From positions 372,001 through 436,000 of the forward strand of contig NZ_JBGUAY010000001.1 in NCBI RefSeq assembly GCF_041821025.1: a stretch of 64,000 nucleotides of DNA. The letters are read 5' to 3'. Below, piece after piece: positions 1 to 64,000 of the stretch. The stretch comes from Egicoccus sp. AB-alg6-2 (GTDB lineage Bacteria; Actinomycetota; Nitriliruptoria; Nitriliruptorales; Nitriliruptoraceae). The notes beneath the pieces were generated by a model that was given only the letters and a program-made list of their open reading frames with translations, was not told the DNA's origin and made no database searches. Position numbers and translations under genes: made by a program. The number at the start of each line of letters is the position of its first letter. Within the stretch, counting starts at the first letter, position 1.

Positions 1-713
1 TGGTCGAAGACGGCCTGCGGCGGATGTACGGCGACCAGCAGGTCGGCGGCGACGGGACCCCCGGCGAGGACGTCGTCTACTACCTGACCGTCTACAACGA
101 GCCGGTCGTGCAGCCCGCGATGCCCGAACACGTCGACGAGCAGCAGGTCATCGACGGGCTCTACCGCTTCAAGGAGGGCGAGAAGGGCGAGCACACCGCC
201 CATGTGCTCGCGTCCGGGACGATCACCAACGAGGCGTTGAAGGCGCAGCAGATGCTGGCCGACGACTGGGACGTGCGCGCCGACGTGTGGTCCGCGCCGG
301 GCTGGAACCGGCTGCTGCGCGACGGGGTTGCCGTCGAGTCCTGGAACCGCACCAACCCCGAGTCCGAACCCCGGGTGCCGCTGGTCACGCGCATCCTCGA
401 GGACACCGAGGGGCCCTACGTCGCGGTCTCCGACTGGATGCGTGCCACCCCGTTCCAGATCGCGGACTGGATCCCGGGACCGTTCGCGGTGCTCGGCACC
501 GATGGCTTCGGGCGGTCCGACACCCGCGAGGCGCTGCGCAAGTTCCACCGCATCGACGCGCCCTCGATCGCCTACTGCGTGCTCGCCGAGCTGGTGAAGC
601 TCGGCAAGCTCGATACGGCCGTGCTGACCAAGGCGATCGAGAAGTACGACCTGTCCTTCGAGCGGGTCCCGTTCTTCGGACAGCCCGGCGACAGCGAGGA
701 CATCACCCACTGA
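1..713 (+). CDS. aceE: Pyruvate dehydrogenase E1 component, C-terminal part (partial at left edge)
   Basis: The frame is open from base 3 and is cut by the window start; about the last 236 residues are present. They match the C-terminal third of the homodimeric thiamine-diphosphate E1 enzyme, which decarboxylates pyruvate and acetylates the lipoyl groups of E2. Visible family segments are EDVVYYLTVYNEP, the transketolase C-terminal stretch around VLASGTITNEAL and WSAPGWNRLLRDG, and the ending VLGTDGFGRSDTREALRKFH. The ThDP-binding region lies outside the window. The ATG at 24 is internal, since the family residues VEDGLRRMYG read straight through it. The enzyme is cytoplasmic and links glycolysis to the citrate cycle. 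The identification is secure. Confidence 0.95.
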   Translation, partial: VEDGLRRMYGDQQVGGDGTPGEDVVYYLTVYNEPVVQPAMPEHVDEQQVIDGLYRFKEGEKGEHTAHVLASGTITNEALKAQQMLADDWDVRADVWSAPGWNRLLRDGVAVESWNRTNPESEPRVPLVTRILEDTEGPYVAVSDWMRATPFQIADWIPGPFAVLGTDGFGRSDTREALRKFHRIDAPSIAYCVLAELVKLGKLDTAVLTKAIEKYDLSFERVPFFGQPGDSEDITH

Positions 714-749
714 GCAAGCGTTGTGACCACCGACGACCAGGAGTGATCC

Positions 750-1190
750 ATGGCGACCACCCGTACCGCACACGCCGAATGGCAGGGCGACCTGAAGGCC
801 GGCAGCGGCGACGTCGCGCTCGGTAGCGGGCGCTTCGAGGGCCCCTACACCTTCGTCAGCCGGTTCGAGTCCGGGGAGGGCGGCACCAACCCCGAGGAGC
901 TGGCGGGCGCCGCGATCGCGTCGTGTTACGCGATGTTCCTCGCCAACGTCCTGGCCCAGGACGGCAACGAGGCCGAGTCGGTACGGACCGAGGCGGTCGT
1001 GGAACTCGACCGCGTCGACGGTGCCCCCACGGTCACCCGTATCGAGCTGCGTGTCGTCGGCAAGGTCCCCGGCATCGACGCCGACGCGTTCACGGCTGCG
1101 GCCGAGAAGGCGAAGGCGGGCTGCCCGATCAGCAAGCTCTACACCGGCGGCTCGGCCGAGATCGTCCTGGACGCCAGCCTCGAGGGCTGA
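750..1190 (+). CDS. OsmC/Ohr-family thiol peroxidase
   Basis: A 146-residue protein, usual for the OsmC branch. It contains the two conserved redox cysteines, C59 in IASCYAMF and C125 in AKAGCPIS, which reduce organic hydroperoxides. The segment TNPEELAGAAIASC is the classic OsmC start of the first catalytic helix. The ATG at 750 follows an AGGAG Shine-Dalgarno about 7 nt upstream. It sits 36 nt after aceE on the same strand and could be cotranscribed, but no functional link is implied. In actinobacteria such enzymes use dihydrolipoyl or mycothiol-linked reductants, and mycothiol genes are present further along. The assignment to OsmC rather than Ohr rests on overall sequence and is moderately firm. 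Confidence 0.88.
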   Translation: MATTRTAHAEWQGDLKAGSGDVALGSGRFEGPYTFVSRFESGEGGTNPEELAGAAIASCYAMFLANVLAQDGNEAESVRTEAVVELDRVDGAPTVTRIELRVVGKVPGIDADAFTAAAEKAKAGCPISKLYTGGSAEIVLDASLEG

Positions 1191-1307
1191 GCCGGGGCCG
1201 GCAAGCGCACGTCGGCGCCGCGGCCGTGGCCGGGGTGTCCCAGTGTGTCCAGGTGGTGCGGTAGAACCGGTCTGCCGCACCACCTCGCCCCGCCGGAGAC
1301 CGAACAC

Positions 1308-1976
1308 GTGGCCGAGCTGACCTACTTCTACGGCACCATGAACTGTGGCAAGTCCACGCTGGCACTGCAGATCCACCACAACGCCGTCATGGCCGGCAAG
1401 CACTGCCTGCTGTTCACCAAGCACGACCGTGGTGGCGGACGGATCAGCTCCCGGATCGGTCTCGCCCAGGACGCGATCGTGGTCGGCGACCACCTCGACA
1501 TCGCCGCGTACGTCCGCTCGGTGACGTCCGGGGGCGAGGCCGTCGACGTGCTCATCTGCGACGAGACCCAGTTCTATTCGCCGGAGCAGATCGAACAGCT
1601 GGCCTGGTTGGTCGACGAGCTCGAGATCGACGTGCAGGCGTTCGGGCTGCTCACCGACTTCGCCACGCACCTGTTCCCCGGGTCGCGGCGGCTGCTCGAG
1701 CTCGCCGACCGTCGGCAGGAACTGCAGGTCGAGGCCCGGTGCTGGTGCGGCGAGCGCGGGACCCACAACGCCCGCACGGTCGGTGGTGCGATCCAGCGGC
1801 AGGGCGAGCAGGTGGTCGTCGGGGACCTTCCACAGGCCTCGCTCGAGACCGGCGACGTGCCCACGGTCGCCTACGAGGTGTTGTGCCGGCGTCACCACCG
1901 CCTGGGCACCACGCGGGCCGAGGCGGACCGGCAACCGGAGAAGGAGCGCGAGCGGACAAGGTTTCCGGTCGCCTGA
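1308..1976 (+). CDS. tdk: Thymidine kinase
   Basis: A 222-residue TK1-type enzyme that phosphorylates thymidine with ATP in the salvage pathway. The P-loop GTMNCGKST starts at residue 9, the Walker B-like DETQFY carries the catalytic acid, and the C-terminal zinc lasso is represented by CWCGERGTH and a later CRRHH. I start it at the GTG at 1308 (VAELTYFYG), because the family begins almost directly before the P-loop; the frame is open further upstream but without family-like sequence. The two zinc-binding pairs here are CxC and CxxH, so at least one cysteine ligand is replaced by histidine. Confidence 0.93.
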   Translation: MAELTYFYGTMNCGKSTLALQIHHNAVMAGKHCLLFTKHDRGGGRISSRIGLAQDAIVVGDHLDIAAYVRSVTSGGEAVDVLICDETQFYSPEQIEQLAWLVDELEIDVQAFGLLTDFATHLFPGSRRLLELADRRQELQVEARCWCGERGTHNARTVGGAIQRQGEQVVVGDLPQASLETGDVPTVAYEVLCRRHHRLGTTRAEADRQPEKERERTRFPVA

Positions 1977-2102
1977 TCGCCGCCGAACGGGTAGCGTTGT
2001 CGGCGTCAATATCGGTTCGCGGGCAACCGCGGGCCACCACCACCGGGCCGTCATGAGCTGCGACGCGAAGTCGCGGCACGGCCTTTCAGAACGGAACATC
2101 GC

Positions 2103-2306
2103 ATGCCGCAGGGCACTGTCAAGTGGTTCAACGCCGACAAGGGCTTTGGTTTCATCCAGCCCGACGACGGGGGCGAAGACCTCTTCGTCCACTTCTCGGC
2201 GATCAACTCGCAGGGCTACAAGTCCCTCGACGACGGCCAGAGGGTCAGCTTCGAGGTCACGCAGGGGCAGAAGGGCCCGCAGGCTTCGGACGTCACGCCC
2301 GAGTGA
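2103..2306 (+). CDS. Cold-shock protein (CspA family)
   Basis: A 67-residue single cold-shock domain, the standard size. RNP1 is KGFGFI and RNP2 is LFVHF; both supply the aromatic surface that binds single-stranded RNA or DNA. These proteins act as RNA chaperones that melt structure in mRNA. The gene is monocistronic: about 126 nt precede it and a strong hairpin terminator follows within 30 nt. The long leader after tdk would fit the post-transcriptional control known for cspA genes, but no specific element was recognised in it. Confidence 0.95.
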
Positions 2307-2335
2307 GGCGCTGAAACGTCTGGCACCTTCATCGT

Positions 2336-2367
2336 GGGAAGGCCCCCGCTCCGGCGGGGGCCTTCCC
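2336..2367 (+). terminator. Rho-independent-type hairpin after the cold-shock gene
   Basis: A perfect 13-bp stem has left arm GGGAAGGCCCCCG at 2336-2348 and its complement at 2355-2367, closed by the 6-nt loop CTCCGG. It lies 29 nt after the cold-shock stop codon and before the convergent Rrf2 gene, so it probably works in both directions. There is no long T-run, which is common in high-GC actinobacteria. The stem sequence recurs almost exactly at 27114-27143. Confidence 0.85.
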
Positions 2368-2414
2368 CTTCGGGAACCCCGTAGGGCCGCCCGACCGTCG
2401 CTGGTCGCGCGGCG

Positions 2415-2921
2415 TCAAGGGACCTCGTCGCTGCTGGTGCCGGTGGTCGGCTCGGGTGTCGGGCGCAGGCGTGCGAGATCCGGCGGGAGCACGAACGTCC
2501 CCGCGTCGAGGTCGGCGTCGAGCAGGGCGAGGGCCGCGAAGGACGTCGTCGACAGCTGCAGCAGCAGCGCCTGCTGCGCGCGGGTCCACGACACGTGCAC
2601 GGCGCACACGTCGTCCCACCGGCACGGACCACCGCGCATCACACACTCGCCCGCGGTCGGGTCGCCCTCGGTGGCCTCGATCACGTCAAGCATCGAGATG
2701 GCCGATGCGGCGCGCGCCAATGCGTAGCCACCCCGCGGGCCCGCGACCGAGGTGACGATCCGACTGCGCACCAGTTGGGCCATGATCTGGGGCAGATAGC
2801 CGCCCGGGATGCTCATCGCCGTCGCGAGTTCCCTGGTCTTGTGCCGACGTTCCGGCGCACGCGCGAGCGCCAGCGTGGCGCGGATGGCGTAGTCGGCGCG
2901 GCGGCCCAAGGTCAGCTCCAT
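2415..2921 (-). CDS. Rrf2-family transcriptional regulator, probable Fe-S sensor
   Basis: A 168-residue protein with the Rrf2 winged helix at residues 1-80 (LGRRADYAIRATLALA, then the recognition region IPGGYLPQIMAQLV). Three cysteines follow: C93, C100 and C106, spacing C-x6-C-x5-C, in the loop that holds a [2Fe-2S] or [4Fe-4S] cluster in IscR, NsrR and RsrR. The gene is divergent from nosZ, so the natural inference is that it senses NO, oxygen or redox state and controls the N2O reductase genes. A -10-like TACGGT lies only 8 nt before the ATG on the minus strand and no Shine-Dalgarno is seen, so the mRNA may be leaderless. NsrR-like is the best guess, but the cysteine spacing is not the textbook one. 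Confidence 0.82.
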   Translation of the reverse strand: MELTLGRRADYAIRATLALARAPERRHKTRELATAMSIPGGYLPQIMAQLVRSRIVTSVAGPRGGYALARAASAISMLDVIEATEGDPTAGECVMRGGPCRWDDVCAVHVSWTRAQQALLLQLSTTSFAALALLDADLDAGTFVLPPDLARLRPTPEPTTGTSSDEVP

Positions 2922-3111
2922 AAATCATGACCGTAGCACTAATGTTTCTGGAGGGGGTCCCGAGCCGGGGCCCGAGTACCCGGGACTTTCGGCCCTTCGA
3001 TGCGTCACGCGCGTCCCGCACACTCCGCAAACCAGGAGTGGCTCGCTAAACGTTTGGTGGGCGGCTCCGTCGATCGCCGGCTCGGCATGCGGGTCGGGAA
3101 GCGGAGAAACG
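2922..3111. promoter_or_regulatory. Divergent control region between the Rrf2 regulator and nosZ
   Basis: This 190-bp spacer must carry both promoters. On the minus strand TACGGT (2935-2930) is a good -10 for the regulator. Toward nosZ there is a short dyad CACTCC/GGAGTG (3021-3026 and 3035-3040), an 8-bp palindrome AAACGTTT (3048-3055), and a GGAG Shine-Dalgarno just before the ATG at 3112. A GTCCCG/CGGGAC pair lies at 2957-2962 and 2981-2986. None matches a known FNR or NsrR box well enough to name, so these are candidate operator positions only. Confidence 0.45.
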
Positions 3112-5109
3112 ATGAAGACAAAAGGACTTCCGTACCTCGCCCTGGCCGGCACGCTCGTCGCGGGGCTCGCACTGGGGGCGGTCGGTACCCGGCTCGGCTC
3201 CGACACCTCGATCGGCGGCACGTTGGCCGCCGCATCGGCGGCGCGCGGGTTGACGGGCGAACAGGCCGAGGCCGCCCTGTCGACGTTCGTCGCGCCGGGC
3301 GAGCACGACGACTACCTGATGTTCGCCTCCGGCGGGCATTCGGGGCAGGTGCACGTCGTCGGCATTCCGTCGATGCAACTGCTCAAGACCATTCCGGTGT
3401 TCACGCCGGACTCGTGGGCCGGCTACGGCTACGGGGCCGACTGGGGCGAACAGATCCTCGAGCAGGGCAGCGACCCGAACAAGAACGAAGCGCTGCGCTG
3501 GGGCGACGCCCACCACCCCGCCCTGTCCGAGACCGACGGTGACTACGACGGCCGGTGGCTGTACATCAACGACCGCGCCAACGGGCGCATCGCCATGGTC
3601 GACCTGCGCGACTTCAAGACCAAGCAGATCCTCGACCTGCCCAACCTGCAGAGCTCGCACGGCGGGGTGTTCACCACGCCGGACACCGAGTACGTCCACA
3701 TCTCCGCCAAGACGCCGACGCCGGTGTGGAGCGAGAGCGGCTACGCCGACCTCGCCGACTACCAGGAAGCGTTCCGTGGCATGTCGACCTGGGTCCCCGT
3801 GAACCAGGAGACGGGCCGGATGGAGCTCGACGGCGGCTTCCAGATCGAGCTGCCGCCCTACAACCAGGACCTGGCCGACGTCGGCAAGGGCGCCAGCGAC
3901 GGGTGGGCGTTCCTGAACTCCTACAACATCGAGATGGCGACGGGCGGGACCCTCGAGGGTGACGCTCCGTTGGAGACCGGTGCGATCGCGAGCGACCACG
4001 ACTACCTCCACATCATCAACTGGCACAAGGCCGCCGAGGTCGTGGCCGACGGCAAGTACGTCGAGCACAACGGCATGCGCGTCATTCCACTCGACACGGC
4101 CATCGAGGAGGGGCTGCTCTACTTCGCCCCCGAGCCGCGCAACCCGCACGGCGTCGACGTGCAGCCCGGCGGCGAGTACATCAGCGTCTCCGGCAAGCTC
4201 GACCCGAGTGCGATCGTGTACTCGTTCGAGAAGATCCAGGACGCCATCGCCAGCGAGGACTTCGTCGGCACCGACGTCTACGGGGTCCCGATCCTGGACT
4301 TCGACGCGGTCGTCGAGGCGCAGGTCGAGCTCGGCGGCGGTCCGCTGCACACCCAGTTCGACGGCAACGGCTACGCCTACACGAGCCTGTTCGTCGAGTC
4401 GGCGATCGCGAAGTGGGCGCTCGACGCCCCGGCCGGCGGCGAGGAGCCGTGGACGCTGGTGGACAAGATCGACGTGCACTACAGCGTCGGCCACCTCGCC
4501 ATGGCGCACGGCGACACCTCCGAGCCGCACGGCAACTGGCTCGTCTCGCTCAACAAGCTGTCCGTCGACCGCCACCAGCCGGTCGGGACCCTGCATCCGC
4601 AGAACTTCCAGCTGATCGGCGTCGACGGCGAGAAGCCCAAGCTGCTCAAGGACATGCCGGTCGGCTTCGGCGAGCCCCACTACGCGCAGATCATGTCCCG
4701 GGAGCGCATCAAGGACAGCGTCTGGACCACCTACCCAGCCGGTACCGACCTGCTGACGATGGAACGGTCCGAGCACGCCGTCGCGGCGGGCGAGGAACGG
4801 ATCGAGGAGGTGGACGGGGAGCTGCACGTCTACGCGACCGCGAAGCGCAGCCACTTCGTCCCCGACGTGATCCGGGCCAAGGAGGGGCAGAAGGTCGTGG
4901 TGCACCTGACCTCGGTCGAGGAGGCCCCCGACATCACCCACGGGTTCGCCATCCCGGCCTACAACATCCAGGCCAGCCTGGACCCGGGTGAGACGGTCAC
5001 GATGGAGTTCGAGGCCTCCCGCACCGGCAGCTTCGGCTTCTACTGCACCGAGTTCTGCTCGGCGCTGCACCTCGAGATGCAGGGCTGGCTGCTGGTCGAG
5101 CCCGCCTGA
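3112..5109 (+). CDS. nosZ: Nitrous oxide reductase, clade II (Sec-type)
   Basis: This 665-residue periplasmic copper enzyme reduces N2O to N2, the last step of denitrification. Residues 5-28 form a hydrophobic signal or anchor segment with no twin-arginine motif, the mark of clade II enzymes. A seven-bladed propeller follows with the seven CuZ histidines: H134 and H135 (DAHHPALSET), H183, H346 (NPHGVDV), H413 (GPLHTQF), H461 (YSVGH) and H523 (GEPHYAQ). The C-terminal cupredoxin domain carries the CuA site: H610, then C645-x3-C649-x3-H653-x2-M656. All ligands are intact, so the enzyme should be active. GGAG precedes the ATG. It heads a gene run that continues through the cupredoxin, nosD fusion, nosF and nosY. 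Confidence 0.97.
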   Translation: MKTKGLPYLALAGTLVAGLALGAVGTRLGSDTSIGGTLAAASAARGLTGEQAEAALSTFVAPGEHDDYLMFASGGHSGQVHVVGIPSMQLLKTIPVFTPDSWAGYGYGADWGEQILEQGSDPNKNEALRWGDAHHPALSETDGDYDGRWLYINDRANGRIAMVDLRDFKTKQILDLPNLQSSHGGVFTTPDTEYVHISAKTPTPVWSESGYADLADYQEAFRGMSTWVPVNQETGRMELDGGFQIELPPYNQDLADVGKGASDGWAFLNSYNIEMATGGTLEGDAPLETGAIASDHDYLHIINWHKAAEVVADGKYVEHNGMRVIPLDTAIEEGLLYFAPEPRNPHGVDVQPGGEYISVSGKLDPSAIVYSFEKIQDAIASEDFVGTDVYGVPILDFDAVVEAQVELGGGPLHTQFDGNGYAYTSLFVESAIAKWALDAPAGGEEPWTLVDKIDVHYSVGHLAMAHGDTSEPHGNWLVSLNKLSVDRHQPVGTLHPQNFQLIGVDGEKPKLLKDMPVGFGEPHYAQIMSRERIKDSVWTTYPAGTDLLTMERSEHAVAAGEERIEEVDGELHVYATAKRSHFVPDVIRAKEGQKVVVHLTSVEEAPDITHGFAIPAYNIQASLDPGETVTMEFEASRTGSFGFYCTEFCSALHLEMQGWLLVEPA

Positions 5110-5115
5110 TCCACC

Positions 5116-5158
5116 TGGCACGCCGGGAGGTCGGCCCGCGCCGCCTCCCGGCGTACCA
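5116..5158 (+). terminator. Intercistronic hairpin between nosZ and the cupredoxin gene
   Basis: An 11-bp perfect stem (ACGCCGGGAGG at 5120-5130, complement at 5144-5154) encloses a 13-nt loop and is extended by TGG/CCA after one mismatch. It begins 7 nt after the nosZ stop and precedes the AAGGAG Shine-Dalgarno of the next gene. It could be a partial terminator or a 3' stabiliser that lets nosZ be expressed above its accessory genes. Which of these applies cannot be told from sequence. Confidence 0.6.
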
Positions 5159-5198
5159 GGGCACGCCCTGACCCCGAAATCACCAAGGAGCAACCCTC

Positions 5199-5585
5199 AT
5201 GCGTACCACCCTCACCGCCTCGATCCTGTTGGCGGCCGCGATCGGCGTGACGGCCTGCGGCGGCGGATCGGAGCCACAGCCCGCCGGCGCCACGGCCGAA
5301 GCCGCCGCGGAGGCCGGCGTGACCATCACCGCCAACGAGTTCGCCTTCGAGCCGGGCGACTTCTCGCTCCCGGCGGACGCGGACACCGAGCTCACGCTGA
5401 AGAACACCGGCGTGGTCGAGCACGACATCGTCGTCGAGGAGCTCGACGACCGTGAGCTGGTCTTCGCCGCTGCGGGCGAGACGACCACCGAGACCGTCTC
5501 GGTGCCGGCCGGGACCTACACCTTCTACTGCTCCATCCCCGGACACCGCGCCGGCGGCATGGAAGGCACGTTGACCGTCGAATGA
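5199..5585 (+). CDS. Cupredoxin lipoprotein (type 1 copper), probable NosZ electron carrier
   Basis: A 128-residue exported lipoprotein with signal peptide and lipobox VTAC (C20 lipidated). After an Ala/Glu-rich tether comes a plastocyanin-like domain with all four type 1 copper ligands: H75 (VVEHDIVV), then C111, H116 and M121 in the C-x4-H-x4-M loop CSIPGHRAGGM. Its place between nosZ and nosD suggests it passes electrons from the respiratory chain to NosZ on the outer face of the membrane, or delivers copper. The first role is more likely given a complete type 1 site. It ends in an ATGA overlap with the next gene. Family firm; partner inferred. Confidence 0.86.
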   Translation: MRTTLTASILLAAAIGVTACGGGSEPQPAGATAEAAAEAGVTITANEFAFEPGDFSLPADADTELTLKNTGVVEHDIVVEELDDRELVFAAAGETTTETVSVPAGTYTFYCSIPGHRAGGMEGTLTVE

Positions 5586-7966
5586 CGGCCGATGCCCCGA
5601 TCCCACCACCCCGAACGGGGGCTCCGATGCCGAACACGTCGTCCAACGGTTCACCCGACGAACCGCGTGACGGAATCGAGACCGGGCGAGGGCGCCGCGG
5701 CGCCCTCGCCGGGGTCGGCGCGCTCGCGACCCTGCTCGTCGCCGCGGGGTGGTTCCTGCCGGTCTGGCAGACCCGGCTGTACGCGCCGCAGTACCCGGGC
5801 GGCCTGACGACGATCGCCTACGGCCACCACATGGCCGGGGACATCGACGAGGTCAACATCCTCAACCACTACGTCGGTCTCGGGATGTACGACCCGTCGA
5901 TGGTTCCCGAGATGCGCCTGTGGCCGGTGGCGCTCGGGGTGGCCCTGCTGTCCGTGGTGGTGGCACTCCGGCTCCGCCCGCGCCTGCCCGGCCGGCTCGC
6001 CGCCGCCTACCTGTGGCTGCTGCCGGTCGGCGTGCTGGCCGTGATCCAGTTCCGGCTGCACCAGTTCGGCCACGACATCACGCCGGGAGCCGCGTTCCGG
6101 CTCGACCCGTTCACCCCGCGGGTGGTCGGCAGGACGACGGTGTGGAACTTCGAGACCTGGTCATGGCCCGGCACGGGCCTGCTCGCGATCGTGGCCGCCG
6201 CCGGGCTCGTCACCTTCGGTCCACGTCTGCTGGCCCCTCGCCGGAGGTCGCCACGTGCCGCGACGGTCGTCGTCGCGATCGCCACGTCGGCGCTCGCGCT
6301 GGCCGCACCGGCAGCACTCGCCGCCGACCACGACGCGCACCACGGCCATCACGGGCACACGACGTCGGAGCCAGCGGCCGGTGACGAGGTCGACGGCCAC
6401 CACGGGCACGTGGACCCGGACGGGACGCTCGGTCCGACGATCGGCCCCGAGCACCACGCGGCGATGCCCAGCATCGTCGAGCACCCGCCCGCGGGCGACC
6501 TGGCCGACGTCCTGGCCGCGGCCCAGCCGGGTGAGGTCGTGCGTCTGCCCGCCGGCACCTACCGCGGCCCGGTGGTCATCGACCGGCCCGTCGTCATCGA
6601 GGGCGAAGGTCTGCCGATCATCGAGGGCAACGGCGATGGCAGCGTCATCACCGTGCGGGCCCCCGGCACCGTGATCCGGGGCGTGGTCGTCCGCGGCTCG
6701 GGGCCCGGACCGACCGGCGACCCCGCCGGCATCCGCATCGAGGCGGACGACATCACCGTCGAGGGTGCGGTCCTGCTCCACAACTACGTCGGAATCGCCG
6801 TCGACACCGCCGCCGCCGTCAAGTTGCTCGACAACCACGTCCACGGTCGTGCCGCCGCCCGGATCGTCGACGAGGACCACGCGGTCGCGACGGACGAGGA
6901 CGAGGGTCACGCGGGCGCCGAAGGCCACGCCGGACATGCCACCCACGCGGAGCGCGATGCTCACTCGGGGCACGAAGCCCACGCGAGACACGCCACCCCC
7001 GCGGAGCACGGCACGCACGTGATGGACGCCGCGAGCAGCGGTCCCGGCCGCGGCGACGGCATCTGGTTGCACGACGTCGACCACATCGTCGTCCGCGGCA
7101 ACCACGTCGTGCACGTGCGCGACGGGGTGTACGTCTCGTTCGGCGCCGGGGCGCTGATCGACGGCAACCACGTGCAGCACAGCCGCTACGCCCTGCACAC
7201 GATGTTCGCCCGCGAGATGTCGGTGGTCCAGAACCACTTCGTCGACAACCTGTCCGGGCTGGTGCTGATGTACGGGGGCGACCTGCTGCTGCTGCGCAAC
7301 CACGTCGAGGGCAGCACCAGCGCCTCCACCGGCTTCGGCGTCCTGCTCAAGGACGTCGTGGGCGTCGAGGCAACCCAGAACCTGCTGGTCGACAACCGGG
7401 TCGGCCTGCACCTCGACGGGCCCAACGAGACCGCCGAGAACCTCTTCATGGCGAACACGGTGGCTCGCAACTCGGTCGGCGTGCACGCCCTGCCCTCGGC
7501 ACGTGCCACCTTCGGCGCCAACAGCTTCGCCGACAACGCCGTCCAGGTGGCCGCGACCAAGCTGCCTCGGCTCGAGTGGGCGTCGCGTGGCTGGGGCAAC
7601 TACTGGAGCTCCTACCGCGGCTACGACCGCGGCGACGGCAAGGGCGCCGTGCCCCACACCGAGGGTGGCGTCGTGGACCGGTTGCTGCTGCGCCATCCCG
7701 AACTCGCCGCGATCGCCGACGGTCCTGGGCTGCGTCTGCTGCGGGCGATCGAGGAGCGGTGGGGAAGCCGCCAACCGGTCGTGGTCGACCCCGCGCCGCT
7801 GACGGTGCCGCTGTCACCGCCGCTGCCCGTCTCCGACGAACGTCCCCTGCACCCCGGTGCCGGGCTGGCCGTGGCGTTCGTGCTCGTGCTGCCCACCGTC
7901 GGCCTGTCCTGGCGTCACCGACGCCGTTCCCTGCGTAGGAGCCGTACCCGTGTCGCCCTCGCCTGA
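5582..7966 (+). CDS. nosD: NosD-type copper-maturation protein fused to an N-terminal four-helix membrane domain
   Basis: At 794 residues this is far longer than ordinary NosD (about 400-450). Order: cytoplasmic tail; membrane helices near 41-60, 114-130, 143-157 and 196-212; a second signal-like helix 227-248; a His-rich stretch (249-301); beta-helix repeats of the CASH/NosD type (about 305-420 and 487-670); a second His-rich insert (432-479); the NosD ending WGNYWSSYRGYDRGDG near 671; and a C-terminal helix 761-777. NosD helps NosF and NosY supply sulfur or copper for the CuZ centre. The N-terminal domain has motifs LYAPQYPGGL and NILNHYVGL and sits where clade II clusters place nosB, so a NosB-NosD fusion is the best reading. 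It overlaps the upstream stop by 4 nt. Confidence 0.88.
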   Translation: MTADAPIPPPRTGAPMPNTSSNGSPDEPRDGIETGRGRRGALAGVGALATLLVAAGWFLPVWQTRLYAPQYPGGLTTIAYGHHMAGDIDEVNILNHYVGLGMYDPSMVPEMRLWPVALGVALLSVVVALRLRPRLPGRLAAAYLWLLPVGVLAVIQFRLHQFGHDITPGAAFRLDPFTPRVVGRTTVWNFETWSWPGTGLLAIVAAAGLVTFGPRLLAPRRRSPRAATVVVAIATSALALAAPAALAADHDAHHGHHGHTTSEPAAGDEVDGHHGHVDPDGTLGPTIGPEHHAAMPSIVEHPPAGDLADVLAAAQPGEVVRLPAGTYRGPVVIDRPVVIEGEGLPIIEGNGDGSVITVRAPGTVIRGVVVRGSGPGPTGDPAGIRIEADDITVEGAVLLHNYVGIAVDTAAAVKLLDNHVHGRAAARIVDEDHAVATDEDEGHAGAEGHAGHATHAERDAHSGHEAHARHATPAEHGTHVMDAASSGPGRGDGIWLHDVDHIVVRGNHVVHVRDGVYVSFGAGALIDGNHVQHSRYALHTMFAREMSVVQNHFVDNLSGLVLMYGGDLLLLRNHVEGSTSASTGFGVLLKDVVGVEATQNLLVDNRVGLHLDGPNETAENLFMANTVARNSVGVHALPSARATFGANSFADNAVQVAATKLPRLEWASRGWGNYWSSYRGYDRGDGKGAVPHTEGGVVDRLLLRHPELAAIADGPGLRLLRAIEERWGSRQPVVVDPAPLTVPLSPPLPVSDERPLHPGAGLAVAFVLVLPTVGLSWRHRRRSLRRSRTRVALA

Positions 7967-8606
7967 ACCTCCCCGCCTGCGTGTCCGCGGCCTGACCAAG
8001 CGGTTCGGCGCGTACACCGTCCTCGACCACGTCGACCTCGACGTGGAGCCGGGCAGCATCGTCCTGCTCACCGGCAACAACGGCAGCGGGAAGACGACCC
8101 TGTTGCGGTGCGTCGCCGGCCTCGCAAGAGCCCGTGGCGACATCGAGGTGGACGGTCGTCCGCTGACGGCGGATCCCGCCAGCCGCCGTGCCGTCGGCTA
8201 CCTGCCCCAGTCGGTCGGCCTGCCGGCATGGGCCACGGGCGACGAGGTCCTCGCCCTGTTCGCGGGGCTGCGCGGCGAAGCGGTCGCGGCGTTCCCGCTG
8301 CCGGACGGGTTCCTGCCGCCCATGGACCGGCCGCTGGGCACCCTCTCGGGTGGACAGCGCCAGCGCCTCGCCTTCGCGGTCGCACTGCTCGGGCAGCCGC
8401 GACTGCTGCTGCTCGACGAGCCGGCCGCCAACCTCGACGACGACGGCCGCGCACTGCTCGGTGCGCTGCTGCGCACCGTGCGTGACGCGGGCGCGAGCGT
8501 CGTCGTCGCCGCACCGTCCCCGGGCGACCTCGCCGGTCTTCCCGACCGGCAGGTGCGGTTGTCCCAGGGACGGATCGAGCGACAACTCCAGGAGATCGTC
8601 CGATGA
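7950..8606 (+). CDS. nosF: ABC transporter ATPase of the NosFY complex
   Basis: A 218-residue ATPase with Walker A GNNGSGKTT, signature LSGGQRQRL and Walker B LLLLDEPAANLD. It pairs with NosY and works with NosD in assembling the CuZ site of NosZ. I chose the GTG at 7950, since AGGAG stands 7 nt upstream and the protein then starts just before the first strand (RLRVRGLTKRFG). The start lies inside the end of nosD, giving a 17-nt overlap, and the stop overlaps nosY by 4 nt, so the genes are translationally coupled. It is shorter than typical NosF (about 300), lacking the C-terminal extension. Confidence 0.9.
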   Translation: MSPSPEPPRLRVRGLTKRFGAYTVLDHVDLDVEPGSIVLLTGNNGSGKTTLLRCVAGLARARGDIEVDGRPLTADPASRRAVGYLPQSVGLPAWATGDEVLALFAGLRGEAVAAFPLPDGFLPPMDRPLGTLSGGQRQRLAFAVALLGQPRLLLLDEPAANLDDDGRALLGALLRTVRDAGASVVVAAPSPGDLAGLPDRQVRLSQGRIERQLQEIVR

Positions 8607-9436
8607 GCATCGCAGGTGCTTCTGTTCTCCGCCTCGCCGCCTTCGAAGTACGCGGGGCGGCGCGGACCCGCTGGGTCGCCATCGGCGGGGGGCTGTTCGC
8701 GCTCGCCGCGGCGGCCGTCGCCCTGGCCGGGCTGCGCTCGCTGTCCGCGCTCGGGTTGGCAGGCGCCGGCGCGGCGACCGACGCGCTCGTCCACCTCGCC
8801 CTCCTGTTGCCGCCGCTGATCGGGCTGCTGCTGGGCGCCGGCAGCCTCGCCCGCGACCGGGAGCGGGGAATGCTGGCGCTGCTCGCGACCCAGCCGCTGC
8901 GTCGGGGAGCGCTCCCACTGGCGGCGTTCGCCGGGGCCGTGCTGGCCAGCTGGGCGGTCGTCGCACTCGGGCTCGGTGTCGCGACGGTCGTCATCGCGGG
9001 GGTGATGACGGCGGCGGACCTGGTGGCCCTCGGCGGCGTCCTCGCCGTCAGCCTGGCCGCGACGGCGACGGCCGTCGCTCTGGGTGTGCTGCTGTCCGCG
9101 GCGACCAGCACCCATCACCAGGCGACGGCGGCCGCGGCGTCGCTGTGGCTGTTCCTCGCCCTCGGCATGGACCTGTTGCTGGCCGGAGCCGCTCCCGGGC
9201 TGCAGTTCGGACCGGCCGGCCTGCTGGCCGCGGTCCTGCTCAATCCCCTGGAGGCTGCGCGGGTGCTGGCGGTGATGGTCCTGGGCGACGGCACGTCGCT
9301 CGGCACGTTCGGCGCGTACCTCGCCGACCGGTTCGGGGACGCCGGGGCGCTTCGGCTGCTGACCGGGTGCCTGGCCGCCTGGATCGTCGCGCCGCTGCTG
9401 CTGGCGTGGCGGATCACGACCCGTCGGGACGTGTGA
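8603..9436 (+). CDS. nosY: ABC transporter permease of the NosFY complex
   Basis: A 277-residue membrane protein with about six helices (near 25-50, 63-85, 105-130, 135-160, 172-200 and 250-270). The segment LLGAGSLARDRERGMLALLATQPLRRG between helices 2 and 3 is the coupling region typical of NosY/ABC-2 permeases. It starts with an ATGA overlap on nosF. It is the last gene of the nos run. No nosL or nosR follows; the next gene is on the opposite strand. Function as the NosY partner is inferred from position and family. Confidence 0.88.
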   Translation: MSIAGASVLRLAAFEVRGAARTRWVAIGGGLFALAAAAVALAGLRSLSALGLAGAGAATDALVHLALLLPPLIGLLLGAGSLARDRERGMLALLATQPLRRGALPLAAFAGAVLASWAVVALGLGVATVVIAGVMTAADLVALGGVLAVSLAATATAVALGVLLSAATSTHHQATAAAASLWLFLALGMDLLLAGAAPGLQFGPAGLLAAVLLNPLEAARVLAVMVLGDGTSLGTFGAYLADRFGDAGALRLLTGCLAAWIVAPLLLAWRITTRRDV

Positions 9437-9542
9437 CGCCGGGAACCGCCCCGGTCACGCGAATGTGAATCCATCGGGGGGCCGTTGCTTCCACTGGTGG
9501 TTCGGGGACGTCTGACGTTTCGGCGGATCTCCGTCCTCGCGG

Positions 9543-10757
9543 TCAGGGGACGCGTTCGAAGAGGGCGGCCATGCCCTGGCCGCCGCCGATGCACATCGTC
9601 TCGAGGGCGTAGCGACCCTCGCGACGATCGAGCTCCCTCAGCATCGTCGCCAGGATCCGGGCGCCGGTGGCGCCGACGGGGTGGCCCAACGAGATCCCGG
9701 AGCCGTTGGGGTTGAACCGCTCGTCGGTGAGCGGATCGAGGCCCCACTCGTCGGTGACGGCAAGAACCTGCGCTGCGAAGGCTTCGTTGAGCTCGATCAG
9801 GTCCAACTCGCCCATCGCCACGCCGGCCCGCCCGAGCACGGATGCCGTGGCCGGCACCGGACCGATGCCCATGGTCTGCGGTGGTACACCGGCAACGGCC
9901 CAGGTGACCAGGCGGGCGAGCGGGCGTAGGCCGAGCTGTTCGGCGCGCTCGACGGTGGTGACGACGCAGACGGCGGCACCGTCGTTCTGCCCCGACGAGT
10001 TGCCCGCCGTCACCGTCGCGTCAGGATCCTGGCGCCCCATCACCGGACGCAGCTTCTGCAGCGCCTCGAGGCTCGTGTCGGCACGCGGGTGTTCGTCGGT
10101 CTCGACCACGACCGCGTCACCCTTGCGTTGCGGGACCTCCACCGGAACGATCTCGGCTTCGAAACGCCCTGCCTGCTGGGCTGCGACGGCACGTTGGTGC
10201 GATCGCAATGCCAGTTCGTCCTGTCGTTCGCGGGTGATGGCACGGTGCCGACGCAGGTTCTCTGCTGTCTCGAGCATGCCGCCGGGAACCGGGTGGTGCC
10301 TGCCCCCTGCCGTGACGCGTGCCCGCGCCAGACGGTCGGCGAGCTCGACGCCTCCAGCCGTCACGCCCCAACGGATCGCGTCGGTGTAGAACTCGACCTG
10401 GCTCATGCTCTCGGCGCCGCCGGCGACGACGACGTCGCAGACACCGGTCTGGATCCGCATGGCGGCGTCGGCGATGGCCTGCAGACCCGACCCGCAGCGC
10501 CGGTCGAGCTGCAGTCCGGGCACGTCGACCGGCAGGCCGGCGTCGAGCGCCGCGACACGCCCGATGGCCGGGGCCTCGCCACTCGGGTAGCCGTGCCCGA
10601 GGATCACGTCGTCGATGGACTCGGGGTCGAGCCCGGTGCGGTCGAGGAGCTCCCCGATGACGGTGGCGGCCAACGACTGGGCGGAGACGTCGCGCAGCAC
10701 ACCACCGAAGCGGCCGACGGGGGTCCGCACCGGCTCACAGATGACGGCGTCACGCAT
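9543..10757 (-). CDS. pcaF: 3-oxoadipyl-CoA/acetyl-CoA thiolase
   Basis: A 404-residue thiolase that cleaves 3-oxoadipyl-CoA to succinyl-CoA and acetyl-CoA, the last step of the beta-ketoadipate pathway. The nucleophile is C88 in LDRRCGSGLQAI. The C-terminal motifs NEAFAAQ, GHPVGATGARI and CIGGGQGMA carry the other active-site residues. The frame is open upstream, but the family start MRDAVICEPVRTPVGRFGG at 10757 is clear and overlaps the end of pcaD by 8 nt. It is the last gene of the operon. Sequence alone cannot separate a PcaF from a general acetyl-CoA acetyltransferase; the operon decides. Confidence 0.9.
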   Translation of the reverse strand: MRDAVICEPVRTPVGRFGGVLRDVSAQSLAATVIGELLDRTGLDPESIDDVILGHGYPSGEAPAIGRVAALDAGLPVDVPGLQLDRRCGSGLQAIADAAMRIQTGVCDVVVAGGAESMSQVEFYTDAIRWGVTAGGVELADRLARARVTAGGRHHPVPGGMLETAENLRRHRAITRERQDELALRSHQRAVAAQQAGRFEAEIVPVEVPQRKGDAVVVETDEHPRADTSLEALQKLRPVMGRQDPDATVTAGNSSGQNDGAAVCVVTTVERAEQLGLRPLARLVTWAVAGVPPQTMGIGPVPATASVLGRAGVAMGELDLIELNEAFAAQVLAVTDEWGLDPLTDERFNPNGSGISLGHPVGATGARILATMLRELDRREGRYALETMCIGGGQGMAALFERVP

Positions 10758-11568
10758 GGCCCTGCTCCAGGTCGGGTCGGGTGAGGAAGTCGGCGACGAG
10801 TCGCTCGAACGGCTCCGGCTGCTCCAGGTTGGCGAGGTGGCCCGCCCCTGGCAATTCGGCATAGCCGGCGTGCGGTAACGCGGCGTGCAGCGCCTGGGCG
10901 TCGGCCGGCGGGGTGGCCTCGTCGGCGGTTCCGACGACGACCAGGCAGGGGGCGCGTACGGCGGCGGCTTCTGCCAGCAGGTCGGCGGTCGCCAACGCCT
11001 CGCAACTGGCGGCATAACCCTCGGGCGCCGCCCGGCGCAGTCCCTGCTCCACGCGAGCGAGCGCGGGTGCGCGGCCGGCCCGGAAGGTCGGACTGAAGAA
11101 GCGACCGAGAACCAGATCGACGACGGCGTCCATGCCCTGCTCGCGGACCGTGGCGGCGCGGGCGCGCCAGGCGTCTTCGGTCCCCACCTTGGCCGCCGTG
11201 TCGGCGAGGACGACGCGGCGGACGCGCTCGGGGACGTGGGCGGCGAGCCACAGGGCGACCAGACCGCCGAGGGAGATCCCGCACACGTCGGCACGTTCGA
11301 CCCCGTGGTGGTCCAGCACCGTCAGCGCGTCGCGGCCCAACCGTGCCACCGTGTAGGGGCCGTCGGGGACGGACGACGTCCCGTGTCCGCGCTGGTCGTA
11401 GCGCAGCAAGCGATGCGACGGCGACCAACCCGGCACCTGGGCGTCCCACATCGACAAATCGGTCCCGAGCGAGTTGATCAGCAGCAGTGGTGGCGCATCC
11501 GGGTCGCCGTCCGTCCAGGTGCGCAGGCGCACGCCGTCGTCGGTCTGGACCACTTCCTCGTGGCTCAC
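10750..11568 (-). CDS. pcaD: 3-oxoadipate enol-lactonase
   Basis: A 272-residue alpha/beta hydrolase that opens 3-oxoadipate enol-lactone to 3-oxoadipate. The nucleophile elbow is GISLGG with S99. The acid is in VGTADEATPP and the histidine in GAGHLANLEQ. The GTG at 11568 overlaps the pcaB stop as GTGA. In many actinobacteria this enzyme is fused to PcaC as PcaL; here the two are separate genes at opposite parts of the operon. Confidence 0.9.
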   Translation of the reverse strand: MSHEEVVQTDDGVRLRTWTDGDPDAPPLLLINSLGTDLSMWDAQVPGWSPSHRLLRYDQRGHGTSSVPDGPYTVARLGRDALTVLDHHGVERADVCGISLGGLVALWLAAHVPERVRRVVLADTAAKVGTEDAWRARAATVREQGMDAVVDLVLGRFFSPTFRAGRAPALARVEQGLRRAAPEGYAASCEALATADLLAEAAAVRAPCLVVVGTADEATPPADAQALHAALPHAGYAELPGAGHLANLEQPEPFERLVADFLTRPDLEQGHA

Positions 11569-12935
11569 CGCCCCAGCTCCTGCCGGGTTCGGGCATGCGC
11601 TGCCAGTGCACGCTCCACGCCGGCGACCGCGGATGCCGTTGCGGCGGCGGGGTCGAGGACGTGCGCGAGCCGGTCTGGATCCAGGTGCTGGGTGACGCGC
11701 GGGTCGGCCGTCGCGGCCTCCAGCAGGGGATGCCCGGCCGCGGCGGCGGCCGCGGCGACCTCGGTGGTCAGGGCCTGTGCAGCCGGCCGTCCGAGCGCTG
11801 CGGCCAGGGCCGTCGCCAGGGCCTCCGAGCCGGTCAGCCCCCCGTGTGCGCCCAGGTTGGCGCGCATGCGATCGGTGTCGACCTCGAGGCCTTCCAGGGC
11901 ATGCGCCAAACGGGACACGGCACCGCCGAGCCGGACCAGCGCCGAGGGAAGCGCGGCCCATTCCGCCTGCCAGGCGCCGGCGGCCCGTTCGTACTCGTTC
12001 GCGCCGGCCGCCTCCATCAGCACCTGGCACTCGCCGCGGGCGAGCCGGGCGGCCGCGCGGGCCGCGGTGGCGTGTGTCGGGTTGCGCTTGTGCGGCATCG
12101 CGGACGAGCCGGGACCGTTGCCCGCACCCTCGCGAAGCTCCCCGATCTCGGTCTGGGCCAGCAGCACGAGATCCGTCGCGATGCCTTCGATGGCGCCAGC
12201 GGTGGTGGCCAGGGCGCCGGCGAGTTCGGCGATGCGGTCGCGCTCGGCGTGCCACGGCAGGTCGGGTGCGGCCAGTGCGAGTGCGTCAGCGAGTGCCTCG
12301 ACGACGTCGTGGGCGTGTTCACCGTAGACGGCGGCCGTGCCCGCGGCGCCGCCGAGCTGCACCACGAGCACGCGCGACCGCATCCAGGCGAGCTGCTCGC
12401 GGCGACGGTCGAGGGCACGCAGCCAGCGTGCTGCGCGGAGCCCGAAGGTGATCGGCACGGCCTGCTGTCCCAACGTGCGTCCGGCCATCACGGACTGCCG
12501 GTGTGCGTCGGCCAGCGCGGCACAGGTCTTGGCCGCATCTTCCAGGCGGTGGTCGAGCAGGTCGAGTGCATCGCGAAGCTGGAGGACCACGGCCGTGTCG
12601 ACGATGTCCTGGCTCGTCGCGCCGTGGTGGAGCCAGGCGGCTGCCAGCTCGTCGGCTCCCTGCGTCAGCGCGGCGACCAGGGGGATGACCGGGGTCGCGG
12701 CGCGCGACGCCTGCTCGGCGAGATCGACCAGATCCACCCGGCCCACGGCGCACGCGTCGTCGATGGCGTCGGCCGCCGCCAACGGGACCAGGCCGCAGCG
12801 GGCCAGCGCGCGACCGATGGCCGCCTCCACCTCGACCATCCTGGCGATGCGCGCCGGCCAGCCCACGACCGCCGCCATCTCCGTGTCACCGAAACCGGCC
12901 TCGAGGAGCCCGTCCGACCATCCCGTCTCACGCAC
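11565..12935 (-). CDS. pcaB: 3-carboxy-cis,cis-muconate cycloisomerase
   Basis: A 456-residue member of the fumarase/aspartase superfamily. The signature GSSAMPHKRNP is present, as are the upstream conserved blocks HHGATSQDIVDT and GRTLGQQAVPITFG. It converts 3-carboxymuconate to 4-carboxymuconolactone. The start is the GTG at 12935 (VRETGWSDGLLEAGFGD), which overlaps the previous stop by 8 nt; the longer open frame is Arg/Pro-rich noise. Substrate specificity is set by the operon context. Confidence 0.91.
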   Translation of the reverse strand: MRETGWSDGLLEAGFGDTEMAAVVGWPARIARMVEVEAAIGRALARCGLVPLAAADAIDDACAVGRVDLVDLAEQASRAATPVIPLVAALTQGADELAAAWLHHGATSQDIVDTAVVLQLRDALDLLDHRLEDAAKTCAALADAHRQSVMAGRTLGQQAVPITFGLRAARWLRALDRRREQLAWMRSRVLVVQLGGAAGTAAVYGEHAHDVVEALADALALAAPDLPWHAERDRIAELAGALATTAGAIEGIATDLVLLAQTEIGELREGAGNGPGSSAMPHKRNPTHATAARAAARLARGECQVLMEAAGANEYERAAGAWQAEWAALPSALVRLGGAVSRLAHALEGLEVDTDRMRANLGAHGGLTGSEALATALAAALGRPAAQALTTEVAAAAAAAGHPLLEAATADPRVTQHLDPDRLAHVLDPAAATASAVAGVERALAAHARTRQELGR

Positions 12936-13731
12936 GTGCGTGGGCCCGCTCGGTGCGCTCCTGGAGATCGCGCAGGACGTGCAGTTCCTCGGCCGTCGGG
13001 GGCGGCGTCGTCGCGAGTCGGGTCGCGAACCGGATGGGCCAGCCGGTCGCCTCGGCGACCTGCTCACGTGTCACGCCCTCGTGCAGGGAGGTCACGACGA
13101 GCTCTCGGGTCTCGGGGTCCGGCTCGAGCAGGCAGAGGTCGGTCACCACGAGTACCGGTCCGGCCGTCGACAGCCCGGCCGCCGCCCGGTCGCCGGGCCC
13201 CCCGCCGTGCCCGAGCGACGTGATGAAGTCCACCGTGTCGACGAAGGTGCGTGCGTTGTGTTTGGCCGTGATCAGGACCTCACCACACGAGCCGGCGATC
13301 TCGGGCGCTCCACCTCCGCCTGGAAGCCGCACCTTCGGCTGCGCGTAGTCACCGATGACCGTGGTGTTGATGTTGGCGAAGCGGTCGATCTGCGCGCCAC
13401 CGAGGAAGCCCTTCGAGATGCGGCCGCCCTGGAGCCAGTACTGGAACATCTCGACGACGGGCACCGTGGTCAGGGCGGTGTCGCACAGCTCGCCGTCGCC
13501 GATCGACAGGGGCAGCACGTCCGGGCGGGTCTGCAGGGTGCCGGACTCGTAGATGAGCACGATGTCGGGGGCGTGCGTGAGCCGGGCGAGGTTGCAGGCG
13601 GCCGAGGGTGCGCCGATACCGACGAAGCACACGTCGTCGTTCCGAAGCGCCCGGCTCGCCGCGATGGTCATCAGCTCGTCGGCGGTGTGTGGCACGGCGC
13701 CGTTGCCCGCCCGGTCGGTGGCGACGTTCAC
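12928..13731 (-). CDS. CoA-transferase beta subunit in the pca operon
   Basis: A 267-residue class I CoA-transferase B subunit. The catalytic glutamate is most likely that in IYESGTLQ, and the glycine loop is VRLPGGGGAPEIA. With its partner it should transfer CoA from succinyl-CoA to 3-oxoadipate. The size and the C-terminal half are closer to glutaconate CoA-transferase/IpdB-type subunits than to the short (about 215 residue) classical PcaJ, so I leave the symbol blank. The GTG at 13731 overlaps the alpha-subunit stop as GTGA. Confidence 0.84.
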   Translation of the reverse strand: MNVATDRAGNGAVPHTADELMTIAASRALRNDDVCFVGIGAPSAACNLARLTHAPDIVLIYESGTLQTRPDVLPLSIGDGELCDTALTTVPVVEMFQYWLQGGRISKGFLGGAQIDRFANINTTVIGDYAQPKVRLPGGGGAPEIAGSCGEVLITAKHNARTFVDTVDFITSLGHGGGPGDRAAAGLSTAGPVLVVTDLCLLEPDPETRELVVTSLHEGVTREQVAEATGWPIRFATRLATTPPPTAEELHVLRDLQERTERAHARA

Positions 13732-14558
13732 GAGTCGGCTCCGGTCGTCTGCGGCTCGAGGACGTGCTCGTGGAGCCACGCCCGGAACTCTTCGCGGTCT
13801 CGCGAGATCGCATCCCAAGCCCGGTAGAAGGCATTGTCGCGCCCGTAGTAGCCGTGAGCGTACGACGGCGCGGCGCCGCCCGGCGCCACCGCCACCGCGT
13901 CGATGGCCCAGGCCGGGATGATCACCGAGTTCGGGCTGGGCGCAGCAAGGTCGTCCACGATCTCCTCGACGGTGACGATCGAGCGGGTCGACGCGAGGAC
14001 CGTCTCCTTCTGCACACCGACGATCCCCTCGACCAGCACGTTGCCGACACGGTCGGCGCGTTGGGCGTGCACGATGCCGACGTCGGGACGGAGGGCGGGA
14101 ACGGCCGCCAACTCCTCGCCGGTGAACGGGCAGACGACGCTGCGGATGTTGGGATTGACCCTCCGCAGGTCGGATCGGGCGTAGCCCCGCAAGGTCGCGA
14201 ACGGCAGCCCTGCGGCTCCGGCGTGGAAGGCCGCAGCCATCGCGGCATGGCTGTGCTCCTCGAGCTGAAGCGGCTGTGGCCAGCTTTGCTCGACCGCGTC
14301 GCGCAGCCGGTGCAGGGAACCGACACCGGGGTTGCCTCCCCAGGAGAACACCAGTTTGTCGGCGCAGCCGGCGCCGATGAGCTGGTCGTAGATCAGGTCC
14401 GGCGTCATGCGGATCAGCGTCAGGGCCTGCCGGCCCTGACGGATGATCTCCTGAGCGGCGGCGAACGGGATCAGGTGCGTGAACCCCTCCATCGCCACGG
14501 TGGCACCATCGCCCACGTGTTCGGCGATGGCGTCGTGGAGGGAGACGATCTCGGCCAC
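13728..14558 (-). CDS. CoA-transferase alpha subunit in the pca operon
   Basis: A 276-residue class I CoA-transferase A subunit beginning MAEIVSLHDAIAEHVGDG. The CoA-binding segment VAMEGFTHLIPFA and the FSWGGNPGVGS loop are recognisable. It pairs with the following subunit. Its length and sequence resemble GctA/IpdA more than PcaI. Position between the dioxygenase and the cycloisomerase genes makes 3-oxoadipate the likely acceptor. Confidence 0.84.
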   Translation of the reverse strand: MAEIVSLHDAIAEHVGDGATVAMEGFTHLIPFAAAQEIIRQGRQALTLIRMTPDLIYDQLIGAGCADKLVFSWGGNPGVGSLHRLRDAVEQSWPQPLQLEEHSHAAMAAAFHAGAAGLPFATLRGYARSDLRRVNPNIRSVVCPFTGEELAAVPALRPDVGIVHAQRADRVGNVLVEGIVGVQKETVLASTRSIVTVEEIVDDLAAPSPNSVIIPAWAIDAVAVAPGGAAPSYAHGYYGRDNAFYRAWDAISRDREEFRAWLHEHVLEPQTTGADS

Positions 14559-14567
14559 GGCAGGTCC

Positions 14568-15170
14568 TCAGGCGTCGAAGAACACGGTTTCGTCCTCGCC
14601 CTGGAGGACGACGTCGAAGCGGTAGCGGGGCAGGCCGTCCTCGTCGCCGTCCCGGTGGGCGATCAGGGTGTGCCGCCGTTCGGCAGGGACGCTGGCGAGT
14701 ACCGGATCGTTCTCGTTGGCGGCGACCCCGTCGAAGTAGATCCTGGTATGCAGGTGGTCGAGCAGTCCACGGGCGAACAACTGCAGGTTGAGGTGGGGGG
14801 CCTGGACGGAACCATCTCGACCTGGGACCGTGCCGGGCATGACGGTCGTGATCCGGAATTCGCCGGTGTCCCTCGACGTCGCGACACGTCCGAACCCGAT
14901 GAAGGCACTGGGGACGTCAGCCGCCCGCCCGTCGGCGGGGTGGCGGTAGCGGCCGCCGCCGTCCGCCTGCCAGACCTCGACCATGGCGTCGGCGACGAGA
15001 TCGCCGACGCCGTCACGGATGGTTCCGAGGACCACGATGGGCTCGCCTGCCTGCCCGTCCGGGTCCAGGCGGTCGACCGGCTCCTCGGTGAGGGCGTAGT
15101 GGAAGAACGGCCCCACCGTCTGGGAAGGGGTCTGAGGTCGTAGCGCCGGCATCTGCTCGCGTCCCGTCAC
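14568..15170 (-). CDS. pcaG: Protocatechuate 3,4-dioxygenase alpha subunit
   Basis: A 200-residue intradiol dioxygenase subunit. It has the alpha-chain start TPSQTVGPFFHYAL, the core MVEVWQADGGGRY, and APHLNLQLFARGLLDHLHTRIYF-type sequence near the C-terminus, read as the non-iron chain of the enzyme. With the beta chain it cleaves protocatechuate between the hydroxyls. I take the GTG at 15170, which overlaps the pcaH stop as GTGA; an ATG six codons later is the alternative. Confidence 0.93.
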   Translation of the reverse strand: MTGREQMPALRPQTPSQTVGPFFHYALTEEPVDRLDPDGQAGEPIVVLGTIRDGVGDLVADAMVEVWQADGGGRYRHPADGRAADVPSAFIGFGRVATSRDTGEFRITTVMPGTVPGRDGSVQAPHLNLQLFARGLLDHLHTRIYFDGVAANENDPVLASVPAERRHTLIAHRDGDEDGLPRYRFDVVLQGEDETVFFDA

Positions 15171-15916
15171 GCCAATGCCCCTGCGCCGCCCGCCTCGAAG
15201 GGCGTCGCATCGGGCCCGCGGAGCACGATGTCGAACCGGTACCCGAGGGCCCACTCCTCCTGGGTGATGCCGTGGTCGTAGACGCCGATCAGGCGGTGCC
15301 AATGCTCCCGCGGGATCGACCCCATGATCGGGTCGAGCTCGTGCAGTGGGTCACCGGGGAAGTACATCTGGGTGATCAGCCGTGTCACCAACGCCGGGCC
15401 GAACAGCGAGAAATGGATGTGGGCCGGCCGCCACGCGTTCGGGTGGTTGCGCCACGGATAGGCGCCCGGCTTGATGGTGAGGAAGCGGTAGGAACCGTCC
15501 TCGTCGGTGACGCTGCGGCCGCGGCCGATGAAGTTGGGATCCAATGGGGCCGGGTGTTGATCTCCCTCGTGGACGTAGCGGCCGGCCGCGTTGCACTGCC
15601 AGACCTCGACGAGGGTGTTGGGCTGTGGTGTGCCGTCCTCGTCCAGCACCTGCCCGGTCACGATGATGCGCTCGCCCATCGCCTCGCTGCCGGTCCCCGC
15701 ATTGGTGGTGAGATCGGCGTCCTCCGGCATCACCTCGGCGAGAGCTGGACCGGGGCCGGTCACCTCCGACAGGGTGTGTCCGAGCGGCACGAGCGCCTGT
15801 TTCGGATGCCGCGCGCCGGTGGACTTGTACGCCGGATGGTCGTACGGCGGATAGGCACTCCTGTCGCGGCGACGGTATCCGCCGGAGGCCGGGGACGGGG
15901 CGCCCTCGATGGTCAC
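15167..15916 (-). CDS. pcaH: Protocatechuate 3,4-dioxygenase beta subunit
   Basis: A 249-residue subunit with the non-heme Fe(III) ligands Y114 (GRYVHEGDQH), Y153 (PGAYPW), H166 and H168 (RPAHIHFS). It carries the active site of ring cleavage. Sequence NAAGRYVHEGDQHPAPLDPNF is the beta-chain hallmark. The start is a GTG at 15916 overlapping the pcaC stop (GTGA). All ligands are intact, so the enzyme should be functional. Confidence 0.95.
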   Translation of the reverse strand: MTIEGAPSPASGGYRRRDRSAYPPYDHPAYKSTGARHPKQALVPLGHTLSEVTGPGPALAEVMPEDADLTTNAGTGSEAMGERIIVTGQVLDEDGTPQPNTLVEVWQCNAAGRYVHEGDQHPAPLDPNFIGRGRSVTDEDGSYRFLTIKPGAYPWRNHPNAWRPAHIHFSLFGPALVTRLITQMYFPGDPLHELDPIMGSIPREHWHRLIGVYDHGITQEEWALGYRFDIVLRGPDATPFEAGGAGALA

Positions 15917-16308
15917 GATGTTCCCTCCCTGCCCTCGGGTTCATCTCCGAACACGCGTTTGAGCGCCGCGAAGGCGGTGTTGGCGGCCGGGACCCCGCCG
16001 TAGAGCGCCACGTGGAGCAGGGTCTCGGTGATCTGCTCGGGTGTCGCTCCGGTGTTGCGGGTCGCACGCAGATGCATCTCGAGTTCGCGCTCGTGGCCGA
16101 GCGCCGCCAACAACGCCACCGTCACCAGGCTGCGGGTTGCGAGGTCGAGCCCGTCACGGCCCCACACGTCCGACCAGGCGGCGCCGGTGATGTAGTCCTG
16201 GAACGGCGCGTCGAGCGACGTGGTGCTCGCGATCGCACGGTCGACGTGTTCGTCGCCGAGCACCTCGCGACGAACACGCATGCCGCGTTCGCTGCGGGCG
16301 TCATTCAC
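15913..16308 (-). CDS. pcaC: 4-carboxymuconolactone decarboxylase
   Basis: A 131-residue AhpD-fold decarboxylase, the usual size. Conserved segments are DAPFQDYITGAAWSDVWGR, LATRSLVTVALLAALG and the HLRATRNTGATPEQI loop. It makes 3-oxoadipate enol-lactone. It is the first gene of the leftward operon and lies 132 bp from the divergent IclR regulator, so the operon promoter must be in that gap. Confidence 0.93.
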   Translation of the reverse strand: MNDARSERGMRVRREVLGDEHVDRAIASTTSLDAPFQDYITGAAWSDVWGRDGLDLATRSLVTVALLAALGHERELEMHLRATRNTGATPEQITETLLHVALYGGVPAANTAFAALKRVFGDEPEGREGTS

Positions 16309-16372
16309 GGTGGGTCTCCGTCTACCCGTCCGCGATCACCTTGTCGGCGGCGGGCCGTGGTTGCTAACGTGT

Positions 16373-16406
16373 GTTCGTACAGCGAACGAGTGTTCACAGG
16401 ACGAAC
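16373..16406. promoter_or_regulatory. Two tandem 15-bp palindromes, likely operators of the IclR regulator
   Basis: Site 1 (16373-16387) is GTTCG-TACAG-CGAAC, a perfect 5-bp dyad. Site 2 (16392-16406) is GTTCA-CAGGA-CGAAC, with GTTC/GAAC arms in the same 15-bp frame. The sites are 19 bp apart start to start, about two helical turns, in the gap between pcaC and the IclR gene. IclR-type regulators of aromatic pathways are known to bind GTTCG-like repeats. Assignment to this regulator is inferred. Confidence 0.72.
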
Positions 16407-16440
16407 CCATGCAAGCAAGGGTCCCGGTAGCTGTCAAACG

Positions 16441-17202
16441 ATGACGGACTCGGTCCGTGCGTTCGAACGAGGGTTGCGGGTGATCCGCAGCTTCACGGCC
16501 GACACGTCACTGCAGACGTTGGCCGACGTCGCGCGTGCCACGGACCTCAACCGCGCGACGGCGCGACGCTTCCTGCTGACACTGGAGGAACTCGGATACG
16601 TCCGGCGGGTCGGCGACCTGTTCACGCTGACGCCACGGGTCCTCGACCTCGGCTACGCGTATGTCTCGTCGTTCGGCGTCCCACAGCTCGCTCAGCCCTA
16701 CCTGGAGCAGCTGAGCGAACAGTTGCACGAGGCGGCCTCGGTGGGCGTGTTGGACGGCGCCGAGGTGGTCTATGTCGCGCGTGTGCCGGCCAAGCGGGTC
16801 ATGACCGTCTCGATCGGCTTGGGTACGCGTTTCCCCGCCTACCGCACCTCCCTCGGACGGGCCTTGCTCGCGTGGCTCCCCGACGACGAGGTCGAGCGGC
16901 TCTGGGACGTCAGCGACAAGCAGCAACCCACCTCGAGGACCGTTGCGGACCTCGACAGCTTGCGGCAGCGGTTGCGTGCGGTTCGCCGCCTGGGGTATGC
17001 GCTGGTCGACCAGGAACTGGAGATCGGCGTGCGCTCCGTCGCGGCACCCGTGAGAGACGCGACCGGCCGCCCGGTTGCCGCCATCAACCTCAGCACCCAC
17101 GTCAGCCGAACCACCAAGCAGGACCTGCAGCAACGGTTCGCCCCGGCGCTGCTGCGGACTGCCGGCCAGATCGAGCACGCGCTGTCGAGCCGGCCCAGCT
17201 GA
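16441..17202 (+). CDS. pcaR: IclR-family regulator of the protocatechuate operon
   Basis: A 253-residue protein with an N-terminal winged helix (residues 1-65, TLADVARATDLNRATARRFLLTLEELGYV) and the C-terminal IclR effector domain (about 75-250, including GTRFPAYRTSLGRALLAW and LEIGVRSVAAPVRDATGRPVAAINLS). It belongs to the PcaR/PobR/PcaU subgroup, which answers 3-oxoadipate or protocatechuate. It is divergent from pcaC. The upstream open frame is spurious; ATG 16441 is the only start that fits the family. No strong Shine-Dalgarno is seen. Confidence 0.88.
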   Translation: MTDSVRAFERGLRVIRSFTADTSLQTLADVARATDLNRATARRFLLTLEELGYVRRVGDLFTLTPRVLDLGYAYVSSFGVPQLAQPYLEQLSEQLHEAASVGVLDGAEVVYVARVPAKRVMTVSIGLGTRFPAYRTSLGRALLAWLPDDEVERLWDVSDKQQPTSRTVADLDSLRQRLRAVRRLGYALVDQELEIGVRSVAAPVRDATGRPVAAINLSTHVSRTTKQDLQQRFAPALLRTAGQIEHALSSRPS

Positions 17203-17290
17203 GCAGCCGACGTCGGGGTCCAGGTTGGGGCGAGGGCTCTCGGCGGACAGGTGCCATCTCCGCTCCCCGTTCGCGTCAGCGACGAGCGGG

Positions 17291-18043
17291 TCACAGCGCC
17301 AGCAGGAGGGCGGCGTAGGCCGCGGCGCCGAGGACGAACGGGGTCCAGCGGGCGCGGCGGTCGGCGGGCAGCTCCTCCTTGAGCACGTTCATGATCACGC
17401 CGCCGCCGAGGAAGGCCAGCAACAGCCCGAGGGTCGCCTCGGAAACGGTGGTGGCCACGCCGACCGCCCAGCCGGCCAGGACGCCGAACGCGACCAGCCA
17501 CCGCCCGACGCGGTCGTACAGGTCGGCATGGTGCTCCCGCAGTCCGTGGTCGTTGACGACGAAGTGCACGCCCATGGCGAACGCGAAGGCGGCCAGGGCG
17601 GCGAGCGAGAGCTCCGCTCGCTCGACCAACAGGTAGCCGATGACCGCGTTGTACGCCGTGTAGCTGGCGAGGTGGGTCCAGCCGACGCGACGGTCGGCCG
17701 GCGGCGCGACGCCGCGTGCACGACCCTCGGAAGCTGCCGAGCGGTCCGCCCGGGACCGACGTGCGCTGAGCTCGAGGCCATAGAAGACGGCGAGTCCCGC
17801 GAGCGCCACGAGCCAGGCGTGGCTGGCCAGATAGGGCACGCGTTGCACGGCCGTCGTCTCGAGCAGGTGACGTTGCACGTGCGCGAGTTCGGGCAGGAGG
17901 TGGACGAAGACGTAGGCCGCGGAGACGCCCGATCCGGCCGACAGCAGCCAGCTGCGTGGCACCACGCGCAGACCGTGGACGCGTCCGGCCATGGCGTGCA
18001 GGATCGCGAGGATGGCAGCGGCGACTGCGGAAGCCGTCACCAT
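17291..18043 (-). CDS. ZIP-like multi-pass membrane protein
   Basis: A 250-residue integral membrane protein with about eight hydrophobic segments. Features shared with ZIP-type proteins are the membrane-embedded histidines and polar residues HLLPELAHVQ, YTAYNAVIGYLLV, HFVVNDHGLREHH and the late GGGVIMNVLKEELP. It may move a divalent metal, but the classical HxxxE ZIP motif is not clearly present. The ATG at 18043 has an excellent GGAGGT Shine-Dalgarno 8 nt upstream; the longer open frame is not used. It is a single gene with no obvious partner. Confidence 0.65.
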   Translation of the reverse strand: MVTASAVAAAILAILHAMAGRVHGLRVVPRSWLLSAGSGVSAAYVFVHLLPELAHVQRHLLETTAVQRVPYLASHAWLVALAGLAVFYGLELSARRSRADRSAASEGRARGVAPPADRRVGWTHLASYTAYNAVIGYLLVERAELSLAALAAFAFAMGVHFVVNDHGLREHHADLYDRVGRWLVAFGVLAGWAVGVATTVSEATLGLLLAFLGGGVIMNVLKEELPADRRARWTPFVLGAAAYAALLLAL

Positions 18044-18222
18044 CGCGCCACCTCCGTGTCCGGCGGCCGGCCCGGAAGCGTAACGACGTGGCGTCGCGAT
18101 CACGCGCGACCCCCCCAACCGCCGTGTCACCGACACCTGGGCCGGGCGTCGGGTGGGGCTCGGCGGCGCAGGCCGCCGAGGGCCCACGACGGCTAGCGTG
18201 ATGGGCAGGGCTGACTGCGAGG

Positions 18223-18993
18223 ATGCTGATGAGGGCCACCGACAGCTACGAGGGGCTGCTCGCCGAAACGATCACGGTCCCCGGCCAGGGCGGCGACCGG
18301 ATCCACGCCTACTCGGCTCGTCCGCTCGGTCCGGGTCCGTATCCGGGGGTGGTGCTTTTCCACCACCGGCCGGGGTGGGACGAGTGGTACCGGCACGCGA
18401 CGAGGCTGTTCGCCCATCACGGCTACTTCGCGGTGTGTCCGGACCTGTACTGCCGGGTCGGGCACGGGGAACCAGACGATGTCGCCGCGCGGGCCCAGGC
18501 CGAGGGTGGAGTCGCCGACGAGCAGGTGGTCGGGGACGCCGCCGCGTGCGTCGATCTCATCCGCTCGCACCCCGCCTCCAGTGGCCGAATCGGGTACTTC
18601 GGCACCTGCTCCGGAGCGCGTCATGCGTACCTCGCCGCGTGCCGGGGCCCGGTCGTCGACGCCCTCGTCGACTGCTGGGGTGGCCGAATCGTCATGGCCG
18701 CCGACGAGTTGACGGACAAGCAGCCCGTCGCGCCAGTGGATCTGACCGCCGACCTGCCCTGCCCCCTGCTCGGCCTGTTCGGCAACGAGGACCGCAACCC
18801 GACGCCGGAGCACGTCGATGTCCTCGAAGACGCACTCCGGACCCACGACAAGCCCTACGAGTTCCATCGGTACGAGGGAGCAGGGCACGGGTTCTTCTAC
18901 CACGACCGTCCAGCCGCCTACCGCGCCGAGGCGGCGGTTGACGGCTGGCAGAAGGTCTGGCGATTCCTTGCAGACACCCTCGGCGGCGAGTGA
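18223..18993 (+). CDS. Dienelactone hydrolase family protein
   Basis: A 256-residue alpha/beta hydrolase of the DLH type. The nucleophile elbow is GTCSGA, with cysteine in the nucleophile place as in true dienelactone hydrolases. The acid is in GNEDRNPTPE and the histidine in GAGHGFFYHD. Its real substrate is unknown; nearness to the pca genes is suggestive but the pathway does not need it. A -10-like TAGCGT lies at 18194-18199, 24 nt before the ATG. ATG 18229 is an alternative start. The next gene begins 12 nt after the stop. Confidence 0.84.
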   Translation: MLMRATDSYEGLLAETITVPGQGGDRIHAYSARPLGPGPYPGVVLFHHRPGWDEWYRHATRLFAHHGYFAVCPDLYCRVGHGEPDDVAARAQAEGGVADEQVVGDAAACVDLIRSHPASSGRIGYFGTCSGARHAYLAACRGPVVDALVDCWGGRIVMAADELTDKQPVAPVDLTADLPCPLLGLFGNEDRNPTPEHVDVLEDALRTHDKPYEFHRYEGAGHGFFYHDRPAAYRAEAAVDGWQKVWRFLADTLGGE

Positions 18994-19005
18994 CGGAGAC
19001 GAACG

Positions 19006-19332
19006 ATGTGCACCACGATCGCGGAGAAGGTCCCGCTGACCGGCAGCGGCAAGGGGGCGTCCGGCTGGTTCGACCTCACCGATCTCTACGTCGGCTACGA
19101 CCACCCCTTTCACGCTCCGCACGAGCATGCGCTGAGCCTGAGCTTCGTCAACGAGGTCGCAGGCGAGCGGGTGGCCGTGGAGCTCGACCGTGCCAACGCC
19201 CGGCTTCTCGCCGACCGCATCCTCGCGGCGCTGGCGCTGGCCGATCGTGTCGAGGATCCCGACGACGAGAGCTCACGCCTCGCCATGCAAGGCGATGTAC
19301 GGTCGAGCGCGCGTTGCCGGCACCGTCGGTGA
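19006..19332 (+). CDS. DUF6295-type small protein
   Basis: A 108-residue protein beginning MCTTIAEKVPLTGSGKGASGW, followed by DHPFHAPHEHALSLSFVN and VAVELDRANARLLADRI. This pattern is that of a conserved actinobacterial family of unknown function (DUF6295, from memory). The two His-rich turns and the Cys at position 2 could bind metal. It lies 12 nt after the hydrolase gene and is likely cotranscribed. The last 20 residues are Arg-rich and unlike the family, so the true end may have been altered by a small deletion or simply drifted. Confidence 0.72.
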   Translation: MCTTIAEKVPLTGSGKGASGWFDLTDLYVGYDHPFHAPHEHALSLSFVNEVAGERVAVELDRANARLLADRILAALALADRVEDPDDESSRLAMQGDVRSSARCRHRR

Positions 19333-19450
19333 TGGCTTGACGGTCACCGTACGCGTCGGAGGGCGCGCCACCGAGCAGGCTGTCCACAGGCCCGGTTGGC
19401 ACATCTGTCACGGAACGGCGTCTGACGGCCGTGAACATGAGGGGAGATGA

Positions 19451-19489
19451 CGAATTCGGGCCTTTAGGCGTGCTAAGGGCCCGAATTCG
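19451..19489 (-). terminator. Long hairpin downstream of the tRNA cluster
   Basis: A 17-bp stem (left arm begins CGAATTCGGGCC, right arm is its complement with one G-T pair) has the 5-nt loop GCGTG. It begins 6 nt after the 3' end of tRNA-Phe on the minus strand, so it is a good terminator for the Lys-Asp-Phe transcript. It would also stop the rightward DUF6295 transcript. The low-GC words GAATTC at both ends stand out in this DNA. Confidence 0.8.
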
Positions 19490-19495
19490 CGGGGG

Positions 19496-19568
19496 TGGTC
19501 AGGGGCGGGGTCGAACCGCCGACACCACGATTTTCAGTCGTGTGCTCTACCAACTGAGCTACCTGACC
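19496..19568 (-). tRNA. tRNA-Phe (anticodon GAA)
   Basis: A 73-nt cloverleaf on the minus strand. Acceptor GGTCAGG pairs with CCTGACC, the discriminator is A, and CCA is not encoded. The anticodon stem CACGA/TCGTG holds the loop CTGAAAA with anticodon GAA. The D-arm TAGCTCAGTTGG and T-loop GGTTCGA are standard. It is the last of three tRNAs in one transcript. Confidence 0.98.
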
Positions 19569-19630
19569 AGGCGGCGTCGAGGCTAGAGCCTGACGTTGCG
19601 CCCTGCATCGCCGGTTGCCCGGTGATGCAG

Positions 19631-19656
19631 CACGGCCGGTCGCGAGACCGGCCGTG
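19631..19656. other. Hairpin between tRNA-Asp and tRNA-Phe
   Basis: A perfect 11-bp stem CACGGCCGGTC (19631-19641) with complement 19646-19656 and the tetraloop GCGA, a GNRA loop. It starts 2 nt past the 3' end of tRNA-Asp. It may aid 3' processing of tRNA-Asp or act as a weak terminator inside the cluster. Confidence 0.65.
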
Positions 19657-19658
19657 AG

Positions 19659-19733
19659 CGGACCTGACGGGATTTGAACCCGCGACCTCCACCTTGACAG
19701 GGTGGCGAGCACTCCAAACTGCTCCACAGGTCC
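19659..19733 (-). tRNA. tRNA-Asp (anticodon GTC)
   Basis: A 75-nt cloverleaf on the minus strand. Acceptor GGACCTG/CAGGTCC, discriminator G as expected for Asp, anticodon stem CCACC/GGTGG with loop CTGTCAA giving GTC. T-arm GCGGGTTCAAATCCCGT. CCA is not encoded. Confidence 0.98.
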
Positions 19734-19749
19734 CTGTGGACGTTGCACG

Positions 19750-19822
19750 TGGGCCGCGCAGGACTCGAACCTGCAACCAGCGGATTAAAAGTCCGATGCT
19801 CTGCCAGTTGAGCTAGCGGCCC
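19750..19822 (-). tRNA. tRNA-Lys (anticodon TTT)
   Basis: A 73-nt cloverleaf on the minus strand and first in the transcript. Acceptor GGGCCGC/GCGGCCC, discriminator A. The anticodon loop CTTTTAA has anticodon TTT. T-arm GCAGGTTCGAGTCCTGC. Only 16 nt separate it from tRNA-Asp. Confidence 0.98.
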
Positions 19823-19949
19823 CGGCTGGCAGGCTGCGACCGTGCAGCGCGCGGGAACGATACCCCGGGCCCCGCGCGGGCGCCAACCGGCGAAGACGGA
19901 GCCTAGCGTGCGCGCGCAGACCGACCGACGAGCCCGTGACGAGGACGCC

Positions 19950-20906
19950 ATGCCAGCCCCAGACGACACGCACGGTCACGTCGAACGACCGGTCGAGCCG
20001 TCGTCGTGCGGCGTCGTGCCGCTGTCCGTCGCGGAGTCCGCCAGCGTGGTGGCCTCGATCGAGGCGGACGAAGCGACCACCGGCGCGCCGGTGGTCGACG
20101 AGGCGGAGCTGCTCCGCCTGCGCCGTTTCGCCGAATCGGGCCTGCATGCCGACGACTGGCAGCCGTTGGTCGCCCGTCGCGACGGCGAGTTCGTCGGCTA
20201 CGCCGGGGTGCGGACGAGCGACCCGGCGGCCTCGGGGGACGCCGCCACCAGGCGCGGGATCGAGGAACACGTCGAGGTGCTGCAGCGCCTGCTGGTCGCT
20301 GCCGCCGAGCGCGCCTCCGATCGGGGCGTCTCGAGACTGCAGGTGTGGGTCCGTCAGGTCGGTGCCACGGAGATCGCCGCGGCGGCGGCGGCCGGCTACG
20401 CGGTGGATCGCCGGCTCGGCGTGCTCGGCCGCGACCTCGACGTGGTCCGCGTCGTACCGCCGGAGGAGGGATGGCGCATCCGTGCCTCGGAGCCCGGTCG
20501 CGACGACGCCGGCATCGTCGCGGTGCTCGCCGCCGCCTACGAGGGCACCGACGAAGCGGGCTGGACGCGGGCGCAGCTGCGCGAACGCCAGGGCTACGAC
20601 TGGTTTCGGTCCCAGGACCTGCTCGTCGCCGAGGACGAGGCCGGGCAGCTGGGTGGGCTGCACTGGCTCAAGCGTCGCGGTGGCGGCCAGGGCGAGGTCT
20701 ACAACCTCGCGATCGCCCCGCACGCGCAGGGCGCTGGCCTCGGCGCCGCATTGCTGACGGCCGGCCTCGACCACCTACGCCGCGTGGGATGCGACGAGGT
20801 GGTGTTGTGGGTCGACCGCGCCAACGAACGCGCGGTGCGTCTGTACGAGCGGTACGGCCTGACGACCCGGTGGGACGACGTCGCATTCGGTCGCGACCTC
20901 CCCTGA
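19950..20906 (+). CDS. mshD: Mycothiol synthase
   Basis: A 318-residue tandem GNAT protein. The C-terminal acetyltransferase has the acetyl-CoA loop APHAQGAGLGAALLTAGLDHLR followed by VLWVDRANERAVRLYERYGL, the pattern of MshD, which acetylates Cys-GlcN-Ins to give mycothiol. The N-terminal copy is degenerate, as in known MshD. The ATG at 19950 has a GAGG Shine-Dalgarno and a -10-like TAGCGT at 19904-19909. The longer upstream frame is not family-like. mshA at 33768 supplies the first pathway step, which supports the call. Confidence 0.86.
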   Translation: MPAPDDTHGHVERPVEPSSCGVVPLSVAESASVVASIEADEATTGAPVVDEAELLRLRRFAESGLHADDWQPLVARRDGEFVGYAGVRTSDPAASGDAATRRGIEEHVEVLQRLLVAAAERASDRGVSRLQVWVRQVGATEIAAAAAAGYAVDRRLGVLGRDLDVVRVVPPEEGWRIRASEPGRDDAGIVAVLAAAYEGTDEAGWTRAQLRERQGYDWFRSQDLLVAEDEAGQLGGLHWLKRRGGGQGEVYNLAIAPHAQGAGLGAALLTAGLDHLRRVGCDEVVLWVDRANERAVRLYERYGLTTRWDDVAFGRDLP

Positions 20907-20913
20907 CCGACCT

Positions 20914-21612
20914 TCAGACCTCCGGGTCCTCGGCGCCGCGTTCCTGCCGCTGTCCGGGCGGGACGAGCTTGTAGCCCACCCCGCGCACGGTGACGATCAT
21001 CGACTCGTACTCGGGGCCGAGCTTCGCGCGCAGGCGCCGTACGTGCACGTCGACGGTCCGCGAGCCGCCGTAGTAGTCGTAGCCCCAGACGTCCTGCAGC
21101 AGCAGGTCCCGGGTGAAGACGCGGTTGGGGGCACTGGCCAGCGCCTTGAGCAGTTCGAACTCCTTGAACGTCAGGTCCAGCGGCACCCCGCGCAGCCGCA
21201 CCTGGTAGCTGTCCTCGTCCACGACGAGGTCACCGACACTGGCGGCGCGGCTCGGTTGCTCGGCGACCATGCGTTCGCGCGCCACCCGCAACCGGGTCTC
21301 GACCTCGGCGGGTGACGCGAAGGGCAACAGCCAGTCGTCGAAGCCCCAGGTCACCTTCAGCGCCGCGAGCCCTCCTTCGCTCATCACCACGACGACGGGT
21401 CGGCGCAGCTCGTGCACCGAGGCCGCCCGGCAGGCCCCGGTCGCCGACCGCAGGTCCTGGGTCGCGTCGACCAGCACGATGTCGCAGCTGGTGAGCCCGA
21501 ACAGCGAGGAGCTGTCCAGCGGCGCGTCCTGCAGGGTGTGATCGAGGTATTCGAGGGCCGGGAGGAGGGATTTCCCGCCGCCCGAGCGGTCGGTGAGCAC
21601 CAGCAGGTGCAT
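20914..21612 (-). CDS. glnR: GlnR-type orphan response regulator
   Basis: A 232-residue OmpR-family protein. The receiver domain (1-115) is of the atypical GlnR kind: IVLVDATQDLRSA with D49, then VVVVMSEGGLAALKVTWGFDDWLLPFASPAEVETRLR, but without the acidic pair near the N-terminus that binds Mg2+. The C-terminal winged helix (about 130-222) has LTFKEFELLKALASAPNRVFTRDLLL and the wing TVRGVGYKL. GlnR controls nitrogen assimilation in actinobacteria without a partner kinase. The ATG at 21612 has a GAGG Shine-Dalgarno. It converges with mshD with only 7 bp between stops. Confidence 0.83.
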   Translation of the reverse strand: MHLLVLTDRSGGGKSLLPALEYLDHTLQDAPLDSSSLFGLTSCDIVLVDATQDLRSATGACRAASVHELRRPVVVVMSEGGLAALKVTWGFDDWLLPFASPAEVETRLRVARERMVAEQPSRAASVGDLVVDEDSYQVRLRGVPLDLTFKEFELLKALASAPNRVFTRDLLLQDVWGYDYYGGSRTVDVHVRRLRAKLGPEYESMIVTVRGVGYKLVPPGQRQERGAEDPEV

Positions 21613-21709
21613 GGCAGCCCTCCTCGTCAAACACGAGCGCCCCGGCGCACGACGAACAGCAGTGGTTCGGCGTCGTTGCCGGGGCGGAACCCTGGCAGGA
21701 TGCCAGATC

Positions 21710-22645
21710 GTGAAGCCGGTCGTCCATCCAGCAGACCGCGGCGACGCGCCTGGCCGCGCCGCCGGTGGCCCCGACACGCCTGCTCGCGCCACCGCCGGCA
21801 CGCATACGGCGTCGCAGCGGGGCCCGCTGCGCCGCTACCTCGAGACGCGCGGCCTGGTGGGTGGCCACACCGCACCGCACATGCACACGCGCCTGTTCAC
21901 CGACGATGGCGTGCGCCTCGCCGCGACCCACGTGCCCGGACCTCCCTCCGCGCCCGGCGCCGTGCTGCTGCTGCACGGCTTCGCGGCCAACCGCCGCAAG
22001 CCGTCCTATGCCCGGCTCGCGGACGGACTTGCCCGCTCCACCGGCGTGCTGGCCCTGGACTTGCGCGGGCACGGCGGCTCCGCCGGTGCCTGCACCTGGG
22101 GCGACGGCGAGGTGGAGGACGTCCGCGCCGGCGTCCGCTGGTTGCGGGCCTACGGGTACGGGCGCGTGGCGTTGTTGGGGCTGTCCATGGGCGGCACCGC
22201 GGCGCTGCACGCGGCGTCGCTGGATGTCGAGGTCGATGCCGTCGCCACGGTGTCCGCGCCGGCGTACTTCCATGATCCACCGACGACGGCGCCGCTGCAG
22301 CGCCTGCACGTGCTGTGGAACAGCCGGGTGCGGCGAGCGGGGCTGCGCGCCCTGGTCGGGGTCTCGCTGGCCGCTCCGACGGGGTGGCGCACTCCCCGCC
22401 ACCCCGTCGAGATGGCCGGCGAGATCGAGGTGCCCCTCCTGGTCGTGCACGGCGAGGACGACGACTACTTCCCCATGACCGACGCGAACGACCTGGTCGC
22501 CGCCGCCGCAGGCCCCGCGACGCTCTGGCAGCGACCGGCCGGTTTCGGCCACGCCGAGGACGGGCTCGACCCCACCGTCGTCGACCTGCTGACCGAGGCG
22601 ATGGCACACGTCCTCCACACCGGACGCTTTCCGCCGGCGCCCTGA
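21710..22645 (+). CDS. Alpha/beta hydrolase
   Basis: A protein of 311 residues from the GTG at 21710, with AGGA 8 nt upstream. The oxyanion region is LLLHGFAANRRKPSYARLA, the nucleophile elbow GLSMGGTAA, and the histidine is in PAGFGHAEDGL. The acid is probably in HGEDDDYFPMTD. The fold is clear but the substrate is not; esterase or lysophospholipase-like are possible. The first 90 residues are Pro/Ala/Arg-rich and may be a tail or not translated, in which case an ATG near the HTRLFTDDGVRL segment would be the start. It is divergent from glnR. Confidence 0.78.
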   Translation: MKPVVHPADRGDAPGRAAGGPDTPARATAGTHTASQRGPLRRYLETRGLVGGHTAPHMHTRLFTDDGVRLAATHVPGPPSAPGAVLLLHGFAANRRKPSYARLADGLARSTGVLALDLRGHGGSAGACTWGDGEVEDVRAGVRWLRAYGYGRVALLGLSMGGTAALHAASLDVEVDAVATVSAPAYFHDPPTTAPLQRLHVLWNSRVRRAGLRALVGVSLAAPTGWRTPRHPVEMAGEIEVPLLVVHGEDDDYFPMTDANDLVAAAAGPATLWQRPAGFGHAEDGLDPTVVDLLTEAMAHVLHTGRFPPAP

Positions 22646-22756
22646 ACCGAGGCACGTTGGTCCCGGTTTGCACTGTTCGCACTGGATGGGCACGCTCGCG
22701 GCGTGCCGACTGCCCACCATGGGCGGTCCCACTCCGCCGTCCGTTGCCGAGGAACC

Positions 22757-23764
22757 GTGTCCGTGGCTCCAGCGCTCAGCGCCGTCCCGTCGCCGCCCGG
22801 CGACGGTGCGCCGCTGCCCGACCGCGCGGACGACGAGGCGGTCGCACGGGCGCTCGCGGTACCGACCCGGGCCGGGATCTACCGCCGTCTGCGCACCGAG
22901 GGCCAGCCCCTGGCCGCCCGCGAGGTGGCCGACATGTTCGGCCTGCACCCCAACGTCGCGCGCAACCACCTCGACCATCTCGCCGACGTCGGGCTCGTGG
23001 TCACCGGTCGGCGCAAGCACCCGGGTGGCGGCCGGCCGGCGAAGGTGTACGTCGCCCGGGAGCAGACCGCGCCCGGACGCGACGTCCAGGTACCCCAGGG
23101 CAGTCAGCTCGCGGTCCACACCATCGTGCAGCTCATCGCCGGCCTGTCCGAGCACCGCGCCAAACTGGCGCTGCTGGCCGAGGAACAGGGCCGCAAGCTC
23201 GTGGCCGCCACCGGCGGCCGCGCCGACACGCGCGACTTCGAAGCCGCCGCCGTCATCGCCGTCGAGGCACTTCGGGCCGCCTTCCCCGAGGCCCGTGTCG
23301 CCGACGTCGCCGGTGACCGCGTCACCGTGCAGGGGCTCGAGGTCGGGCTGCGCCTGATCGGCGAGGTCGACGGCGAGGTGGGCGACGCCCTGGCGGTCGG
23401 GTTCCTCCGCGGCGCCCTCGCCGCAGCGGGAGCGCCGGCGCAGGTCACCGCACGCGGCGGGCGGGTCGTGGCCGAACTGGACGAGGCGGGCCTGGGCGCC
23501 CAACCGAGCCCGGTCGCCACGGTCGACAACCGGGGACAGACCTACCAGCGCGGCGTCGTCGCCGCCATGCGCGCGATCGTGCCGCTGCGACCCGGCGACC
23601 ACCTCGAGGTCCTCACCGAGGGGCAGGGCTCGCCCGCGGCGTACGCCCGATGGGCCGACCGGGCCGGGCACCAACTGGTCGACGTCGCCCGCACCCGTGA
23701 CGTCAAGGGGCGCCCCGCCGTCCGCCTGCTGCTGCGCAAGGCCACCGGACCGCTCTGGTCCTGA
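22757..23764 (+). CDS. HTH regulator with a C-terminal TusA-like domain lacking the active cysteine
   Basis: A 335-residue protein with three parts. Residues 25-105 are a winged helix of the ArsR/SufR kind (AREVADMFGLHPNVARNHLDHLADVGLV, then a basic wing GGRPAKVYV). Residues 110-250 resemble the C-terminal part of SufR-like regulators but have no cysteines. Residues 256-330 follow the TusA/SirA fold (PLRPGDHLEVLTEG, WADRAGHQLVD), yet the catalytic Cys-Pro is Tyr263-Gln264. I see no cysteine in the whole protein. GTG 22757 has a GAGGAA Shine-Dalgarno. It precedes a DUF4395 gene and a thioredoxin-like gene, which it may regulate. Confidence 0.7.
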   Translation: MSVAPALSAVPSPPGDGAPLPDRADDEAVARALAVPTRAGIYRRLRTEGQPLAAREVADMFGLHPNVARNHLDHLADVGLVVTGRRKHPGGGRPAKVYVAREQTAPGRDVQVPQGSQLAVHTIVQLIAGLSEHRAKLALLAEEQGRKLVAATGGRADTRDFEAAAVIAVEALRAAFPEARVADVAGDRVTVQGLEVGLRLIGEVDGEVGDALAVGFLRGALAAAGAPAQVTARGGRVVAELDEAGLGAQPSPVATVDNRGQTYQRGVVAAMRAIVPLRPGDHLEVLTEGQGSPAAYARWADRAGHQLVDVARTRDVKGRPAVRLLLRKATGPLWS

Positions 23765-23823
23765 CCTCCTTCACTGACCCACCTGCCGATTTTCCACCCC
23801 CTGCATCTCCCGAGGTACCGACC

Positions 23824-24324
23824 ATGGCACCACAGCTGGCCCGCGACGCCGACGGCGGACGGTTGATCGACGTGCGCGGCCCCCGGTTCGGGGCCGCGAT
23901 CACCACCGTGGTCCTGGCCACGGCATTGGTCGTCCAGGACGGTGTCGGCACCGCGCTGGTGGCCTGGCAGTGGCTCGCGTTCGCGATCTCCACCTTCGCC
24001 GGCCTGGCCTGGTCGCCCTACGGCAACCTGTTCCGGTTCCTCAAGCGTCGGCTCGACCTCGGGCCGCCGCCTGCGACCGAACCCGAAGCGCCGCCGCGGT
24101 TCGCGCAGGCATGTGGGCTCGCGGTCGCCACCGCCGCGCTGGCGCTCTTCGCCGTCGGCGCCACCGCCGCGGGCTGGGTCGCCGTCGCCGTGGTGCTGAC
24201 GTTGTCGGCCCTGCTCGCGATTTCCGGCATCTGCATCGGGTGCGAGCTCTACCTCGTCGGCCAGCGCGTGCTCGCCGGTCGCGGCCGTGCCGGCGAGCAC
24301 GCCGACTCGCGTGGGGCCGCGTGA
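23824..24324 (+). CDS. DUF4395 membrane protein
   Basis: A 166-residue protein with four membrane helices. Conserved segments are IDVRGPRFGAAITTVVLA at the start, WSPYGNLFRFLKRRLDLGPP in the middle, PPRFAQACGLAVA, and the end GICIGCELYL with a CxxC-like pair (C-I-G-C). DUF4395 proteins are often found beside thioredoxin-like genes, as here, and may pass electrons or anchor the partner. The stop overlaps the next ATG by one base. Confidence 0.86.
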   Translation: MAPQLARDADGGRLIDVRGPRFGAAITTVVLATALVVQDGVGTALVAWQWLAFAISTFAGLAWSPYGNLFRFLKRRLDLGPPPATEPEAPPRFAQACGLAVATAALALFAVGATAAGWVAVAVVLTLSALLAISGICIGCELYLVGQRVLAGRGRAGEHADSRGAA

Positions 24325-24779
24325 TGGACCCGATCCTGCTCCGGCTGGTCGCGGTCGCGGCGCTCGTCGCGCTCGTCGCCGCCTTTGGGACCTGGTGGCG
24401 CCGACGCGACGGCCGCGTCCAGACCGGTGACGGCGCCGCGCGGCTCGCGGCGCACCACCTCGACGCGGTCGGCCTGCGACTCGAACGCTCCGGCGTCGGT
24501 GCCGTGTTGCTCGGGTCGCCGACCTGCACCCCGTGCACCGCGGTGAAGCGGGTCCTGCGCGAGCTCGCGTCCGAACGCGACAAGTTCGCCTGGGTCTACG
24601 CCGACGCGGCGGACCACCTCGACCTCGCCACCGAGCACAAGGTGCTGCGGGTGCCCACGCTGTTCCTCGTCGACGCTGACGGTCGCGTGCTCGCGCGCAC
24701 CAGCGGGGTGCCGCTCGCCGACGACCTCCGCCGCGTCCTCGACGACGGCGAAGACCTGGTCGAGAACCCCGCCGCCTGA
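24324..24779 (+). CDS. Membrane-anchored thioredoxin-like protein (CTPC)
   Basis: A protein of 151 residues: one N-terminal helix (6-23), a short linker, then a thioredoxin fold with redox motif C68-T-P-C71 and the cis-proline loop LRVPTLFLVDADG. It probably acts as a thiol oxidoreductase. The helix without a cleavage site suggests it is anchored, with the Arg cluster at 26-31 implying the N-terminus faces out and the domain is cytoplasmic, though the reverse cannot be excluded. It is coupled to the DUF4395 gene through TGATG. Confidence 0.84.
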   Translation: MDPILLRLVAVAALVALVAAFGTWWRRRDGRVQTGDGAARLAAHHLDAVGLRLERSGVGAVLLGSPTCTPCTAVKRVLRELASERDKFAWVYADAADHLDLATEHKVLRVPTLFLVDADGRVLARTSGVPLADDLRRVLDDGEDLVENPAA

Positions 24780-24854
24780 GCGGAACGATCCGGGTCTTGG
24801 CGTTCCATCGTGCCGCGTGGCAGGCTGCCGGCACGCGGCGTGCTGGGAGGGTCG

Positions 24855-26006
24855 GTGGACCTGCGTCTGACCGAGGAGCAGGAGGCCTTCGCCGCCAGCG
24901 TGCGGGCCTTCGCCCACGAGCACGTCGAACCCGGCGTGCTCGAGCGTGACCGTGCCGGCCGCTGGGACCCGGAGCTGTGGCGCGAGGTGGCCGCGTTCGG
25001 GCTCGCCGGGCTGCCCGTCCCCGAGGAGTACGGAGGCTCGGGTGCCGACGTGCTCACGACGGGCCTGGCGCTCGAGGCGCTGGCGTACGGCGGCCGCGAC
25101 GCCGGCCTCAACCTCTCGCTCGGCGCCCACCTGACCATCGGGTGCATGCCGATCGCCCTGCACGGCACCGACGAGCAGAAACAGCAGTGGCTTCCGCGCA
25201 TGGCCAGCGGCGCGTCGATCGGCGCGTTCGCGATCACCGAACCGGAGGCTGGCTCGGACACCGCCGGGATGAAGACCTCGGCTCGCCGCGAAGGCGACAC
25301 GTGGGTGCTCAACGGCACGAAGACGTTCATCACCAACGGTGGCCTCGCCGACGTCGTCACCGTCGTCGCACGCACCGACCCCGACGCCCCGGACGGGCAG
25401 GCCTTCACCGCCTTCCTCGTCGAAGCCGGCTGGAACGGCTTCTCGGTGTCCCGGGAGCTCAAGAAGCTCGGGAACCGGACCTCGCCGACGGTGGAGTTGT
25501 CGTTCAGCGACGTCGAGGTGCCCGAGACGGCCGTCCTCGGCGACCCTGGCACCGCGTTGTGGGCGGTGGGGTTCGAGTGCTTCGACTGGGAACGCACCTG
25601 CATGATCGCCAGCGCCGTCGGCGGCATGCACCGCGATCTCGACGAGTGCGTCCGCTATGCGAAGGACCGCGAGGCGTTCGGCAAGCCGATCGGGACGTTC
25701 GGCGCGATCCAGCACAAGCTGGCGCAGATGCGCATCCGCCTCGAGAATGCCCGCAACCTGCAGCGGCAGGCCGCGTGGCGCAAGGACCACGGCCTCGAGC
25801 ACCAGATCGAAGCGTCCATGGCCAAGGCCTACGTGGGCGAGGCGGCCGTCGCCTCCGCGCTCGACGCCGTGCAGATCCACGGCGGGTGGGGGTACTTGGA
25901 CGAGTTCCACGTCGAACGATCGCTGCGCGACGCCAAGCTGGCCACCATCGGCGGCGGCACCACGGAGATCCAGGAACTGCTGATCTCGCGCATGCTCCTC
26001 GGTTGA
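24855..26006 (+). CDS. Acyl-CoA dehydrogenase
   Basis: A 383-residue flavoenzyme of the standard three-domain type. Motifs: AFAITEPEAGSD in the FAD/substrate domain, GTKTFITNGG, YAKDREAFGKPIGTFGAIQ in the C-terminal helix domain and HGGWGYLDEFHVERSLRDAK near the end. At the usual place of the medium-chain base the sequence is IGGGTTEIQE, so the Glu there is replaced by Gly; the base is probably the Glu in DWERTCMI, as in isovaleryl/long-chain types. GTG 24855 has GGAGG close upstream. It is monocistronic and the substrate is unknown. Confidence 0.88.
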   Translation: MDLRLTEEQEAFAASVRAFAHEHVEPGVLERDRAGRWDPELWREVAAFGLAGLPVPEEYGGSGADVLTTGLALEALAYGGRDAGLNLSLGAHLTIGCMPIALHGTDEQKQQWLPRMASGASIGAFAITEPEAGSDTAGMKTSARREGDTWVLNGTKTFITNGGLADVVTVVARTDPDAPDGQAFTAFLVEAGWNGFSVSRELKKLGNRTSPTVELSFSDVEVPETAVLGDPGTALWAVGFECFDWERTCMIASAVGGMHRDLDECVRYAKDREAFGKPIGTFGAIQHKLAQMRIRLENARNLQRQAAWRKDHGLEHQIEASMAKAYVGEAAVASALDAVQIHGGWGYLDEFHVERSLRDAKLATIGGGTTEIQELLISRMLLG

Positions 26007-26028
26007 CGCCCCGCCGCGTTCCACACTT

Positions 26029-26068
26029 GTGCGGGTTACCTCGGCCGTAACCCCGGCCCGACCCGCAC
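26029..26068. other. Nested inverted repeats between the acyl-CoA dehydrogenase and ygfZ-like genes
   Basis: An outer pair GTGCGGGT (26029-26036) / ACCCGCAC (26061-26068) encloses an inner pair GGTTAC (26034-26039) / GTAACC (26047-26052). The two pairs share bases, so only one can form at a time. This could be a terminator for the dehydrogenase gene, an operator, or an attenuator-like switch. No known riboswitch pattern was recognised. Confidence 0.4.
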
Positions 26069-26143
26069 GAATCGATCATTGCTGGAAGGGTCGTAGCCCC
26101 GGGCGCGTTGCTCCCGACGACGCCCCCGACCGAGGATGCATCC

Positions 26144-27070
26144 GTGGCCATCGTGTTCCCGCTCGATCTGCGCCGGATCGAGGTGAGCGGCGACGACCGG
26201 GTCCGCTACCTCGAGGACGTGACGTCGCAGGCGTTGGCGTCGGCGCAGCCGGGCACCGTCCACGGCGCGCTGTACCTCGACGTCCACGGGGCCCCGCTCG
26301 CGATGTTCGACGTGGCCGTCCTGCCCGACCGGCTCGCGTTGCTGGTGCCGGCCGCGGCCGTGGACACGGTGGTCGACCAGCTCGGCGGCCGCACCTTCCT
26401 GCTCGACGCCCGCTTCGTCGCGACCGAGGACGTGGTCGTGGCGCTCCGCGACGACGAGGACGGGGCCGTCGCCGCAGCCGCCGGCCTGCGGGCCCGCGAG
26501 GGCCGCTGCCACCCCGGCGGCGACGTGCTGGTGATCGGTCGTGCCGACGGCGTCGACGTCGTCGGTCCGGCCGGCGCGGTCGACGAGGCGGTGACGGCGC
26601 TCGTGGCGGCCGGTGCCCGCCACGGTGACGCCCGTGACGCGGAGCGTTGGCGTATCGGCGCCGGCCAGCCGGCCTGGGGGGTCGAGGTGGCCGCACCGCA
26701 CCTGCCCGAGGAACTGGGGCTGCTGCCGACCCATGTCCACCTCGCGAAGGGCTGCTATCCGGGGCAGGAGGCCGTCGCCCGGATGTGGATGCTCGGCCGT
26801 CCGCGTCGCCGGTTGGCCCGGGTCCGGGTCCACGGCGCGGTCGAACCCGGCTTCGAGGTCGGCGAGGGCCGTCGCCGGGTCCAGGTCACGTCGGTGTCGC
26901 CCGACGGCGACCGTGCGCTGGCGTTCGTGCCAGGTGACGCCGAGGTGGGCGCCCGCTTCCCGGACGAGGTCGACGCGCCGCAGGCGATCGAGGTCGAGGC
27001 ACTGGTCGGCGACACCGCGTACCCGCCGGGCGCGGACCCCCAGGTGACCCGGCGCCGCGACCGCCGCTGA
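26144..27070 (+). CDS. ygfZ: YgfZ-type folate-binding protein (Fe-S repair)
   Basis: A 308-residue GcvT-fold protein. The family motif KGCYPGQE at 202-209 contains the functional cysteine. It binds tetrahydrofolate and supports assembly or repair of [4Fe-4S] enzymes. The GTG at 26144 has a GAGGA Shine-Dalgarno and fits the family start [21 protein letters not shown] terminator follows 44 nt after the stop. It is monocistronic. Confidence 0.9.
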
Positions 27071-27113
27071 CCGCCGCTGGTGCGGCGCCAGCGTCGCGTT
27101 CCGCAAGCCATGT

Positions 27114-27143
27114 GGAAGGCCCCCGCCGAGGCGGGGGCCTTCC
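27114..27143. terminator. Bidirectional hairpin between ygfZ and hppA
   Basis: A perfect 13-bp stem GGAAGGCCCCCGC (27114-27126) with complement at 27131-27143 and loop CGAG. It serves the convergent ygfZ and hppA genes. The stem is nearly the same as that after the cold-shock gene at 2336-2367, so it looks like a standard terminator sequence of this genome. Confidence 0.88.
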
Positions 27144-27172
27144 CTGTCGCCGACCGGGTCGACCCGGGTCGC

Positions 27173-29206
<2,034 letters not shown>

Positions 29207-29242
29207 GGGTCCTCCAGAAGGGATGGCATGCGAAGAAGGCGG

Positions 29243-29268
29243 CGCGCCCGGGCGCCGTTTCGGGCGCG
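29243..29268 (-). other. Hairpin in the bcp-hppA gap
   Basis: An 8-bp stem CGCGCCCG/CGGGCGCG (29243-29250 and 29261-29268) with a 10-nt loop. It lies downstream of bcp and, if the -10 box at 29275-29270 is right, inside the hppA leader. It may end the bcp transcript or fold in the hppA 5' UTR. Confidence 0.5.
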
Positions 29269-29360
29269 AACGGTAGCGGGGGTGACTCCGAGGTGTCGAA
29301 ACGCCGCTCTGCGCAACCGCCGCGGCTGAACCGACGGGGCGCGCTCAGGCCGCGGTCGCC

Positions 29361-29828
29361 TCAGTTGCCCAGCGTGTCGAGCGCCGCCAGCACCTGCTCG
29401 GCGTGCTTCTTGGCCTGGACCCGCTTCCAGACCTTGGCGACGTTGCCGTCGCCGTCGACCAGCACGGTGGAGCGGATCACGCCCACCGACTTCTTGCCGT
29501 ACAGCGTCTTCTCGCCCCACGCGCCCCAGGGCTCCATCACCGTCTTGTCCGGATCGGCCAGCAGGGTGTGGGGCAGGTCGTACTTGCCGCGGAACTTCGC
29601 GTGCGACTCGACCGGGTCGGGCGAGATCCCGAGGACCGCGGCGCCGGCGGCCTCGAACTCCGCCCACTGGTCGCGGATGTCGCAGGCCTGGGTGGTGCAG
29701 CCGGGCGTGTTGTCACGCGGGTAGAAGTAGACGACGACCGGCTGCCCGCGGAACTGCGACAGCGACACGTCGTTGCCGTCCTGGTCCGGCAGGGTGAAGT
29801 CGGGAGCGGGCTGACCGGCTTCGAGCAT
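29361..29828 (-). CDS. bcp: Bcp-type atypical 2-Cys peroxiredoxin
   Basis: A 155-residue peroxiredoxin. The peroxidatic C44 lies in YPRDNTPGCTTQACDIRD and the resolving C49 five residues on, as in the bacterioferritin-comigratory protein group. It reduces hydroperoxides with thioredoxin as donor. The start is MLEAGQPAPDFTLPDQDG at 29828. It is divergent from ppa and upstream of hppA on the same strand, with a 154-nt gap that suggests separate transcription. Confidence 0.94.
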   Translation of the reverse strand: MLEAGQPAPDFTLPDQDGNDVSLSQFRGQPVVVYFYPRDNTPGCTTQACDIRDQWAEFEAAGAAVLGISPDPVESHAKFRGKYDLPHTLLADPDKTVMEPWGAWGEKTLYGKKSVGVIRSTVLVDGDGNVAKVWKRVQAKKHAEQVLAALDTLGN

Positions 29829-29944
29829 GACGTTCGACTCCTCGAGGGGTACGGCGGCCCGGTGGCGTGGCGTCGCCCCGGTCGAGTGGCCGACGCTACC
29901 GCCGCTACCGTCGCGCGGACGGCCGAGTCGGACAGGAGCGCCGC

Positions 29945-30457
29945 GTGGACAGCGACATCATCGAGTTCTTCGTCGAGGTCCCGATGGGATCGCGGAACAA
30001 GTACGAGTACGACTTCGAGCGCGAGACGTTCGTGCTCGACCGCATGCTGTTCACGGCCGTGCGCTATCCCGGCGACTACGGCTTCATCCCCGAGACGCTG
30101 GCCCTCGACGGCGACCACCTCGACGTGGTGTGCATCCTGGGCGAGCCGACCTTCCCCGGCTGCACGATCCCGGCCCGGGTGCTGGGCATGCTGGACATGA
30201 GCGACGACAAGGGCCCGGACGAGAAGATCCTGACCGTCGCCGACCACGACCCGCGGTGGCAGGACCTGCGCGAACTCGAGGACGTGCCCACCCACCTGCT
30301 GGACGAGATCGCCCACTTCTTCCGGATCTACAAGGACCTCGAGCAGAAGCTGGTCGAGGTCCGGGGCTGGCGCGACCGCAACACGGCCCTCACCACCATC
30401 GCCGAGGCACGCGAGCGCTACCCCGGACCGACCCAGATCGCCCGCTACCCGCTCTGA
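29945..30457 (+). CDS. ppa: Soluble inorganic pyrophosphatase (family I)
   Basis: A 170-residue cytoplasmic enzyme hydrolysing PPi to phosphate. Motifs are the substrate-binding EVPMGSRNKYEYD, the PGDYGFIP loop and the metal-binding GDHLDV with D57 and D60, plus a third Asp near 92. GTG 29945 has a GGAG Shine-Dalgarno; TACCGT at 29906-29911 is a good -10. Having this and the membrane pyrophosphatase in neighbouring genes means PPi can either be wasted or used for ion pumping. Confidence 0.95.
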   Translation: MDSDIIEFFVEVPMGSRNKYEYDFERETFVLDRMLFTAVRYPGDYGFIPETLALDGDHLDVVCILGEPTFPGCTIPARVLGMLDMSDDKGPDEKILTVADHDPRWQDLRELEDVPTHLLDEIAHFFRIYKDLEQKLVEVRGWRDRNTALTTIAEARERYPGPTQIARYPL

Positions 30458-30517
30458 GCGACGCGCTACGTTTCGCTCCGACAGCACGGCGTGGATTCCC
30501 ACGGGGAGATGGCGGCG

Positions 30518-31057
30518 ATGGCCGGACACGAACTGGACCGCATCCTCGCCGACGACTTCCTCGAGGGCCTCGAGACCTGGTCGACCGACGAGGTGCGCAC
30601 GGCCCGGGCGACGTGCGAGGCCGAGGAGGAAGCCGTCTCCTACGCGCGCCGCATCACCCAGGGCCGCCTCGACATCCTGCGCGACGAACTCGAACGTCGT
30701 GAGGCGGGCGACCGCGAGGCGACCGACGTCCTGGAGCGCCTCGCTGCCGTGCTCGCCGCCGACCGTCCGACCTCGGGTCCCGCCCAGGCGCGATCCACGC
30801 GACTGCGCGTTCCCGAGGGTGCCGACGCGTACGCCTCGCAGGTCGACCGCGTCGTCGACGACGGCTTCCTGGCGGACCTGCAGCAGCGGCCGACCGCTGA
30901 CCTGGCCGCGGCGGTCGACGGTCTGGCGGCGCACGAACAACGGCTGTCGGTCGCGCGGCGCGGCCTGTTCGCACGCATCGACCGTCTCCGGGACGAACTC
31001 GCCCGGCGGTACAAGGACGGTTCGGCGGCCGTCACCGACCTCTTCGGCGATGCGTGA
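30518..31057 (+). CDS. RsiG-like protein with two c-di-GMP-binding motifs (candidate anti-sigma factor)
   Basis: A 179-residue acidic, helical protein made of two tandem related halves. Each half has an FL-start, a short linker and a long coiled coil ending in LRDEL-RR. In each coil lies the pattern known from RsiG, E-x3-S-x2-R-x3-Q-x3-D: E37-S41-R44-Q48-D52 is complete in the first half, and E140-S144-R147-(F151)-D155 in the second, where Gln is replaced by Phe. RsiG binds a c-di-GMP dimer and then holds the sigma factor WhiG. No whiG is in the window. ATG 30518 is favoured, 9 nt after GGGGAG; ATG 30509 is possible. A -10-like TACGTT is at 30467-30472. Family inferred from motif spacing. Confidence 0.72.
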   Translation: MAGHELDRILADDFLEGLETWSTDEVRTARATCEAEEEAVSYARRITQGRLDILRDELERREAGDREATDVLERLAAVLAADRPTSGPAQARSTRLRVPEGADAYASQVDRVVDDGFLADLQQRPTADLAAAVDGLAAHEQRLSVARRGLFARIDRLRDELARRYKDGSAAVTDLFGDA

Positions 31058-32046
31058 GCGGCGCGGCGACGACCACGGCCATGACGATCGGTGAGCCGCT
31101 CGCCGAGGTCACCCGTCGTGACGAGGTGTCCGGCGCGGAACTGGTCGAGTCGATCCATCTGGGTCACGCGGTCCTGACGGGATCCGAGGGCGAGGTGCTG
31201 GCCGCGGTCGGCGAACCGCGGGCGCAGGTCTACGTGCGTTCGGCCGCGAAGCCGATCCAGGCCCGCGCCTGTCTCGACGTGATCGGTGATGCGGAGATGC
31301 CGTCGCCCCCCGAGTTGGCCGTCGCCTGGGCGTCGCATCGCGGCGAGCCGCAGCACATCGAAAGCGTCCGCCTGCTGCTGGCCCGCTCGGGCACCGACCC
31401 CGACGAGCTGACGTGCCCGCCGGCGGTCCCGCAGGCCGACGCGGCCGCGGCGCCACAGCGGATCCTGCACAACTGCTCCGGCAAGCATGCGCTGTTCGCG
31501 CTCGCCGGACGTCACCAGGGCACGCCGCGCGAGCGTCTGCTGGACCGCGACGGTCCGCTGCAGCGGGTCGTGCTCGACCGCCTGGCGCGACTGCTGGGCC
31601 CCTCAGGGGGGGTGGCCATCGACGGCTGCGGTGCGCCGGCGGTCTCCACCGAACTCGTCGGACTGGCGCGGGCGTTCGGGCGCGTCGCGGTCGACGAGGA
31701 GTTCCGCAGCATCCGCGAGGCCGGCTTCGCCCATCCCCAGCTGGTCGGGGGCGAGGGCCGGCTCGAGTCCGCGTTGCTCGGTGCCGGCGTGGTCGCGAAG
31801 GTCGGCGCCGAGGGCGTCTACGGGGTCGGTTGGGTCGGTCCCGACGGGGGTCCGCGCGGCTTCGCGGTCAAGGCCGTGGACGGCGCGACCCGGGGTGTCG
31901 CGGCGCTGACGGTGGCGCTGCTCGAGACGCTCGGCGTCGTCGGCCCCGACGTGTGGTCGCCCCCGCCGCCCCTGGGCGGTGGGGCGCCGGTCGGAACGGT
32001 GCGGCCCACCGAGGCGCTCGGACGTCTCGCTGCCGGGGCCCGCTGA
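31054..32046 (+). CDS. L-asparaginase II (Rhizobium type)
   Basis: A 330-residue enzyme of the asparaginase II family, unrelated to the E. coli type. The catalytic Ser-Lys motif is VYVRSAAKPIQ, followed by VAWASHRGEPQH and the cysteine motif LHNCSGKHALF. It hydrolyses asparagine to aspartate and ammonia. The GTG at 31054 overlaps the previous stop as GTGA; ATG 31081 is an alternative. It is probably cotranscribed with the RsiG-like gene, though no functional link is known. Confidence 0.87.
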   Translation: MSGAATTTAMTIGEPLAEVTRRDEVSGAELVESIHLGHAVLTGSEGEVLAAVGEPRAQVYVRSAAKPIQARACLDVIGDAEMPSPPELAVAWASHRGEPQHIESVRLLLARSGTDPDELTCPPAVPQADAAAAPQRILHNCSGKHALFALAGRHQGTPRERLLDRDGPLQRVVLDRLARLLGPSGGVAIDGCGAPAVSTELVGLARAFGRVAVDEEFRSIREAGFAHPQLVGGEGRLESALLGAGVVAKVGAEGVYGVGWVGPDGGPRGFAVKAVDGATRGVAALTVALLETLGVVGPDVWSPPPPLGGGAPVGTVRPTEALGRLAAGAR

Positions 32047-32104
32047 GCACCCTGCTACCTTCGAACGGCTGACCGCCTGCGGGCAGCGGGAGGGCGACGG
32101 AGTC

Positions 32105-32608
32105 GTGAGCGACGAGGCGGAGCGCGTGGCATCGACGGCCGAGGAACCCCGGGAGCACAACTCGCCCCTGGAGGAGCTCGGCGGCTACATCCGACACCAG
32201 CGCGAGTCCGCCCGGTTGTCGCTGCGCAAGCTCGCGACGTTGGCCGGGGTCTCCAATCCCTACCTGTCGCAGATCGAACGCGGTCTGCGCAAGCCGTCGG
32301 CCGAGATCCTGCAGGCCATCGCCAAGGCGCTCGAGATCTCGTCCGAGACGCTCTACGTCAAGGCTGGCATCCTCGAGGAACGCGAGGGCGGCGACGACGT
32401 CGAGCAGGTGGTCCAGCGGGACCCGTACCTGACGGATCCGCAGCGCCAGGCGCTGGTGGAGATGTACCGCTCGTTCCGCCGGTTGTCGGAGCTGCAGGCC
32501 GAGCCGCGGTCGCGCCGGCGTGGCCTGTTCGACGTGGTCGGAACCGGCGGCGTGGACGACGCCGCGATCCGGGCCGCCCTGCCCTCGGAGGAACCCGAGG
32601 ACTCGTGA
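32105..32608 (+). CDS. XRE-family regulator
   Basis: A 167-residue protein with one HTH_3 domain at about 25-85: LGGYIRHQRESARLSLRKLA, then the recognition part GVSNPYLSQIERGLRKPS. The C-terminal 80 residues are charged and probably helical. It resembles the mycobacterial Rv0474-type regulator that lies in the same wider neighbourhood as mshA. GTG 32105 has GGAG upstream. TACCTT at 32056-32061 is a plausible -10. The target genes are not evident. Confidence 0.84.
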   Translation: MSDEAERVASTAEEPREHNSPLEELGGYIRHQRESARLSLRKLATLAGVSNPYLSQIERGLRKPSAEILQAIAKALEISSETLYVKAGILEEREGGDDVEQVVQRDPYLTDPQRQALVEMYRSFRRLSELQAEPRSRRRGLFDVVGTGGVDDAAIRAALPSEEPEDS

Positions 32609-32746
32609 CGCCCGCGGTCGTGGCTGCCCGGCCTGGCGCGCGTGCTGCGGGTGTCGTTGCAGCCACTACGATCGCGGGGGTCGGCTGGACCACCTGCATC
32701 TCCCGACGGTCGCCGGCTCGTCCTCCTGTCGTCAAGGATCCTGCCG

Positions 32747-33766
32747 GTGATCGAGCTGCGCACCCATGATGGGCTGCCCCAGGGCACCCTGCTGGCCGAG
32801 TGGGAGCAGCTCGTGGCCGACGACCCGGCGGCGACCGTCTTCCAGGGTCCGCGCTACCTGCGTACCTGGCACGACGTCCTCGGCCAGCGCATCACCGCCC
32901 GCGTCCGCACGCTGCACCAGGACGGGCGCCTGGTGGGGGTCGTGCCCGAGAGCCACGAACGCATCGGGACCCCGACCGGCCCGGTCGAGGTCCGCAGCTT
33001 CCTGGGCGGCAACGAGGTCACCGACTACCTCGGACCGGTCAGCCGCCCCGAGGATCGTGGCGACATCGCACTGGCCTATCTGACCGACCTCGCCAAGGAC
33101 GTCGACTGGGACGAGTTCGTCGCCGGAGGGCTCGCCGACGACAGCGGCTGGCCGGACGCGATCCGCACCGCCGCCGACGAGGTGGGCCTGCTGCGGTTCG
33201 AGGAGGACGTCGAGGACGTGTGCCCACGCGTCGACCTCACCGGCGGCTACGGGGCCTACCTCGACCGACTCCCGGGCAAGTTGCGCCACGAGCTGCAGCG
33301 CAAGGCACGCAAGCTCGCCCGCGACGCCGGCGAACTCGAGCTGGTCGAGATCGCTGCTGCTGACGTGCACGGCAACCTCGACGCCTTCCTCGACCTCGCC
33401 GCCGAGGCGCAGCCCGACAAGGCCGGTTTCTTCTCGCGCCCGGACATGCACGAGTGGTTCAAGGCGCTGGCCGAGGAGTTCGTGGGCGACGGCACCTTCC
33501 GCCTGCATCAGCTCGAGGTCGGCGGAATGCCCGGCGCATCGACGGTGTCGCTGGTGCACGACGGTGAGTGGGGCCTGTACAACTCCGCGTTCGACCCGGC
33601 GCTCGGCGCCCTGTCGCCCGGCATCGTGCTGGTGTCCCAGCTGATCCAGGTCGCGGCCGACGAGGGGTGCACGACCTTCGACCTGCTCCGGGGCGACGAG
33701 GCCTACAAGTACCGCTTCGGCGCCCAAGACCGCACGTTGCGCCGGTTGACCTACGTGCGGCGATGA
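32747..33766 (+). CDS. FemAB/GNAT-like acyltransferase
   Basis: A 339-residue protein with two GNAT-like halves. The second half has LPGKLRHELQRKARKLARDAGE and the ending FDLLRGDEAYKYRFGAQDRTLRRL, typical of the BioF2/CelD-like acetyltransferase family related to FemAB. It probably transfers an acyl or aminoacyl group to a wall, capsule or small-molecule acceptor. GTG 32747 has AAGGA upstream. The next gene, mshA, starts 2 nt after the stop, so the two are cotranscribed and perhaps functionally linked. Confidence 0.75.
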   Translation: MIELRTHDGLPQGTLLAEWEQLVADDPAATVFQGPRYLRTWHDVLGQRITARVRTLHQDGRLVGVVPESHERIGTPTGPVEVRSFLGGNEVTDYLGPVSRPEDRGDIALAYLTDLAKDVDWDEFVAGGLADDSGWPDAIRTAADEVGLLRFEEDVEDVCPRVDLTGGYGAYLDRLPGKLRHELQRKARKLARDAGELELVEIAAADVHGNLDAFLDLAAEAQPDKAGFFSRPDMHEWFKALAEEFVGDGTFRLHQLEVGGMPGASTVSLVHDGEWGLYNSAFDPALGALSPGIVLVSQLIQVAADEGCTTFDLLRGDEAYKYRFGAQDRTLRRLTYVRR

Positions 33767-33767
33767 C

Positions 33768-35057
33768 GTGAGCGCGTCCGCCGCCGGCCTGCCGATGCCG
33801 ACACCGAGGGTCACGCCGCCACCGGGTGTGCGGCGGGTCGCCATGCTGAGCGTGCACACCTCGCCGCTGGATCAGCCCGGCACCGGCGACGGTGGCGGCC
33901 TCAACGTCACGGTCCGCGAGCAGGCGGTGCGCCTGGCCCGTCGCGGTGTCGAGGTCGACGTCTTCACGCGCTGGTCGGATCCGTCCCTGCCGGCGACCGT
34001 CGCGCTCGCCGACGGCGTTCGGGTGCAGCACGTCCAGGCCGGGCGGATCGGACCCCTGGACAAGGACGAGATGGCCAACCAGCTGTGTGCCTTCGTGCTG
34101 GCGGTGCAACGGCACCCCTCCGCCGGGGGCCACGACCTGCTGCATGCCCACTACTGGCTGTCGGGCTGGGTCGGCCGCCGGTTGGCCGAGCGTTGGCGCA
34201 TCCCGCTCGTGCAGACCTTCCACACCTTGGGCGTGCTCAAGAACGCCACCCTCGCCCCCGGTGACCGCCCCGAGCCCGCGCTGCGGCTGGTCGCCGAGGA
34301 GCGCGTGGCCCGGGAAGCCGACCGCGTGCTCGTGCTCACCTGCGGTGAGGCGCGGCTGCTGCACCGAACCTACGGACTGTCGGGCTCACGCCTGACCGTC
34401 GTACCGGCCGGTGTCGACCTGGACCGTTTCCGCGCACCGGACGTCCCGACCTTCGAACACTTCGAGGAAGCCGGGGCCCGGCCGCCCCAGCTGCTCTTCG
34501 TCGGTCGGCTGCAGCCGCTGAAGGGGCCAGACGTCGCGATCCGCACCCTGGCGGAGGTGCGTCGCCGGTTTCCGACCACCAGGCTGCGGATCGTCGGCGG
34601 TGCCTCGGGCAGCGGGCAGGGCCGTTCCGGTCCCCACGAGCTGCGTGCGCTCGCGCGCGAGCTGGGTGTCGACGCCGCCGTCGAGATCGAACCGGCCGTC
34701 GACCAGGACACGCTCGCGAGCCGCTACCGCGCGGCCGACGTGGTCCTGGCGCCCTCGCGCAGCGAGACCTTCGGGCTGGTCGCCCTCGAGGCCCAGGCCT
34801 GTGGCGTCCCGGTCGTCGCCGCGGACGTCGCGGGCCTGGAAGCGGTCGTCGGCGGGGGCGGCACCCTGGTCCCCGGCCACGATCCGGCCGACCATGCCCG
34901 TGCCGTGTGTGCCTACCTGGCCGACCCCGACCTGCGCGCCGCCACGGCCACGGCCGGGATCCAGACCGCCCGTTCGGCCTCGTGGGACCAGACCGTCGAC
35001 CGCCTGTTGACCGTCTACGGTGAGGTGGCGGGCGCCCGGGAGGAGCTCGCCGGCTGA
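33768..35057 (+). CDS. mshA: D-inositol-3-phosphate glycosyltransferase
   Basis: A 429-residue GT4 enzyme that joins GlcNAc from UDP-GlcNAc to inositol-3-phosphate, the first committed step of mycothiol synthesis. The acceptor loop SPLDQPGTGDGGGLNVTV is the MshA hallmark. The nucleotide-sugar site is in LFVGRLQPLKG and the E-x7-E motif in SRSETFGLVALEAQACG. GTG 33768 is used, since it lies 1 nt after the previous stop. The downstream YbjN gene gives the same order as in mycobacteria. mshD is 14 kb away; mshB and mshC are not in the window. Confidence 0.93.
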   Translation: MSASAAGLPMPTPRVTPPPGVRRVAMLSVHTSPLDQPGTGDGGGLNVTVREQAVRLARRGVEVDVFTRWSDPSLPATVALADGVRVQHVQAGRIGPLDKDEMANQLCAFVLAVQRHPSAGGHDLLHAHYWLSGWVGRRLAERWRIPLVQTFHTLGVLKNATLAPGDRPEPALRLVAEERVAREADRVLVLTCGEARLLHRTYGLSGSRLTVVPAGVDLDRFRAPDVPTFEHFEEAGARPPQLLFVGRLQPLKGPDVAIRTLAEVRRRFPTTRLRIVGGASGSGQGRSGPHELRALARELGVDAAVEIEPAVDQDTLASRYRAADVVLAPSRSETFGLVALEAQACGVPVVAADVAGLEAVVGGGGTLVPGHDPADHARAVCAYLADPDLRAATATAGIQTARSASWDQTVDRLLTVYGEVAGAREELAG

Positions 35058-35083
35058 CCGCCGCCACACGGAACGGAGGGACC

Positions 35084-35572
35084 GTGCGACCGGATCGCGA
35101 CGCTGCCCGCCGCGTGGTGCTCGACACGCTCGCCGCCGCCGAACTCGAGGTCGACGAGGTCGGCGAGGACCGCTGGCTGACGATGCTGTCCGGCGAGTGG
35201 AAGCGCACCATCCCGCTGCTGCTCGACCTCGAGGAGCGGAGCCTGCGGGTGACCTCACTCCTGGCCGGGGTGCCCGACGAAGGGCATGCCGAGGTCTACC
35301 GCATCCTGCTGCAGAAGAACCAGCGTCCGCTGCCGGTCCATTTCGCCCTCGACGACGAGGGCGACCTGATCCTCACCGGCCGGGTTCCGCTGGCGGCGCT
35401 CGACGAACGCGGTGTCGACGAGCTGCTCGGCGCGGTGCTCACCCTCAGCGACGAGACCTTCAACCAGGTCCTGCGGACGGGGTTCGCCGGCTACCTCGAC
35501 GTCGAGCAGCGCTGGCGGGCGAAGAACGGCATGCCGCCCAATCCCGTCGGGAGGCCGGCCGGCGGCGGGTAG
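35084..35572 (+). CDS. YbjN-domain protein
   Basis: A 162-residue cytoplasmic protein of the YbjN family (type III secretion chaperone-like fold): DRWLTMLSGEWKRTIPLLLDLEE, RILLQKNQRPLPVHFALDDEGDLILTGRVPL, then the helix YLDVEQRWRAKNG. It is regularly found beside mshA in actinobacteria, but its job is unknown. GTG 35084 has a GGAGG Shine-Dalgarno and lies 26 nt after mshA. Confidence 0.84.
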   Translation: MRPDRDAARRVVLDTLAAAELEVDEVGEDRWLTMLSGEWKRTIPLLLDLEERSLRVTSLLAGVPDEGHAEVYRILLQKNQRPLPVHFALDDEGDLILTGRVPLAALDERGVDELLGAVLTLSDETFNQVLRTGFAGYLDVEQRWRAKNGMPPNPVGRPAGGG

Positions 35573-35612
35573 CGCGTAGCCTGTCGGAGCCCACGACAGG
35601 AGCGAGGACGCG

Positions 35613-36425
35613 TTGGACGGCACCCTGGCGATCATCGGCACCGGACGCATCGGCGAAGCGCTGCTGCGTGGCCTGTTGCGCTCGGGGTGGGTGGAGCCGG
35701 CCCAGGTCGTGGTCACCGCCCGTCGCGACGAGCGGTGCGCGCAGCTCGCGGCCGAGCACGGGGTCAAGACGACCACCGACAACCGCGCCGCCGTCGAGGC
35801 CGCGGACGTGGTCCTGCTTGCGCTCAAGCCGCAGACGATCCTCGGCGTGGTGGCCGAGATCGGGGACGCCTTCCGGGCCGCGCAGACGGTGATCAGCGTG
35901 GCCGCTGGGACGCCGACCGCCGCGCTGCAGAACGCGACCCCGGAGGGGATCCCGTTCGTGCGCGTGATGACGAACACGCCGGTCCAGGTCGACGAGGCCA
36001 TGTCGGTGCTCTGCGCCGGTACCCACGCCGGCGAACGCGACCTCGACGTCGCCGAGGAGATCTTCTCCCACGTCGGCAGCGTGGTGCGCATGGGCGAGGA
36101 GCACCTCGACGCCGTCACGGCGCTGTCGGGGTCGGGGCCGGCGTACTTCTTTCTGCTGGCCGAGGCGATGATCGACGCCGGCATCCTGCTCGGTCTGCCG
36201 CGCGACGTGTCGAGCGAATTGATCATTCAGACCATGGTCGGCAGCGCGAAGATGTTGCGCGACACCGGCATGCACCCCGTCGAACTCCGGGAGATGGTCA
36301 CCTCGCCAGGGGGCACGACCATCGCCGCCATCCGGCAGCTCGAGACCTCCCGCGTCCGGGCCGCCTTCCTCGACGCGATCGAGGCCGCCAAGCTGCGCGG
36401 CGAACAACTCGCCCGAGGCGAATGA
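35613..36425 (+). CDS. proC: Pyrroline-5-carboxylate reductase
   Basis: A 270-residue enzyme of proline synthesis using NAD(P)H. The Rossmann motif is IIGTGRIGEALLRGLL, and the C-terminal signature ALSGSGPAYFFLLAEAMIDAGILLGL followed by LREMVTSPGGTT is complete. The start is a TTG at 35613 with GAGG upstream. A 7-bp inverted repeat CCTGTCG/CGACAGG (35580-35600) overlaps the leader. Confidence 0.94.
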   Translation: MDGTLAIIGTGRIGEALLRGLLRSGWVEPAQVVVTARRDERCAQLAAEHGVKTTTDNRAAVEAADVVLLALKPQTILGVVAEIGDAFRAAQTVISVAAGTPTAALQNATPEGIPFVRVMTNTPVQVDEAMSVLCAGTHAGERDLDVAEEIFSHVGSVVRMGEEHLDAVTALSGSGPAYFFLLAEAMIDAGILLGLPRDVSSELIIQTMVGSAKMLRDTGMHPVELREMVTSPGGTTIAAIRQLETSRVRAAFLDAIEAAKLRGEQLARGE

Positions 36426-36566
36426 CGGCGGGTCCCGGCGGGGCGCTGACCGCTCGGTACATGTGACGCGCCCTACGATGCCGGTGGTAGGTTCGGTCGT
36501 CGGGGGTTCACCACCTCGTACGCAAGGTGTCCGGATCCGACCACTGGTCGTGTGGAGGCAGCCGTT

Positions 36567-37307
36567 TTGAGCGATGCGCTCGTCGTCGTCGATGGCGTGA
36601 ACAAGTGGTTCGGTGACCTGCACGTGCTGCAGGACATCAACCTGTCCGTCGACCGTCGTGAGGTCGTCGTCGTGATCGGCCCGTCGGGGTCGGGCAAGTC
36701 CACCCTGTGTCGGACCATCAACCGGCTCGAGCCGATCGATTCCGGCACGATCCTGATCGACGGCGAGCCGCTGCCGGCCGAGGGCAAGGACCTCGCCCGC
36801 CTGCGCGCCGACGTCGGCATGGTGTTCCAGTCGTTCAACCTGTTCGCGCACAAGACCATCCTGCAGAACGTGACGCTGGGCCCGATCAAGGTGCGCGGCA
36901 AGTCCAAGCAGGAGGCCGAGACGCGGGCGATGGAGCTGCTCGAACGGGTCGGCATCGCCGAACAGGCCGACAAGATGCCGGCCCAGTTGTCCGGCGGCCA
37001 GCAGCAGCGGGTGGCGATCGCCCGCGCGTTGGCCATGGATCCCAAGGTCATGCTCTTCGACGAGCCGACCTCGGCACTCGATCCCGAAATGATCTCCGAG
37101 GTGCTCGACGTCATGCTCGAGCTCGCCGAGGAGGGCACGACGATGGTCGTCGTGACCCACGAGATGGGCTTCGCCCGCTCCGCCGCGCAACGCGTGGTGT
37201 TCATGGACGGGGGCCGGATCGTGGAGGAGAACACGCCCGAGAAGTTCTTCGGCGATCCGCAGACCGCCCGCGCCCAGGACTTCTTGTCCAAGATCCTCAA
37301 CCACTGA
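36567..37307 (+). CDS. gluA: Glutamate-type ABC importer ATPase
   Basis: A 246-residue ATPase with Walker [10 protein letters not shown], signature LSGGQQQR and Walker [13 protein letters not shown]. The sequence [25 protein letters not shown] is characteristic of polar amino-acid importers. I start at TTG 36567, because GGAGG stands 9 nt upstream; the GTG at 36552 would precede that site. TACGAT at 36474-36479 is a possible -10, leaving a leader of about 85 nt. First gene of a four-gene importer. Confidence 0.88.
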
Positions 37308-37382
37308 CCGGAGCGGGGCCGCTGGCCACGTTGCGGGGTGCCTGCATCCCGGCACCGAACTCGTAGAACCGAAGGGGAACAC

Positions 37383-38300
37383 ATGAAGATGCACACCAAG
37401 CGCTGGCGCATCGCGGCCGCGCTCGCCGCCGCCGCACTCGCGGCGACCGCCTGTGGCGACGACAACGGCGGCGACGCCGGTGGCGACACCGGTACCGACG
37501 GCGACGGCGAGACCTCTGCACCGGCCGAGCAGCCGGAGTTCGAAGAGGGCTCGACCATGGCCGAGATCCAGGAAGCCGGTGTCCTGCGGGTCGGCATCAA
37601 GTACGACCAGCCGCTGTTCGGCGTCAACACTCCCGGCGGTGTCGAGGGCTTCGACGCCGAGATCGCCAAGCTGATCGCCGAGGGCATCTGGGGCGAGGGC
37701 GGCGCGGACAACATCGAGTGGTCCGAGGCCGTGTCGGCCGTGCGCGAGCAGGTCCTCCAGGAGGACCAGGTCGACATCGTGGTCGCGACCTACACGATCA
37801 ACGACGACCGCAAGGAACTCGTCGGCTTCGCCGGTCCCTACTACCACGCCGGCCAGGACATCATGGTCGCCGAGGGCAACCCCGAGGGCATCGGCGGGAT
37901 CGACGACCTCAACGGCAAGACCGTCTGCTCGGCCGAGGGCTCGACCTCGATCGAGAACCTGCGCGAGATGGCACCGGACGCCGAGATCGTCGCCCTCGAC
38001 ACCTACTCGGCCTGCGCCGAGGAGCTGGCCCAGGGGCGTGTCGACGCCGTGTCGACCGACAACGTCATCCTGCTGGGCCTGATCGAGGAGCGCGGCGAGT
38101 TCGAACTCGTCGACAACCCGTTCACCGAGGAGCCCTACGGCATCGGCGTGCAGAAGGAAGCCGACGACTTCCGGATGTGGATCAACGACCGCCTCGAGGA
38201 GATCTACGACTCGGGCGAGTGGGCCGAGGCCTGGGAGTCGACCGCCGGCGCGATCGCGTCGACCCCCGAGCCGCCCGAGGTCGACCGCTACGAGCAGTGA
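37383..38300 (+). CDS. gluB: Glutamate-type ABC importer substrate-binding lipoprotein
   Basis: A 305-residue lipoprotein with signal peptide and lipobox ATAC (Cys near 24), then an acidic Gly/Asp tether and a family 3 solute-binding domain. Recognisable parts are LRVGIKYDQPLFG, VEGFDAEIAKLIAEGIW, and YTINDDRKELVGFAGPYYHAGQDIMV, which shapes the amino-acid pocket. It delivers the ligand to the two permeases. Glutamate is the likely ligand from family resemblance; glutamine or aspartate are possible. AAGGGG precedes the ATG. Confidence 0.88.
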   Translation: MKMHTKRWRIAAALAAAALAATACGDDNGGDAGGDTGTDGDGETSAPAEQPEFEEGSTMAEIQEAGVLRVGIKYDQPLFGVNTPGGVEGFDAEIAKLIAEGIWGEGGADNIEWSEAVSAVREQVLQEDQVDIVVATYTINDDRKELVGFAGPYYHAGQDIMVAEGNPEGIGGIDDLNGKTVCSAEGSTSIENLREMAPDAEIVALDTYSACAEELAQGRVDAVSTDNVILLGLIEERGEFELVDNPFTEEPYGIGVQKEADDFRMWINDRLEEIYDSGEWAEAWESTAGAIASTPEPPEVDRYEQ

Positions 38301-38371
38301 GTGACACGTCCGGGGTCGCCGGTGCCGGCGGCCCCGGACGATCGTGACGGTGCGGACGAGGGGAGGTGAAC

Positions 38372-39028
38372 GTGGGATTCGAGATCGCCGGCGAGCCGGT
38401 CTACCAGGCCCTGGTCTGGGCAGGCCTGCAGATGACCGTGAGGATCGCCGTCTTCTCGTACCTGCTGGCGTTCCTCATCGGCAACGTGATCGCGGCGATG
38501 CGCGTGTCACCGGTGCCGATCCTCCGGCGCATCGGCGCCATCTACACCGTGTACTTCCGCAACACCCCGCTGATCGTGCTCGCCATCCTGTTCTGGGTCG
38601 GCGGTGGCCGCGCGGGTTGGCCGTTCGGGCGTGTGACGACGGCGATCGTGGTGCTCGGGATGTACACCGGGGCCTACATCGCCGAGTCGTTGCGGTCGGG
38701 CATCAACGCCGTTCCCCCGGGTCAGGCTGAGGCCGCGCGAGCGATCGGCCTGCCGTTCACAGGCGTCGTCGGACGCATCGTGCTGCCACAGGCCATCCGG
38801 ACCGTCATCCCGCCACTTGGCAACCTCTGGATCGCGAACCTGAAGAACACCTCGGTGTTCCTGGTCATCGGCATCAATGAACTGACGCGCAGCGGCTACC
38901 GGATCGGGCTCGACAGCAGCCGCTACGTCGCGGCGCTGAGCATCGTGGGCGTCGTCTACCTGCTCCTCGTCTACGGCTCGGCGCAGGTCATCAAACTGCT
39001 CGAACGTCGCCTGGAGATCGCCCGGTGA
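38372..39028 (+). CDS. gluC: Glutamate-type ABC importer permease 1
   Basis: A 218-residue permease with five to six helices. The EAA coupling motif is PPGQAEAARAIGLPFTGVVGRIVLPQAIRTVIPPLGN. YFRNTPLIVLAILFWVG is typical of the HisMQ family. GTG 38372 is chosen for its GGAGGTG Shine-Dalgarno 5-8 nt upstream. It follows the binding protein after 71 nt. Confidence 0.9.
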   Translation: MGFEIAGEPVYQALVWAGLQMTVRIAVFSYLLAFLIGNVIAAMRVSPVPILRRIGAIYTVYFRNTPLIVLAILFWVGGGRAGWPFGRVTTAIVVLGMYTGAYIAESLRSGINAVPPGQAEAARAIGLPFTGVVGRIVLPQAIRTVIPPLGNLWIANLKNTSVFLVIGINELTRSGYRIGLDSSRYVAALSIVGVVYLLLVYGSAQVIKLLERRLEIAR

Positions 39029-39053
39029 CGGCCGGTCCCGAGAGGAGGACGCG

Positions 39054-39968
39054 ATGAGCGCCACGCTGGTCGAAGAACTCGGCCCGCGCGGACGTCAGCG
39101 CGTCCGCATCGCGACGATCGCGTCGCTCATCGTCTTCGCCCTGTTCGTGGCCTGGCTGATCTGGCGACTCGCCGATCAGGGGCAGTTCGAGGGCCGTCTC
39201 TGGGCGCAGTTCGTGGACTTCGAGTCCGAGTGGCCCCAGTTCCTCGTCGGTGGCCTGTGGGGCACCTTCCGGGCCGCGGTCGGCGCCATGGTCATCGCTG
39301 CCGTGCTGGGGTTGGTGCTCGCCCTGGGTCGACTGTCGCGGACGAAGCCGGTCCGGTTGGGCTGCGGTTTCCTCATCGACGTCCTGCGCGGACCACCGGT
39401 CCTGCTGATGATCTTCATCGCCTACTACGCGATTCCGCAGCTGCTGCCCGGCGACCTCGGAAGGACCATCGGGCGCGAGCCGCTCTACGCCCTCGTCTTG
39501 GGCCTGTCGCTGTACAACATGGCGGTCCTGGCCGAGATCTACCGCGCGGGCATCCTCTCGCTCGACCGCGGCCAGAGCGAGGCCGCCTATTCGGTGGGCA
39601 TGACCTACTGGCAGGCGATGGGCACCGTGATCCTGCCGCAGGCCCTTCGCCGCATGGTCCCCGCCATCCTGGCGCAGCTGGCCACGCTCACCAAGGACAC
39701 CTCGCTCGGCTACATCATCACGGTCAGCGACGACCTCATGGGCCGCGGGCGCTCGTTCGTGCAGGGCAGCCCGATCAACGATCTGCAGACGTGGTTCGTC
39801 GTCGGCCTGATCTACTTCGCCCTCATCTGGAGCCTCACGCGACTCGCCCGCCGGCTCGAGACGCAGCAACGCACCAAGCTCGGCGCCTCCCAGATGCAGG
39901 TCGCCGGCGGCGAGGCCGATCTCGACGGCCTCGCGATCGACGAGGACGCCGCCGAGGCCCAGGCCTGA
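39054..39968 (+). CDS. gluD: Glutamate-type ABC importer permease 2
   Basis: A 304-residue permease with an extra N-terminal helix (about 20-40) before the HisM-type core. The EAA motif is RGQSEAAYSVGMTYWQAMGTVILPQALRRMVPAILAQ. The C-terminal tail is acidic. AGAGGAGG precedes the ATG. It completes the importer. Confidence 0.9.
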   Translation: MSATLVEELGPRGRQRVRIATIASLIVFALFVAWLIWRLADQGQFEGRLWAQFVDFESEWPQFLVGGLWGTFRAAVGAMVIAAVLGLVLALGRLSRTKPVRLGCGFLIDVLRGPPVLLMIFIAYYAIPQLLPGDLGRTIGREPLYALVLGLSLYNMAVLAEIYRAGILSLDRGQSEAAYSVGMTYWQAMGTVILPQALRRMVPAILAQLATLTKDTSLGYIITVSDDLMGRGRSFVQGSPINDLQTWFVVGLIYFALIWSLTRLARRLETQQRTKLGASQMQVAGGEADLDGLAIDEDAAEAQA

Positions 39969-39993
39969 GCTGCCGGGCCGTTGCGCCGGGTCG

Positions 39994-41274
39994 CTATCTC
40001 GTGAAGGTGGCGACCGTCTCGACGTGGTGCGTCATCGGGAACAGGTCCAACGGCTGCGCCCCGGCGAGGCGGTAGCCACCGGCGACCAGCATCTTCGCGT
40101 CGCGGGCCAGCGCGGCCGGGTCGCAGGCGACGTACACGATCGTCGCCGGTGCCAGCGCGACCAGGTCACGCACGACGTCCTCGCCGGCGCCGTCGCGTGG
40201 GGGGTCGAGCACGACGACGTCGGGTGGATCGGTCGGAGCGTCACCGGAACGGGACGTACGCAGGAACCGGTGCACGCCCTCGGCCCGCACCTCGACCGCA
40301 AGGCCGGCATCGTCGGCGTTGCGGCTGGCCCACGCGGCGGCCTCCTCGTGGCCCTCGACCGCCACGACCTCGGCTCCGGCGGCCGCCAGCGGCAGCGACA
40401 AGAGTCCGACGCCGGCGTACAGGTCCCACACCAACGCGCCTTCGACCCCGCCGGTCGCGGGCTCGGCGACCGCGGCGAGGACCTCGCGCACGAGCGCCGC
40501 GGCACCCGCGGTGTTGTTCTGGAAGAAGGCGGTGGCGTCGAACCGGTAGTGGAAGCCGGCGACGCCCTCGGTCAGCACGCCGTCACCGCGCATCGCGACG
40601 GTGGTGCCGTCCGGCTGCTCGAGCAGGAGGTCGAAGGTGCCTTCGGGGAGCTCGAGGCCGCCGGGTCCCGGGGCGAGCACCACGGCGCGGGTGTCCCCGT
40701 GTGCCCGGACGGTCACCTCGGACGCGCTGGTCGTGCCGATCTCGGTGGCGACCGCCACCACGTCGGCGCTCAGGGCGCGGCATCCGGCGGCCGGCAGCAC
40801 GTCGTGGCTGCCCGGCAGGAAGAATCCCAGCCGACCGTCCCCGTCGACGTGGAAGCGGGCGCGGTTGCGGTAACCGACCGCCGGACCGACCTCCAGGGCG
40901 TCCGCGACCGGTGGGGCGTCCAGTCCACCCAGTCGCTGCAGTTGCTCGCGCACGACGCGCGTCTTCAGCCGGAGTTGGCCGGCCGGCGTGACGTGCTCGA
41001 GGTCGCACCCCCCACACCGGTGCCGCTGTGGGTCGTCCTCGGCGGCACGGAGGTCGCTGCCCGTCAGCACCTCGACGAGTTCCGCCCGGGCCCACCGCTT
41101 GCGGTCGTCGACGACGCGCAGTGCCACGCGTTCGCCCGGCAGCGCGCCGGGGACGAAGACGGCCTTTCCCTCGATTCGCGCGACGCCCTCGCCGCCGTGC
41201 GTGAAGCCGTCGATCGCGGCCTCCTGCACCTCGCGCGAGAGGGGAATGCGCTTCGTACCGGGGGCGCGGCTCAT
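39994..41274 (-). CDS. RlmD/TrmA-type 23S rRNA (uracil-5-)-methyltransferase
   Basis: A 426-residue protein: N-terminal TRAM domain (IDGFTHGGEGVARIEGKAVFVPGALPGE), a linker with C87 and C90 (HRCGGCDLEH), then the SAM domain with DLYAGVGLLSLPLA, VVLDPPRDGAG and the catalytic Cys in VACDPAALARD. It methylates U in 23S rRNA or tRNA. The usual Fe-S quartet is C-x5-C-x2-C plus one; here the first cysteine of that set appears to be missing, so the cluster may be absent or differently bound. The ATG overlaps the preceding lipoprotein stop as ATGA. Confidence 0.86.
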   Translation of the reverse strand: MSRAPGTKRIPLSREVQEAAIDGFTHGGEGVARIEGKAVFVPGALPGERVALRVVDDRKRWARAELVEVLTGSDLRAAEDDPQRHRCGGCDLEHVTPAGQLRLKTRVVREQLQRLGGLDAPPVADALEVGPAVGYRNRARFHVDGDGRLGFFLPGSHDVLPAAGCRALSADVVAVATEIGTTSASEVTVRAHGDTRAVVLAPGPGGLELPEGTFDLLLEQPDGTTVAMRGDGVLTEGVAGFHYRFDATAFFQNNTAGAAALVREVLAAVAEPATGGVEGALVWDLYAGVGLLSLPLAAAGAEVVAVEGHEEAAAWASRNADDAGLAVEVRAEGVHRFLRTSRSGDAPTDPPDVVVLDPPRDGAGEDVVRDLVALAPATIVYVACDPAALARDAKMLVAGGYRLAGAQPLDLFPMTHHVETVATFTR

Positions 41275-42014
41275 GAGGAGGTCTCGCGATCGCCGTCGGC
41301 CAGGTCACCGAGGGCGGCCTCGAGCGCGGCCACGGCGAAGTCGAGGTGCGTGGCGCCGCGTTCGGCGTAGGCGGTCACCTCGTCGATGGAGTCCGCTTCC
41401 GCCGCCAGCATCGTCCAGGCGATGGCACGCGTGCCCTCGCCGGGCAGTTCGCGCACCGCGGCCTCGGTGGTGTGCAGGTCACCGCCGCCGGAGGCGACCT
41501 CGCCGGCCAGGGCGAGCAGTCCGGCGGGGTCCCGCTGCCAGGCCCCGAGGTCACCCGCGAGCGGATCACGCAGCGCGTCCGCCACGTTGCGCCCGATGGT
41601 GCCACCGGCGTCGTTGGCGGCCGTGAGGGCGAGCGTGAAGGCGTCGTCCGCCTCGCCGCTGCCACCGCGCTGCTCGCTGGTGACGCTCGGAAAGACCGGC
41701 CGCCCCTCGGCGAGGTCCGCACCCGCGTCGGCGACCAGATGGGCCAGGGCCTCGTCGGCGGCCTGTCGTGCGGGGGCCAACTGCTCGGCACCGGCCGCTT
41801 CGACCAGGCGGTCGCGCGCGACTTCGAGCGAGGCCAGCAGGTCACGCGTGGCGTCGATCAGGTCCTCGCGCGCCGGCTCGGGGGTGGCGATCTCGGCGGG
41901 AGCCTCGGTCGCCTCGGCCTCCGGCTGGTCGGACAGTCGCGGCTCGGCACAGGCGATCAGACCTGCGGTCAGCAGGAGCAGGGCAGACAGGACGGTGGCA
42001 CGCATGGGCCTCAT
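41271..42014 (-). CDS. Predicted lipoprotein of unknown function
   Basis: A 247-residue protein with signal peptide and lipobox LIAC (C22), an acidic Ala/Glu/Pro tether to about residue 50, and then a helical domain rich in Ala and Asp. I do not recognise a family. It contains regular segments such as LIDATRDLLASLEVARDRLVEAAG that may form a helical bundle. The start at 42014 overlaps the prmA stop as ATGA; a second ATG three codons later is possible. It sits between two methyltransferase genes and is surely cotranscribed with them. Confidence 0.72.
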   Translation of the reverse strand: MRPMRATVLSALLLLTAGLIACAEPRLSDQPEAEATEAPAEIATPEPAREDLIDATRDLLASLEVARDRLVEAAGAEQLAPARQAADEALAHLVADAGADLAEGRPVFPSVTSEQRGGSGEADDAFTLALTAANDAGGTIGRNVADALRDPLAGDLGAWQRDPAGLLALAGEVASGGGDLHTTEAAVRELPGEGTRAIAWTMLAAEADSIDEVTAYAERGATHLDFAVAALEAALGDLADGDRETSS

Positions 42015-42895
42015 CCTCGCGGATCGGGCGGGTCCGGCGCCACCTCGACTGCACGGCCGGCCGGGCGGCCGGCGTCGTCGCGATGCCCCGACACCGCCAC
42101 CCAGCCGTCGCGCGCGCGTGTGGTCTCGACGACCAGTCCGGCGGCCACGAGTGGTTCCAGGGCGACGTGCTGGCGTTCGACCGTGATGCCGCTGACGATC
42201 AGGTTGCGCCGCGCGCCGGTGACGAGCGCTTCGGCGAGGTCGGCGACCACGTCGGTGACCAGGTTCGCCACCACCACGTCCACCCGCCGCTCGAGCGCCT
42301 CGACGCTGCCGACCGCGGCGTCGAGCACGACACCGTTGAGGGCGGCGTTGTCGCCGGTCACCTCGACGGCGTCGGGATCGATGTCCACCGCCGTCACCCG
42401 CGCGCCCAGCCGCGCGGCGGCGATGGCCAGGACGCCGGTTCCACACCCGATGTCGGCCACCTCGAGGCCCTCCAGCGCGGTGCCGTCGTGACGGTGCGCG
42501 GCGAGCTCATCGAGCAGTTCCAGGCACAGCACCGTGGTCGCGTGGTGGCCGGTACCGAACGCCCGTCCGGGGTCGAGCACCAACGTCAGCTCGTCGGGGG
42601 CGGGGCGATGATCCTGGGCGAGCCAGGTGGGCACGACGGCGAAGCGGCCAGCGTGCACGGGGCGGATGGTCGCCTTCCAGGCGGCCTGCCAGTCATGGTC
42701 GGGCTCCACCGCCCACGACCCTCCGGGGGGCACCGCGTCGGTCGGGGCGTCGAACCAGGCCACGAGCCCGGTCGGTCGCTCCCAGACGCCGTGCGCGCCG
42801 GCGGCCCACAGCCGCGCGGCGGCCACCTCGGCCGATCCCGGATCGGTGGGCAGCTCGTAGCGCGCGGTGGCACGGGTGGCGGGTTCGGAGGTCAT
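42011..42895 (-). CDS. prmA: Ribosomal protein L11 methyltransferase
   Basis: A 294-residue SAM enzyme that trimethylates lysines and the N-terminus of L11. The signature DPGRAFGTGHHATTVLCLELLDEL is complete, followed by SAM motif I ADIGCGTGVLAIAAARLGA and VANLVTDVVADL at motif IV. The N-terminal substrate domain is present but short. It is the first of three overlapping genes. Confidence 0.9.
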   Translation of the reverse strand: MTSEPATRATARYELPTDPGSAEVAAARLWAAGAHGVWERPTGLVAWFDAPTDAVPPGGSWAVEPDHDWQAAWKATIRPVHAGRFAVVPTWLAQDHRPAPDELTLVLDPGRAFGTGHHATTVLCLELLDELAAHRHDGTALEGLEVADIGCGTGVLAIAAARLGARVTAVDIDPDAVEVTGDNAALNGVVLDAAVGSVEALERRVDVVVANLVTDVVADLAEALVTGARRNLIVSGITVERQHVALEPLVAAGLVVETTRARDGWVAVSGHRDDAGRPAGRAVEVAPDPPDPRG

Positions 42896-42929
42896 GGAGA
42901 AGGCCTCGCGATCCGGCTTCGGACATGGA

Positions 42930-42964
42930 GCGGCCCCGTGCGACGGGGGGACACACGGGGCCGC
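42930..42964 (-). terminator. Hairpin between the AI-2E permease gene and prmA
   Basis: A perfect 11-bp stem GCGGCCCCGTG (42930-42940) with complement 42954-42964 and a G-rich 13-nt loop. It lies 54 nt after the stop of the minus-strand permease gene and 34 nt before prmA. It is best read as that gene's terminator, although it could also fold in the prmA leader. Confidence 0.7.
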
Positions 42965-43018
42965 GAATGACCCTTGCGGATCATGTACGGAGTCTACACG
43001 TCCACTCGCTTCGCGCCA

Positions 43019-44299
43019 TTAGTTCCCGGCGAAGTCGTCCGAAGGTCCACCAGCTTTGTCCGGTCGGCCAGGACGATCCGGCCCGTCGCGCCCGGGCCGG
43101 GCGGCGTCACCCTCGTCGAGAAGGCCCGCAGGGGACGCGTTGGGCCCGAGTTCGAGCAGGTGGTGGTGAAGGACCTCGTACTCCTCGCCGGACGCACTGA
43201 TCAGCGCCGTCACGATCGCGACGGCCGGTAGGGCGAGCAGCGCACCGGTCGCCCCCGCCAACGCGCCCCCCGCGAGCACCGACATGAAGGCGATGGCGGG
43301 GTGCAACTCGAGCGTCGTCGCCGTGATCCGGGGGACGACGAGGTAGTTCTCGATCTGCTGGTAGACCACGATGGCGAGCAGCACCCAGATCGCCTGGCCG
43401 GTCGATTCGGCCAGGGCGACCACCAGCGGCAGGAAGCCGGCAAGGTAGGTACCGATGGCCGGGATCAACGACGACACGATGCCGACCCAGATGCCGAGCG
43501 CCAGGGCGTAGTCGACCCCGATGGCGGTGAACACGGCGACGTGGAAGATCGCCGAGGCGATGGCCGTCAGCACCCGGCTGTAGACGTAGCCGCCGGTCTT
43601 CGCGATCGCCAGCTCCCACAGGCCGAGCACCCGGACCTGGTCGTGGGGCTCCAGGCGGCTCGCCAGCCGTTGCCGCAGCCGGGGACCGTCGGCGACGAGA
43701 TAGAAGGTGACCAGGGCGATCGTCGCGGTCTGGAACAGCCCACCGAGCAGCGTCTGCCCGACGCCGACGGCGCCGCGCCCGACGACGGCGGCCGAGTCGG
43801 CCACCCGCCGCGGGAGCTCGCGCTGCTGCTCGTCGAGCCAGTCGGCCACCGCATTGCCGAGATCCGCGGGCAGGAGTTGCTCGGCGCGCTGCGACAGGTC
43901 GCCGAGCAGGGTCGGTCCTGCGGACAGCAGGTTGCGCACCTGGTCCACCACGAGGTTGGCCATCGCGTAGAAGAAGCCGCCCAGCAGCAGGATCAGGCCG
44001 AGGAACACGATCCAGGTTCCGAACCCGCGGCGGAGCCCCCTCCGCGCCATCCACTGCACCGCCGGCTCCATCGCGAAGGACAGGAACAGCGACACCACCA
44101 GGATGACGATCAGGCTCTGCACGCGGCCGAGGACGGCGGTGACCCCCTGCGCGAGCAGCAGGCCGATGGCCACGCCGAACGCGATCGGCAGCGTGCGTCC
44201 CGGCACCCAGCTGCGGGGTCGCCACCCCCACAGGTCGGAGACGGCCTCGGGGGTGCCGTCGTCGGCCGCGGAACCGCCGCGTGGCGTCGTCTCGTCCAT
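43019..44299 (-). CDS. AI-2E family transporter (PerM-like permease)
   Basis: A 426-residue protein with about eight membrane helices and the long central amphipathic region (about 120-200) typical of the TqsA/PerM family. Conserved parts are LFLSFAMEPAVQWMARRGLRRG, VGIVSSLIPAIGTYLAGFLPLVVA and QQIENYLVVPRITATTLELHPAIAFMSVLAGGAL. Members export AI-2 or exchange ions; the substrate here is unknown. A -10 box TACGCT (44312-44307) lies 7 nt before the ATG, so the transcript is probably leaderless. Confidence 0.87.
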   Translation of the reverse strand: MDETTPRGGSAADDGTPEAVSDLWGWRPRSWVPGRTLPIAFGVAIGLLLAQGVTAVLGRVQSLIVILVVSLFLSFAMEPAVQWMARRGLRRGFGTWIVFLGLILLLGGFFYAMANLVVDQVRNLLSAGPTLLGDLSQRAEQLLPADLGNAVADWLDEQQRELPRRVADSAAVVGRGAVGVGQTLLGGLFQTATIALVTFYLVADGPRLRQRLASRLEPHDQVRVLGLWELAIAKTGGYVYSRVLTAIASAIFHVAVFTAIGVDYALALGIWVGIVSSLIPAIGTYLAGFLPLVVALAESTGQAIWVLLAIVVYQQIENYLVVPRITATTLELHPAIAFMSVLAGGALAGATGALLALPAVAIVTALISASGEEYEVLHHHLLELGPNASPAGLLDEGDAARPGRDGPDRPGRPDKAGGPSDDFAGN

Positions 44300-44312
44300 T
44301 GCGGCCAGCGTA
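44300..44312 (-). promoter_or_regulatory. Leaderless promoter of the AI-2E permease gene
   Basis: On the minus strand TACGCT (44312-44307) is followed by GGCCGCA and then the ATG at 44299. A spacing of 7 nt from the -10 box to the start codon puts the transcription start at or beside the A of ATG. No Shine-Dalgarno is present. Confidence 0.6.
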
Positions 44313-44396
44313 GGCGGTCGGGCCCTCGCCGGGCCGGCAGGAGGACGGGCCGTCTGCCGCCGCCGATAGGCTCCCGCCGTCCTCGACCCCTGGTGT

Positions 44397-45311
44397 GTGC
44401 CCGTGTCCGAAGCCGCGATCGAGGTCCGCGGGTTGCGCAAGCGGTACGGCCGCACGCTGGCCGTCGACGGGCTCGACCTCGAGGTCGCCCGCGGCGAGAC
44501 GCTGGCGCTGCTCGGGCCCAACGGCGCCGGCAAGACCACAACCATCGAGTGCTGCGAGGGCTTCCGGCGTCCGGACGCCGGCACGGTGCGTGTGCTCGGC
44601 CTCGATCCCCACCGCGACGGTGCCCGGCTGCGGTCCCGGATGGGGTTGATGCTGCAGGAGGGCGGGGTCTACCCGATGGCGCGGCCGGCCGAGGTGCTGC
44701 GGTTGTTCGCCAACTACTACGCCGACCCGCTCGATCCCGAGGCACTGCTCGAGCGGGTCGGGCTCGGCGACGCGCGACGGACACGCTTCCGCGACCTCTC
44801 CGGCGGCCAGAAGCAACGACTCTCGCTGGCGATGGCGGTGATCGGCCGACCCGAGGTCGTGTTCCTCGACGAGCCGACGGCCGGGCTCGACCCCGCCGCC
44901 CGCCGCCTCACCTGGGAGCACGTACGCGAACTGCAGCAGCAGGGGGTGGCCGTCGTCCTGACCACCCACCTGCTCGACGAGGCCGAGGAACTGGCGGACC
45001 GCGTGGCGATCATCGACCACGGGCGGCTGGTCGCCCTGGGCACCCCCGACGAGCTGACCCACGGCGAGCGGGGGGAGCTGACGTTCTCGGCACGTGAGGG
45101 CCTCGACGTGGTCGCGCTCGGTGCCGCCGTCGGCGCCGAGGTCGAGGAGGTACGTCCCGGGCGCTACGTCGTGCACGCGCCCAACGGCCCACGGCTGGTT
45201 GCCGCGCTGGCCGGCTGGCTCGCCGACCACGACGTCGTGCTCGGTCACCTGCAGGCGGGCCGGGTCAGCCTCGAGGACGTCTTCCTGCGTCTGACCGAGG
45301 GCGCGTCGTGA
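44397..45311 (+). CDS. ABC exporter ATPase (DrrA-like), next to the cytochrome oxidase genes
   Basis: A 304-residue ATPase with Walker A GPNGAGKTT, signature LSGGQKQRL and Walker B VVFLDEPTAGLDP, plus a C-terminal domain of the drug-exporter type. In other actinobacteria an ABC pair of this kind is linked to ctaA and ctaB, suggesting a role in heme or oxidase maturation. GTG 44397 or GTG 44403 may start it. TAGGCT at 44367-44372 is a likely -10. The stop overlaps the permease GTG. Confidence 0.85.
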   Translation: MPVSEAAIEVRGLRKRYGRTLAVDGLDLEVARGETLALLGPNGAGKTTTIECCEGFRRPDAGTVRVLGLDPHRDGARLRSRMGLMLQEGGVYPMARPAEVLRLFANYYADPLDPEALLERVGLGDARRTRFRDLSGGQKQRLSLAMAVIGRPEVVFLDEPTAGLDPAARRLTWEHVRELQQQGVAVVLTTHLLDEAEELADRVAIIDHGRLVALGTPDELTHGERGELTFSAREGLDVVALGAAVGAEVEEVRPGRYVVHAPNGPRLVAALAGWLADHDVVLGHLQAGRVSLEDVFLRLTEGAS

Positions 45312-46060
45312 CCGGAGAGCGCAGGACACCGCTCCGACGCGCGGTGCTGGCCCAGGCCAACATGGAGTTGCGCATGGTGATGCGCTCGGGCGAGTCGCTG
45401 ATCGTCACCCTGGGGATCCCGTTGGGCATCCTCGGGTTCTTCTCCGTGGTCGACGTGCTCCCGACCGGTGACGCCCGTGCGGTCGACTTCCTCGTACCCG
45501 GCGCGGTCGCGATCTCCGTCGCGGCGACGGGGTTGGTCGCCGTCGCGATCCAAACCGCCTTCGAGCGCAAGTACGGCGTGCTGAAACGGCTCGGTGGCAC
45601 CCCGCTCCCACGTTGGGGGTTCCTGCTCGCCAAGGGACTCGCCGTCGCGGCGATCCTCGCGGTCCAGACCCTGCTGGTGGTCGCGCTGGCGACCGGTGTC
45701 CTCGGATGGCGGCCGCAGGGTGGCCTGCTGCTGGCGCCCCTGGGGGTGCTCGCCGGCGCGGTCACGTTCACGGGACTCGGCCTGCTCATGGCCGGCACGC
45801 TGCGCGCCGAGGCGACGCTGGCGCTGTCGAACGCGCTCTTCCTCGTGCTCATGGTGATCAGCGGCGTGGCCTTCGACGCGGCGGCCCTCCCGGAGGGCCT
45901 GGCGGCATTCGGGCGCGCGCTGCCACTCGGGGCCCTCGGCGAGGTACTGCGCAGCGCGTTCGCGGGCGAGGGTCTCGCCGCCGGCGCCTTCGGGGTCGTG
46001 GGCGGCTGGGGGGTGGTCGCCATCGGCCTGGCGGCCCGCCGCTTCCGCTGGGAGCCCTGA
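45308..46060 (+). CDS. ABC-2 type exporter permease, partner of the preceding ATPase
   Basis: A 250-residue ABC-2 permease with six helices. AFERKYGVLKRLGGTPLPRWGFLLAKGLAV is the coupling segment between helices 2 and 3. GTG 45308 overlaps the ATPase stop as GTGA. Its substrate is unknown; the link with cta genes is by position. Confidence 0.85.
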   Translation: MTGERRTPLRRAVLAQANMELRMVMRSGESLIVTLGIPLGILGFFSVVDVLPTGDARAVDFLVPGAVAISVAATGLVAVAIQTAFERKYGVLKRLGGTPLPRWGFLLAKGLAVAAILAVQTLLVVALATGVLGWRPQGGLLLAPLGVLAGAVTFTGLGLLMAGTLRAEATLALSNALFLVLMVISGVAFDAAALPEGLAAFGRALPLGALGEVLRSAFAGEGLAAGAFGVVGGWGVVAIGLAARRFRWEP

Positions 46061-46325
46061 ACGCTTGGCCGGTCGCGCCGGCGGTCACACCCGCAGTCGC
46101 GCCGGCGGTCGCGGGGCGGTCGCGCGCTCGCCGGGCACCGCGCGTCGCGCCGGTCCGGTTGGGTGCCCGCCCGGGCGAACGGCTACCCTCCGCGCCCGAG
46201 GTCGGCCCGACGACGACATGGGCTCTCCTCGCGTGCACGGCAGTCCGGAACCCGGGCTCGTCGCGCCGTCCCGGGGCCTTTCGCCCCGTTGAGGACCAGC
46301 TCGGAAAACCGTGAGGAGAGCCACG
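46061..46325 (+). promoter_or_regulatory. Leader and promoter region of the caa3 oxidase operon
   Basis: This 265-bp gap has no convincing gene. It contains two copies of the 15-mer GTCGCGCCGGCGGTC (46072-46086 and 46096-46110), a -10-like TACCCT at 46184-46189, and a GAGGAG Shine-Dalgarno at 46313-46318. If the -10 is right, ctaC has a leader of about 130 nt. No -35 of good quality was found at the usual spacing. Confidence 0.5.
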
Positions 46326-47429
46326 TTGCGCGACCGGACCGCCACGCGCGCCGCGACGCGTCGTCGGATGCGGGTGACCACGATCCTCGTGCCCGCCCTC
46401 GGGCTGCTGCTGGCGGCGTGCACCGCGCCGCAGAGCGCCCTGGACCCTGCGGGTCCGTATGCCCAGGGGCCGCACGACCTGATCCGCCCGGTGTTCGCGA
46501 TCGCGTTGTTCGTGTTCATCCTCGTCCAGGGCCTGATCATCTATTCGGTGATCAAGTTCCGCCGACGCCCCGACGACGACGGGTCGCTGCCGGTCCAGGT
46601 GCACGGCAACACCCGCCTCGAGATCTTCTGGACCGTCATCCCGGCGCTGATCCTGGCCGGCATCGCGGTGCCCACGGTGCAGATGATCTTCTCCACCATG
46701 GACGAACCCGACGGCGACTTCATGACCGTCCAGGTCATCGGCCACCGGTGGTGGTGGGAGTTCTACTACGAGGACTTCGACATCTACACGGCCAACGAGC
46801 TGGTCATCCCGGTCGACACCCCGGTCCGGCTCGAGATGACCGCGGCCGATCCGGGCCGTGACGCCGACCGCGGCGTGATCCATTCGTTCTGGATCCCGCA
46901 GTGGGCCGGCAAGCAGGACGTCGTCCCGGGTCAGATGACCTACCTCAACATCCAGGCCGACGAGGCGGACCGCTACCTCGGCATGTGCGCCGAGTACTGC
47001 GGCCTGTCCCACGTGAACATGCGCATCCGCGGCGAGTCGATGGAACAGGCGGACTTCGACGCCTGGGTGGAACAGCAGACCGCCCCCGCGGCCGAGCCCG
47101 GTGACGACCTCGCCGCACAGGGCGCCGAGCTGTTCGGGGCGCAGTTCGACACCGACATCGGCCAGCGCAGCTGCGCCGCCTGCCACCAGGTGTGGAACGG
47201 CGAGGGGGCACGTGCACCCTCGATCGGGCCCGACCTGACCCACTTCGCGAGCCGCGAGGAATTCGCCGGTGCGATCTTCGAGACCAACGAGGAGAACCTT
47301 CGCGAGTGGTTGCGGGACCCGCCGGCGATGAAGCCGATGCAGCCGCAGAACGGGGTCGGCATGCCCAACCTCAACCTCACCGACGAAGAGATCGACGCCC
47401 TGGTGGCCTACCTGCTTGCCCTGGAGTGA
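46326..47429 (+). CDS. ctaC: Cytochrome c oxidase subunit II with fused heme c domain (caa3 type)
   Basis: A 367-residue lipoprotein (lipobox LLAAC, C32) with two membrane helices (about 52-75 and 98-120), the CuA cupredoxin domain and a C-terminal cytochrome c. CuA ligands are H186, C221, C225, H229 and M232 (CAEYCGLSHVNM). The heme c motif CAACH is at 283-287, with a likely Met ligand near 346. Fusion of heme c to subunit II defines caa3 oxidases. TTG 46326 is used because GAGGAG stands 7 nt upstream; GTG 46311 would precede that site. First gene of the oxidase operon. Confidence 0.94.
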   Translation: MRDRTATRAATRRRMRVTTILVPALGLLLAACTAPQSALDPAGPYAQGPHDLIRPVFAIALFVFILVQGLIIYSVIKFRRRPDDDGSLPVQVHGNTRLEIFWTVIPALILAGIAVPTVQMIFSTMDEPDGDFMTVQVIGHRWWWEFYYEDFDIYTANELVIPVDTPVRLEMTAADPGRDADRGVIHSFWIPQWAGKQDVVPGQMTYLNIQADEADRYLGMCAEYCGLSHVNMRIRGESMEQADFDAWVEQQTAPAAEPGDDLAAQGAELFGAQFDTDIGQRSCAACHQVWNGEGARAPSIGPDLTHFASREEFAGAIFETNEENLREWLRDPPAMKPMQPQNGVGMPNLNLTDEEIDALVAYLLALE

Positions 47430-47509
47430 TCCACCGCACCACGAGTCGACGGTGGCGCCGGCCACGTCGCACCACGACGCAGACGGCGGCTACGGAACGA
47501 GGAACCACG

Positions 47510-49495
47510 ATGTCGCACAGCACGACGACTCCTCGGCGGAGCGTGTTCTCGCGCCCGACGGCCGAGACCGGCTTCTCGAGCTGGATCACGACCACCGATC
47601 ACAAGAAGATCGGGATCATGTACTTCTTCACCGTCCTGGTGTTCTTCTTCCTGGGCGGGGTCGAGTCCGGCGTCATCCGGGCGCAGCTCGCCCAGGCCGA
47701 GAACAGCCTGGTGACGGCCGAGATCTACAACCAGGCCTTCACGATGCACGGCATCACGATGGTCTTCCTCGTCGTCATGCCGCTGTCCGCGGCCTTCTTC
47801 AACTACCTCATCCCGCTGCAGGTGGGCGCACGTGACGTCGCGTTCCCGCGCCTGAACGCCTTCAGCTACTGGATGTATCTGTTCGGTGGCATCTTCCTGT
47901 ACTCGAGCTTCCTGCTCGGTGGCGCGCCAAACGGTTCCTGGGTCGGCTACGCCCCGCTGTCGCTGGACTCGGTGTCCAACATGGCGTTCTACGCCATCGG
48001 TCTGCAGTTGCTGGGCGTCAGCTCACTGTCGGCCGCGGTCAACTTCATCACCACGATCCTGAACATGCGCGCCCCCGGCATGACGTTCATGCGCATGCCG
48101 ATGTTCATCTGGATGTCGCTGGTCACCAACTTCCTGCTGCTGTTCGCCATGCCGATCATCGCGGTCGCGCTGTTCATGCTGCAGTTCGACACCGTGTTCG
48201 GGGCCCAGTTCTTCAACCCGGCCACCGGTGGCGACCCGATCCTGTGGCAGCACCTGTTCTGGCTCTTCGGGCACCCCGAGGTCTACATCATGATCCTCCC
48301 GGCGATGGGGATCGTGTCCGAGGTGCTGCCGGTCTTCAGCCGCAAGCCGCTGTTCGGCTACGCGGCGGTGGCCTTCGCCGGTGCGGCCATCGGATTCATC
48401 GGCTTCGGGGTCTGGGCGCACCACATGTTCACCTCGGCGATCGGCCCGGTCGCCCGCTCGGCGTTCGCGCTGTCGACGATGTTCATCGCCGTCCCCACCG
48501 GCATCAAGATCTTCAACTGGGTCTTCACCATGTGGGGCGGCAAGCTGCGCTTCACGACGCCGATGTTGTTCGCCATCGGGTTCGTGTCGATGTTCACCAT
48601 CGGCGGCCTGTCCGGCGTCACCCACGCGGTGGTGCCGCACAACGCCCAGCAGCACGACACCTACTACGTCGTGGCGCACTTCCACTACGTGCTGTTCGGT
48701 GGCGCGCTGTTCGGCCTCATCTCGGGGATCTACTACTGGTTCCCCAAGGTCACCGGCCGGCTCATGGACGAAAAGCTCGGCAAACTCCACTTCTGGACCT
48801 GGCTGCTCGGCTTCAACCTGACCTTCGGCCCGATGCACATGTCCGGTCTGCTCGGTCAGCCACGGCGTACCGCGATCCTGCCGGCGGAACTCGGCGGTGC
48901 GGTGGAGCTGTACAACCTGATGAGCTCCATCGGCCTGCTGGTGCTGGTGGTGTCCGCACTGGTGTTCCTGTTCAACCTGATCACCTCGATCCGTTCGGGG
49001 GTCGCGTCGGGGCCCGACCCGTGGGACGCACGCACGCTCGAGTGGCTGTCCGCCTCGCCGCCCAAGCACTACAACTTCGACACCATCCCCAGCGTCAGCC
49101 ACCGCGACGAGTTCTGGCACCGCAAGTACGCCGAGGACGAGGCGGGACAGCCCGTCGCCGTCCCGGCCGGCGCGTCGTCCGAGCACGTCGAGCCCGACGC
49201 GGCCCACGCGCGCGAGGCCGAGGTCGGTGACGGCACGGACGCGGCGCACGACGGTGTCGACGGTGGGCACATCCACATGCCCGACCCGTCGTACTGGCCG
49301 CTGGTGATGTGCCTCGGGTTCCTCCCGCTGGCGTACGGGCTGCTCGGTCCGACCCCGTGGCTGATCGTGATCGGCGTCGTGTGGGTGATCATCGGCTACT
49401 TCGGCTGGGTCATCGAGCCCGTCGCCGAGGGCGACGACGACGATCCCGTCGTCGAGGATCCCGCGGCCACGCGCTCCGGCGTCGCGGCCCACTGA
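47510..49495 (+). CDS. ctaD: Cytochrome c oxidase subunit I, with C-terminal extension
   Basis: A 661-residue heme-copper oxidase subunit. Heme a ligands are H80 and H392; heme a3 H390; CuB ligands are H255, H304 and H305, with Y259 of GHPEVY cross-linked to H255. K333 marks the K channel, so it is an A-family oxidase. After the core (about 550) come an acidic His-containing linker and two more helices (about 590-640), an extension seen in some caa3 enzymes. The ATG at 47510 has GAGGAA upstream. Confidence 0.95.
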   Translation: MSHSTTTPRRSVFSRPTAETGFSSWITTTDHKKIGIMYFFTVLVFFFLGGVESGVIRAQLAQAENSLVTAEIYNQAFTMHGITMVFLVVMPLSAAFFNYLIPLQVGARDVAFPRLNAFSYWMYLFGGIFLYSSFLLGGAPNGSWVGYAPLSLDSVSNMAFYAIGLQLLGVSSLSAAVNFITTILNMRAPGMTFMRMPMFIWMSLVTNFLLLFAMPIIAVALFMLQFDTVFGAQFFNPATGGDPILWQHLFWLFGHPEVYIMILPAMGIVSEVLPVFSRKPLFGYAAVAFAGAAIGFIGFGVWAHHMFTSAIGPVARSAFALSTMFIAVPTGIKIFNWVFTMWGGKLRFTTPMLFAIGFVSMFTIGGLSGVTHAVVPHNAQQHDTYYVVAHFHYVLFGGALFGLISGIYYWFPKVTGRLMDEKLGKLHFWTWLLGFNLTFGPMHMSGLLGQPRRTAILPAELGGAVELYNLMSSIGLLVLVVSALVFLFNLITSIRSGVASGPDPWDARTLEWLSASPPKHYNFDTIPSVSHRDEFWHRKYAEDEAGQPVAVPAGASSEHVEPDAAHAREAEVGDGTDAAHDGVDGGHIHMPDPSYWPLVMCLGFLPLAYGLLGPTPWLIVIGVVWVIIGYFGWVIEPVAEGDDDDPVVEDPAATRSGVAAH

Positions 49496-49579
49496 CCCGC
49501 CAACACCCCTGACAGCAACCTGCGGTCCCGCCGCGACACACGAGCGTGACGGGACCGGCGACACCGGAAGGCAGCAGAC

Positions 49580-50173
49580 GTGGCGGCAGGCGTCCACGAG
49601 ACCACCCTGGGTCTCGACCACCGCAAGCTTGCGATGTGGGTGTTCCTGGGCTCGGAGTTCCTGTTCTTCGGAGCCTTCGTCTCGGCGTACATCCTCTACC
49701 TCGACGCCACCGCCGGTGGCCCGAACGTGGACATCTTCGACATCCCCTTCACCTCGATCAGCTCGTTCGTGCTGCTGATGAGCTCGCTGACGATGGTGCT
49801 CGCCCACAACGCGCACGTGCGTCGCGACATGCGGCGCATGCGGATGTGGATCCTGGCGACGGCCGGGCAGGGCGCGGTGTTCCTCGGTGGGCAGGTGTTC
49901 GAGTTCACCGTCTTCTACCGCGAGGGCCTCAACCTGACCGAGAGCCCCTTCGCGTCCGCGTTCTTCGTCCTGACCGGCTTCCACGGCCTGCACGTCTTCG
50001 TCGGCATCCTGCTGCTGCTGAGCCTGTACTCGCTGACGCTGACCGGCAAGGTCAAGCCGAACCAGGACCTCAAGACCGAGATGATCGGCCTGTACTGGCA
50101 CTTCGTCGACATCATCTGGGTCATCATCTTCACCGTCGTCTACCTGATCCCCGAACTCGCGATGGGCAGCTGA
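49580..50173 (+). CDS. ctaE: Cytochrome c oxidase subunit III
   Basis: A 197-residue protein with five helices, the short actinobacterial form. HRKLAMWVFLGSEFLFFGAFVSAYILY at the start and GFHGLHVFVGILLLL plus YWHFVDIIWVIIFTVVYL at the end are family hallmarks. GTG 49580 follows a GGAAGG Shine-Dalgarno. It stabilises subunit I and may guide protons. Confidence 0.94.
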   Translation: MAAGVHETTLGLDHRKLAMWVFLGSEFLFFGAFVSAYILYLDATAGGPNVDIFDIPFTSISSFVLLMSSLTMVLAHNAHVRRDMRRMRMWILATAGQGAVFLGGQVFEFTVFYREGLNLTESPFASAFFVLTGFHGLHVFVGILLLLSLYSLTLTGKVKPNQDLKTEMIGLYWHFVDIIWVIIFTVVYLIPELAMGS

Positions 50174-50216
50174 CGCCGTCCGGCGCCACCGACCCAGGAA
50201 CCGACGAGGACGCTCG

Positions 50217-50549
50217 ATGAGCAGCACGCAGACCCACACGCCGACCGACGCCGACGGCCACGACGACCACCACCCGGGCCCGCGCGAGTACGTGCGCATC
50301 GCCATCATCCTGGCGATCCTCACCGCGCTCGAGGTCTCGACCTACTTCGTCGACTTCGGCGTGCTCGGCATCCCGCTGCTGGTCGTGCTGATGATCATCA
50401 AGTTCATCATGGTCGCCGGCTTCTTCATGCACCTGCGGTTCGACACCAAGCTCTACAGCCGGTTCCTCTACGGCGGTCTGCTCCTGGCCGTTGGCCTGTA
50501 CGCCGCGACGCTGGTCGTGATGTTCTTCGACCAGGCACCGACCATCTGA
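50217..50549 (+). CDS. Cytochrome c oxidase subunit IV (prokaryotic type)
   Basis: A 110-residue protein with three helices: REYVRIAIILAILTALEVSTYF, LVVLMIIKFIMVAGFFMHLRFD and a last one near 82-102. The middle helix with K and FFMHLRFD is typical of the bacterial subunit IV that completes caa3 and bo3 oxidases. It begins 43 nt after ctaE. The N-terminal 20 residues are Asp/His-rich. Confidence 0.9.
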   Translation: MSSTQTHTPTDADGHDDHHPGPREYVRIAIILAILTALEVSTYFVDFGVLGIPLLVVLMIIKFIMVAGFFMHLRFDTKLYSRFLYGGLLLAVGLYAATLVVMFFDQAPTI

Positions 50550-50586
50550 CCGACGCACCGCCCGTCCGACCAGCGAGGCCTGCTCC

Positions 50587-51288
50587 GTGAAGACCGAGTT
50601 CCGCAACCGGGTGTTCCTCCCGATCGTGCTGCCGCTGGCCGTCCTGCTCGCCATGGCGCTGGTCATCGGCGGGGTCGCCGCGATCCTGCTCTACAACACC
50701 CACGAGGGTGCACTCGCCGTCGCCACCGTCGCCGCTGCGGGCATCCTGCTCACCGCCTCGCTGGCGAGCTCGCAGGACCGGCTCGACGGCAGCCGTCGTG
50801 CGGTCATCGCGTTCGCCGCCGTGGTGCCGTTCGCGCTCGGTGGTGCCTATGCCGCGGGCCTGCTGGGTGACATCGCCGACGAGGACCGCAACATCAACGC
50901 CCAGCCGCTGCTGGTCGTCCCTGACGACGCGCCCCACATCGTGTCGGAGAACTCCATCGAGTTCTGCCTCGACACCGACGCCGGTTGTGAACCGGCAGAG
51001 ACCTGGGAGGTCACCCCGTCCACCGAGGCCGAGGTGCTGCTGTTCGTCTTCGAGAACCGCGAGGTCGGCGTCCCGCACAACGTCGTCATCGCCGAACTCG
51101 ACGGCACCACCGACGACCCCGCACCCGGGGCCGACATCCTGGTCACCGAGACGATCACCGGCCAGGACGAGACGGTCTACCGCGGCGACGGCATGGGTTG
51201 GGACGAGCTGCCCGAGGAGTGGTACTTCTTCTGCGCCATCCATCCGCAGATGGCCGGCGTCGGCACCGTCGCGGGCGCCGAGGGCTGA
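50587..51288 (+). CDS. Membrane-anchored cupredoxin at the end of the oxidase operon
   Basis: A 233-residue protein with about three N-terminal helices (12-36, 40-60 and 70-93) and an exported cupredoxin domain (about 105-230). A type 1 copper site is indicated by H in GVPHNVVIAEL and the loop C-A-I-H-P-Q-M near the C-terminus. Two additional cysteines lie in FCLDTDAGCEP and could form a disulfide. It directly follows the caa3 genes and may donate electrons to CuA or deliver copper. GTG 50587 has GAGG upstream. Confidence 0.82.
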   Translation: MKTEFRNRVFLPIVLPLAVLLAMALVIGGVAAILLYNTHEGALAVATVAAAGILLTASLASSQDRLDGSRRAVIAFAAVVPFALGGAYAAGLLGDIADEDRNINAQPLLVVPDDAPHIVSENSIEFCLDTDAGCEPAETWEVTPSTEAEVLLFVFENREVGVPHNVVIAELDGTTDDPAPGADILVTETITGQDETVYRGDGMGWDELPEEWYFFCAIHPQMAGVGTVAGAEG

Positions 51289-51311
51289 GTCCGCCGAATC
51301 GCACGACCGAT

Positions 51312-51339
51312 GCGAGCCGGCCCTGCGGGGCCGGCTCGC
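51312..51339. terminator. Terminator of the oxidase operon, bidirectional
   Basis: A perfect 12-bp stem GCGAGCCGGCCC (51312-51323) with complement 51328-51339 and loop TGCG. It lies 23 nt after the membrane cupredoxin stop and 5 nt before the stop of the convergent gene, so it serves both. Confidence 0.87.
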
Positions 51340-51344
51340 GCCCT

Positions 51345-52808
51345 TCACGGCGATGGTGCGCGCAGGGTGAGGCCGAGCCCCGGGGCGAACACGAGCCAGT
51401 CGCCGGCGTCGGTGTGTGCCAGCCCCGTCGCCTCGGCCGTGACGTCGGCGACGTGCGCGCCCGTCCTGGCGTCGTGGATCTGCGCCAGGCCACCGGACGT
51501 CCCCGGCACGGGCACGACCAGCAGCCGGCCCTGCAGCCACGCCGTGGTGTGGTCGGCCAGCTGCCCCGACAGCGGCGTTCGCGACTCGACCGCGCCGGTG
51601 TCGCGCGCGAGGCGGACCAGTTCGCGACCGCCGGTGAGCACGGTCACCGACTCGGCGTCGAGGTCGAAGCCGCTGCAGCAACCGTCGAGATCCTCGATCG
51701 TGCGCTGCCACCGACGCCCGCCACCGTCGAGGTAGTCGACGCGGTCGGCGGCGCCCCACACCATGACGTCGTCGCGCACCAGCAGGCTGGACATGGGGCG
51801 GTCGAGGTGCTCGAGGATGGTGCCGTCGTGCGTGTCGACCACGAGCCCGTCGTCACGTGACGACACCACCAGTCGCGAACCGAGCGGGATCAGGCGTGCC
51901 GACGGCCGCCCGGTCGCCACGGCCCAGCGTTCGCTGCCGTCGGCCGGGTCGAGGCCGCGGAGCCCGCCCTCGGTGTCCTGCAGGACCGGACCGTCGGCGC
52001 TGAACACGGCATGGGCGTCCTGTTCCCGCCACCGGGTCGCGCCGGTGGCGCCGTCTACGGCCACCGCCGCGACGAACGACGTCGGCGCCGGTCCCTCCCG
52101 CACCCGGACGGCGAGATACCACCGATCGTCGACGGCCCGGGCCGAGCGGGCCGTCCGAGCCCCCTCGACCGCCTCGTCCCACAGCACCTCGCCGGTGCCG
52201 GCGGCGACGGCGAGGACCCGCTCGGGGACCACGACGACGACCGCATCCGTGCCGTGTACGGGGGCGAGCGAGGCGTCGGCTGCCCGGGTGCCGTCGCCCC
52301 AGGCGAGTTCCCAGCGCAGCGTCCCGGAGTGCACCTCGAAGCCCGCGAGCCCGTCAGCGGTCACCACGACGAGGTGACCGTTCCGGGTGACCGCCGGGGA
52401 TCCCGCACCGGCCGGCGTCGGGGGCAGTCGCCACCGGATGCAGTCGACCGAGGTGCGGCAGCGGACCGGCACGGGAGGCGTGTCGGCGCGTGACGGTGGC
52501 GTGGGCGCGGGTGGCGGCGGCTCCGGAGGTACCTCGACGCGCATTTCCGGCGGCCTCGTGGGGGCACCGGTCCAGGCGCCGGACCAGGCGCCGGACCACG
52601 TGGCGAGCAGGGTGACGGCGACGACGCCGGCGAACACCGGCACGAGGGTGCGCCACCGTCCGGGCCACGTCCGCGCGATCCACGGTGCGGCCGGCGTACT
52701 CCCGACGAGCGCCGCCCCGCAGCGGCCACAGAAGCGGGCGCGCGAGCTCCCCCAGACCTCGCCACAATCCCCGCAGGTCCGCTCGCCGATGTCGGTCCTC
52801 CGCGCCAC
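51345..52808 (-). CDS. Zinc-ribbon membrane protein with PQQ-like beta-propeller
   Basis: A 487-residue protein. The N-terminus has a zinc ribbon with two CxxC pairs (CGDCGEVW and FCGRCG). One helix follows near 57-77, then a Pro-rich linker, then about 360 residues of propeller repeats such as HSGTLRWELAWGDG, GTGEVLWDEAVEG and DGATGATRWREQD, the PQQ/YVTN-like pattern. Topology suggests the ribbon is inside and the propeller outside. Four cysteines in the propeller could form disulfides. Function unknown. GTG 52808 places the ribbon next to the start. Confidence 0.78.
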   Translation of the reverse strand: MARRTDIGERTCGDCGEVWGSSRARFCGRCGAALVGSTPAAPWIARTWPGRWRTLVPVFAGVVAVTLLATWSGAWSGAWTGAPTRPPEMRVEVPPEPPPPAPTPPSRADTPPVPVRCRTSVDCIRWRLPPTPAGAGSPAVTRNGHLVVVTADGLAGFEVHSGTLRWELAWGDGTRAADASLAPVHGTDAVVVVVPERVLAVAAGTGEVLWDEAVEGARTARSARAVDDRWYLAVRVREGPAPTSFVAAVAVDGATGATRWREQDAHAVFSADGPVLQDTEGGLRGLDPADGSERWAVATGRPSARLIPLGSRLVVSSRDDGLVVDTHDGTILEHLDRPMSSLLVRDDVMVWGAADRVDYLDGGGRRWQRTIEDLDGCCSGFDLDAESVTVLTGGRELVRLARDTGAVESRTPLSGQLADHTTAWLQGRLLVVPVPGTSGGLAQIHDARTGAHVADVTAEATGLAHTDAGDWLVFAPGLGLTLRAPSP

Positions 52809-52834
52809 CGTCCCACCGTAGGGATTCGGGGCGG

Positions 52835-53656
52835 TCAGGCACCCGGCTGGGCGTCCCCCGCCTGCGCGGCGGCCACGGCGGCCGCCACCTTCGGAGGCAG
52901 GCCGATCCTCGGCGCCTCGCCCCGCAGCGGTGGGAGCAGCGCCCGCGCGACCGCGTCGCCGATGCGGGCATGGGCGGCGCGCGGCCAATGGATGCCGTCG
53001 ACGTTCAGCGCCTCGACGTGGGGAAGGACGTGCTCCCAGGCCGGGACGGGCACGAACCCGTGGGCGCCGGCGAGTCGGAGCTGGTGGACCTCGGCGGCCT
53101 CGAAGCGGGGATGGCGGTGGCCGTAGTAGGCGGCGCGGTGGCTGGTCGGACCGAGCACGACCCCGGCCGCACGCCCCCAGGTCAGGCCCCGGACCTGGTC
53201 GAGCAGTTGGCTCATCAGGCGCTCGAACTCCCGCGCGGGGGTGCGCCGGAGACGTCCCCCGGTCGCGCGCACCAGACGCGGGTAGGCGAACCGCGACAGC
53301 CGCCGTGCCCCGCGCCGGACGCCGGCCGGCCACAGGTAGGGCAAGGTCGCCTCCAGCAGCGCCGGCACGCCCGCGGGCGCGTGATCGAAGCTGCCGAGAC
53401 CCACCACGACAGCGTCCGCCTTGGCGAGCACGTCGAACTGCAGGTGCTGGTCCTTGAGCACCGCGTGCGCGGCCTCGCGCACGGTCTGGCCGGGCCTGGC
53501 CACGACCGTCACCTCGACGCTGCGCCGGAGTTCGTCCTGCAGGTGGCGCGCCATCACGTTGGGATAGAGGTGCTCCGCCCCGGGCAGCTGGGGACCGTGC
53601 TCGTCCATGAACGCCGTGGAGTCGCCGAGCACGACCACCGACAGCGGCGCAGTCAC
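52835..53656 (-). CDS. SGNH/GDSL hydrolase family protein
   Basis: A 273-residue protein with block I VVVLGDSTAFM (Ser nucleophile) and block V DGIHWPRAAH (Asp and His). The middle GLGSFDHAPAG and GPTSHRAAYYGHRHPRF fill the places of blocks II and III loosely. It could be an esterase or acyltransferase acting on lipid or wall material. The GTG at 53656 lies 4 nt from the ctaA stop, so the two are cotranscribed, though the reason is unclear. Confidence 0.78.
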   Translation of the reverse strand: MTAPLSVVVLGDSTAFMDEHGPQLPGAEHLYPNVMARHLQDELRRSVEVTVVARPGQTVREAAHAVLKDQHLQFDVLAKADAVVVGLGSFDHAPAGVPALLEATLPYLWPAGVRRGARRLSRFAYPRLVRATGGRLRRTPAREFERLMSQLLDQVRGLTWGRAAGVVLGPTSHRAAYYGHRHPRFEAAEVHQLRLAGAHGFVPVPAWEHVLPHVEALNVDGIHWPRAAHARIGDAVARALLPPLRGEAPRIGLPPKVAAAVAAAQAGDAQPGA

Positions 53657-53660
53657 CGCA

Positions 53661-54614
53661 TCACCTCGCCCGGACGCCCGCCGCCGCGTTCGGCGCGTCC
53701 ACCGGCGCCTCCGCCGGATGTGGCCGGGGGCGGGCCCGCGTCCAGCAGGCGACCGACGCGGTCCAGACGAGGGTCGCGCCCAGGATGTGGATCGCCACCA
53801 GGGCCTCGGGGATGCCCAGGGCGTACTGCGTGTAGCCGATCGCGCCCTGCACCAACTCGAGCACCAGCAGTACCCGGACCGCTCGCCGCAGCCCCGCAGG
53901 ACCGGTGCGCCACGTGACCGCGACCAGCGCCACGGTGAGGCCGACGAGCAGCCACACCGCGTCGGCATGGGCGATGGCGGCGAACCGGATGTCGATGCCG
54001 AGTCGCGGCGTGCCCGGATCGCCGGCGTGGGGTCCGGCACCGGTGACGATCGTTCCCAGGACCAGCACGGCCGCGGAGACGACGAGCAGGGCCGTCGTCG
54101 CGACGCGGACGCCCGCCGGCGGTGCAGGTCCGTCAGCGGGGGCGCCGATGGCCCGCACCCGCTCGAGGAGCACGGTGGCGAGGGCGATCAGGACCATCGA
54201 GAGCAGGAAGTGCACGGCGACCGTGATCGGCGACAGCTGCATGCGCACCGTGATGCCGCCGACGATCGCCTGGAGGGCGACACCCAGCGGCAACGCCCAG
54301 GCGAGCAGCTCCAGCGACCTCGGGTGCGGGCGGGTTCGCCGGACCTGGACGAACACCGCGATCACCGCCGCGAGGACGACGAACGTGAGCAGGCGGTTGC
54401 CGAACTCGACGGCCGTCTGCCAGGTCGCGTGCTCGGAGCCCGGCCGCGGGGCGATCGTCTCGCCGTCGCAGGTCGGCCATGTCGGACAGCCGAGCCCGGA
54501 GCCGGTCACACGCACCAGGCCACCCGTGAACACGATGCCGATGTTGGTGAGCAGCGCGGCCAGCGCGAACCGCCGCAACAGGCGCAGCTGGGCAGGCGCG
54601 GGGGGAGCGGACAT
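53661..54614 (-). CDS. ctaA: Heme A synthase
   Basis: A 317-residue membrane protein with eight helices in two four-helix halves. Heme ligands are in EFGNRLLTF (first half) and in VHFLLSM, AHADAVW and IHILGATLVW. The loop cysteine pair GCPTWPTC near 43-49 matches CtaA of Gram-positive bacteria. It oxidises heme O to heme A for the caa3 oxidase. A -10 TACCCT lies at 54626-54621 on the minus strand, 6 nt before the ATG, so it is probably leaderless. Confidence 0.92.
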   Translation of the reverse strand: MSAPPAPAQLRLLRRFALAALLTNIGIVFTGGLVRVTGSGLGCPTWPTCDGETIAPRPGSEHATWQTAVEFGNRLLTFVVLAAVIAVFVQVRRTRPHPRSLELLAWALPLGVALQAIVGGITVRMQLSPITVAVHFLLSMVLIALATVLLERVRAIGAPADGPAPPAGVRVATTALLVVSAAVLVLGTIVTGAGPHAGDPGTPRLGIDIRFAAIAHADAVWLLVGLTVALVAVTWRTGPAGLRRAVRVLLVLELVQGAIGYTQYALGIPEALVAIHILGATLVWTASVACWTRARPRPHPAEAPVDAPNAAAGVRAR

Positions 54615-54687
54615 GCGCGGAGGGTACCTGCGTCAGCGCGCCCACCCCCTCCCGGGGTCGCGGTGTCGCGCGAGGGACGAATACCCT
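54615..54687. promoter_or_regulatory. Divergent promoters of ctaA and the ctaB operon
   Basis: On the minus strand TACCCT (54626-54621) sits 6 nt from the ctaA ATG, a leaderless arrangement. On the plus strand another TACCCT (54682-54687) lies 37 nt before the GTG of the small membrane gene. The same hexamer on both sides suggests the same sigma factor. No operator dyad was seen. Confidence 0.55.
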
Positions 54688-54724
54688 GAGGACGCCCGCC
54701 CACTGCTCCGCAGGACCCGACACC

Positions 54725-55018
54725 GTGTCCACCGCCGCTCCCTCCGCCCGCGACGCCGCCACCGATGACGGCGTCGTCCGCACCCCCGTGCGGCGGCACC
54801 GGCGACGGAGTGTCGTGCTGCTGGCGCTGGCGGTGTTCCAGTTCTGGTTGTGGGGAACGCGGATCAACAACCTCGTCCGGGACGCGGGCGAGTTCTCCAC
54901 CGCGTTCGTCGCGGTGCACGGCGTGCTCTACACCGCCGCGATCGGCGCCGGCATCGTCCTCGCCGTCCTGGGGCTGCGCATGTGGCGCGAGGCCCGGGTC
55001 GCCGGGGACCGCTCGTGA
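54725..55018 (+). CDS. Small conserved membrane protein beside ctaB
   Basis: A 97-residue protein with two helices: VVLLALAVFQFWLWGTRINNL and the segment FVAVHGVLYTAAIGAGIVLAVLGLRMW. The WLWGTRINNL motif recurs in small proteins placed between ctaA and ctaB in many actinobacteria, and it may help heme A delivery. GTG 54725 is the start; its stop overlaps the ctaB GTG. Confidence 0.78.
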   Translation: MSTAAPSARDAATDDGVVRTPVRRHRRRSVVLLALAVFQFWLWGTRINNLVRDAGEFSTAFVAVHGVLYTAAIGAGIVLAVLGLRMWREARVAGDRS

Positions 55019-55980
55019 GTCCGTCCCCCAGCCACGGTGGCGCCACCCGTCCGACCGACGAGGCGTCCGCCGCCACCGTCGGTCCCATGCACGCCAGCGG
55101 CCGCTACGAGTCGCGTCGCGCCGCCGTGCGCCGCTACGTGCTGGTCACCAAGCCACGGATCATCGAACTGCTGCTGGTCACCACGGTCCCGTCGATGGTC
55201 GTGGCGGCGCGTGGCTGGCCGGGTACCTGGCTGGTGATCGCGACGGTCCTGGGCGGCACGATGTCGGCCGGGAGCGCGAACGCGCTCAACAACGTCATCG
55301 ATCGTGACATCGACCGGATCATGGCCCGCACCGCGGCCCGGCCGACCGCCACCGACGAGGTGCCGGCCCCGCACGCGCTGGTGCTCGGGCTGGTGCTCGG
55401 GGTCGCCGGCTTCGCCTGGCTGTGGGCCTTCGTCAACCTGCTCGCCGCGCTCCTGGCAACCTCGGCGATCCTGTTCTACGTCTTCGTCTACACCCTCGGC
55501 CTCAAGCGGCGAACCAGCCAGGCCGTGGTGATCGGTGGGATCGCCGGGTGCATGCCCGTGCTGACCGGTTGGGTGGCGGTCCCCGGGGCGACCCTGGCGG
55601 ACGCGACCCCGTGGTTGCTGTTCGCCGTCATGTTCTGGTGGCAGCCACCCCACTTCTGGGCGCTCGCCATGAAGTACCGCGAGGACTATGCCCGCGCCGG
55701 CCTGCCGATGCTCCCGGTCGTGCACGGCAACGACGAGGCCACCCGACACATCCTGCTCTACAGCTACCTGCTGCTGTCGATCGTGCTGATCACCGTCGTC
55801 GGCGCCGGACTGGGGTGGATGTTCGCGACGGTCGCCGTCGGGCTGACCGTGGGGTGGCTGCTGCTGGCCCACCGGCTGCGACGCACCCGCACGGTGGCCG
55901 ACGCGATGCGGCTGTTCCACTACTCGACCGTCTACGTGGCGTTGATCTTCATCGCCGCCGCGGTCGACGCCGTGCTCTGA
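55015..55980 (+). CDS. ctaB: Heme O synthase (protoheme IX farnesyltransferase)
   Basis: A 321-residue UbiA-family enzyme with nine helices that adds farnesyl to heme B. The prenyl-diphosphate motif is NALNNVIDRDIDRIMARTAARP, and the second Asp-rich region is MKYREDYARAGLPMLPVVHG. HFWALAMKYRED is a CtaB hallmark. GTG 55015 overlaps the previous stop as GTGA. Together with ctaA it feeds the caa3 oxidase. Confidence 0.95.
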   Translation: MSPSPSHGGATRPTDEASAATVGPMHASGRYESRRAAVRRYVLVTKPRIIELLLVTTVPSMVVAARGWPGTWLVIATVLGGTMSAGSANALNNVIDRDIDRIMARTAARPTATDEVPAPHALVLGLVLGVAGFAWLWAFVNLLAALLATSAILFYVFVYTLGLKRRTSQAVVIGGIAGCMPVLTGWVAVPGATLADATPWLLFAVMFWWQPPHFWALAMKYREDYARAGLPMLPVVHGNDEATRHILLYSYLLLSIVLITVVGAGLGWMFATVAVGLTVGWLLLAHRLRRTRTVADAMRLFHYSTVYVALIFIAAAVDAVL

Positions 55981-56007
55981 CTCGGTCGGCATCGGTGCCC
56001 ACGGCAC

Positions 56008-56136
56008 GTCACCACGTTCAGCTGGCGTCACCGTGTCATGGCAGACCGAGGCGGTGACGTCAGAGCGAGGTCCACCTCGATCTCTTGTCACCACCGCGTT
56101 CTCACGTCACATCGTCGGGATCGCAACCGTGGTGAC
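56008..56136. repeat. Cluster of GTCACC/GGTGAC words downstream of ctaB
   Basis: The hexamer GTCACC occurs at 56008, 56027 and 56087 and its complement GGTGAC at 56053 and 56131, with a near copy GTCACA at 56106. That is six sites in about 130 bp of a 258-bp gap without a gene. They may be binding sites of an unnamed regulator of the TetR/ABC operon, or be left over from a folded 3' end of ctaB mRNA. Confidence 0.45.
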
Positions 56137-56202
56137 ACGCCGGTCGCTGGCCACGGACATCCCGCGCCCGAACCGGCACGCACGCCCATGAGGCCCGACC
56201 CA

Positions 56203-56250
56203 TTGACGGCGACTGAACGCATGTTTAACATGCTGAACATGAGTTCAGTC
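56203..56250 (+). promoter_or_regulatory. Promoter overlapped by a 40-bp operator palindrome, TetR gene
   Basis: TTGACG (56203-56208), a 17-bp spacer and TAACAT (56226-56231) form a near-consensus promoter. The ATG at 56239 is 7 nt after the -10, so the mRNA should be leaderless. Across it lies a palindrome centred at 56230.5: outer arms GACTGAAC (56211-56218) and GTTCAGTC (56243-56250), inner CATGTT and AACATG, matching at 17 of 20 positions per half. This is almost certainly the regulator's own operator. Confidence 0.8.
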
Positions 56251-56913
56251 GAGGTGGAGCCACCAGCGGGCGAGCGGGACACGGACCGCACCGCACGGGC
56301 GCGGGTCCGCGACGCCGCCATCGCCTGTTTCGCCGACCAGGGCGTGGCGGCGACGAGCGTCCGAACGATCGCCGCTGCCGCAGGCGTCTCCCCCGCGTTG
56401 GTGATCCACCACTTCGGTTCGAAGGACGACCTGCGGATCGCCTGCGACCAGCACGTCGCCTCGCTCGTGCGCGAGCAGAAGTCGGCCGCGATGGCCCAGG
56501 GGCCGGGGATGGATCCGCTGGCCGCCCTCCGGACCTACGGGGACGGACCGCCGCTGCTGGCCTACCTCGCCCGCACCCTGGTCGACGGGTCGCCACACGT
56601 CGCCGAACTGGTCGACGACCTGATCGCCGACGCCGTCGACTACATGCAGCAGGGGGTCGAGGCCGGCGTGCTGACCCCGACCGACGACCCGCACGGCCGG
56701 GCCGCGGTGCTGACCCTGTGGTCGCTCGGGGCGCTCGTGCTGCACGAACACGTCGCCCGCGCGCTCGGGGCCGACCTGTTGGGGGGCGACCCGATGGACG
56801 CCCTGCCCTACTTCCGGCCCGGCCTCGACGTCATGGGCGCCGGCCTGCTGCGACCCGAGGTGTACGAGCGACTGCGCACGCAGTTGCGTCAGATCGAGGA
56901 GGACGAGTCGTGA
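56239..56913 (+). CDS. TetR-family repressor of the adjacent ABC exporter
   Basis: A 224-residue protein with the TetR HTH at about 15-65: RVRDAAIACFADQGVAATSVRTIAAAAGVSPALVIHHFGSKDDL. The C-terminal domain resembles TetR_C-type ligand domains (YLARTLVDGSPHVAELVDDLI, then LGALVLHEHVARALG). I use ATG 56239 because promoter spacing makes it the transcript start; ATG codons at 56221 and 56230 lie upstream of the expected +1. Its stop overlaps the ATPase GTG. Confidence 0.88.
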   Translation: MSSVEVEPPAGERDTDRTARARVRDAAIACFADQGVAATSVRTIAAAAGVSPALVIHHFGSKDDLRIACDQHVASLVREQKSAAMAQGPGMDPLAALRTYGDGPPLLAYLARTLVDGSPHVAELVDDLIADAVDYMQQGVEAGVLTPTDDPHGRAAVLTLWSLGALVLHEHVARALGADLLGGDPMDALPYFRPGLDVMGAGLLRPEVYERLRTQLRQIEEDES

Positions 56914-57875
56914 ATGACGTGGCCATCCGCGTCGACGGCCTGGTGAAGGACTACGTCACCGGACCACCCTGGCGACGCAAGCCCCCCGTCCGCGCCCTCG
57001 ACGGCCTCGACCTCGAGGTGCGCCGGGGCGAGGTGTTCGGGTTCCTCGGCCCCAATGGCGCCGGGAAGTCCACCACCATCCGGGTGCTGCTCGACCTGTT
57101 GCGGCCCACGGCCGGCCGGGTCGAGGTGCTCGGCCAGGCACCGGCCGCTGGCGGGCCGCCGTTGCGCGCCCGCATCGGCTACCTGCCCGGCGAGCTGAAC
57201 ATGGCGGGCCAGCGGACGGCCGGCGAGGAGCTGGGCTACCTCGCCGGCCTGCGCGGCGGCGTCGGTTCGCAGCGCATCGGTGAACTGGCCGAACGGTTCG
57301 CCCTCGACCTCGACCGGCCCATCCGCGGCCTGTCGAAGGGGAACAGGCAGAAGGTCGGGGTCATCCAGGCTTTTCTGCACCGGCCGGAGCTGTTGATCCT
57401 GGACGAGCCCACCAGTGGCCTCGATCCGCTGCTGCAGCACGAGTTCCTCGGCCTGGTCCGGGAGGCCCAGGCCGACGGCGCCACCGTGTTCATGTCCTCG
57501 CACGTGCTGTCCGAGGTCGAGGACGTCGCGGGCCGCGTCGCGATCATCCGCTCGGGACAGATCGTCGACACCGACGACGTCCGCACGCTGCGCCACCACG
57601 CCGGCCAGGAGATCAGCCTGCGTTTCGACGGCGCCGCTCCCGTCGACGACTTCCGCGACCTGCCGGGTGTCGAGGACGTCGCTGTCGACGGAAGCGAGCT
57701 GACCTGCCTGCTGCGCGGCGAGCCTGATGCGCTGCTCAAGGCGGCCGCGCGGCATCGCGTCGTGCACTGGTCTGCGCAGGATCGCGAACTCGAGGCCCTG
57801 TTCCTCGACTTCTACCGGCTGCCTGTCCACGAGACGACCGCCCCCGGGGAGGAGGTGGCCACGCATGGCCGCTGA
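56910..57875 (+). CDS. ABC exporter ATPase under TetR control
   Basis: A 321-residue ATPase with Walker A GPNGAGKST, a signature of the variant form LSKGNRQKV and Walker B LLILDEPTSGLDP, then a C-terminal regulatory domain of about 80 residues. This variant signature is common in antibiotic and lantibiotic exporters. GTG 56910 overlaps the TetR stop (GTGA) and has GGAGG upstream. Confidence 0.9.
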   Translation: MNDVAIRVDGLVKDYVTGPPWRRKPPVRALDGLDLEVRRGEVFGFLGPNGAGKSTTIRVLLDLLRPTAGRVEVLGQAPAAGGPPLRARIGYLPGELNMAGQRTAGEELGYLAGLRGGVGSQRIGELAERFALDLDRPIRGLSKGNRQKVGVIQAFLHRPELLILDEPTSGLDPLLQHEFLGLVREAQADGATVFMSSHVLSEVEDVAGRVAIIRSGQIVDTDDVRTLRHHAGQEISLRFDGAAPVDDFRDLPGVEDVAVDGSELTCLLRGEPDALLKAAARHRVVHWSAQDRELEALFLDFYRLPVHETTAPGEEVATHGR

Positions 57876-58716
57876 CACCATCACGCCGTCGCGTCGCGAC
57901 GCACCCGCAACGCCTCGGAGCCGGCCGCTGGCCGTGTTCCGCGGCGTGCTCCGGGATCGGCGTCGATCCCTGATCCTGTGGACGATCGCCATGGCCGCCG
58001 TCACCGCGGTCTACACCAGCTTCTATCCGGCGATGGGCGACGGCGCCGACATCGCCGTCTTCGTCGAGAACCTGCCCGAAGGCATGGTCCAGGCCATGGG
58101 CTACGACCAGATGGGCACACCCGGCGGCTACCTGCAGTCGACCGTGTTCGGGATCCTGGGTCCGGCGCTGGCCCTGGTGTTCGCCATCGGCACCGGCGCA
58201 CGCCTGATCGCCGGTGCCGAGGAGGACGGCACGCTGGAACTCGAAGCGACCCACCCGGTCTCCCGCACGCAGATCTATCTGGACCGCCTGCTGGCGTTGT
58301 GGCTGGGCTGCGCGGTTCTGGTCACGACGGTCTTCGTCGTCACCGCGGCGCTGGTCGCGGCCCTCGACATCGACCTCGCCACCTCCGCCCTGCTGGCCGG
58401 CGTCGTGGGCCTGCTGATGCTCGTGGTCGCGATCGGGACCCTGGCGCTCGCGGCAGGCGCAGCGAGCGGCCGTCGTGGGGTCGCCCTTGCGACCGGCGCC
58501 GTGGTCGCGGTCGTCGCCTTCCTGGCGGATGCGATCGGGCCGTCCGTCGACGGGCTCGGATGGCTGACCACGGTCTCGCCCTGGTCGTGGTACCTCGGGG
58601 GCGATCCGCTGATCGAGGGCTTCGACGTCGGCGGCCTGGCGCTGCTCGCGGCGCTCACGGTGATCGCGGGGGGTGCCGGGGTGCTGCGCTACCGGCAGCG
58701 CGACCTCGGCGTATGA
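57865..58716 (+). CDS. ABC exporter permease under TetR control
   Basis: A 283-residue ABC-2 type permease with six helices. The first helix is SLILWTIAMAAVTAVYTSFYPA and the coupling segment AGAEEDGTLELEATHPVSRTQIYLDRLLALW. It starts 11 nt inside the ATPase gene, at ATG 57865 with GGAGGAGG upstream. The exported compound is unknown; drugs or lipids are likely. Confidence 0.87.
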   Translation: MAADTITPSRRDAPATPRSRPLAVFRGVLRDRRRSLILWTIAMAAVTAVYTSFYPAMGDGADIAVFVENLPEGMVQAMGYDQMGTPGGYLQSTVFGILGPALALVFAIGTGARLIAGAEEDGTLELEATHPVSRTQIYLDRLLALWLGCAVLVTTVFVVTAALVAALDIDLATSALLAGVVGLLMLVVAIGTLALAAGAASGRRGVALATGAVVAVVAFLADAIGPSVDGLGWLTTVSPWSWYLGGDPLIEGFDVGGLALLAALTVIAGGAGVLRYRQRDLGV

Positions 58717-58735
58717 CCACCGTCGCGGACGCAAC

Positions 58736-58766
58736 GGCCGCGGCGAGCGTCACGCTCGCTGCGGCC
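58736..58766. terminator. Bidirectional hairpin between the ABC permease and tRNA-Sec
   Basis: GGCCGCGGCGAGCG (58736-58749) pairs with CGCTCGCTGCGGCC (58753-58766), with one G-T pair and the loop TCA. It lies 19 nt after the permease stop and 12 nt past the 3' end of tRNA-Sec on the other strand, so it can end both transcripts. Confidence 0.78.
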
Positions 58767-58778
58767 GGGTCGTCGAGG

Positions 58779-58873
58779 CGGAGGCGGACGGGAATCGAAC
58801 CCGCCAGAGGACGCAGAGCGCCCTCTCGTCGGCTTTGAAGGCCGCGGGACCCACCAGGCGTCCGGACGCCTCC
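58779..58873 (-). tRNA. selC: tRNA-Sec (selenocysteine, anticodon TCA)
   Basis: A 95-nt tRNA on the minus strand. The anticodon loop CTTCAAA gives TCA, which reads UGA. The acceptor begins GGAGGCG and pairs with CGCCTCC; the discriminator is G, as in all tRNA-Sec. The variable arm is long (AGAGGGCG paired with CGTCCTCT), the D-stem is extended (GGAC/GTCC) and the T-arm is GCGGGTTCGATTCCCGT. These are the marks of tRNA-Sec and exclude Ser, Leu and Tyr. CCA is not encoded. The selA, selB and selD genes are not in the window. Confidence 0.93.
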
Positions 58874-58967
58874 CCGTGCCCGTGTTGCCGGGCAGGCGTG
58901 CGGCAGCCTACGCCCTCGCCGGCCACGCGGCGGTGACGCCTTCCGCGGTGCCACTGCGGGGGACGGA

Positions 58968-60089
58968 TCAGCCCCCGGTGGCCTCGCCGCCCGACCAGCC
59001 AGGGGCCTTGAGGTAGCCGGCCAGGGCCTCGGCCGCCGTGTCGGAGGGGTCGCCGCGCAACCCGTAGTGGGTCCGGCGGCCCTCTTCACGGAGGCTGACC
59101 AGGCCCGCCTGGCGCAGCAGTGCGAGGTGGTGATGGGCCGTGGCCTTGGCGACCTCGAGTTCCTCCATCGCGTCGGCGAGCGTGATCGGCCCGCCGCTCA
59201 TCCGTCGCAGCAGCCGCAGTCGCCCCTCGTCGCCCAGCGCCTTGGCCAGCTTTACCAGGGTCGGTGGCGGCGCCTCACTGGGGAGCGCGACGAACTGGTC
59301 GGCCACCGGGGTCGAGAGCACCTCGACGTCCTCGAGCCGGCCCAGGATGAGCCATGGCCGGAACCAGAAGCTCGGCAACATCACCACCCGGCGCAGCGTC
59401 CGGTCGTCTTCGGCGAGCTCGTAGCCGTTGGTCGCCTCCAGCACGACCTCGGCGGCCGGCATCCCATCGTCGAGCTGGCGGCGGCGGTGGACGACGTCGC
59501 GCTCGATGGCGCCCATCGCCTCGTCCTGCAGGTCGCGGAACACCTCGACCTCGAACCGCTCGATCGCGGCGACGAGCCGGTCCCGGTACTCGGTGGGCGT
59601 CGTGCGCAACAGCACCTCGAGCTCGGCCGGACAGTCGCCGGCGGCGTCCATGGCGCGCAACGCCTCGAGCGCCTCGGTGTCGCCCTCGATGGTGCGCTGG
59701 ACCAGCTCGAGGGGGTCCGGGCCGTCGTGGGCGTGGTCCTTGAAGACCAGGTTCGCGGCCAGCAGCCGCCACGGCAGCAGCGGGTCGTCGAGCAACGCCT
59801 CGCGGACCTGCTGCACGGTGCCTGGCGCCGGGACGACCGCTCCCGCCTCGGCCAGCAACAGCAGCGCCTTGTCGCCGCGCTCGCCGGACAGGGCACGCAG
59901 CTCCTCGAGCAGATCGGGGGGCGTGCGGTCACGGACCGCGGCGATCCGGTCGGCGCCGACGTCGAACGCGTCCGGATCGTCGGTGATCAGCACGCCCGCG
60001 CAACGCAGTAGCTCGGCGCCGCTGGACGCACGGGTCTCGACGACGGGCGCCGTCGCACGGCCTCCCGCACGGAGGTCCACCAGACGCAT
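58968..60089 (-). CDS. ArsR-type regulator with long N-terminal domain
   Basis: A 373-residue protein. The winged helix is at the C-terminus (about 285-355): LAKALGDEGRLRLLRRM, ITLADAMEELEVAKATAHHHLALLRQAGLVSL and the wing EGRRTHYGL. The first 280 residues are an acidic helical domain of the kind found in DUF5937-like actinobacterial regulators; ligand unknown. ATG 60089 has AAAAGG upstream and a -10 TATACG (60129-60124) about 35 nt before it. It is divergent from a 52-residue gene. Confidence 0.84.
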   Translation of the reverse strand: MRLVDLRAGGRATAPVVETRASSGAELLRCAGVLITDDPDAFDVGADRIAAVRDRTPPDLLEELRALSGERGDKALLLLAEAGAVVPAPGTVQQVREALLDDPLLPWRLLAANLVFKDHAHDGPDPLELVQRTIEGDTEALEALRAMDAAGDCPAELEVLLRTTPTEYRDRLVAAIERFEVEVFRDLQDEAMGAIERDVVHRRRQLDDGMPAAEVVLEATNGYELAEDDRTLRRVVMLPSFWFRPWLILGRLEDVEVLSTPVADQFVALPSEAPPPTLVKLAKALGDEGRLRLLRRMSGGPITLADAMEELEVAKATAHHHLALLRQAGLVSLREEGRRTHYGLRGDPSDTAAEALAGYLKAPGWSGGEATGG

Positions 60090-60123
60090 CGGGTGCCTTT
60101 TGACGGCTTTCGGACGCCCACAG

Positions 60124-60220
60124 CGTATACCGCCGGACAAAGCGTCGAAAGGTTTCGAACGGTCGGACGCGGACGCGCATTCGACAAAACTCGTATCGTG
60201 TGGTTCGATGGAGATCGAAC
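60124..60220. promoter_or_regulatory. Divergent promoter with two TTCGA palindromes
   Basis: Between the ArsR-type gene and the small gene lie a perfect 14-bp palindrome TCGAAA-GG-TTTCGA (60145-60158) and a 7-bp dyad GTTCGAT-GGAG-ATCGAAC (60203-60220). The minus-strand -10 TATACG is at 60129-60124. The second dyad covers the region just before the AGGAG Shine-Dalgarno of the small gene. Both share a TTCGA core, so one regulator, most likely the ArsR-type protein, could bind both. Confidence 0.6.
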
Positions 60221-60235
60221 ACAGGAGATCCACGC

Positions 60236-60394
60236 ATGATCAGGCTCGAACTCCAGGCGGAGGTCGACTACCGCCATGACCAGATGCGTCGGACGGTGGC
60301 GGGCAGCCGTCGCCGTCGACGCGACCACGCACGCCGCTGGTTTCGTCCGGGCACGCCCACGACCGACGAGCGTCGTCCCGGCCGTCGCGACTGA
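60236..60394 (+). CDS. Small basic protein, 52 residues
   Basis: Begins MIRLELQAEVDYRHDQMRR and then becomes strongly basic (GSRRRRRDHARRW). AGGAG lies 9 nt before the ATG, and the promoter region has two palindromes, both of which support it as a real gene. Similar short Arg-rich proteins with a LELQ..V..RH..M start are common in actinobacteria beside ArsR-type genes, but their role is unknown. It ends 5 nt before the convergent peptidase gene. Confidence 0.62.
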   Translation: MIRLELQAEVDYRHDQMRRTVAGSRRRRRDHARRWFRPGTPTTDERRPGRRD

Positions 60395-60399
60395 GCCGA

Positions 60400-61854
60400 C
60401 TACCCGGCGTCGCGGCCGAGCTCGGCCAGCAGGAATGCCTCGGTGAGGCACGCCTTCGCGAAGTCCTCGAGGTGGAGCGACTCGTCCTCGCCGTGGGCGT
60501 TGGAGCCCGGGTCCTCGACGCCGACCAGCAGGCACGGGGCGCCCCCGAACGCGTCGCTGAACGGCTCCACGAACGGGATCGAGCCTCCACAGCCCATGGC
60601 GGCGGGCTCGCGCCCGTAGGCGGCCGTCATGGCCGCGACGGCCGCGTCCCAGGCGCCACCGCCGGGCTCGGTCACCCAGGCGCGGTTGCGTTCGCCGACG
60701 TCGACCTGCACCTCCAGGCCCCACGGCACGTTCGTCTCGAGGTGCCGTCGGAGGGCGTCGAGTGCCCGGTCGGGGTCCTGGCCCGGTGCCAGCCGGCACG
60801 ACAGCTTGGTGCGCACCTGCGCCAGCAACGTGTTCGAGGCCGCCGCGACGGCGGGCACGTCCATCCCGGTCGGGGTGATCGTCGGGCGCATCCAGAGGCG
60901 TTCGAGAATCGTGCGACGGTCGTCGCCGACGAACTCGGCCCCAGCGACCAGCCGCGCCTCGTCGCGGAAGTCGTCCGCCAGCGCCTCGCCGTCGCCCTCG
61001 AGGGCCTCGAGCCTGGCCCGCTCGTCGTCGGCGAGTGCGCGCACGTCGTCCTCGAAGCCGTCGACCGCGATCGCGCCCGCATCGTCGTGCAGGCTCGCCA
61101 GCAGGCGCACCGTCGCCGTGAGTGCGTCCGGCACCACGCCGCCCCACATGCCCGAGTGCACCGGTTGCTGCATCGCGCGGACCGTCACCACCACGTCCGC
61201 CATGCCGCGCAGCGCGTAGGTCAACCCCGGCCAACCGACCTTCCAGTTCGTCAGGTCGGTCAGCACGATCACGTCCGCCCGTAGCCGGGCGCCGTAGGTG
61301 TCGAGGAAGCGCTCCAGGTTCGGGGAACCGATCTCCTCCTCGCCCTCGATGACCACCTTGACGTTGACCGGCAGCGTGCCGCGCGTGTCCAACCACGCCC
61401 GGATCGCGGCGACGTGGGCCATGATTCCGGCCTTGTCGTCCGCCGCGCCACGGCCGTAGAGGCGGCCCTCGCGTTCGGTGGGCTCGAACGGCGACGAACT
61501 CCAGCGCTCGGGCGTGCCGACCGGCTGGACGTCGTGGTGGGCGTAGAGCAGCACCGTCGGCGCGTCGTCGCCGGCCCGCAACCACGATCCGGTCACGTAC
61601 GGGTGGGTGCCGTCGAGCTCCAACAGCTCCACGTCCTCGAGCCCGGCGTCCCGCAGGCGCTGCGCCGTGCGCTCGGCCGAGCGTCGGCAGTCGTCGGCGT
61701 ACTCGGGCTGCACGCTGATCGAGGGGATGCGTACCAGGTCCTCGAGCCAGGCGACCGTCTGGGGCATCTGCGCCATCAGGCGCTCGGCCACGTCGTCGAG
61801 ACCCGACGGGACCCGGGTGGCGGCGGGCAGGACGGACATGGGCTCGGCGGTCAC
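60400..61854 (-). CDS. M20 family dipeptidase
   Basis: A 484-residue zinc peptidase of the carnosinase/DapE-like M20 group. Metal and catalytic motifs are LLYAHHDVQPVG, GRGAADDKAG, the catalytic EGEEEIGSPN, and near the C-terminus NAHGEDESL. A dimerisation domain (about 210-390) with MQQPVHSGMWGG lies between. It hydrolyses dipeptides or related amides in the cytoplasm. The start is GTG 61854, with ATG 61839 as an alternative. Confidence 0.9.
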   Translation of the reverse strand: MTAEPMSVLPAATRVPSGLDDVAERLMAQMPQTVAWLEDLVRIPSISVQPEYADDCRRSAERTAQRLRDAGLEDVELLELDGTHPYVTGSWLRAGDDAPTVLLYAHHDVQPVGTPERWSSSPFEPTEREGRLYGRGAADDKAGIMAHVAAIRAWLDTRGTLPVNVKVVIEGEEEIGSPNLERFLDTYGARLRADVIVLTDLTNWKVGWPGLTYALRGMADVVVTVRAMQQPVHSGMWGGVVPDALTATVRLLASLHDDAGAIAVDGFEDDVRALADDERARLEALEGDGEALADDFRDEARLVAGAEFVGDDRRTILERLWMRPTITPTGMDVPAVAAASNTLLAQVRTKLSCRLAPGQDPDRALDALRRHLETNVPWGLEVQVDVGERNRAWVTEPGGGAWDAAVAAMTAAYGREPAAMGCGGSIPFVEPFSDAFGGAPCLLVGVEDPGSNAHGEDESLHLEDFAKACLTEAFLLAELGRDAG

Positions 61855-62055
61855 AGGGCACCTCTGCTGGGCATCTGGGGGCGGTTGCCGGCCGAGTCTG
61901 CCCGAGATCGGCAGCCACCGGAGACGCGCGATGCCGGCCGAAGTGTGGCGCGGTTCCCGGATCCGGCCCGTCGGCGACTATCCTGCGGCCGCACCAGTGG
62001 CGGTCGGGCCGGCGCCCCGAGCGCGTGACGACGAACTTCCGAAAGGGCGGACCGG

Positions 62056-62406
62056 GTGGGGCACGCAACCGACGTGTGGGACAAGCTGTCCGGCATGCTC
62101 TCCAGCGGCGACATGGCCGACATCCCGCAGCTGTACGGGGCGGACGCGCTCTACCTCGAGCCCTACAACCCGCCCCATCGCGGCAACCTGCTCATCCAGG
62201 CCTACCTCAAGGACTGGATCGGCGGCAAGGACGACATCGCCGTCGAGTCCTCGCGCGTCATCGAGTCCGAGGACGGTCGTTCGCTCGGCGTCGAGTGGAC
62301 CATCTCCTACACCGCCGCCGGCCGCCGGTGGAACGACCTGCCGCGTGCGAGCTTCTTCGGCTTCGACGACACGGGACGCATCGTCTACCACCGTGACTAC
62401 ACCTGA
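62056..62406 (+). CDS. NTF2-like (SnoaL-type) protein
   Basis: A 116-residue alpha+beta barrel protein. ADIPQLYGADALYLEPYNPPHRGN, LIQAYLKDWIGG and ASFFGFDDTGRIVYHRDY are typical for NTF2-like domains, which bind small ligands or act as isomerases. The strand-end residues do not give an activity. GTG 62056 has a GAAAGGG Shine-Dalgarno. It is a single gene. Confidence 0.75.
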   Translation: MGHATDVWDKLSGMLSSGDMADIPQLYGADALYLEPYNPPHRGNLLIQAYLKDWIGGKDDIAVESSRVIESEDGRSLGVEWTISYTAAGRRWNDLPRASFFGFDDTGRIVYHRDYT

Positions 62407-62437
62407 GTTCGGCGGCGTCCCGCGGCACCTCGGCCGA

Positions 62438-63454
62438 TCAGTCCTCGCCCCGGAGGACGAATCGCCACACGGCGAAGCCGACGGCGAGCGCGCCGACCGC
62501 CCCCGCGAGGACCTCGTTGCGCGGCTTGGCGACGTCGGGGAGCCGGTCGCGCAGTCGCACCGGGGCGTGGAAGTCGCGGACGGCCCATGACATCGCGGCG
62601 GCCGCGGCGCGCAGTTCCCGGTCGGGATTGACCGCCACGGGATGCCCCACCGCGGTCAGCATCGGCAGGTCGGTGATCGAGTCCGAGTAGGCGAAGCACC
62701 GGGTCAGGTCGTAGCCACGGAGTTCGGCCACCTGCCGGATCGCCGTCGCCTTCGCGCCCGCGTAGGCGTAGAACTCCAGCGTGCCGTCGTAGCAGCCGGC
62801 CTCGTCGGTCCCCGAGCGGGTCGCGATCACGTCGCGTACGTGCAGGAACTCGCCGAAGGGTTCGACGATCTCCTCGCCGGAGGACGAGATGATCCACACG
62901 TCACGGCCGGCCCGTTGGTGCTCGGCGATGAGGTCGAGCGCCTCGGCGTAGGCCAGCGGCGCGATCACCGTCTCCATCGTCTCGCGCACCAGGCGTCGCA
63001 CCCGCTCCGCCTCCCAGCCCTTGGTGAGCTCGAGGGCGGCATGACGCATCTGCTCCATCTTCTCGTGGTCCGCGCCGACGAGCTGGTAGACGACCTGTGC
63101 GTACAGCGACTTCACCACCGTGGTCGGACTGATCAGCCCGTCGCGCATCAGCGTCCGTCCCATCATCAGCGTCGAGGAGCCGGCGATGATGGTCTTGTCG
63201 AGGTCGAAGAACGCGGCCTCGGTCGCGCCCGTCCGGCGCACCGCCAGCCGCGCGAGCATCGACTCGCTGAGCCGGTCGGCGTCCGGCCGGGCGTAGCGCT
63301 GTTCGGTCTCGACGGTGGCGTTCGAGGGGTCCGCGATGACCTCGGCCGCCGCCGACAGCAGCCGATCGACCGTCGACGGCGTCGACGGTGTCGATGGCGT
63401 GTCGCCCGGCGCGGCCGACTCCCTGCGTCCGTCTGCGTCACCTCTGCGGGGCAC
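62438..63454 (-). CDS. HAD-IB family phosphatase
   Basis: A 338-residue protein of the SerB-like IB group. Motif I is AAFFDLDKTI, motif II VWIISSSGEEIV, and motif IV AYSDSITDLPML. An N-terminal linker (TPSTPSTPST) and an end helix (EVLAGAVGALAVGFAVW) frame it; the latter may anchor it to the membrane. Related actinobacterial proteins act on phosphoserine-like or lysophospholipid substrates. GTG 63454 has GAGGAA upstream. The first 60 residues are disordered. Confidence 0.84.
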   Translation of the reverse strand: MPRRGDADGRRESAAPGDTPSTPSTPSTVDRLLSAAAEVIADPSNATVETEQRYARPDADRLSESMLARLAVRRTGATEAAFFDLDKTIIAGSSTLMMGRTLMRDGLISPTTVVKSLYAQVVYQLVGADHEKMEQMRHAALELTKGWEAERVRRLVRETMETVIAPLAYAEALDLIAEHQRAGRDVWIISSSGEEIVEPFGEFLHVRDVIATRSGTDEAGCYDGTLEFYAYAGAKATAIRQVAELRGYDLTRCFAYSDSITDLPMLTAVGHPVAVNPDRELRAAAAAMSWAVRDFHAPVRLRDRLPDVAKPRNEVLAGAVGALAVGFAVWRFVLRGED

Positions 63455-63492
63455 TACCGCTTCCTCGTACGGATGGCGCGAGCCTAACGGGG

Positions 63493-64000
63493 TCAGCGCG
63501 GCGGCAGCGGTTCGACGCTCATGAGGCTGCGGCCGTTGGTGAACAGAAACGGTGGCTCGACCGTCGTCGGCCACACCCCCTCACCGCGGACCTGGACCTC
63601 GCGGCCGTCGTGCCACAGCCGCAGGCGGTCGTAGCCCTGCGCCACCGCCGTGTCCTCGCTGATCCACCACCACGGTTGGTCGGCGTCGTCGCCGAACGGC
63701 TCCAGCTCCGGGCCGGCGGGTGCGGCGACGGGCCTGCCGTCGACCAGCGACAGGCGCAGGGCTTCGTTGCCTCCGTCCGGCGACGGGATCACCAGGGCAC
63801 CGTCCGCGACACGCGGCTCCGGGCAGCACAGGTGGACGACGCCGCGCCGGCCCTCGACCTCGTGTGTCCACCGCACCGTGCCGTCGAGCTCGATCAGCAG
63901 GATGTGCGCCGCCCCGCCCTCCGCCCGTGCCGCCGCCCCGGATCCGACGAGCAGCGACCGGTCCGACGTCGGCGAGATCTCGTTGAGACCCTCGAGGCGC
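63493..64000 (-). CDS. Beta-propeller-like protein, 3' part (5' end beyond the window)
   Basis: The frame has no stop from 63493 to the window end, so at least 169 C-terminal residues are present and the start lies outside. Sequence such as LNEISPTSDRSLLVGSG, HILLIELDGTVRWTHE and the segment VHLCCPEPRVADGALVIPSPDGG is propeller-like (WD/PQQ type), with adjacent cysteines. I cannot name the family. The ATG at 63876 is internal to this longer frame and not the start. Confidence 0.66.
   Translation of the reverse strand, partial: RLEGLNEISPTSDRSLLVGSGAAARAEGGAAHILLIELDGTVRWTHEVEGRRGVVHLCCPEPRVADGALVIPSPDGGNEALRLSLVDGRPVAAPAGPELEPFGDDADQPWWWISEDTAVAQGYDRLRLWHDGREVQVRGEGVWPTTVEPPFLFTNGRSLMSVEPLPPR

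Follow-up and report, generated by a model that had tools for sequence, protein, structure and literature searches.

The nosD gene of Egicoccus sp. AB-alg6-2 is, on the evidence of sequence, almost certainly fused in frame to nosB: a single open reading frame of 794 residues carries NosB followed by NosD, with the retained signal sequence of NosD forming a fifth transmembrane segment (TM5) between them, and the same joining recurs in other genomes. The window analysed here, a stretch of 64,000 nucleotides from a 3.7 Mb, 98% complete genome whose relatives are Nitriliruptoria (Actinomycetota), contains a clade II nos operon in the order nosZ, cupredoxin, nosBD, nosF and nosY (Table 1). Overlaps of a few bases occur between several of these genes; the fusion gene and the cupredoxin gene share 4 nt. 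NosZ, scoring above the TIGR04246 cut-off, and NosB are each present in single copy in the genome, and NosL was found neither there nor in 12 related genomes. The cupredoxin encoded between nosZ and nosBD is a possible candidate electron carrier or donor for NosZ. Elsewhere in the window, an ORF on the minus strand (27173-29206) was recognised by eye as resembling a membrane-bound proton pyrophosphatase. A first-pass annotation had described the 794-residue ORF as a membrane domain joined to NosD and a C-terminal anchor, in the usual place of nosB yet in one chain with NosD; the ORF, its hydropathy and the Pfam and TIGR04247 matches bear out this architecture, and the two parts share one reading frame between nosZ and nosF.

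Table 1. Features of the nos locus, in window coordinates
Feature	Position	Strand	Basis
Rrf2 regulator, divergent	2415-2921		
nosZ, clade II (Sec-dependent) N2O reductase	3112-5109	+	TIGR04246, 761 bits (cut-off 625)
Cupredoxin (plastocyanin-like), lipoprotein-like N terminus	5199-5585	+	Pfam Cupredoxin_1, Copper-bind
nosB-nosD fusion gene, 794 aa, ATG start	5582-7966	+	ORF, profile matches, relatives, GC3
NosB domain, residues 41-222, four TMs, both conserved loops outside	5702-6247	+	homologues, hydropathy, AF2 model, tree
NosB motif APQYP, residues 68-72, outer loop 1	5783-5797	+	nearly invariant in 76 NosB rows
NosB motif LNHYVG, residues 94-99, outer loop 1	5861-5878	+	N95, H96, Y97, G99 invariant
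NosB motif FGHD (YGHN equivalent), residues 162-165, outer loop 2	6065-6076	+	68 residues past first motif
TM5, retained NosD signal peptide, residues 224-247, predicted cut after A247 (ALA/AD)	6251-6322	+	hydropathy, AxA motif
His-rich linker, residues 248-301, 12 His, disordered	6323-6484	+	pLDDT mostly <50
NosD beta-helix, residues 302-745	6485-7816	+	Pfam NosD, TIGR04247, fold match 7osf/7o0y
His-rich insertion in beta-helix, residues 433-485, 11 His, disordered	6878-7036	+	full-chain model
C-terminal TM anchor of NosD, residues 757-780, Arg-rich tail inside	7850-7921	+	hydropathy, model
nosF, ABC ATPase; start inferred; overlaps fusion gene	7950-8606	+	Pfam ABC_tran, E 6e-27
nosY, ABC-2 permease	8603-9436	+	Pfam ABC2_membrane_2, E 1e-13

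The published signatures of NosB are LNHYIGM and YGHN, spaced 68 residues apart (PMC9697520). In the window protein the corresponding sequences are LNHYVGL (residue 94) and FGHD (residue 162), with the same spacing; the longer motifs LYAPQYPGGL and NILNHYVGL occupy residues 66-75 and 92-100, respectively. Nine residues (P60, W62, Q70, N95, H96, Y97, G99, G183 and F190) are invariant over 76 NosB rows, and these lie mostly within the two outer loops, otherwise at the loop edges. NosB proteins are taken to have four or six TMs, and four were found here by both hydropathy and the AF2 model; the domain is encoded in a clade II nos cluster, between nosZ and the nosD portion. Scanning 84,980 species genomes returned no fewer than 582 relatives; the 80 best were retained, and most of these adjoin nosZ, directly upstream of nosD. 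The NosB alignment takes in homologues from Gemmatimonadota, Bacteroidota, Aquificota and haloarchaea. Homologues labelled "hypothetical" lie between nosZ and nosD on plasmids of Thermomicrobium roseum and of the haloarchaeon Natronococcus occultus, and an unnamed one lies between nosZ and nosL on a Hymenobacter plasmid. A haloarchaeal NosB (L127:4917-5693), also labelled hypothetical, is flanked by a Tat-type nosZ and nosD. In Myxococcota, Planctomycetota and Fibrobacterota clusters (loci L067, L081, L084, L087, L099, L100, L102 and L106), nosB is found ~2-3 kb downstream of nosD.

The N-terminal domain matched no Pfam or NCBIfam model, which might favour an unrelated membrane domain in place of NosB; however, no convincing match was obtained among the 76 NosB homologues either and these collections yielded no curated family for any NosB, so the missing match is uninformative, and the published motifs with their spacing and the ~24-57% identity to proteins encoded beside nosZ or nosD in many phyla make such a domain very improbable. 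The same nos-cluster homologues dispose of the proviso, attached to the first-pass assignment of this domain to NosB, that it might resemble no nos-linked membrane protein. From the motifs, their spacing, the gene place and the nos-cluster homologues in many phyla, the identity of residues 41-222 as NosB is regarded as settled at the sequence level. The domain resembles the clade II NosB of Wolinella and Gemmatimonas in its four TMs, in LNHYxG and YGH 68 residues apart and in its place beside nosZ and before nosD, and differs from them in sharing a chain with NosD. Membership in the MHYT copper domain (PF03707), which 5 of the 76 rows match weakly (best E 0.003), was rejected because MHYT domains have seven TMs and carry three motifs; these matches probably arise via HYxGM, as NHYxGM of NosB resembles the copper-dependent MHYT motif, and the resemblance is just a hint at copper.

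The remainder of the protein matches Pfam NosD (E 2e-28, 99.6 bits against a cut-off of 23.6) and TIGR04247 (E 2e-86); the latter score of 290 bits falls 10 bits under the 300-bit cut-off, probably because of an insertion in the beta-helix. In the full-chain structure prediction suggested with the first-pass annotation, the top Foldseek matches of NosD were 7o0y and 7osf (TMt 0.74-0.77), the linker was disordered and no confident domain arrangement emerged (pTM 0.65). As in NosD of the NosDFY ABC complex (7o0y, 7osf), a right-handed beta-helix is combined with nosF and nosY downstream; the window chain differs in its added N-terminal NosB, its C-terminal TM anchor and its two His-rich disordered stretches. 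In the full-chain AF2 model the disordered, His-rich segments span residues 241-291 and 433-485. Both stretches are likewise present in the fused relative L008 and absent from L032 and L034, and it is possible that they are copper-holding segments in genomes without NosL. The C-terminal anchor is found in fused and separate NosD alike within the same lineages, excluding it as a consequence of fusion, and Gemmatimonadota NosD carry it also, which speaks against a monoderm trait.

The third-position GC content (GC3) is 0.80-1.0 from residue 41 through the C terminus, and this steadiness argues against a frame break. No in-frame ATG, GTG or TTG occurs between residues 204 and 254 of the window ORF, and the NosD signal segment is therefore made only within the fusion. 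The search for the same fusion in other genomes, proposed in the first-pass annotation, yielded 24 further non-redundant loci, such that NosB and NosD share one ORF in 25 of 88 non-redundant NosB loci and are arranged otherwise in 63. The fused loci belong to Actinomycetota, Chloroflexota, Acidobacteriota and Elusimicrobiota. Among evenly drawn NosB-bearing genomes, long open frames were found in 5 of 14 Actinomycetota and 4 of 18 Chloroflexota, and in the window's own class they were found in 4 of 5 NosB-bearing genomes. An artefactual joining of two genes by frameshift error or misassembly, against which the first-pass annotation had warned and which one small error could produce where sister lineages have separate genes with a 4-nt overlap, has next to no probability, because the fusion recurs in 24 other loci from independent assemblies, including the single-contig G010, and GC3 is uniform over the junction. 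No description of a NosB-NosD fusion was found in the literature searched; it is a real and recurrent joining of already known partners.

Other fusions of nos genes were observed. An Elusimicrobia contig (L076:1234-3948) encodes NosB-NosD-NosF in one 905-aa ORF with Pfam NosD and ABC_tran matches, and the "nosD" of the T. roseum plasmid (L125:5509-7857) encodes NosD fused to NosF (ABC ATPase), a separate NosB being encoded just upstream. A 327-aa NosB-NosL fusion in Bacteroidia (L107:6977-7957) is of the same kind as that reported from Flavobacterium; NosB-NosL fusions are known from Dyadobacter and Flavobacterium (PMC9697520). In these, as in the window, NosB is the N-terminal part of a larger maturation protein, but the partner is NosL rather than NosD, and the window genome lacks NosL. 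Replacement of NosL by the fusion was considered and rejected: NosL is also missing from many genomes with separate nosB, and several fused Chloroflexota have it, so there is no association between NosL loss and fusion.

The fused or separate state was mapped on a tree of 89 NosB domains. At least six state changes are required by well-supported branches and ten in the most parsimonious mapping, compared with 22 when the labels are shuffled, and by this tree the fusion is recurrent, through gains, losses or both. Where the genes are separate and nosD lies directly downstream, the two mostly overlap by 4 nt (ATGA or GTGA), with nosD read in another frame and its product carrying a signal peptide of its own at the N terminus. 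A sister pair within Nitriliruptoraceae, in which L033 is separate (GTGA) and L032 is fused with ~40 nt lost at the overlap, provides a view of the transition between the two states. A small indel would be enough for joining, removing the stop and start and turning the NosD signal peptide into TM5.

Hydropathy places the TMs of the NosB domain near residues 41-59, 113-131, 139-157 and 200-218, TM5 near 229-247 and the C-terminal TM near 759-777; clusters of Lys and Arg at residues 29-39, 130-138 and 215-225 indicate that the N terminus, the TM2-TM3 loop and the TM4-TM5 loop are inside. With the latter loop inside, TM5 runs from inside to outside and exports NosD, in agreement with the earlier suggestion that a second signal-like helix, here residues 224-247 with the features of a retained NosD signal sequence, explains how NosD leaves the cell interior. 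TM5 has the features of a signal peptidase I substrate, namely the n-region RRRSPR, the core VVVAIATSALALAAPA and the AxA site ALA/AD. An AxA site follows TM5 in 19 of the 25 fusions (mean 13.2 when the same residues are shuffled, p 0.002, a value that serves only as a guide since the fused rows are related), whereas TM1 and TM3, which cross the membrane in the same direction, have it at their outer ends in 3 and 0 of 25, respectively. Outside one all-fused Chloroflexota clade (L042, L044, L048, L049 and L068) the site is found in 18 of 20 fusions, and within that clade, where the chain may stay whole, in one of five. The site is kept in the window (ALA/AD) and in L008 (AQA/QD) despite differing hydrophobic cores, suggesting selection.

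By this simple-motif prediction, the fused chain is probably cut after Ala247 into NosB and a C-terminally anchored NosD. The ribosome would make NosBD as one chain; NosB would cross the membrane in four passes, its N and C termini both inside, and TM5 would then bring NosD outside, where signal peptidase probably cuts; NosB would remain embedded in the membrane, and NosD would be anchored through the TM at its own C terminus. The fusion would fix the NosB:NosD ratio and ensure co-insertion. A comparable arrangement is that of Bradyrhizobium fbcH, a cytochrome b/c1 precursor cut by signal peptidase, in which a polytopic membrane protein is likewise joined to an exported protein through the signal peptide of the latter, although cutting is demonstrated for fbcH and predicted for NosBD. 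Co-translation followed by cutting is favoured because of this analogy, the retention of the AxA site and the lack of an internal start. The frequent switching between states would also be accounted for, because fused and separate genes would yield almost identical products if the chain is cut.

Alternatively, the chain could remain uncut, with TM5 as a permanent anchor and NosB holding NosD over NosY as a built-in transporter subunit. This would suit the single ORF of the window with no internal start, the decay of the signal peptidase site in the all-fused Chloroflexota clade, the NosB-NosD-NosF chain of L076 and the NosD-NosF of T. roseum, which cannot be two soluble parts. Against it stand the AxA site retained after TM5 in most fusions, the window included, the frequent change of state and the C-terminal TM, which already anchors NosD whether fused or separate, and an uncut chain is considered rather unlikely. 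The first-pass annotation held that the fusion shows joint action of NosB and NosD at the membrane. Together with its recurrence, the fusion is good evidence of a functional link and supports such joint action, without proving that the two stay one chain: the AxA site predicts cutting, the linker is disordered, and the link is not exclusive, given NosB-NosL in Bacteroidota and NosB-NosC2 in the literature.

The AF2 model of the NosB domain (pLDDT 94.5, pTM 0.88) resembles the claudin fold. All 50 Foldseek matches listed are claudin-superfamily proteins or complexes containing one, including claudins, TARP gamma subunits, GSG1L, DUOXA1, LHFPL4/GARLH4 and a designed claudin fold; the best E value is 4e-4 and probabilities are 0.99-1.00, but the TM-scores are 0.3-0.5 and the query is a predicted model. 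A VIA comparison gave Z up to 9.6, with an rmsd of 4.3-5.2 over ~150 residues, and middling Z values of this kind are common for helical models. The predicted NosB fold agrees with the superfamily in the order TM1, outer beta-sheet with a short helix, TM2, TM3, outer strands and TM4, and P-x-W follows TM1 in both. The claudin signature is W-GLW-C-C, and with no Cys in the window protein only P-x-W is held in common; W62 lies near the first Trp of the signature, judging from the VIA range (model 10 versus chain residue 4). NosB thus differs from the superfamily in lacking the Cys pair, in being prokaryotic and in showing no detectable sequence homology, as a profile search of the NosB alignment against PDB sequences found no chain at E values up to 5. 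Because of the TM-scores and the middling Z, the likeness is read as one of predicted fold, not of homology. Claudin-fold proteins are often auxiliary or escort subunits (e.g., TARPs and DUOXA1), which fits a role for NosB beside NosY and NosD.

Papers on NosB, PMC9697520 and PMC11409646 among them, describe it as essential in Wolinella and its function as unknown, perhaps in electron transport, perhaps in copper handling. Fusions found in the loci studied join NosB with NosD, with NosD-NosF (L076) or with NosL (L107), and NosD with NosF (T. roseum); every one of these partners belongs to maturation. This speaks for the copper branch, and NosB probably belongs with NosDFY rather than with electron transport. 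We infer that NosB serves the NosDFY copper-insertion complex as an accessory subunit; it would sit beside NosY and NosD with its predicted claudin-like fold and conserved outer-loop surface (W62, Q70, N95-H96-Y97 and G99) and help the copper loading of NosZ. NosB might instead serve electron transfer to NosZ on the quinol or cytochrome side, the fusion reflecting only gene overlap and equal expression. An electron-transport role is left open in PMC9697520, and NosB-NosC2 fusions, mentioned by Hein et al. as quoted in PMC11409646, point toward it; yet the window protein has no Cys and hence no heme-binding CxxCH, the fusions found here join NosD, NosF and NosL, and nosB lies directly upstream of nosD in most loci, making this role unlikely. 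The explanation as a whole, an in-frame nosB-nosD fusion with a predicted cut and NosB as an accessory in copper loading, is considered moderately probable. More tentatively, NosB may be a prokaryotic claudin-fold escort of NosDFY in bacteria and haloarchaea, whose Asn-His-Tyr loop would help pass copper to NosZ, with the NosB-NosD, NosB-NosL and NosB-NosD-NosF fusions marking the relay partners.

Of the leads, the predicted claudin-like fold is the most surprising; if confirmed, it would place in prokaryotes a fold hitherto known best from animals, and it singles out W62, Q70, N95, H96 and Y97 for mutation. The fused genes also offer natural single-chain NosBD constructs for structure work. 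The strongest use of the fusion would be in placing NosB in NosZ maturation, as its recurrent joining to NosD and to related maturation proteins speaks independently for NosB in copper loading over electron supply.

Follow-up and report, generated by a model that had tools for sequence, protein, structure and literature searches.

The gene at positions 30,518 to 31,057 raises the question of whether an RsiG-like protein whose second c-di-GMP motif carries phenylalanine in place of glutamine can still act as a c-di-GMP-controlled anti-sigma factor and, if so, on which sigma factor and which genes. Here, we examined the gene in its window (the whole stretch of 64,000 nucleotides that was analyzed), in the rest of the host genome, and among related genomes. 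The original prediction, made from the letters alone, had described the product as RsiG-like, a candidate c-di-GMP-controlled anti-sigma factor formed by tandem duplication. The Pfam RsiG family (PF22802) matched in two stretches of the protein (8.5e-26; 89.9 bits versus a cut-off of 27), and a sequence search of the PDB aligned it over nearly its full length with Streptomyces venezuelae RsiG (6pfj; 3.8e-19), while the Rubrobacter RsiG proteins matched over one half (E about 5e-6). NCBIfam returned no match for the protein. In an AlphaFold2 model built from a two-sequence alignment (mean pLDDT 82), the protein is predicted to form an antiparallel coiled coil with one motif on each helix. A Foldseek search of the PDB with this model gave E values of ≤0.001 for four chains only, all of them RsiG (for S. 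venezuelae RsiG, 1.8e-5 with TM 0.57 to 0.66); superposition on RsiG chains (TM 0.56 to 0.66; rmsd about 7.5) supports the general fold but not the fine geometry. The duplication is borne out by a two-sequence comparison of residues 5 to 71 with the second half (38% identity over 68 columns; E of 1e-11). Since Pfam family, solved relative, and predicted fold all agree with the original identification, we take the protein to be a genuine RsiG family member, as judged from sequence and model (Table 1).

TABLE 1 Features of the rsiG locus (window coordinates)
Feature	Position	Strand	Basis or comment
Inorganic pyrophosphatase, 5' neighbor of rsiG	29867..30457	+	PF00719, 4.9e-54
GGAG, likely ribosome-binding site	30505..30508	+	9 bases 5' of ATG 30518; direct reading of sequence
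rsiG, predicted twin-motif RsiG anti-sigma factor, 179 aa	30518..31057	+	ATG 30518; TGA ends 31057
First long helix (residues 23-64), predicted antiparallel coiled coil	30584..30709	+	AlphaFold2; block mean pLDDT 86-94
Motif 1, E37-S41-R44-Q48-D52, complete c-di-GMP motif	30626..30673	+	Class alignment: position 4 Q or H, one L
Second long helix (residues 126-176), predicted antiparallel coiled coil	30893..31045	+	AlphaFold2; repeat of helix 1
Motif 2, E140-S144-R147-F151-D155	30935..30982	+	Class alignment: E 51/52; S, R, D 52/52
F151 codon, altered predicted stacking position	30968..30970	+	Class alignment of 52 rows
Asparaginase II family protein, 3' neighbor of rsiG	31054..32046	+	PF06089, 4.7e-69; GTG overlaps rsiG stop

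The host genome has this one rsiG gene and no second. The pyrophosphatase gene upstream of it probably starts at GTG 29945. Elsewhere in the window, three tRNA genes are clustered on the minus strand (19496 to 19822), and a selenocysteine tRNA, also on the minus strand (58780 to 58873; RF01852, 63.3 bits), suggests that the host uses selenocysteine.

Both motifs read as originally described: the pattern E-x3-S-x2-R-x3-[QH]-x3-D that marks RsiG proteins is complete in motif 1, and motif 2 has four of its five residues, with F151 replacing glutamine. When the residues of the protein were shuffled 200,000 times, the full motif arose in 0.05% of the sequences and the E-S-R-D spacing in 1%; the observed pair never did. 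In the solved RsiG structure the glutamines stack on guanine, histidine is accepted in the same role, and the surveyed twin-motif set keeps glutamine at that place in its second motif (PMC8325347). With F151 in place of Q or H there, the window protein is an RsiG variant outside the canonical twin-motif subgroup.

To place this variant, we turned to the host class, in which RsiG-like genes were found in 51 of 66 genomes, and aligned 52 rows (50 class loci, the window, and L090, which is the same genus member as L071). The fourth residue of motif 2 is F in 25 rows, L in 21, M in 2, I in 2, Q in 1, and P in 1 and is thus hydrophobic in 50 of 52. The row with P (L089, genome G029) is a remnant that lacks motif 1, from a genome without WhiG. 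This remnant adjoins an asparaginase II gene, and its genome also lacks PilM. A second motif that no longer functions, leaving either c-di-GMP binding through one motif (a weaker or half-loaded sensor) or a c-di-GMP-independent anti-sigma factor, would fit the loss of the published glutamine in the window and in nearly the whole class. Yet E, S, R, and D of motif 2, the residues that contact base and ribose, are nearly invariant over the 52 rows, and a dead site would not keep them so. Moreover, an aromatic residue (F or Y) arose at the same place in another lineage (L134 to L136 and L140), and the host WhiG retains its c-di-GMP contacts (see below). We consider a dead second motif unlikely. 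Because position 4 is hydrophobic class-wide while the other four residues hardly vary, the site appears re-specialized rather than decaying, and the word "degenerate" in the original prediction does not fit it. The phenylalanine that replaces the stacking glutamine most likely stacks or packs on the same guanine base, leaving the site altered and not lost; leucine may pack there too, though less clearly.

In a quick maximum-likelihood tree of RsiG proteins, computed with position 4 masked, host-class proteins cluster together with few exceptions. Within it, the class rows with F fall into a single branch (23 rows; SH-aLRT 97), and the class rows outside this branch carry L, I, or M, plus one Q. 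Every single-motif protein sampled across the phylum carries Q or H at position 4, as do nearly all first motifs, so the change to a hydrophobic residue most likely followed the duplication, affected the second copy alone, and was then kept. Several sampled proteins depart from the pattern in other ways. L135, L136, and L140 are twin-motif proteins in which D replaces E in motif 1 and motif 2 carries F or Y, and motif 1 of L139 carries R at its first and E at its last position. L146 (G165, family f45) has H at position 4 of both motifs; other sampled members of that family have a single motif, and L146 is possibly an independent duplication.

The original prediction had also held that the protein bears on how the switch evolved, coming from a lineage apparently outside the two (Streptomyces and Rubrobacter) from which RsiG was said to be known. 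That range was too narrow, given the 130 twin-motif homologs that PMC8325347 reports across Actinobacteria, Acidimicrobiales included; the host class is not named in its main text, although the supplementary table may list members. The solved RsiG structures come from groups other than the host class, which would leave room for an intermediate between single-motif and twin-motif forms or for horizontal acquisition. However, the second-motif F or L looks derived against the Q or H of the single-motif proteins, which argues against an intermediate. Against transfer, the grouping of the class proteins in the tree and the rsiG-asparaginase II adjacency, which a neighbor search extended to Streptomyces-like loci, point to vertical descent. 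Both forms of this scenario are extremely improbable in our judgment. The window protein thus resembles S. venezuelae RsiG (6pfj and 6pfv) in length, in its twin motifs on two long helices, in fold, in having a WhiG partner (here a predicted one), and in its asparaginase II neighbor (as found in Streptomyces-like loci), but it differs in that the fourth residue of its second motif is F rather than Q. The single-motif RsiG of Rubrobacter radiotolerans (7lq2 to 7lq4) is homologous in motif and helix; in contrast, it is half as long and forms a homodimer with two identical sites carrying Q.

The original prediction proposed a search of the genome for a WhiG-type sigma factor, and one is present. 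Among six proteins with sigma-70 region 3 in the host genome, P0002 (G000:C3:71234-72016, minus strand) is the WhiG ortholog, matching S. venezuelae WhiG at 5.9e-93 versus 3.4e-47 for the best FliA. It lies near rpsB, tsf, pyrH, frr, and dprA-like genes (gene names read from translations). K57, G61, and R62 of WhiG touch c-di-GMP (PMC8325347), and K40, G44, and R45 of P0002 occupy these positions. The same triple was found in all 15 WhiG proteins compared and in none of seven FliA-like sigmas. The host genome also encodes 24 GGDEF proteins. In genomes at least 85% complete, RsiG and WhiG were both present in 31 and both absent from 8, with one genome having RsiG only and one WhiG only (Fisher, 8e-7, with genomes treated as independent of kinship). 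The single RsiG-only genome is that of the L089 remnant, and the single WhiG-only genome is a fragmented assembly. RsiG and WhiG are therefore lost together, and these losses are spread over several genera; the pattern lends indirect support to the predicted inhibition of WhiG by c-di-GMP-loaded RsiG.

We next asked which genes the pair might control. For genomes at least 85% complete and in at most 220 contigs, WhiG and PilM were both present in 20 and both absent from 7, without exception; every WhiG genome at least 85% complete that lacks PilM is split into at least 240 contigs. Flagella fit more poorly in the same genomes (14 with both, 6 with WhiG only, 0 with flagella only, and 7 with neither). 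Promoter rates were computed over about 245 kb of stretches from the host's own genome. The textbook promoter TAAA-N14-16-GCCGATAA had no exact match, and allowing at most two mismatches in TAAA-N15-GCCGATAA gave no genome-wide enrichment (4 matches versus 9 in the control). A relaxed pattern derived from pilA leaders, T[AC]AAG-N14-16-[GA]CCGA, occurred 4 times in the 20 kb of the host pilus locus (L168) versus once in 226 kb of other host sequence (Fisher, 2e-4). These four matches precede a roadblock/LC7 gene, pilA, pilM, and a minor pilin gene; since the pattern was drawn from pilA leaders, the pilA matches are not independent, but those at other pilus operons are. In the pilus regions of relatives, 44 matches were found versus 2.75 in shuffles, of which a few fall inside coding sequence in an aroB-like region. 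WhiG promoters also lie in the pilus cluster of Rubrobacter (PMC8325347), a further likeness to the host. On these sequence-level grounds, the RsiG-WhiG switch most likely controls type IV pili.

The host has, however, a second candidate partner in a separate FliA-like sigma that adjoins flgK, flgL, and chemotaxis genes. The promoters recognized by FliA and by WhiG are expected to be alike, and the switch might act on this sigma and on flagella rather than on pili. Against this, the host FliA-like sigma and six relatives are without all three c-di-GMP contact residues, flagella are absent from 6 of 20 well-assembled WhiG genomes where pili are absent from none, and the relaxed promoter pattern was not seen in the 40-kb flagellar region. 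Three genomes (G002, G010, and G021) with two sigma matches each and no FliA-like sigma listed still have the pilA promoter, which favors WhiG as its reader. We judge FliA to be a very improbable partner; as a sigma factor, the host FliA-like protein could nonetheless share the pilus promoters with WhiG.

Alignment of pilA leaders revealed a conserved block, which Rfam identified in 14 relatives as c-di-GMP-I (RF01051) or c-di-GMP-I-GGC (RF03167) at or above the gathering score. The corresponding host candidate (G000:C5:85426-85518, minus strand; L168:7427-7519) scored 32.6 bits versus a gathering score of 35 and lies directly 3' of a TCAAG-N15-GCCGATGA promoter match. Across the host and these 14 relatives, 14 of 15 pilA riboswitches have a WhiG/FliA-type match with at most three mismatches upstream, versus 6% of shuffles, and the distance from match to aptamer is nearly always 21 to 30 bases. 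The arrangement persists in G002, G010, and G021, the pilA promoter being present in L188 and L193 and, with three mismatches, in L191. When the pilA leader was folded, no switching structure stood out clearly (z of 0.03). Unlike a c-di-GMP-I riboswitch by itself, the aptamer here stands behind a WhiG/FliA-type promoter, which would put two c-di-GMP sensors in series. This also differs from what is described for Rubrobacter, for which PMC8325347 mentions no riboswitch. Our literature search found no report joining WhiG promoters, riboswitch, and pili.

The host pilus locus also encodes two motor ATPases with MshEN domains (L168:8863-12169, minus strand). MshEN domains bind c-di-GMP in other bacteria, and these motors are a possible third place at which the messenger could act on the pilus.

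We consider it likely that the window encodes an RsiG with an altered but functional second motif that holds WhiG at high c-di-GMP and thereby shuts the pilus genes. In the mechanism that we propose, the two long helices of the monomer would form an antiparallel coiled coil, and an intercalated c-di-GMP dimer would be gripped at either end by the motif of one helix, with F151 most likely stacking or packing on guanine at the site of the missing glutamine. By homology, we infer that RsiG loaded at high c-di-GMP would sequester WhiG and that a fall in c-di-GMP would free it. With a candidate c-di-GMP-I riboswitch at the start of the pilin transcript, c-di-GMP would act on pilin twice, at transcription initiation and again in the leader. 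We lean slightly toward a wider reading, in which the pilin is under c-di-GMP twice in series (first through the RsiG-governed WhiG promoter and then through the riboswitch), the MshEN motors add to this control, the motif 2 residue tunes the two sites of RsiG differently, and pilus control, which Rubrobacter shares, goes back further than sporulation as an output of the switch.

The RsiG family with its 130 twin-motif homologs and the control of pili in Rubrobacter were already known (PMC8325347). As far as the papers show, two things are new: the class-wide asymmetric motif 2 and the coupling, at pilA, of a c-di-GMP riboswitch to WhiG-type promoters. According to PMC8325347, c-di-GMP is known to target no sigma/anti-sigma complex other than RsiG-WhiG, and a conserved, class-wide change at one of its sites shows which contacts such a switch can vary; the class variants are natural material for binding studies. 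A riboswitch behind the same promoter would be unusual, one messenger being read twice on one gene. The S. venezuelae switch governs sporulation, in contrast to the type IV pili predicted here. If pili are the output, as in Rubrobacter, the role of the switch before sporulation becomes directly testable.
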